From contig JAILQN010000214.1 of assembly GCA_024699005.1 (NCBI GenBank), forward strand, positions 1 through 16,503: 16,503 bases of DNA, in the 5' to 3' direction. The position numbers and the translations under genes are program-made. How positions within the stretch are numbered: position 1 is the stretch's first letter; each line of letters opens with the position of its first letter. The notes below the pieces were generated by a model. That model worked only from the letters and a program-made list of their open reading frames with translations, searched no databases and was not told the origin of the DNA. Below, piece after piece: positions 1 through 16,503 of the stretch. This DNA comes from Clostridia bacterium (lineage in GTDB: Bacteria; Bacillota_A; Clostridia; Oscillospirales; Acutalibacteraceae).

Positions 1-1922
1 GTTCCGACGAGTTTGCGGTACCCGCGGCGGACTTTGTCGGCGTAAGAAAGATAACGTTTTTTATCATCGGGCTTCTTGAGTATATCCGCGATCTTCGCCA
101 TGACCTCCATGAGCCACACGATATAAGCGGTAGTCTCTTCCGGGTGTGGGGAGATGAAATCCGCGATCTCAAACGCCTTTACGTCCGCGGGTTCCGCCCA
201 TTCGCCGTAGCTCTGCCCGTAATTGGAGATATTCAGGCGGTCTTTCGGGCCCAGCCCGGTGGGTTTTGCGGTGAAATACGGTTTTCCGATGGTTTTTATC
301 TTGTATTCCGCGTAGCGCCTCATCTGAGCGTAATAACCGGACAGTATTTTTTCGTCGCCGTATCGCAGATACATCCTGTAGGGGATGAACACGCCGGCGT
401 CCGACCAGCCGGCGGAGCCGTCCATGGGGCTCATGTAAAAATCGACGCCTCCGGTGGGCACTATCTGGGTGAAGCAGCCGTTTCTGTGCTGCGCATCGCA
501 GATATCGTTCTCGTATTTGCGGGCGAAGGGCAGATAATTGAATAAATAACCCGCGGTGTCCGCGAATATCTGCGCGTCCCCCAGCCAGCCGTGCCGCTCA
601 CGGGTCGGACAGTCCGTGGGCAGGTCGAGAGAATTGTTTTTCGCGGACCAGCGCGTTGCGTCCGTGAATCTGTTGAGCAGTTCGTTCGAGGAACGGAAGG
701 ATCCGGTTTCCTCCATATCTGAATAGACGGCGATCGCGGTCACGTCCTCCGCTCTGATATCGGCGTCCGTGTCTATCTCCGCATACTGAAAACCGAATAC
801 CGCGAAAGTTGTTTTATATTCGTTCACGCCCTCTTTGCAGACGTATTCTGTTTTCTGCAGGGGGGTGGTCTTTTTGCCTTTGGAGAGCTGGATATTCTTC
901 TGGTAAAGTTCTCCGTCCTTCGTCAGTTCGCCGAACCGGAACGTGATCTTCTGCCCATCTTCCGCGTTTGCCTTGAAGGCAATATATCCCGCGATATTCT
1001 GACCGAAGTCAACGAGCTTTTTGCCGGACGGTGTGACGGCCATTTTGCCTTTAAAAGTCTCTTTTTCAGCCACGGGCACGTTGTCAGACGCGGTTGGAAC
1101 GACGTTATGGTCCGTCAGTTTCGCCCGGCCGGAATAAGAGGGAGTTTTGCGGGCGTCGTATATTTCGCCGTCCTTGTTGTCCGCAAAGCGGATAGGACCG
1201 TCGTTCGACCAGCGCCAGGTGCCGTCCGAGACGATCTTCGTCTTTTCGCCGTTTTCGTATTCTACCTCCAGCCGGGCGAGCAGCTTTGTCTCGGTCCCGT
1301 ACCGGTTCCTGAGTCCCCAGGCGCCGACTGAGCCGCGGTACCAGCCGTCTGCAAGCTCGGCGGTCAGGACGTTTTCTTTTTTCAGCAGCGCGGTTACGTC
1401 GTAAGTCTGATACTGCACGCGCTTTCTGTAATCAGTTACGCCGGGGGCGAAGGGGAAGGACACCCGCACGCCGTTTATTTTTGCGCTGTAAATTCCGCAG
1501 GCGGTCATATACAATCTTGCCCTTGCGACTTTGCCGTGAAGAGTGAATTCCTTCCTGAAGCAGTCGACGGGATACCGTATGTTTTTATCGACCTTATAAT
1601 CGCCGGTTATCCAGTCTGCCCGCCAGTCGGAGGCTTTGAGAAGACCCGCTTCGAAGAACGCCTCTTCCGACCAGTCGCCCTCGTTTCCGTTCTCGTCCCA
1701 GAGTTTTATCTTATAGTTTACTCTTTCTCCGGAAGAAAGCGCGAGGGGATAGGATGCGCGCATGGAGGAGGAGATGACCTTGCCGCTGTCCCAGTTTTCG
1801 CTGACTATACGGTAAGCGGTCTGCTTTACGCCGCCCTCGCAGTTCCAGAATATACGGGGATTCTCCACGTCGATCCCGATGGGGTTTATAAGGTATTCTG
1901 TTCTCAGGTTAATCGCTTTCAT
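1..1922 (-). CDS. GH78 alpha-L-rhamnosidase, C-terminus cut by the window edge
   Basis: Inverting glycosidase that releases terminal alpha-L-rhamnose, here probably from rhamnogalacturonan fragments. The frame is open from the ATG at 1922 to position 1 (640 codons) with no stop. The N-terminus matches the usual family opening (NPIGIDVENPRIFW, then KQTAYRIVSENWDSGKV and WDENGNEGDWSEEA, residues about 13-85). The family catalytic-domain signature DCPTRERHGWLGDAQ lies at residues 437-451, and the frame is still within the alpha/alpha barrel at the edge. No signal peptide is visible, so it should be cytoplasmic and act on imported oligosaccharides. A ribosome site AAAGGTG lies about 9 bases before the ATG. 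It follows the symporter gene with only a repeat-filled gap of about 107 bases and is probably co-transcribed with it. Family assignment is firm; exact substrate is inferred. Confidence 0.93.
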   Translation of the reverse strand, partial: MKAINLRTEYLINPIGIDVENPRIFWNCEGGVKQTAYRIVSENWDSGKVISSSMRASYPLALSSGERVNYKIKLWDENGNEGDWSEEAFFEAGLLKASDWRADWITGDYKVDKNIRYPVDCFRKEFTLHGKVARARLYMTACGIYSAKINGVRVSFPFAPGVTDYRKRVQYQTYDVTALLKKENVLTAELADGWYRGSVGAWGLRNRYGTETKLLARLEVEYENGEKTKIVSDGTWRWSNDGPIRFADNKDGEIYDARKTPSYSGRAKLTDHNVVPTASDNVPVAEKETFKGKMAVTPSGKKLVDFGQNIAGYIAFKANAEDGQKITFRFGELTKDGELYQKNIQLSKGKKTTPLQKTEYVCKEGVNEYKTTFAVFGFQYAEIDTDADIRAEDVTAIAVYSDMEETGSFRSSNELLNRFTDATRWSAKNNSLDLPTDCPTRERHGWLGDAQIFADTAGYLFNYLPFARKYENDICDAQHRNGCFTQIVPTGGVDFYMSPMDGSAGWSDAGVFIPYRMYLRYGDEKILSGYYAQMRRYAEYKIKTIGKPYFTAKPTGLGPKDRLNISNYGQSYGEWAEPADVKAFEIADFISPHPEETTAYIVWLMEVMAKIADILKKPDDKKRYLSYADKVRRGYRKLVG

Positions 1923-1949
1923 TTTTTCTCACACCTTTTTTTGTTTTAC

Positions 1950-2049
1950 AGCGAACAGCAAACAGCAATTATTTGCTATCTTCTATCCACTATGCACTAT
2001 CCACTATCCACTAACTGCACTATCCGCTATCAGCTGTCGGCTGCCTGCT
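1950..2049. repeat. Degenerate 7-bp tandem repeat array between symporter and GH78
   Basis: About 14 consecutive 7-bp units can be read on the plus strand. They drift from AGCRAAC (1950-1963) through ATCCACT (1985-2012, one ATGCACT) to ATCRGCT and GTCGGCT (2022-2042), with a single 9-bp unit at 2013-2021. The first units are the approximate reverse complement of the last ones, so the array can fold into an imperfect hairpin. Its right part (2030-2049) encodes the final residues of the symporter (EQAADS). It could act as a transcript spacer or weak attenuator; that is inference. Confidence 0.8.
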
Positions 2050-3580
2050 CATTCTCCTCATGCCTTGCTTTGATCTCCTCCTGCTCCGCGGGCAGATTCT
2101 TTTCAACTTTCAGGAAGAAAAGTATCGCGACCAGCGCCGCGCCGGTGAAGACCTCAAGTCCTACGAACGCGAAGGAGATCACCCATGAAACACTGTTCGG
2201 CTGCTGCATGGCGACTGTAATTATACCGTCGGCGGCGGGTTTCAGATCAGCCAGGGCGATCTGAGAGGTCCAGCCGTTCGAGGCGAGCTTGCCCGCGGCG
2301 TCCGCTACGGAGGTCGCCGTGATCGGCGCGATATAGCCCGCTTTCGCCAGCATCCAGTTGAACACGCCGGTCATTATGCCCACCATCGCCACTGCGATTA
2401 TGTTATAGATCGACATCGCCGCGCCGTCCATGCGCAGATCTTTTTTCCATTCGAGATGATCCAGGCAGTCCGCGAACAGCGCCATGAACACGTAGGCGCA
2501 GGGCAGTCCGCCGATATTCTTTATGAACTGACCGATAAGCACGATCACGAGATTATGGGAGAATATCCAGCAGATAAGGGAACCGGCCGCGTACAGGATA
2601 AAGCCGAACATGGTCACGTTGCGCTTGCCGAATTTCTTTGCCAGCGGCCACACGGCGAAGATGCCGATGCCCATGGGTATGCCGCCGATGACCGAGACCA
2701 GCATCTGCGTGATGCCGTCGTTATACGTGCCCAGCACGTAGTTGCAGTAGTAAACGAGTCCGAGATTCTTGAGAGTCACGCCTATCGTATAGATAAGAAA
2801 ATAGGCGTACATCAGTATCATGTATTTATCCGTGAAAAGTATTTTTATCTGTTTGCCGAAAGAGAGCTTGGTCTCTTCCCCGGCAGCTGCAGCCTCTTCG
2901 GTCACGCGCTCTTTTGTGAAGTAGTATTCAAGCAGCGTCAGGGGCAGAGCGAGGATCGAAAGGATGGTCATCAGCGTGATCCACTTGGATTTGTCCACGC
3001 CGATCATGGGCATGATGACCATGGGGAAAACCAGCGCCACAAGTATGCCGCTCATCATGATGGTGGTGATCTGATTGAACACCGACAGGCCGCCCCTTGC
3101 GGTGCCGTCGCGGGTGGACAGCGGCACCATCAGGTTGTGGCTCATATTGAAAATGGTCAGCGCGAAGGAATAGAACAGGTTATAGCTTATCATGACCCAC
3201 AGAGCCTTGATCGTATCGCTGCTCTCGGGCACGGTGAACAGCAGTATGCCCGTGACGGGCACAAGGAACGCCGAAAGCAGAAGCCACGGACGCGCCTTGC
3301 CCTCTTTTGTCTTCGTCCGGTCGATGACCTGCCCCATGATGACGTTGGTGATCGCGTCGATTATCTTGGAGACGATCGGGAACGCGGTCAGGAACACGCC
3401 GCCCCACAGGGGGGTCAGGTTCAGAACGTCGGTATAGTAGACGTTCAGATAGGTGGCGAGCACCGCGTTCAGGAGCAGCGCTCCGGCGGGCCCCAGCAGA
3501 TATCCGAGCCACTTTTCGCTCTTTGTTACGGTTTCGCTCTTAATGCGGCTTCTGAGAAGCGGACTGTCGAACATTTTCAT
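2030..3580 (-). CDS. GPH-family (MFS_2) sugar:cation symporter
   Basis: Predicted 516-residue inner-membrane protein of the glycoside-pentoside-hexuronide:cation symporter family (MelB/XylP/YicJ-like), importing sugars with Na+ or H+. The N-terminus [14 protein letters not shown] followed by [17 protein letters not shown], and the loop [25 protein letters not shown] (given here only as the [17 protein letters not shown] part plus KEGKARPW, about residues 75-100), are family hallmarks. About 12 hydrophobic segments follow, with a charged cytoplasmic tail. The ATG at 3580 is preceded by AGAGAGGA at a 7-base spacing. It lies 51 bases after the GH53-like gene and before GH78, so it probably imports galactan- or rhamnogalacturonan-derived oligosaccharides; the substrate is inferred. 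The last codons lie inside a 7-bp tandem repeat array. Confidence 0.92.
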
Positions 3581-3631
3581 GGGATATTCCTCTCTTTCTC
3601 CCGTATGATGCTTTTGTGTTTTTTTATGGTT

Positions 3632-4960
3632 TTATCTGACGGTCAGCTCTGCATGATTCAGCAGTATTTCTTTTGCCGTTCCGGTTTTGTTTTCAAACTC
3701 AAACATGCTCATTCCGTACCAGCCTTCGTAGTCGGGCGCCCGGTAGCGGATCCCTGCAAGGGAGTGCGTTTTGCCCCAGGAGACAACGTCCGCGTACAGC
3801 TTCGCCTGTCCTTCCTGATCCATACCGTATCCGCGCATTTTCCTGTTCCAACCGGCGAACGCGCCTTCCATCTCGCCTGAGGGATATGAAAACTCGCCTA
3901 TGAACACGGGAAGCCCGCACTTTTTATATATGGCGTCAACGGTCTTTTTCAGCAGTATCTTTTTGCTGAGATATAAAGACGGCGCGCTGGGATAAAAGCT
4001 GATGCCGGCGACGTCCATTGCGTATCCGTTTTCTTTCATGCAGTTGAAGAACGCGGCGCAGCTTTTCGGCATGGCGACGACCGTCGCGATATGAGTGGAA
4101 AAAGTGACGCCGTATGAGTCGATGCCCAGTTTACCGTAAGCGGACAGGATGCCTTCTCTCACAGCCGCGTATGCTTTTGCGTCATATTGCCAGAGGTTCT
4201 TTTCCAGCCAGCGTACGCCGAAAGCCGGCAGGATATAGCGCATAAAGGACGGCAGTTTTTCCAGTTTCGGGTTTACTGCTGTTTTAAACCCGAGGCTGAT
4301 CCCCGCAAAGCCGAAATTGGCTTCGTTGCCCAGGTTCCAGTCATTTACTGTGCAGCCTGTTTCAAGGATGGCTTTACCTATGAATTCGCCGTAAGCGCGC
4401 AGCACGGCGCAGATCTCATCCAGAGAGAGCTCCGACCAGTCTTTGCCGTTCTGCAGCGCGAAGATCTCCGGATATTCGTCAAAACGGGGCGCCTGTTGGG
4501 TCTCCATGTCCATATACGTATAGGCGCACATGATTTCGGGATTGATGGGTATATCCAGTTCCGCCGCGATCCTGCAGAGTTCTATGCCCTGATCGAAAGT
4601 GTGCACGTTCGCGTTTGGATCGGGCTTGCCGTCCGTGACGTCTTCGTCTGTGACGCTGCGTTTCGTTGCGATACGGCAGTACATTTCCGTCGATCCGAGC
4701 TCCCTGTAGACGGACTGAAGCTCCTCCGGTGTGGAAGCCGTTTTGTCGCCGATCCTGAACGTGTAACCCTGTTCGAACTGCGGCAGCGAGAACGGACTCA
4801 GCTAGAGCGCCGTGCGGAAGTTTTCCGAGATGTCCCTCTCCGGAGCCGGATCGCCCCCGAAATATACGAACTGGCTCCATAACACGGATCAGAGGACAAT
4901 TACCAGTATCGCCGCGACGGAAGAAAGAATTATCTTTTTGCGGTTTTTTGTTTTTTTCAT
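3632..4960 (-). pseudogene. GH53-like endo-beta-1,4-galactanase with two in-frame stops
   Basis: One continuous frame of 442 codons runs from the ATG at 4960 (SD-like CAGG about 10 bases upstream) to the stop at 3632, but it contains TGA at codon 24 (4889-4891) and TAG at codon 53 (4802-4804). The start encodes a lysine-rich then hydrophobic segment (MKKTKNRKKIILSSVAAIL), a signal peptide or membrane anchor that the first stop interrupts. The rest resembles a clan-A TIM barrel of the GH53 type: WNLGNEANFG with the candidate acid/base Glu213, GISFYPS at about 320, and FIGEFSYPSG with the candidate nucleophile Glu356. The whole catalytic part is intact. A restart at the internal ATG (4684) would give 350 residues without the export segment and has only a poor ribosome site. 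GH53 is my best family; another clan-A family is possible. Confidence 0.75.
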
Positions 4961-4974
4961 GATGATATACCTGC

Positions 4975-5003
4975 TTGACAAAACTGTAACTATGCGTTAC
5001 AAT
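4975..5003 (+). promoter_or_regulatory. Sigma-A promoter of the TetR-family gene
   Basis: TTGACA (4975-4980), a 17-base spacer, then TACAAT (4998-5003). The expected start is near 5010, giving a leader of about 90 bases before the ATG at 5100. The spacer holds the palindrome at 4985-5001. Confidence 0.8.
4985..5001. promoter_or_regulatory. Candidate TetR-family operator, 17-bp palindrome
   Basis: TGTAACTATGCGTTACA: perfect 6-bp arms with a 5-bp spacer. It lies between the -35 and -10 of the rightward regulator promoter and at the expected start point of the leftward GH53-like promoter, so one bound dimer could control both. The neighbouring regulator is of the family that usually binds such short palindromes and represses itself. 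Binding is inferred. Confidence 0.65.
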
Positions 5004-5006
5004 CTT

Positions 5007-5035
5007 ATTATACAGACAAAGTGTCGGGTATGCAA
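5007..5035 (-). promoter_or_regulatory. Divergent sigma-A promoter of the GH53/symporter/GH78 run
   Basis: On the minus strand TTGCAT (5035-5030), 17-base spacer, TATAAT (5012-5007). Transcription should begin near 5000, inside or beside the palindrome at 4985-5001, and proceed into the GH53-like frame starting at 4960. One half of a second inverted repeat (5022-5029) lies in its spacer. Confidence 0.7.
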
Positions 5036-5071
5036 TCATCAGTTTTGATAATTTTGGCGGCAAACCCGACA
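5022..5071. repeat. Inverted repeat TGTCGGGT ... ACCCGACA in the regulatory region
   Basis: Perfect 8-bp arms at 5022-5029 and 5064-5071, with 34 bases between them. The left arm is in the spacer of the leftward promoter; both arms lie in the leader of the regulator transcript and could form a stem there. A third, partial copy (GTGTCGCG) occurs at 5085-5092 just before the regulator start. It could be a second operator pair or a leader hairpin; the sequence does not decide. Confidence 0.5.
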
Positions 5072-5099
5072 AAAAGGTATGAAAGTGTCGCGATAATGT

Positions 5100-5666
5100 A
5101 TGAACGTTAAAGACAATCAGAGGACAAGGCTCTCGAAAAAGCTGTTCCGGTCCGCGCTTCTGGAACTGCTGGAGGAAAAGAGCGGTATAGAAAAGATATC
5201 CGTACGCGAGCTGTGCGACAGGGCGGAGCTGAACCGGTCCACCTTTTACGCGCATTACGCCGAGCCGAGGGAAGTGCTTGACGAAGCGGAGGAGGAGATA
5301 CTTGCCGAGACCGCGGAGCATATCCGGAAGATCGGAGAACAGATGAAGGGCGGAGGAAAGGATTTTCTCGCGTCCTTCCTGCGCTATATCCGGGAAAACG
5401 ACAGATCTTTCCGCGTGCTGCTTGTCACGGCTGCGGATCCCGCGTTCAAAAGCCGCTTTACTCAGCTGGCGCTGCTGCAGTTATTTGAACATCTGCAGGT
5501 CACCATGGACGCGGAAAAACAGCAGTATATTTATTCATACCTGCTGAACGGCAGCCTCGGCGTGATCACACAGTGGATCCGTTCGGATTACGCCGTGTCG
5601 GTTTCCGTGATAGTGGAGCTGCTGTTCACTATGAACAGCTCGGCGATGAGCCCGGTTGTTGTCTGA
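5100..5666 (+). CDS. TetR/AcrR-family transcriptional regulator
   Basis: Protein of 188 residues, the normal size for this family. The N-terminal helix-turn-helix is clear: KKLFRSALLELLEEK, then ISVRELCDRAELNRSTFYAHY (shown here as SVRELCDRAEL plus NRSTFYAHY, about residues 34-55), followed by an alpha-helical ligand or dimerisation domain with the pattern of the TetR_C group (YLLNGSLGVITQWI near 145-160). It most likely represses itself and the divergent glycosidase/transport run through the palindrome at 4985-5001. The ribosome site is poor; AAAGG lies more than 20 bases upstream, and an ATG at 5096 opens only a 4-codon frame. Pectin-type loci are more often run by LacI, AraC or two-component regulators, so a TetR protein here is less usual. 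Confidence 0.9.
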   Translation: MNVKDNQRTRLSKKLFRSALLELLEEKSGIEKISVRELCDRAELNRSTFYAHYAEPREVLDEAEEEILAETAEHIRKIGEQMKGGGKDFLASFLRYIRENDRSFRVLLVTAADPAFKSRFTQLALLQLFEHLQVTMDAEKQQYIYSYLLNGSLGVITQWIRSDYAVSVSVIVELLFTMNSSAMSPVVV

Positions 5667-5677
5667 TTTAAGATTTT

Positions 5678-6088
5678 CAGGAGCTGTTGCATTTGGTGGG
5701 CTGTAAAAGAGTCCATACCTGTAGCACGGCAGACCCCTGCCGTTTTGAACAGAAACGCGGATATGCGGCGGATATGACGCCGTATATCCCGTTTTTGTTC
5801 AACCGGATATATTCGACATTCTTAAATTGAACACTTCGGGACGGGGTTGTGTTTACGTGCTTAATAAGACAACGAATAAAAACAGAATGGTCGAATAATT
5901 GTTACAGTGTAACATCGTCCACCCCGTCCGCATCAGCGTTCAAAACGGCAGGGGTCTGCCGTGCTACAGGAAGATCGCTTCCGTTCATCCCGAATATGAG
6001 ATCCTTTACTCAAAACAAAATACGGATTCTTGACGCAAAAAATCAAGAATCCGTAATCATTTTGGGTTTTATAATGCAACAACCCCTG
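5678..6088. mobile_element. MITE-like non-coding element with nested inverted repeats (411 bp)
   Basis: This covers almost the whole gap between the TetR gene and the acyltransferase, and I see no credible gene in it. The outer ends are an imperfect inverted repeat (CAGGAGCTGTTGCATT at 5678-5693; the reverse complement of 6073-6088 is CAGGGGTTGTTGCATT). Inside is a perfect 33-bp inverted repeat (5718-5750 and 5938-5970), each arm itself a hairpin around CGGCAGACCCCTGCCG. Further in is a 9-bp pair (GGACGGGGT at 5839-5847, complement at 5921-5929). The CTGTTGCA end resembles ends of several insertion-sequence families, so a deletion derivative mobilised in trans is likely. No target duplication was evident. 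Confidence 0.65.
6021..6055. terminator. Strong hairpin, likely bidirectional terminator
   Basis: A perfect 13-bp stem (6021-6033 with 6043-6055) around a 9-base A-rich loop. On the minus strand it is followed by TTTTGTTTT, a fair U-tract for transcripts leaving the acyltransferase gene; on the plus strand the downstream sequence (AATCATTTTGGG) is weaker. It sits within the right part of the palindromic element. Confidence 0.6.
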
Positions 6089-6102
6089 TACTTTTATATT
6101 TT

Positions 6103-7329
6103 TTATGAACTCGCTGTCTTTCGTCGCCGGAGGCGCAGATAAGCGTCTTTGACGAAGTTCTCTCCGTTTTTGATCAGAAGCGTCACGCCGTCGCCGTATA
6201 TCTTCCCGAAAAGACACGAAATTGAGATCGCCGTGATGAAAAACAGGATGTAACGTGTAAACGTATCGGCTGTTCCGAACATCTCCAGAAGATGCTTTTT
6301 GACTTCTATATGGAACAGATAAGCCCAGAAGCTGACAGATGCGAAGGCGTCGGTTATCCTGAGGGGATGGCGAAGGATCGTTCTGAACGTCGCTTGTTTC
6401 CGTTTTTGATGGCTGTTTGCGGCATCAAAAGCAAAAAGATAAAACAGTACGACAATAATATAGCAGGTGGGGAAAAAGTATTGATAAGTCCTGACGCTGA
6501 ATCTGCCCGGAGTCGTCATAAGGTAGAACCAGCTGTTAAAAAGAATGAATCCGATGAAGAGAGCAGCAGCGGCAACTTTGAGAACGGTTTTCCGGGTCTT
6601 GTTATCCGGTTTCTTCATTTCCGGCAGGATATATGCAAAAAGAAAACCGGAGAAATAAAGGTCGATATTGCCGAAAGGCGGCGTATAGACAAGGTAATAC
6701 CAGTTGAGCCGGGACTTCAGAGCTATGATCCTGTATGCGAAACCGGCGATCGCTATGAAAGCAAGGATCACCGCCGGAGCTTTGCGCAGGAGAAAGTTCC
6801 TCTGTGACGCCCCGCGAAGTTTCTTCATGAGCAATGCCGTAAGAGGGGTAAACATATACAGCCACATCAGAATGAAAATATACCATGTGTGCCCCATTCC
6901 GCTGTATCCGCCGCCTCCGTTGAAAGTAAACGTGAAAAGCCTGAGGATGAGTTTCCGGTTGCCTTTGAGACTCTGCGGGTGACTGATGAGCATCTCCGCA
7001 AGAACGAATATGACGGTCGGCAGCCACGTCTTCAGAAGCCTTTGTCTGTAATACCTGACTGTGCCGGATGCGTCCGGAGCGTATCTGCCGCATTCGAAAC
7101 TTTTGCCTGCCAGATAGCCGGAAAGAATAAAGAAAATCCATACTCCCGCCCATGCGCACGACCGGAAAAGGACCCCGAAAGGAAGCCGGGATATAAGAGC
7201 GTTGTTTTCAATCTGCTGCATATGCTGATTGAAAACCATTAAAGTCGCGACTGTTCTCAGAAAGTTGATCGCGTCGGGCGTCGCGTCCGCGCGGAGAAGC
7301 TTTCCCGAGTTTGCGGAATCGTTGATCAT
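6103..7329 (-). CDS. Membrane acyltransferase, family 3 (OafA/YrhL type)
   Basis: Integral membrane protein of 408 residues that probably transfers an acyl group, often acetyl, to a cell-surface glycan. Visible hallmarks are INFLRTVATLMVFNQHM near the N-terminus (the conserved His of acyltransferase 3), FFILSGYLAGKS, an RLLKTWLP arginine segment, and about 10 hydrophobic helices. It ends in a basic tail (RLRRRK). I chose the ATG at 7329 rather than a TTG at 7395: the TTG is part of a -35 element and the intervening region carries the -10, so translation should start downstream. GGAG lies 11 bases before the ATG. No neighbour shows its substrate; it is a single-gene unit ending at the palindromic element. 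Confidence 0.85.
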   Translation of the reverse strand: MINDSANSGKLLRADATPDAINFLRTVATLMVFNQHMQQIENNALISRLPFGVLFRSCAWAGVWIFFILSGYLAGKSFECGRYAPDASGTVRYYRQRLLKTWLPTVIFVLAEMLISHPQSLKGNRKLILRLFTFTFNGGGGYSGMGHTWYIFILMWLYMFTPLTALLMKKLRGASQRNFLLRKAPAVILAFIAIAGFAYRIIALKSRLNWYYLVYTPPFGNIDLYFSGFLFAYILPEMKKPDNKTRKTVLKVAAAALFIGFILFNSWFYLMTTPGRFSVRTYQYFFPTCYIIVVLFYLFAFDAANSHQKRKQATFRTILRHPLRITDAFASVSFWAYLFHIEVKKHLLEMFGTADTFTRYILFFITAISISCLFGKIYGDGVTLLIKNGENFVKDAYLRLRRRKTASS

Positions 7330-7366
7330 CTGTGCTCTTACTCCGGTGAGGATTGTTGTTTTTATA

Positions 7367-7395
7367 ACTATATCAGAAGTTTTCGGCTTTTTCAA
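7367..7395 (-). promoter_or_regulatory. Promoter of the acyltransferase gene
   Basis: On the minus strand TTGAAA (7395-7390), 17-base spacer, TATAGT (7372-7367), with TG one base before the -10 (extended -10). Transcription should begin near 7360, about 30 bases before the ATG at 7329. Confidence 0.7.
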
Positions 7396-7443
7396 CTGCT
7401 GTTCGGTTATCTGTTGTTTTTGAAAAAATTTTTGATATTTTAC

Positions 7444-7472
7444 TTGACAAAGCCGTATGATTATGCTATCAT
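7444..7472 (+). promoter_or_regulatory. Promoter of tRNA-Leu
   Basis: TTGACA (7444-7449), 17-base spacer, TATCAT (7467-7472) with an extended -10 TG at 7464-7465. The expected start near 7479 is a few bases before the mature tRNA 5' end. Confidence 0.8.
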
Positions 7473-7484
7473 CCCTTTTGCCGA

Positions 7485-7567
7485 GCGAGAGTGGCGGAAT
7501 TGGCAGACGCGCACGTTTGAGGGGCGTGTGGGTGACCGTACGGGTTCAAGTCCCGTCTCTCGCACCA
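7485..7567 (+). tRNA. tRNA-Leu (anticodon GAG)
   Basis: Acceptor stem GCGAGAG (7485-7491) pairs with CTCTCGC (7557-7563), and the ACCA end is encoded (7564-7567). The anticodon loop is TTGAGGG, with anticodon GAG reading CUC/CUU, between the stem arms CACGT and GCGTG. The extra arm (GGGTGACC region) is long, as expected for a class II leucine tRNA, and the T arm contains GGTTCAAGTCCC. Its own promoter lies just upstream and the terminator hairpin directly downstream. Confidence 0.96.
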
Positions 7568-7617
7568 GCAAAAAAACGTCTTTTGTCTGCAGACAAAAGA
7601 CGTTTTTTTGCTGGTGC
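7562..7617. terminator. tRNA terminator within a perfect 56-bp palindrome
   Basis: Perfect palindrome with 28-bp arms, no mismatch and no loop, centred between 7589 and 7590. The inner part is a GC-containing stem (GTCTTTTGTC and its complement) followed by seven T (7603-7609), a standard intrinsic terminator. The symmetry continues outward: the A-run before the stem matches the T-run after it, and the last bases of the tRNA including its CCA end are mirrored at 7611-7617. The A-tract on the other strand would make it bidirectional. Confidence 0.9.
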
Positions 7618-7788
7618 ATTCCGCTCTTGCGGAACGTGATGTGTCCTTCGCGCGAGATCAGCGGAACACGCCGCATCACTTTGCCGAAGGCATAACAAAA
7701 CCATTCATTCGGAATACAGCACCGTATACACTTTCTGAACACCGGTTCAAGCGATGCGATCATTCTGGAGAGCGACGGGCATTTCGCC

Positions 7789-8577
7789 ATGGTCGACGCC
7801 GGAGAGGATTCCGACAATCCCCGCGGTTTTGACTGGCTCAACTACGAAGGTCACGAACAGGAGGTGCTCGCGTATCTTAAAGCTCACGCCGCGGATGAGA
7901 ACGGAAAAGTGCATCTGGATTTCGTTCTCGTCACCCACGCTCATTCGGATCATATCGGCGGTTTCGATACCGTGATACTTGACCCTGACGTGACTGTGGA
8001 CCGCGCATATCTGAAGGAATACGACAGCAGTAAGATCCACGCCTACGAGATTGAGGAATGGGATAACCAGGAAGTATACGACCAGATGGTGAACGCGCTC
8101 CGGGAGAGGGACGTGCAGATCATTTTCAACCCGGACGGAACTCCGTTCACCTTCGGAAATTTCACGGTAACTCTTTTCAATACAGAGGATCCGGAAAATC
8201 CGGAGACGGTCGGCGAAAACGACCGGTCTCTCGGAGTGCTGCTCGAAAAGAACGGGACGCGTATATTCCTCGCGGGGGATATGGACGATAATACCGGCGA
8301 CGAGACGCGTCTTGCTCCGGAGATCGGGAAGGTCGATCTTCTGAAGCTCGGGCATCACGGTTACGAAGGATCGAGTACGGAAAGCTTTATCGAAACGCTG
8401 CACCCGGAAGCCTGTGTCGTCCCGAACGGCAGGGATTTCGGTCTGCTGAATAAATTCGCGATGATCATTGAGACCTGCGGCCACAGCAGGATCTATACCA
8501 CAGGCGTCGAAAAAGGCGTTCTCGCAGTGATCGGCGACGAAGGCGCGATCTCTTACTACGGTTATATACAGCTGTAG
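7789..8577 (+). CDS. Metallo-beta-lactamase-fold hydrolase (ComEC-like), 5' end doubtful
   Basis: Metal-dependent hydrolase of the MBL fold, close in style to the soluble ComEC/Rec2-type domain. It has THAHSDHIGG (metal ligands His50, His52, Asp54, His55 counted from the ATG at 7789), LAGDMD with Asp164, and LLKLGHHG with His189/His190. The substrate is unknown. The frame is open upstream to 7696, and those codons encode the expected first strand (IHFLNTGSSDAIILES), but no ATG, GTG or TTG occurs there and no ribosome site is seen. Starting at 7789 would lose that strand. The start has probably been lost or replaced, so this may be a 5'-truncated gene. It lies just beyond the tRNA palindrome; 7618-7695 holds only small hairpins, such as TTCCGC/GCGGAA at 7619-7634. 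Confidence 0.8.
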   Translation: MVDAGEDSDNPRGFDWLNYEGHEQEVLAYLKAHAADENGKVHLDFVLVTHAHSDHIGGFDTVILDPDVTVDRAYLKEYDSSKIHAYEIEEWDNQEVYDQMVNALRERDVQIIFNPDGTPFTFGNFTVTLFNTEDPENPETVGENDRSLGVLLEKNGTRIFLAGDMDDNTGDETRLAPEIGKVDLLKLGHHGYEGSSTESFIETLHPEACVVPNGRDFGLLNKFAMIIETCGHSRIYTTGVEKGVLAVIGDEGAISYYGYIQL

Positions 8578-8591
8578 GAGAGGACCGATAT

Positions 8592-9010
8592 AAGGGGATG
8601 TAAAAAAACTCGCCATATTCATCGGGCTGTCAATCAGGGGACGGTTTTCGTGATTTACCCCAAAGAACGGCGATATCCGGTAGTTTGAATACGATTTGCT
8701 GTAAGAAAACTCTTCTTTTCAGGCTGTCAATCACAGAACCGTCCCTCTGATTGACCCGCCGGTAATTGCAATGAACCGTTTATTTACAATGTAAAACAAT
8801 AAAAATCCACAGACTTTGCCGGTTTGTGGATTTTTTATTGAATCCGGGGTAAATCAGAGGGACGGTTCTGTGATCGATATCCCCTGAAGGTCAGTGTAGA
8901 AAATCGCCTCAATACAGGTCAGCGGACAAGGAATTCGCATCGGGATCAATCGAAAAAAACCGTCCCCTGATTGACATCCCTTGCTGTTGGAGTTTTTTTA
9001 CAGCCCCCTT
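8592..9010. mobile_element. MITE-like palindromic element with GGGGACGGTT repeats (about 419 bp)
   Basis: This fills the gap between two convergent genes; no gene is seen in it. The outermost pair is AAGGGGATGTAAAAAAACTC (8592-8611) against the near-identical complement at 8990-9010. Next is a perfect 21-bp inverted pair (8628-8648 and 8956-8976) holding TCAATCAGGGGACGG. Then comes a perfect 23-bp pair (8730-8752 and 8852-8874) with the variant core CAGAGGGACGG. At the centre is the hairpin at 8797-8840. The left inner copy is also self-complementary (GTCAATCA at 8725-8732 and TGATTGAC at 8746-8753). Repeats of this kind occur in Clostridia genomes; mobilisation by a transposase elsewhere is inferred. 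Confidence 0.65.
8797..8840. terminator. Bidirectional intrinsic terminator at the element centre
   Basis: A stem of 15 bp (8797-8811 against 8825-8840, one bulged T) around a 13-base loop, flanked by A5 on the left and T6 on the right. It can serve both the hydrolase gene ending at 8577 and the minus-strand gene ending at 9012. Confidence 0.65.
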
Positions 9011-9011
9011 T

Positions 9012-9419
9012 TTAAAATTTTTTCTCTATCGTGACGATATTTTTGCCGTCTCTGTATTCGTAACGCATACTGTCCATCGTCTTTTTTACGATAAAGATCC
9101 CGAGGCCGCCGATCTGGCGTTCGTCGGCGGAGAGGGTGGTATCCGGCGGAGGCTTGAGCAGCGGATCGTAGGGGAAACCGCTGTCCGTCAGAGTCAGTAC
9201 GGCGCGGCGGGGATCATCCAGGATCTCGACCGATACCGTTATATCCCCGGTCCCGGGCATATAGGCGTAGCGCGCCACGTTGCTCATAAGCTCGTCCAGC
9301 GCAACGGCAAGCTGAAGCTGCGCGCGGACGGGACAGCAGGCGCGCTCCAGCACTTCGTTCATAAAATCGGTCGCCGTTTCGATGTTTTCTATTAAAGCGG
9401 GTAACGTTATTTTCGGCAT
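9012..9419 (-). CDS. RsbW-like anti-sigma/switch ATPase (HATPase_c_2)
   Basis: Small cytoplasmic GHKL ATPase of 135 residues, the usual size for RsbW/SpoIIAB-type serine kinases or switch partners. The N-box is ALDELMSNVARYAY with Asn47, the G1 box is DSGFPYDP (Asp79, Gly81), and the G2 box is IGGLGIFIVKKTMD (about 103-116). All ATP-site residues I can check are present, unlike the copy fused to the MATE transporter upstream. The stop of the phosphatase gene lies one base before the ATG at 9419; a GTG at 9428 would overlap it by 8 bases. AGGA upstream is 12 bases from the ATG and too close to the GTG, so the start is not settled. It probably forms a signalling pair with the phosphatase; the sigma factor or STAS target is not in the window. 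Confidence 0.9.
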   Translation of the reverse strand: MPKITLPALIENIETATDFMNEVLERACCPVRAQLQLAVALDELMSNVARYAYMPGTGDITVSVEILDDPRRAVLTLTDSGFPYDPLLKPPPDTTLSADERQIGGLGIFIVKKTMDSMRYEYRDGKNIVTIEKKF

Positions 9420-9420
9420 A

Positions 9421-11109
9421 TCAGTCACCGTTCCTGTTATATGAGAAGCAGAGCATGGTTATATCGTCAAACTGCGGGGCGTCGCCCACGAAGGCGTCTA
9501 TGTCCGCCTTGACCGCAGGCAGTATCTCCTCCGGAGTTTTGTCCACAACAGTGTTAAGGGCGGTCTCGAGCCGCTCCATTCCGTAAAGCCGTTCGTCCGC
9601 GTCGGTCGCCTCGGTCACTCCGTCGGTGTAAAGGAATATCTTGTCGCCGGGCGAGAGATCGAAGGAGCCGCCTTTGAAGCGCATATCCTCCATACCCGCG
9701 AGCACGAAGCCGGGCTTGATCTTATAAAGCTCGAATGGTCCGCCGGCGCGGCTGATGAAGGGAGGCTCGTGGCCCGCGTTGACGAAGCGGAACTCGCCGG
9801 TCACAAGATCCAGGACTCCCTCGAAAGCCGTGATGAAGAGGCTCTCGCTGTTGGACTCGCACAGTAAGTTGTTGACGTCCGCGAACACGGTGGAGAGATC
9901 GGTGCCGGGCACGGTATGGTCTTTGATCAGGGTCTTGCCGATGACCATGAACAGCGCCGCCGGAACGCCCTTGCCGGAAACGTCCGCAACGACGACTGCA
10001 AGATGCCGGTCGTCCACCATAAAGAAATCGTAGAAATCGCCGCCGACTTCTTTCGCGGGATCCATGGTCGCGTATATATCAAACTCCGGTCTATCGGGGA
10101 AGGGCGGGAAGATGCTGGGCAGCATGGAGGACTGGATATGGGTCGCAACGTCCAGCTCTGCGCCGATCCTCTCTTTTTCCGCCGTGATAGCGGTGATGTT
10201 GGTGATATACTGGTTGATATCCTTTTCCATCTGCTTGATGGCTTCGCTCAGGGTCTCCACCTCGTCGCCGGTCCTGATATCGAGCCTCGATATAGCGGAA
10301 CCTTCCGCGTGGGTTTTGTCCCTGTCCTCCACGAAGGAGCTTGCGGCTGAAGACAGCTTGTTGATGGGGTATATAAGCGCTTTGTTTATAAGCAGGATTA
10401 TAATAAGCGCAAGAGCGATGGTCGACAATCCGATGATTATGACCATATTTAGCAGGAATCTGCCGCGATCCGCCACGATCTTATCCATGGAGATATCTAC
10501 GCCTACCAGCGCGACCGGGTTGCCGTTGCCGTCCTTCACCGGTTCCATAGCCGTACACAGCCAGCCGAAGTCGCCGTTGGATATATAGGACGGAATGCCG
10601 TTTTCGCGGTCTTCGACAGCCAGAGAATAGTCGTCGATAGGGCGGACGATGCCCAGCTGACAGTATTCGTCGCTGGTGTCAGTATCCATGATATAGGTGC
10701 ATTGAACACCGTCCAGCTTCTGTACGTACAGATATTTGATATCGTTGGCGTTTTTTATGTCACGCAGGATATCCATCATCCGTTCGTACTCCGCGTCCTT
10801 GAGCGCATCGGCTCTGGCGTCGAAATCCGCGCGGTATTTCCCGTCGTTTTTGTATCTGTCTGCGTCGAATTCTCCGAGCTGCTTCGCCTCGTTATAATAC
10901 CTCATAAGTTCGTCCGCGTCCAGCTGCGACGCCGCCGTTTTAGCAAGATCGGAGGTGAGCTTTCTGTAATGGTCGTCCATCGTGGAGGCATAAGTGTGAT
11001 AACTGATGGATACGAGGATCGCGGACAGGATAGCCGAAGCCGCCACTATGATCAGGACGGATTTTGTTCGCAGTGATGCGACGCGTTGTTTCTTTTTCGT
11101 TTCGGACAT
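9421..11109 (-). CDS. Membrane SpoIIE-type PP2C phosphatase with sensor and HAMP
   Basis: Protein of 562 residues: cytoplasmic basic start, TM1 about 17-38, an extracytoplasmic Cache-like sensor about 39-217 (with YLYVQKLDG and VALVGVDISMDKI), TM2 about 219-242, HAMP and coiled coil about 243-313, then an RsbU/SpoIIE PP2C domain about 314-557. Metal-binding acidic motifs are present: GGDFYD (about 357-361), ADVSGKG (Asp376), YTDGVTE (Asp496), FDDIT (548-549). It should dephosphorylate a phospho-STAS protein in response to an outside signal. I chose the ATG at 11109, which has AAAGGA 9 bases upstream overlapping the stop of the GNAT gene; the frame is open further upstream, but that part overlaps the GNAT gene and reads as arginine-rich antisense-like sequence. 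Tight spacing to both neighbours indicates one operon. Confidence 0.93.
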   Translation of the reverse strand: MSETKKKQRVASLRTKSVLIIVAASAILSAILVSISYHTYASTMDDHYRKLTSDLAKTAASQLDADELMRYYNEAKQLGEFDADRYKNDGKYRADFDARADALKDAEYERMMDILRDIKNANDIKYLYVQKLDGVQCTYIMDTDTSDEYCQLGIVRPIDDYSLAVEDRENGIPSYISNGDFGWLCTAMEPVKDGNGNPVALVGVDISMDKIVADRGRFLLNMVIIIGLSTIALALIIILLINKALIYPINKLSSAASSFVEDRDKTHAEGSAISRLDIRTGDEVETLSEAIKQMEKDINQYITNITAITAEKERIGAELDVATHIQSSMLPSIFPPFPDRPEFDIYATMDPAKEVGGDFYDFFMVDDRHLAVVVADVSGKGVPAALFMVIGKTLIKDHTVPGTDLSTVFADVNNLLCESNSESLFITAFEGVLDLVTGEFRFVNAGHEPPFISRAGGPFELYKIKPGFVLAGMEDMRFKGGSFDLSPGDKIFLYTDGVTEATDADERLYGMERLETALNTVVDKTPEEILPAVKADIDAFVGDAPQFDDITMLCFSYNRNGD

Positions 11110-11123
11110 TGGAAAAAATCCTT

Positions 11124-11990
11124 TCATATCATTATCAGATTGACATACGTATTGACAAGCTGCGCATTGAATACAACGGAAGAGACTGTCTCCTCGCCGT
11201 CGCCGCAGGCGAAATCCGGCAGGAACGCCCGTATGGTGCGGAAGCCTGTCAGTTCGCGCAGGGCGGGGGAGATCCTGCCGAGCTGTGCGGGGGTCAGGTC
11301 GGTCTCTGTGATCAGATAATGTTTTCCCCTCGGGGATCCCATCAGGAAATGAGTTTTTCCGTCGAGCGCCACGGCGAGGGTTTTGCCCCCGCAGAAGGCG
11401 TTTTCCTTTATGCAGCAGCAGACGTGGGCGTCGGACCATCCGGCGTACGGATGAGATGAAAACGCCGCGCATCGAAGGCGGTTGTAATCTTCAGGCGAGA
11501 TATCTGTAAATACCGCATCTCCGGTCCGGGTTTTAGCGCCGTTATCTGTCGTAACCGTTCGGAAGCAGGCATCCTTTCTGAAACCGAATTTGCTGTAATA
11601 CTCCTCAAGATACGGTGTCGCGGGTTTCAGAAAAAGGGCGTAGCCGCCCTGCAGAGCCTGTTCCGAAACGTATTTTATCAGCGCTCTCATATAACCTTTA
11701 TTGCGGTGGTCCGGGATCGTGCCTGCAGCGTAGATGAGTTTTGCTTTCCGCCGTTCTTCGCCGTTTTTGAACTCTGAATCGAACAGATGCAGCATGCTGA
11801 CCGGTTCGCCGTCCGCGACATATACCGGAACAGCAATTTCACTGAAGTTGAGGCTGTAGAAAAAACGGATGTACTCTTCCGGATCGTCAAAACACTCCCG
11901 CCAGATGTGCGAAAGAGCGGGGATATCCTGTTCAGTCGCGAGACGGATGTTTTGCGCGGGCGTGATCTGCGCGTTTGTGTCGTTTGTCAT
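11124..11990 (-). CDS. GNAT-family N-acetyltransferase with C-terminal extension
   Basis: Protein of 288 residues. The GNAT fold spans about residues 14-150: NIRLATEQDIPAL opens it, and motif A is AAGTIPDHRNKGYMRALI (residues 88-105), with the acetyl-CoA loop at Arg96-Asn-Lys-Gly99. A late YLEEYYSKFGFRKD (about 127-140) matches motif B. The remaining 140 residues form an extension that recalls Eis-like multi-domain GNATs but is not recognised with confidence. The acceptor is unknown. It is followed 14 bases later by the phosphatase gene and probably shares its transcript. No Shine-Dalgarno site precedes the ATG; instead a -10 element sits 6 bases upstream. Confidence 0.85.
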   Translation of the reverse strand: MTNDTNAQITPAQNIRLATEQDIPALSHIWRECFDDPEEYIRFFYSLNFSEIAVPVYVADGEPVSMLHLFDSEFKNGEERRKAKLIYAAGTIPDHRNKGYMRALIKYVSEQALQGGYALFLKPATPYLEEYYSKFGFRKDACFRTVTTDNGAKTRTGDAVFTDISPEDYNRLRCAAFSSHPYAGWSDAHVCCCIKENAFCGGKTLAVALDGKTHFLMGSPRGKHYLITETDLTPAQLGRISPALRELTGFRTIRAFLPDFACGDGEETVSSVVFNAQLVNTYVNLIMI

Positions 11991-11996
11991 AGAGTG

Positions 11997-12004
11997 ATTA
12001 TATC
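11997..12004 (-). promoter_or_regulatory. Extended -10 promoter, possibly giving a leaderless mRNA
   Basis: On the minus strand TATAAT (12002-11997), preceded by TG and one base. The next six bases are CACTCT and then the ATG at 11990, so the start point would fall at or beside the initiation codon. The -35 region lies in the 7-bp repeat array and is not consensus. Confidence 0.5.
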
Positions 12005-12012
12005 ATTTACGA

Positions 12013-12040
12013 ATTACTCGTAACTCGTATCTTGTAATTC
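12013..12040. repeat. 7-bp tandem repeat array between MATE fusion and GNAT genes
   Basis: Four 7-bp units: ATTACTC, GTAACTC, GTATCTT, GTAATTC. The flanks form a perfect 7-bp inverted pair (GAATTAC at 12011-12017 and GTAATTC at 12034-12040), so the RNA of either strand could fold. It begins 5 bases past the MATE fusion stop codon and could terminate or pause that transcript; this is inference. Confidence 0.65.
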
Positions 12041-12045
12041 AACCG

Positions 12046-13797
12046 TCATACTTCCACCGTAAGTGTATTGAACCCGGCGTATCTTCGGTAGAAAAAGCTC
12101 CTGGATTTCGTCTTTACCATCTGGATGCCGAGGGACGCCAGCTGTTCCTCGTCGTCGTAATTATGTCCGGTTTTCATGTCGAAGGGATTGAAATGCACGG
12201 CGTTGTCGCGGATATGTATGGTGACAGTGTCGTTCGGTTCTTTGCACAGAGTAAGCTGGATATACTCATTGCCCTGCTCGGTGAACGCGTTGTCGATTAT
12301 CGCGCGGCAGACCTCCTCCACGCACATGGTCACGAAATAGGATTGCTTGACTCCGATTTCGTTTTCCTCCAGAAAATCCCCTGCCCCGATCAGCATATCG
12401 GCGGTATCGGAGGAGTCGGACGTCAGGAGATAAGTAAAAACTTTGTCGGACGTCTTCGGATTCTTTTTTACGTAAACCGGTATCCAGATGCACAGAGATC
12501 CCAGCTCGGAGAACAAAAACGTGAGCCAGAACCATCTGATCCCGAAAGCGGAAAAGGCCAGCGCCAATATGATGTACAGCGCGAACGACCGCAGCTGATT
12601 TATAAGGAAAACGATCTTTTCCCTGCCTATCGCCTGGAAGCACGAGCTCCACATGATGCTTACGCCGGCTGGAACTACGGAAAGGCAGAAAAGACGCACC
12701 GCGAACACGCCCTCCGTCATGGTTGCGCCGGTCAGTCCGAAAACTGAACAGATCTGCGGCGCAAAAACGGCGCCCAGAGCTGCCGTAAGCGCTCCGCCGG
12801 TGAGGCCGATGATGACCGTAAGCGTCATTACACGCTTAAGAGCTGCGCGGTTGTGTTCCGCAAAGAACGTTCCGCTGAGCGGCTGCGACGTGTCGCCGAG
12901 GGCGTTGAACAGCGCGAATGCTACGTAGGATACGTTCTGAACGACGTTAAGCTGGGCGAGCGCCGATTCGCCGCCGATCTTGCGCAGAACGTTGTTGACG
13001 ATGAGCAGCGCGGCGAACTGCCCGATATATTTTGCCGAGGACGACATTCCGGTTTTAAGAACGGAGAGGATCAGTCTGAGGTCCGGTCTGACAAATCTGA
13101 AACGCAGTATCGCCCATTTTCTTGTAAAATGGAAGCAGAATATGCACACGCCTACTGCCTTGCCCAGGACCGTGGCATAGATCGCGCCCTTCACGTCCCA
13201 TTTGAAAACGAGGATGAACAGTGCGCTGGCGCCCACGTCGGTAAGATAGCCGGTAAGATAGCCGATGCTGGCGAGCTTTTCGGCGTCGTCGCAGCGGATG
13301 CAATAATACAGGAGAAAATACAGAAATGTCAGTGGTGTGCCCATGTACATGACCGTAAGATAATCCTTCGTATACTGATACAGTGCGCCGCGGGGATTGC
13401 CCGCTCCCAGAATTTTAAGAATATGCGGCATAAAAGCCAAGCCGAGCGCCCCGATAACAATGCTTGCTGCAACGGCGACCATGAGCATCTGCGAGAATAT
13501 CCTGATCCCGTCTTTCGCCTTTCCTTTGCCCAACGCCTTGGTATAGTGTACCGACGCGCCGACGGCAATGCCGACATCAAGCACGTTGTAGATCATATAC
13601 ACCGGGGCGACAATCGACATCACGGCAAGTCCCTGCGCGCCGATGCGTATGCCGACGAACAGCGCGTCCGCGATATCGCCGAGGGCAAGCCCCAGCGCCG
13701 AAAACAGCGTCGGGATAAAAAGCCGGCGGAACATCCTGTCGGTGAATCCGTTCTGAGTTCTGAGTTTTGAGTTCTGAGAGTCCAAAGTGTTTTTCAT
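12046..13797 (-). CDS. MATE-family transporter fused to a degenerate RsbW-like ATPase domain
   Basis: Protein of 583 residues. Residues about 20-445 form a MATE exporter with about 12 membrane helices (FRRLFIPTLFSALGLALGDIADALFVG style opening, here residues 23-49). Residues about 460-583 are a HATPase_c_2 domain: MCVEEVCRAIIDNAF (N-box region 491-505), HIRDNAVHFNPFD (528-540) and LASLGIQMVKTKSRSFFY (553-570). By alignment with the free RsbW-like protein in this cluster, the N-box Asn is Ala499 and the G1 Gly is Ala533, so ATP binding may be weak or lost. The start ATG at 13797 overlaps the upstream stop as ATGA, showing coupling to the DUF2156 gene. Residues 7-16 are encoded by a 7-bp repeat array. 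An ATPase module fused to a transporter suggests regulated transport. What it moves is unknown. Confidence 0.9.
   Translation of the reverse strand: MKNTLDSQNSKLRTQNGFTDRMFRRLFIPTLFSALGLALGDIADALFVGIRIGAQGLAVMSIVAPVYMIYNVLDVGIAVGASVHYTKALGKGKAKDGIRIFSQMLMVAVAASIVIGALGLAFMPHILKILGAGNPRGALYQYTKDYLTVMYMGTPLTFLYFLLYYCIRCDDAEKLASIGYLTGYLTDVGASALFILVFKWDVKGAIYATVLGKAVGVCIFCFHFTRKWAILRFRFVRPDLRLILSVLKTGMSSSAKYIGQFAALLIVNNVLRKIGGESALAQLNVVQNVSYVAFALFNALGDTSQPLSGTFFAEHNRAALKRVMTLTVIIGLTGGALTAALGAVFAPQICSVFGLTGATMTEGVFAVRLFCLSVVPAGVSIMWSSCFQAIGREKIVFLINQLRSFALYIILALAFSAFGIRWFWLTFLFSELGSLCIWIPVYVKKNPKTSDKVFTYLLTSDSSDTADMLIGAGDFLEENEIGVKQSYFVTMCVEEVCRAIIDNAFTEQGNEYIQLTLCKEPNDTVTIHIRDNAVHFNPFDMKTGHNYDDEEQLASLGIQMVKTKSRSFFYRRYAGFNTLTVEV
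13750..13777. repeat. 7-bp tandem repeat inside the start of the MATE fusion gene
   Basis: Four units of GTTCTGA on the plus strand (third unit GTTTTGA), followed by a decayed unit. On the coding strand it gives residues SQNSKLRTQN, a polar tail just before the first membrane helix. It lies wholly within the coding frame. Confidence 0.75.
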
Positions 13798-14687
13798 GAT
13801 CTGACCGCCGCGGCTTTCCACATCCTCATCATTTCCTTCGGAGAGCGCAGAAGTTTATGCGCCCTGAGCCCGGGCAGCCCCATATCCTCCTCGGAGTCTA
13901 TGACGGTCACCTTTTCGGGCAGCTCCTGATAAAGCAGCCATTTTATATAGCAGTCGCAGCGCTTGTCCAGAAGCTTGCAGAAATTCAGATCGTAAATTTC
14001 CGGCGTGACGAACGAGCCCGCGATATATGCGATATCCTCTCCGTCCGCACGGTAAAGAATTCCGAACATCGAAAGCTCGTCAAAATGCGTCAGCGCGTTT
14101 TCCGCCGGTCCGGCGTCCGCCATATCGGTATCTTCGCGCAAGTCCGCCCATATGCGGTTTATTTCCCGGGCTCTCGCAATATTGTCGGAGCGAAGCGGTT
14201 CAAAATCCCAGCTGCCGTAGGCTGCGCGTCCGCGGTTGACGTTGTGCCGCAGATCCCTGAAGGCTTTCCCGGACATGGCGATCTGTTCCGCCTTGTCGTA
14301 GATATAGGAAAAATCGTCTCTGCACTCCTCAAAAAAGAAAACGCCGGGAAAGGCGCTCTCCAGAAAGGCTTTGTCGCCGTCGCTCACGAACCAGAACGTC
14401 GGTGAGCCTGTTTCAAGAAGATCGTTGATAAACAGCCTCCTGCCGCAGTCCGTACCGACGGGGAACAGATACGAGTTATCCCCGCGGGCGCCGTTTTTGA
14501 TCAGGTAGGCGTCATCCCGCAGGCAGATCTCATACCGTTCGATTTCCTGCCATGAGAAAAGGGTCGCGAATGTGTATGTGTATACGGTGTTTCCGGACGC
14601 GGCGCGGATCGCCTCGACCTGTTCTTTATGCCGGAGTTCAACCGGAGTAAAAATCAAAGTTGAAGAACTGTTTGTGTCGGTTATCAA
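13794..14687 (-). CDS. DUF2156-type (LPG synthase C-like) acyltransferase
   Basis: Protein of up to 297 residues resembling the DUF2156 family, a double-GNAT fold shared with the aminoacyl-phosphatidylglycerol synthase C-terminal domain. Visible features are VYTYTFATLFSWQEIERYEI (35-54), YLFPVG (73-78), an ECRDDFSYIYDKAEQIAMSG block (121-140), GKAFRDLRHNVNR (140-152) and GSFVTPEIYDLNF in the C-terminal half. It has no membrane helices, unlike full MprF. Its substrate is unknown; lipid or peptidoglycan modification are options. The start is unsettled: TTG at 14687 is the longest option, and a TTG at 14654 is closer to where the domain begins. The 3' end overlaps the MATE fusion start (ATGA), so the two are translationally coupled. 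Confidence 0.8.
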   Translation of the reverse strand: MITDTNSSSTLIFTPVELRHKEQVEAIRAASGNTVYTYTFATLFSWQEIERYEICLRDDAYLIKNGARGDNSYLFPVGTDCGRRLFINDLLETGSPTFWFVSDGDKAFLESAFPGVFFFEECRDDFSYIYDKAEQIAMSGKAFRDLRHNVNRGRAAYGSWDFEPLRSDNIARAREINRIWADLREDTDMADAGPAENALTHFDELSMFGILYRADGEDIAYIAGSFVTPEIYDLNFCKLLDKRCDCYIKWLLYQELPEKVTVIDSEEDMGLPGLRAHKLLRSPKEMMRMWKAAAVRS

Positions 14688-14719
14688 AGGATTATCTCAT
14701 TTCTGAATAATATCGATAT

Positions 14720-14749
14720 ATTATATCATATCTATCTGACAGAAAGCAA
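14720..14749 (-). promoter_or_regulatory. Candidate promoter of the DUF2156/MATE operon
   Basis: On the minus strand TATAAT (14725-14720) with TG one base before it (extended -10), and a poor -35, TTGCTT (14749-14744), 18 bases upstream. It partly overlaps the 3' end of the GH43 gene and would start transcripts near 14713. Confidence 0.55.
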
Positions 14750-16075
14750 CCCGTTATCGGCTGTTTCTATCTCTTTTATCGCCGGGCGTTCGCTAAGGGT
14801 GCTTCCGCTGAACGCCGTGGTGTAAAGCGTGCCGTCCTTTCCGAGGAACAGGTTGTTGTGGCCTCCGTTCACAAGCAGCAGCCTGCGTTCGCTGTACGGC
14901 CCCGCGAGGTTGCGGGAAACGGCGTAATAGCTGTCGTAGGACAGGAAGGACGAGCCGTCCGCGCGGTAATGGGTGGTGTAGGATGCGGAGCAGAGGTAAT
15001 AGAACCCGTTGTTTTTGAACAGGAAACAGCCCTCAAAGCCTACCGGCTGACCGCTTTTGCTGACAAGGGACAGCTTCAGAGACCGGAAACCCGTCATGTC
15101 GTCTTTCATGCGGGCGTATCTGCCGTCGGACCACAGCGCGTAAACTTTGCCGTCGTCGTCTGTGAAAAAGGTGGAGTCGATCGCGTCGAAAACAGGGCCG
15201 TTCTTCACGTCCGCGTAGGGGCCTTCGGGTTTCCCCGTAGTGCTTTTCAGAACGCCGCCGTTCATGGCGCCCCAGCCCAGGGAATAACAGATATAATAAT
15301 CGCCGTTTATATAGTGGAGCTCCGGCGCCCAGATGGGAGAAGTGCCGTCCGTGAGAAGTTTTTTCTGCCAGGTGGCGTCGCGCTCAAAACTCCACACCGC
15401 GCCAAGATCCGTCCAGTCCTTCAGGTCGTCGGACCTGTAAACGTGTATCTCTTTTGTGTTCGACCAGTCCGCGGGATCGTATGTGCCGGTCATATAATAC
15501 CTGCCGTCGGGTGCAAGCATGATATACGGGTCACGCAGATGTATATCCGCCATAGGGGTAAGCGGTTCGGATGGCACGCCGCCGAAGGACGGGTAATCGA
15601 CGGACAGTCTGTATGCCGCGTCGGCGCGGAAAACGGGAGAAGAGCCTTTTTTCAGCGGGTAAGCGACGTCGATCCTGTAAAAAACGTTTTCAAGAAAGCG
15701 CGTCGCCCACGTGCAGCGTTCTTTGCGCAGCTCGTTATATGAGACCGTGATCTCCGCGAAGGCTGCGCCGTCCACACGCAGACGCGGGCAGCAGGTACGG
15801 TCAAAGGCGATCCACGCCGTGGCGCGCGCGTAAGTCGCTCCGGAGACGTCCGCCCCCTCCGGGATCCCGCATATGCTCTGCGTTCTGCCGGTGAAAACGG
15901 GATCGGCATCGTCTTTGTCGGCGTAAAGCGAGACGGTCGCGCCTTCCGAGAAACGCAGATGTTCTTCCAGAAGCGATAATTCCTCTTCGGAATAGGACGC
16001 GACCTTCGGCGGGAGGGGTTTTATGAATCCTGAAAACGTCAGAAGCGACATTATCAGAGCGATGATTTTTTCCAT
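14732..16075 (-). CDS. GH43-family glycosidase (arabinan/xylan type)
   Basis: Protein of 447 residues, likely exported: a short hydrophobic start (MEKIIALIMSLLTFSGF) looks like a weak signal peptide. Residues about 25-170 are an unrecognised N-terminal region, then a five-bladed propeller. The catalytic set is visible: IHLRDPYIML with the base Asp182, AIDSTFFTDDDGK with the modulating Asp300, and GFEGCFLFKN with the acid Glu349 (the usual EGP is EGC here). WAPELHYINGDYYICYS and GGHNNLFLGKDG are further family features. The ATG at 16075 has AGAGGA 7-8 bases upstream; a longer frame to 16153 is rejected because it lacks a ribosome site and crosses the leader. Likely an arabinofuranosidase or xylosidase on pectin or xylan side chains; the exact activity is not readable. 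Confidence 0.92.
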   Translation of the reverse strand: MEKIIALIMSLLTFSGFIKPLPPKVASYSEEELSLLEEHLRFSEGATVSLYADKDDADPVFTGRTQSICGIPEGADVSGATYARATAWIAFDRTCCPRLRVDGAAFAEITVSYNELRKERCTWATRFLENVFYRIDVAYPLKKGSSPVFRADAAYRLSVDYPSFGGVPSEPLTPMADIHLRDPYIMLAPDGRYYMTGTYDPADWSNTKEIHVYRSDDLKDWTDLGAVWSFERDATWQKKLLTDGTSPIWAPELHYINGDYYICYSLGWGAMNGGVLKSTTGKPEGPYADVKNGPVFDAIDSTFFTDDDGKVYALWSDGRYARMKDDMTGFRSLKLSLVSKSGQPVGFEGCFLFKNNGFYYLCSASYTTHYRADGSSFLSYDSYYAVSRNLAGPYSERRLLLVNGGHNNLFLGKDGTLYTTAFSGSTLSERPAIKEIETADNGLLSVR

Positions 16076-16160
16076 GATGTTTTCCTCTTTGCAAACGGTG
16101 CCGATCGGTTTTACAGGGAAAGGATCAGTGCCGGGCAGTCCCGGAACGGTCATTTTTCTT

Positions 16161-16190
16161 ATTATACATTATCGGAAGGAATAATAACAA
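16161..16190 (-). promoter_or_regulatory. Promoter of the GH43 gene
   Basis: On the minus strand TTGTTA (16190-16185), 18-base spacer, TATAAT (16166-16161). The expected start near 16154 gives a leader of about 80 bases. Confidence 0.6.
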
Positions 16191-16229
16191 GTGTTTTTTT
16201 GCAACGGGGTTCCATTTTTAACCATAGTA

Positions 16230-16238
16230 TGCTATAAT
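16230..16238 (+). promoter_or_regulatory. Extended -10 promoter of the beta-helix glycosidase gene
   Basis: TGCTATAAT (16230-16238), a perfect -10 with the TG extension and no good -35 at 17 bases. The start point near 16245 would place the whole 7-bp repeat array in the leader. Confidence 0.6.
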
Positions 16239-16250
16239 ATTCGTTAATCT

Positions 16251-16292
16251 GTTACCTGTTACCTGTCACCTGTCACCTGTTGCCTGTCATCT
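16251..16292. repeat. 7-bp tandem repeat array in the leader of the beta-helix gene
   Basis: Six consecutive 7-bp units of consensus GTYACCT (two GTTACCT, two GTCACCT, then GTTGCCT and GTCATCT), ending 6 bases before the ATG at 16299. It occupies the place where a Shine-Dalgarno site would be, and none is seen. Confidence 0.85.
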
Positions 16293-16298
16293 GAAAAA

Positions 16299-16503
16299 AT
16301 GAACGAACTGAGCATACTTTTCCGCGATATACAGAACGGCGCCTGTGTCAGACTTGAAAAGCACGCCGTCTATCATGTGCGGCCGGAGGATTCCTTCGCC
16401 CTGACCGGGTATTACTGCACCAATACCGCCGCAAAGGACGAAAATCCGGACGGCGGGAGGAACGTCGCGGTCTTTCTGAAGGATATCCGGGACGTGACGA
16501 TCG
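16299..16503 (+). CDS. Parallel beta-helix glycosidase start (GH110-like), cut by window edge
   Basis: Only the first 68 codons are present. The pattern VRLEKHAVYHVRPEDSFAL, then TGYYCTNT, then a polar loop, then RNVAVFLKDIRDVTI matches the N-terminal part of GH110-type alpha-1,3-galactosidases and related pectin-acting beta-helix proteins, where a YHFYPE-like strand, a YYISNT-like strand and an NVTIDG-like strand follow one another. There is no signal peptide, so it may be cytoplasmic or start from a different codon. It is divergent from GH43, fitting a second carbohydrate block. The fold is fairly likely; the precise family is tentative because so little is visible. Confidence 0.6.
   Translation, partial: MNELSILFRDIQNGACVRLEKHAVYHVRPEDSFALTGYYCTNTAAKDENPDGGRNVAVFLKDIRDVTI

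Follow-up and report, generated by a model that had tools for sequence, protein, structure and literature searches.

A degenerate RsbW-like domain on a MATE exporter of rumen and gut Clostridia and a possible partner-switching module around it

Partner switching is known chiefly from the control of sigma factors, as in the RsbU/RsbV/RsbW and SpoIIE/SpoIIAA/SpoIIAB systems of Bacillus subtilis, besides a few direct enzyme outputs. The usual ligand of the RsbW/SpoIIAB-type fold is a STAS protein; GHKL anti-sigma kinases form dimers, and pseudokinases are frequent regulators of an active paralogue. STAS-type switches with direct protein output (SiaC-SiaD, HsbA-HsbD and BgrV-BgrR) are described in PMC8457831. 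Here, we analyze a 16,503-nucleotide stretch of Clostridia DNA (the window, meaning this whole stretch), in which an exporter gene ends in a degenerate RsbW-like domain. On balance, we favor the reading that its operon is a partner-switching module in which a membrane exporter takes the place of the sigma factor as the output, the degenerate domain docking STAS or RsbW.

Five genes follow each other on the minus strand of the window (Table 1): DUF2156/LPG_synthase_C, MATE-HATPase_c_2, GNAT, PP2C/SpoIIE, and RsbW. The preliminary description had claimed ATGA coupling of the first two, and the DNA indeed shows the DUF2156 stop TGA (13796-13794) overlapping the MATE start ATG (13797-13795); this coupled ATG 13797 is likelier to be the start than GTG 13821 of the listed open reading frame. 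The RsbW start overlaps the PP2C stop by 8 bases, and the PP2C start was set at ATG 11109, with ATG 11127 as a possible alternative. Kinase and phosphatase share one operon (9012-11109), as a partner-switching module requires, and the N-terminal part of the PP2C protein looks membrane-bound. The sole solved-structure matches were 2hqy for the DUF2156 protein (E 1.4e-21) and RsbW 6m36 for the window RsbW (E 7.4e-5). DUF2156 has a GH43 gene upstream on its strand; a promoter-like site between them has 9/12 matches, such matches being no evidence of function. At the start of the MATE gene (13745-13790), CTCAGAACTC-like direct repeats encode the stretch LDSQNSKLRTQN. A tRNA gene was found by Rfam at 7485-7564, and the open reading frames over it are likely spurious.

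Table 1. Features of the exporter operon in the window.
Feature	Position	Strand	Evidence
DUF2156 / LPG_synthase_C acyltransferase-type gene, first of the operon	13794..14687	-	PF09924 E 1.1e-17
MATE exporter with C-terminal degenerate GHKL domain, 583 aa	12046..13797	-	Pfam, DNA
C-terminal HATPase_c_2 / RsbW-like domain, about residues 447-583 of the MATE fusion	12049..12459	-	PF13581
Codon of residue 499 of the MATE fusion, Ala at the N-box Asn position	12301..12303	-	
Codon of residue 533 of the MATE fusion, Ala at the G1 Gly position	12199..12201	-	
GNAT acetyltransferase	11124..11990	-	PF13527 E 7.7e-16
PP2C / SpoIIE-type phosphatase	9421..11109	-	PF07228 E 1.1e-45
Free RsbW-like kinase, predicted	9012..9428	-	PF13581 E 3.4e-22

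The second product had been described as a MATE transporter joined to an RsbW-like GHKL module, and its single frame does hold both MatE (PF01554, E 5.3e-25, 88.4 bits vs. a curated cut-off of 24.9) and PF13581 (E 1.9e-6, 28.3 bits, just over the cut-off of 27.4). The best solved match of the MATE core is the DinF-type BH2163 (residues 19-439); the alignment with ten solved MATE chains ends at about residue 439, and the GHKL domain comes after. Residue D44 is invariant in the 35 rows of alignment A1, is conserved in at least 90% of the 94 rows of alignment A2, and aligns to an Asp of BH2163; we take it to be the conserved Asp of the first MATE membrane helix. The core of the fusion is a predicted MATE transporter.

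A profile of 19 fused C-terminal domains (A3) had RsbW 6m36 as its top PDB match (E 4.9e-5), followed by the SpoIIAB chains 1tid, 1th8, 1til, and 1l0o (E about 4e-4), these being the five best in all; the window domain by itself matched no GHKL chain in a comparison with PDB chains. By these similarities, the fused domain is a putative GHKL homologue of the RsbW/SpoIIAB type. Its N-box reads VEEVCRAIIDNA vs. LDELMSNVARYA in the window RsbW, and its G1 motif RDNAVHF vs. TDSGFPY, Asn and Gly being replaced by Ala at residues 499 and 533, respectively; the G2 stretch is LASLGI, compared to IGGLGI in RsbW. The alignment thus agrees with the earlier statement that both positions are Ala in the fused module and that the free RsbW downstream retains both residues. 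As the N-box Asn and the G1 Gly are gone, kinase activity is not expected of the fused domain, which is probably inactive.

Named genome records, the great majority metagenome-assembled, were scanned and yielded 28 loci; with L097, L099, and the window there are 31 distinct ones, L100 (the same as L001) and L098 (which holds L026) having been dropped. The hosts of the fusion operon are rumen and gut Clostridia, and the distribution of the family is patchy (two family-level samples had it in 4/300 and 2/63 genomes, respectively, at E 1e-60). As far as the contigs reach, the order DUF2156-MATE/GHKL-GNAT-PP2C-RsbW is kept over the 31 loci, with four exceptions. The DUF2156 gene is present in all of them, PP2C in 28 (L023, L024, and L027 are cut by contig ends), and GNAT in 27 (the same three are cut, and L099 has no GNAT). 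RsbW was found in 18 of the 31, in 16 of these in one frame with PP2C; it is absent beside PP2C in L002, L015, and L097 despite the contig running on, while the ten other loci are cut by a contig end or not assignable. In L002, the GNAT gene (4793-5466) is split over two frames in its assembly. The preliminary description had set conservation of this gene order as a check and named missing linkage of the MATE fusion to phosphatase or acyltransferase genes as what would refute it; the order and the linkage both held, with DUF2156 in 31/31 loci and PP2C in 28/28 where the contig is long enough. A chance fusion or an assembly join was rejected, since 25 of the 28 named-record loci show the fusion and the other three (L023, L024, and L027) end before reaching it; 170 fused proteins from several sources also speak against it.

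In 12 of the 31 loci a STAS gene immediately precedes DUF2156 on its strand (L001, L003, L008, L012, L018, L019, L021, L022, L025, L026, L028, and L099). L004 has a STAS fragment there, and L014 was left uncounted; in L017 a STAS gene is found downstream on the opposite strand, and in L024 about 4 kb upstream. The 17 loci with room upstream of DUF2156 and no STAS in that place include the window, which has no STAS gene anywhere. The motif SSAGLR or SSSGLR is present in 16/16 aligned STAS rows (repeats, L017, and L024 included). Judging by sequence, the upstream STAS is the predicted supplier of the usual third partner of the switch in the 12 loci; for the window, the STAS protein would come from elsewhere in the genome. 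All eight related genomes tested for it had further STAS matches, two to six each, and all nine tested for HATPase_c_2 had such matches, four to ten each.

An unlikely alternative to contact with STAS is that the fused domain pairs with RsbW and tethers or regulates this kinase at the membrane as an allosteric partner or scaffold, STAS never touching the exporter. This would suit the presence of an RsbW gene within the operon at 18 of 31 loci (ten more being cut or not assignable), the dimers of GHKL anti-sigma kinases, and the pseudokinases that regulate active paralogues; however, this fold usually binds STAS, and L002, L015, and L097 do without an adjacent RsbW.

The losses were followed through 170 distinct family proteins, the window's included, obtained by merging the best 120 of 311 matches with all 57 of a second search. 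At the N-box position there are 164 Ala, 4 Val, 1 Thr, and 1 Phe (Asn in 0/170), and at G1 169 Ala and a single Gly (in P0171). By comparison, RsbW domains, free or in frame with PP2C or others, have both Asn and Gly in 27/27 cases (L098 repeating L026). The degenerate state is fixed in the window's family. At the same time, none of the 170 proteins deviates at R530, D531, or the pair E494 E495, and the stretch YRRYxGFNTL is among many near-invariant residues. Mean pairwise identity over the 16 loci with all parts full-length was 0.73 for the MATE core, 0.70 for the fused domain, 0.62 for PP2C, 0.59 for DUF2156, 0.53 for RsbW, and 0.47 for GNAT. Decay of the fused domain was rejected on its conservation over 170 proteins and an identity of 0.70 vs. 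0.53 in RsbW. It is also quite improbable that the domain persists as a passive relic whose sole effect is to stabilize the exporter: it is conserved above RsbW and has its many near-invariant residues, although such a relic would resemble the related MATEs L062, L063, L073, and L075 (544-578 aa), the short tails of which look by eye like shrunken GHKL remnants and which have no partner-switching neighbors by our own profiles.

Class-level samples provided 22 MATE-GHKL fusion loci beyond the window's family. The N-box Asn is retained in 19 of them, and the G1 position is Cys in 14, Gly in 6, and Ser in 2; both Asn and Gly are kept in five (L065, L066, L067, L068, and L071). Therefore, the losses mark the window's clade and not all fusions, and the proposition that all MATE-GHKL fusions are inactive was dropped. 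Homologues with a full ATP site, which had been named beforehand as refuting a non-kinase role, are accordingly absent among the 170 family proteins and present in 5/22 fusions outside. Four of the five (L065, L067, L068, and L071) are close kin with MATE proteins 90-97% identical, each directly downstream of a very long gene, and no partner-switching gene was found within 6 kb of these four fusions. A MATE-domain tree of 60 rows separates (100/99) 16 unfused MATEs from all of the fusions together with three MATEs bearing other tails, which leaves many independent fusions unsupported. The window's family forms a clade of 22 rows (100/99), with Asn lost in 22/22 and G1 Ala in 21/22. The tree implies at least three changes of state, long branches making some inner placements unsure.

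Several further arrangements were observed around these proteins. One genome (G001) has a window-type operon (L020) and a second MATE-GHKL fusion (L103, on contig G001:C3) with Asn kept and Cys at G1, which adjoins a STAS and a STAS-RsbW protein. Proteins of 520-535 aa with STAS and RsbW by profile at their two ends occur near fusions (L069:10452-12038, L070:12705-14309, L103:9812-11404, and L107:7142-8701); those of L069 and L070 have an APH domain in the middle (Pfam), and L059:6821-8026 encodes a STAS-APH protein. In G112:C60:80874-83423 and G478:C109:7945-10302, HATPase_c_2 is located at the end of frames of 582 and 588 aa, respectively, near PP2C-HATPase frames, the G112 region also having a STAS; these are perhaps further exporter fusions. 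L074:9411-11408 is a MATE with a C-terminal tail resembling, by eye, a cytidylate-kinase-like domain.

As a linkage control, 20 of the unfused matches, selected because their match was confined to the MATE part, were compared with the 22 outside fusions. Pfam models place a match to STAS, SpoIIE, or another HATPase_c_2 within 6 kb of 13/22 fusions vs. 1/20 unfused MATEs (Fisher p 2e-4; 7e-5 with close kin collapsed, fusions 12/18), less than 6 kb being available on one side of controls L113, L127, and L131 and fusions L107 and L110. The sole positive control, G104:C19, has SpoIIE at about 3.3 kb and HATPase_c_2 at about 4.8 kb; nine of the 22 fusions have no STAS, PP2C, or other HATPase_c_2 within 6 kb by Pfam. 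With profiles of our own, constructed from fusion loci, the result was 13/22 fusions and 0/20 controls, G104 being missed, and these profiles detected no partner-switching neighbors for five MATEs with other tails (0/5). Fusion and linkage thus go together, which favors physical partnership. The same result counts against a further reading, which we regard as decidedly unlikely: that an altered pocket of the fused domain serves to detect a metabolite or nucleotide, while the adjacent switch regulates transcription via a sigma factor and has no contact with the exporter. The invariance of R530, D531, and E494 E495 would agree with such a pocket, and the further STAS and HATPase_c_2 matches in the related genomes with such a switch; nevertheless, the linkage tracks the fusion.

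The preliminary description had proposed that the transporter moves a product of the acyltransferase, and amide-forming enzymes next to some other fusions lend this idea a degree of help. Fusions adjoin a GH3-type synthetase in L064, an NRPS with a terminal reductase (Pfam) upstream in L065 and in the analyzed portion of L071, and a GNAT in L060, where a second gene also resembles GNAT but scores below the cut-off; L061 has a layout like that of L060, judged by gene size. Among the checked neighbors in the G1-Cys clade no amide-forming enzyme was found. Given that such enzymes adjoin some fusions and none was seen in that clade, it is a fair guess from gene content that the exporter cargo is a locally made amide or ester in some lineages, with no general rule. 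Literature on gut dipeptide aldehydes, among the matches listed, has no link to a MATE-GHKL fusion. The L064 locus (4502-13859) comprises STAS, GH3-type synthetase, MATE-GHKL, PP2C, and RsbW genes, which adjoin a Tail_P2_I gene as well as two similar uncharacterized genes.

Taken together, the fixed ATP-site losses and the conserved operon with PP2C, RsbW, and often STAS make a docking role the best reading of the fused domain, as its retained RsbW/SpoIIAB ancestry would offer a docking face; the STAS neighbor, the fixed losses, and the unfused-MATE control all strengthen it. The preliminary description of the domain as a docking or sensing module and not a kinase therefore gains support for the window's family, from the two lost residues, their fixation, and the operon context; extended to all MATE-GHKL fusions it is too wide, as five of the 22 outside keep Asn and Gly. 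In the proposed mechanism, the membrane PP2C would sense a signal and dephosphorylate the STAS protein, and the intact-looking RsbW would put the phosphate back. The GHKL domain on the MATE protein would serve as a docking face for STAS or pair with RsbW, and docking or release would gate or stabilize the exporter. The likely cargo of the exporter is a small compound, acylated or aminoacylated, that the DUF2156 and GNAT enzymes would make. We infer STAS docking, gating, and the nature of the cargo from these genomic patterns. A more specific scenario, offered tentatively, is that phospho-controlled STAS docks on the inactive kinase domain and opens or closes the exporter, an ancestral fusion with a complete ATP site having lost this site after a separate RsbW took over. 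If true, an outside signal read by the phosphatase would set the export of a self-made compound at once, without transcription.

Compared with RsbU/RsbV/RsbW and SpoIIE/SpoIIAA/SpoIIAB, the operon likewise has a PP2C and an RsbW-type kinase gene together, and many relatives of the window add a STAS with the Ser motif; unlike in these systems, an exporter bears a degenerate RsbW-like domain, and there is no sigma factor among the five genes. We know of no degenerate kinase domain on an effector of the SiaABCD, HsbA-HsbD, or BgrV-BgrR type, and the PP2C of the window shows a weak resemblance to SiaA (61.3 bits vs. a cut-off of 700). As PMC8457831 describes them, these systems resemble the proposed one in that a phosphorylation-controlled STAS-type protein acts directly on an effector, which is a diguanylate cyclase there and would be a transporter here. 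SLC26/SulP anion transporters are also fused to half of a STAS/anti-sigma pair, but, according to PMC8256260, it is the STAS half; the window's fusion of the kinase-like half to another transporter family is the mirror case. Compared with DinF-type MATE exporters such as BH2163, the core aligns, while the window protein continues into the GHKL domain where the matched solved chains stop. Titles and abstract beginnings among the literature matches listed, with few subscription papers, contained no report of a MATE-GHKL fusion. These fusions would offer a graded natural set of exporter-borne GHKL domains whose ATP sites range from complete to degenerate, and the operon could open a way to an unstudied compound secreted by rumen and gut Clostridia. 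An anti-sigma-like half on an exporter within a conserved gene set would extend partner switching to transport: an export pump may here be governed by a switch best known for the control of gene expression.
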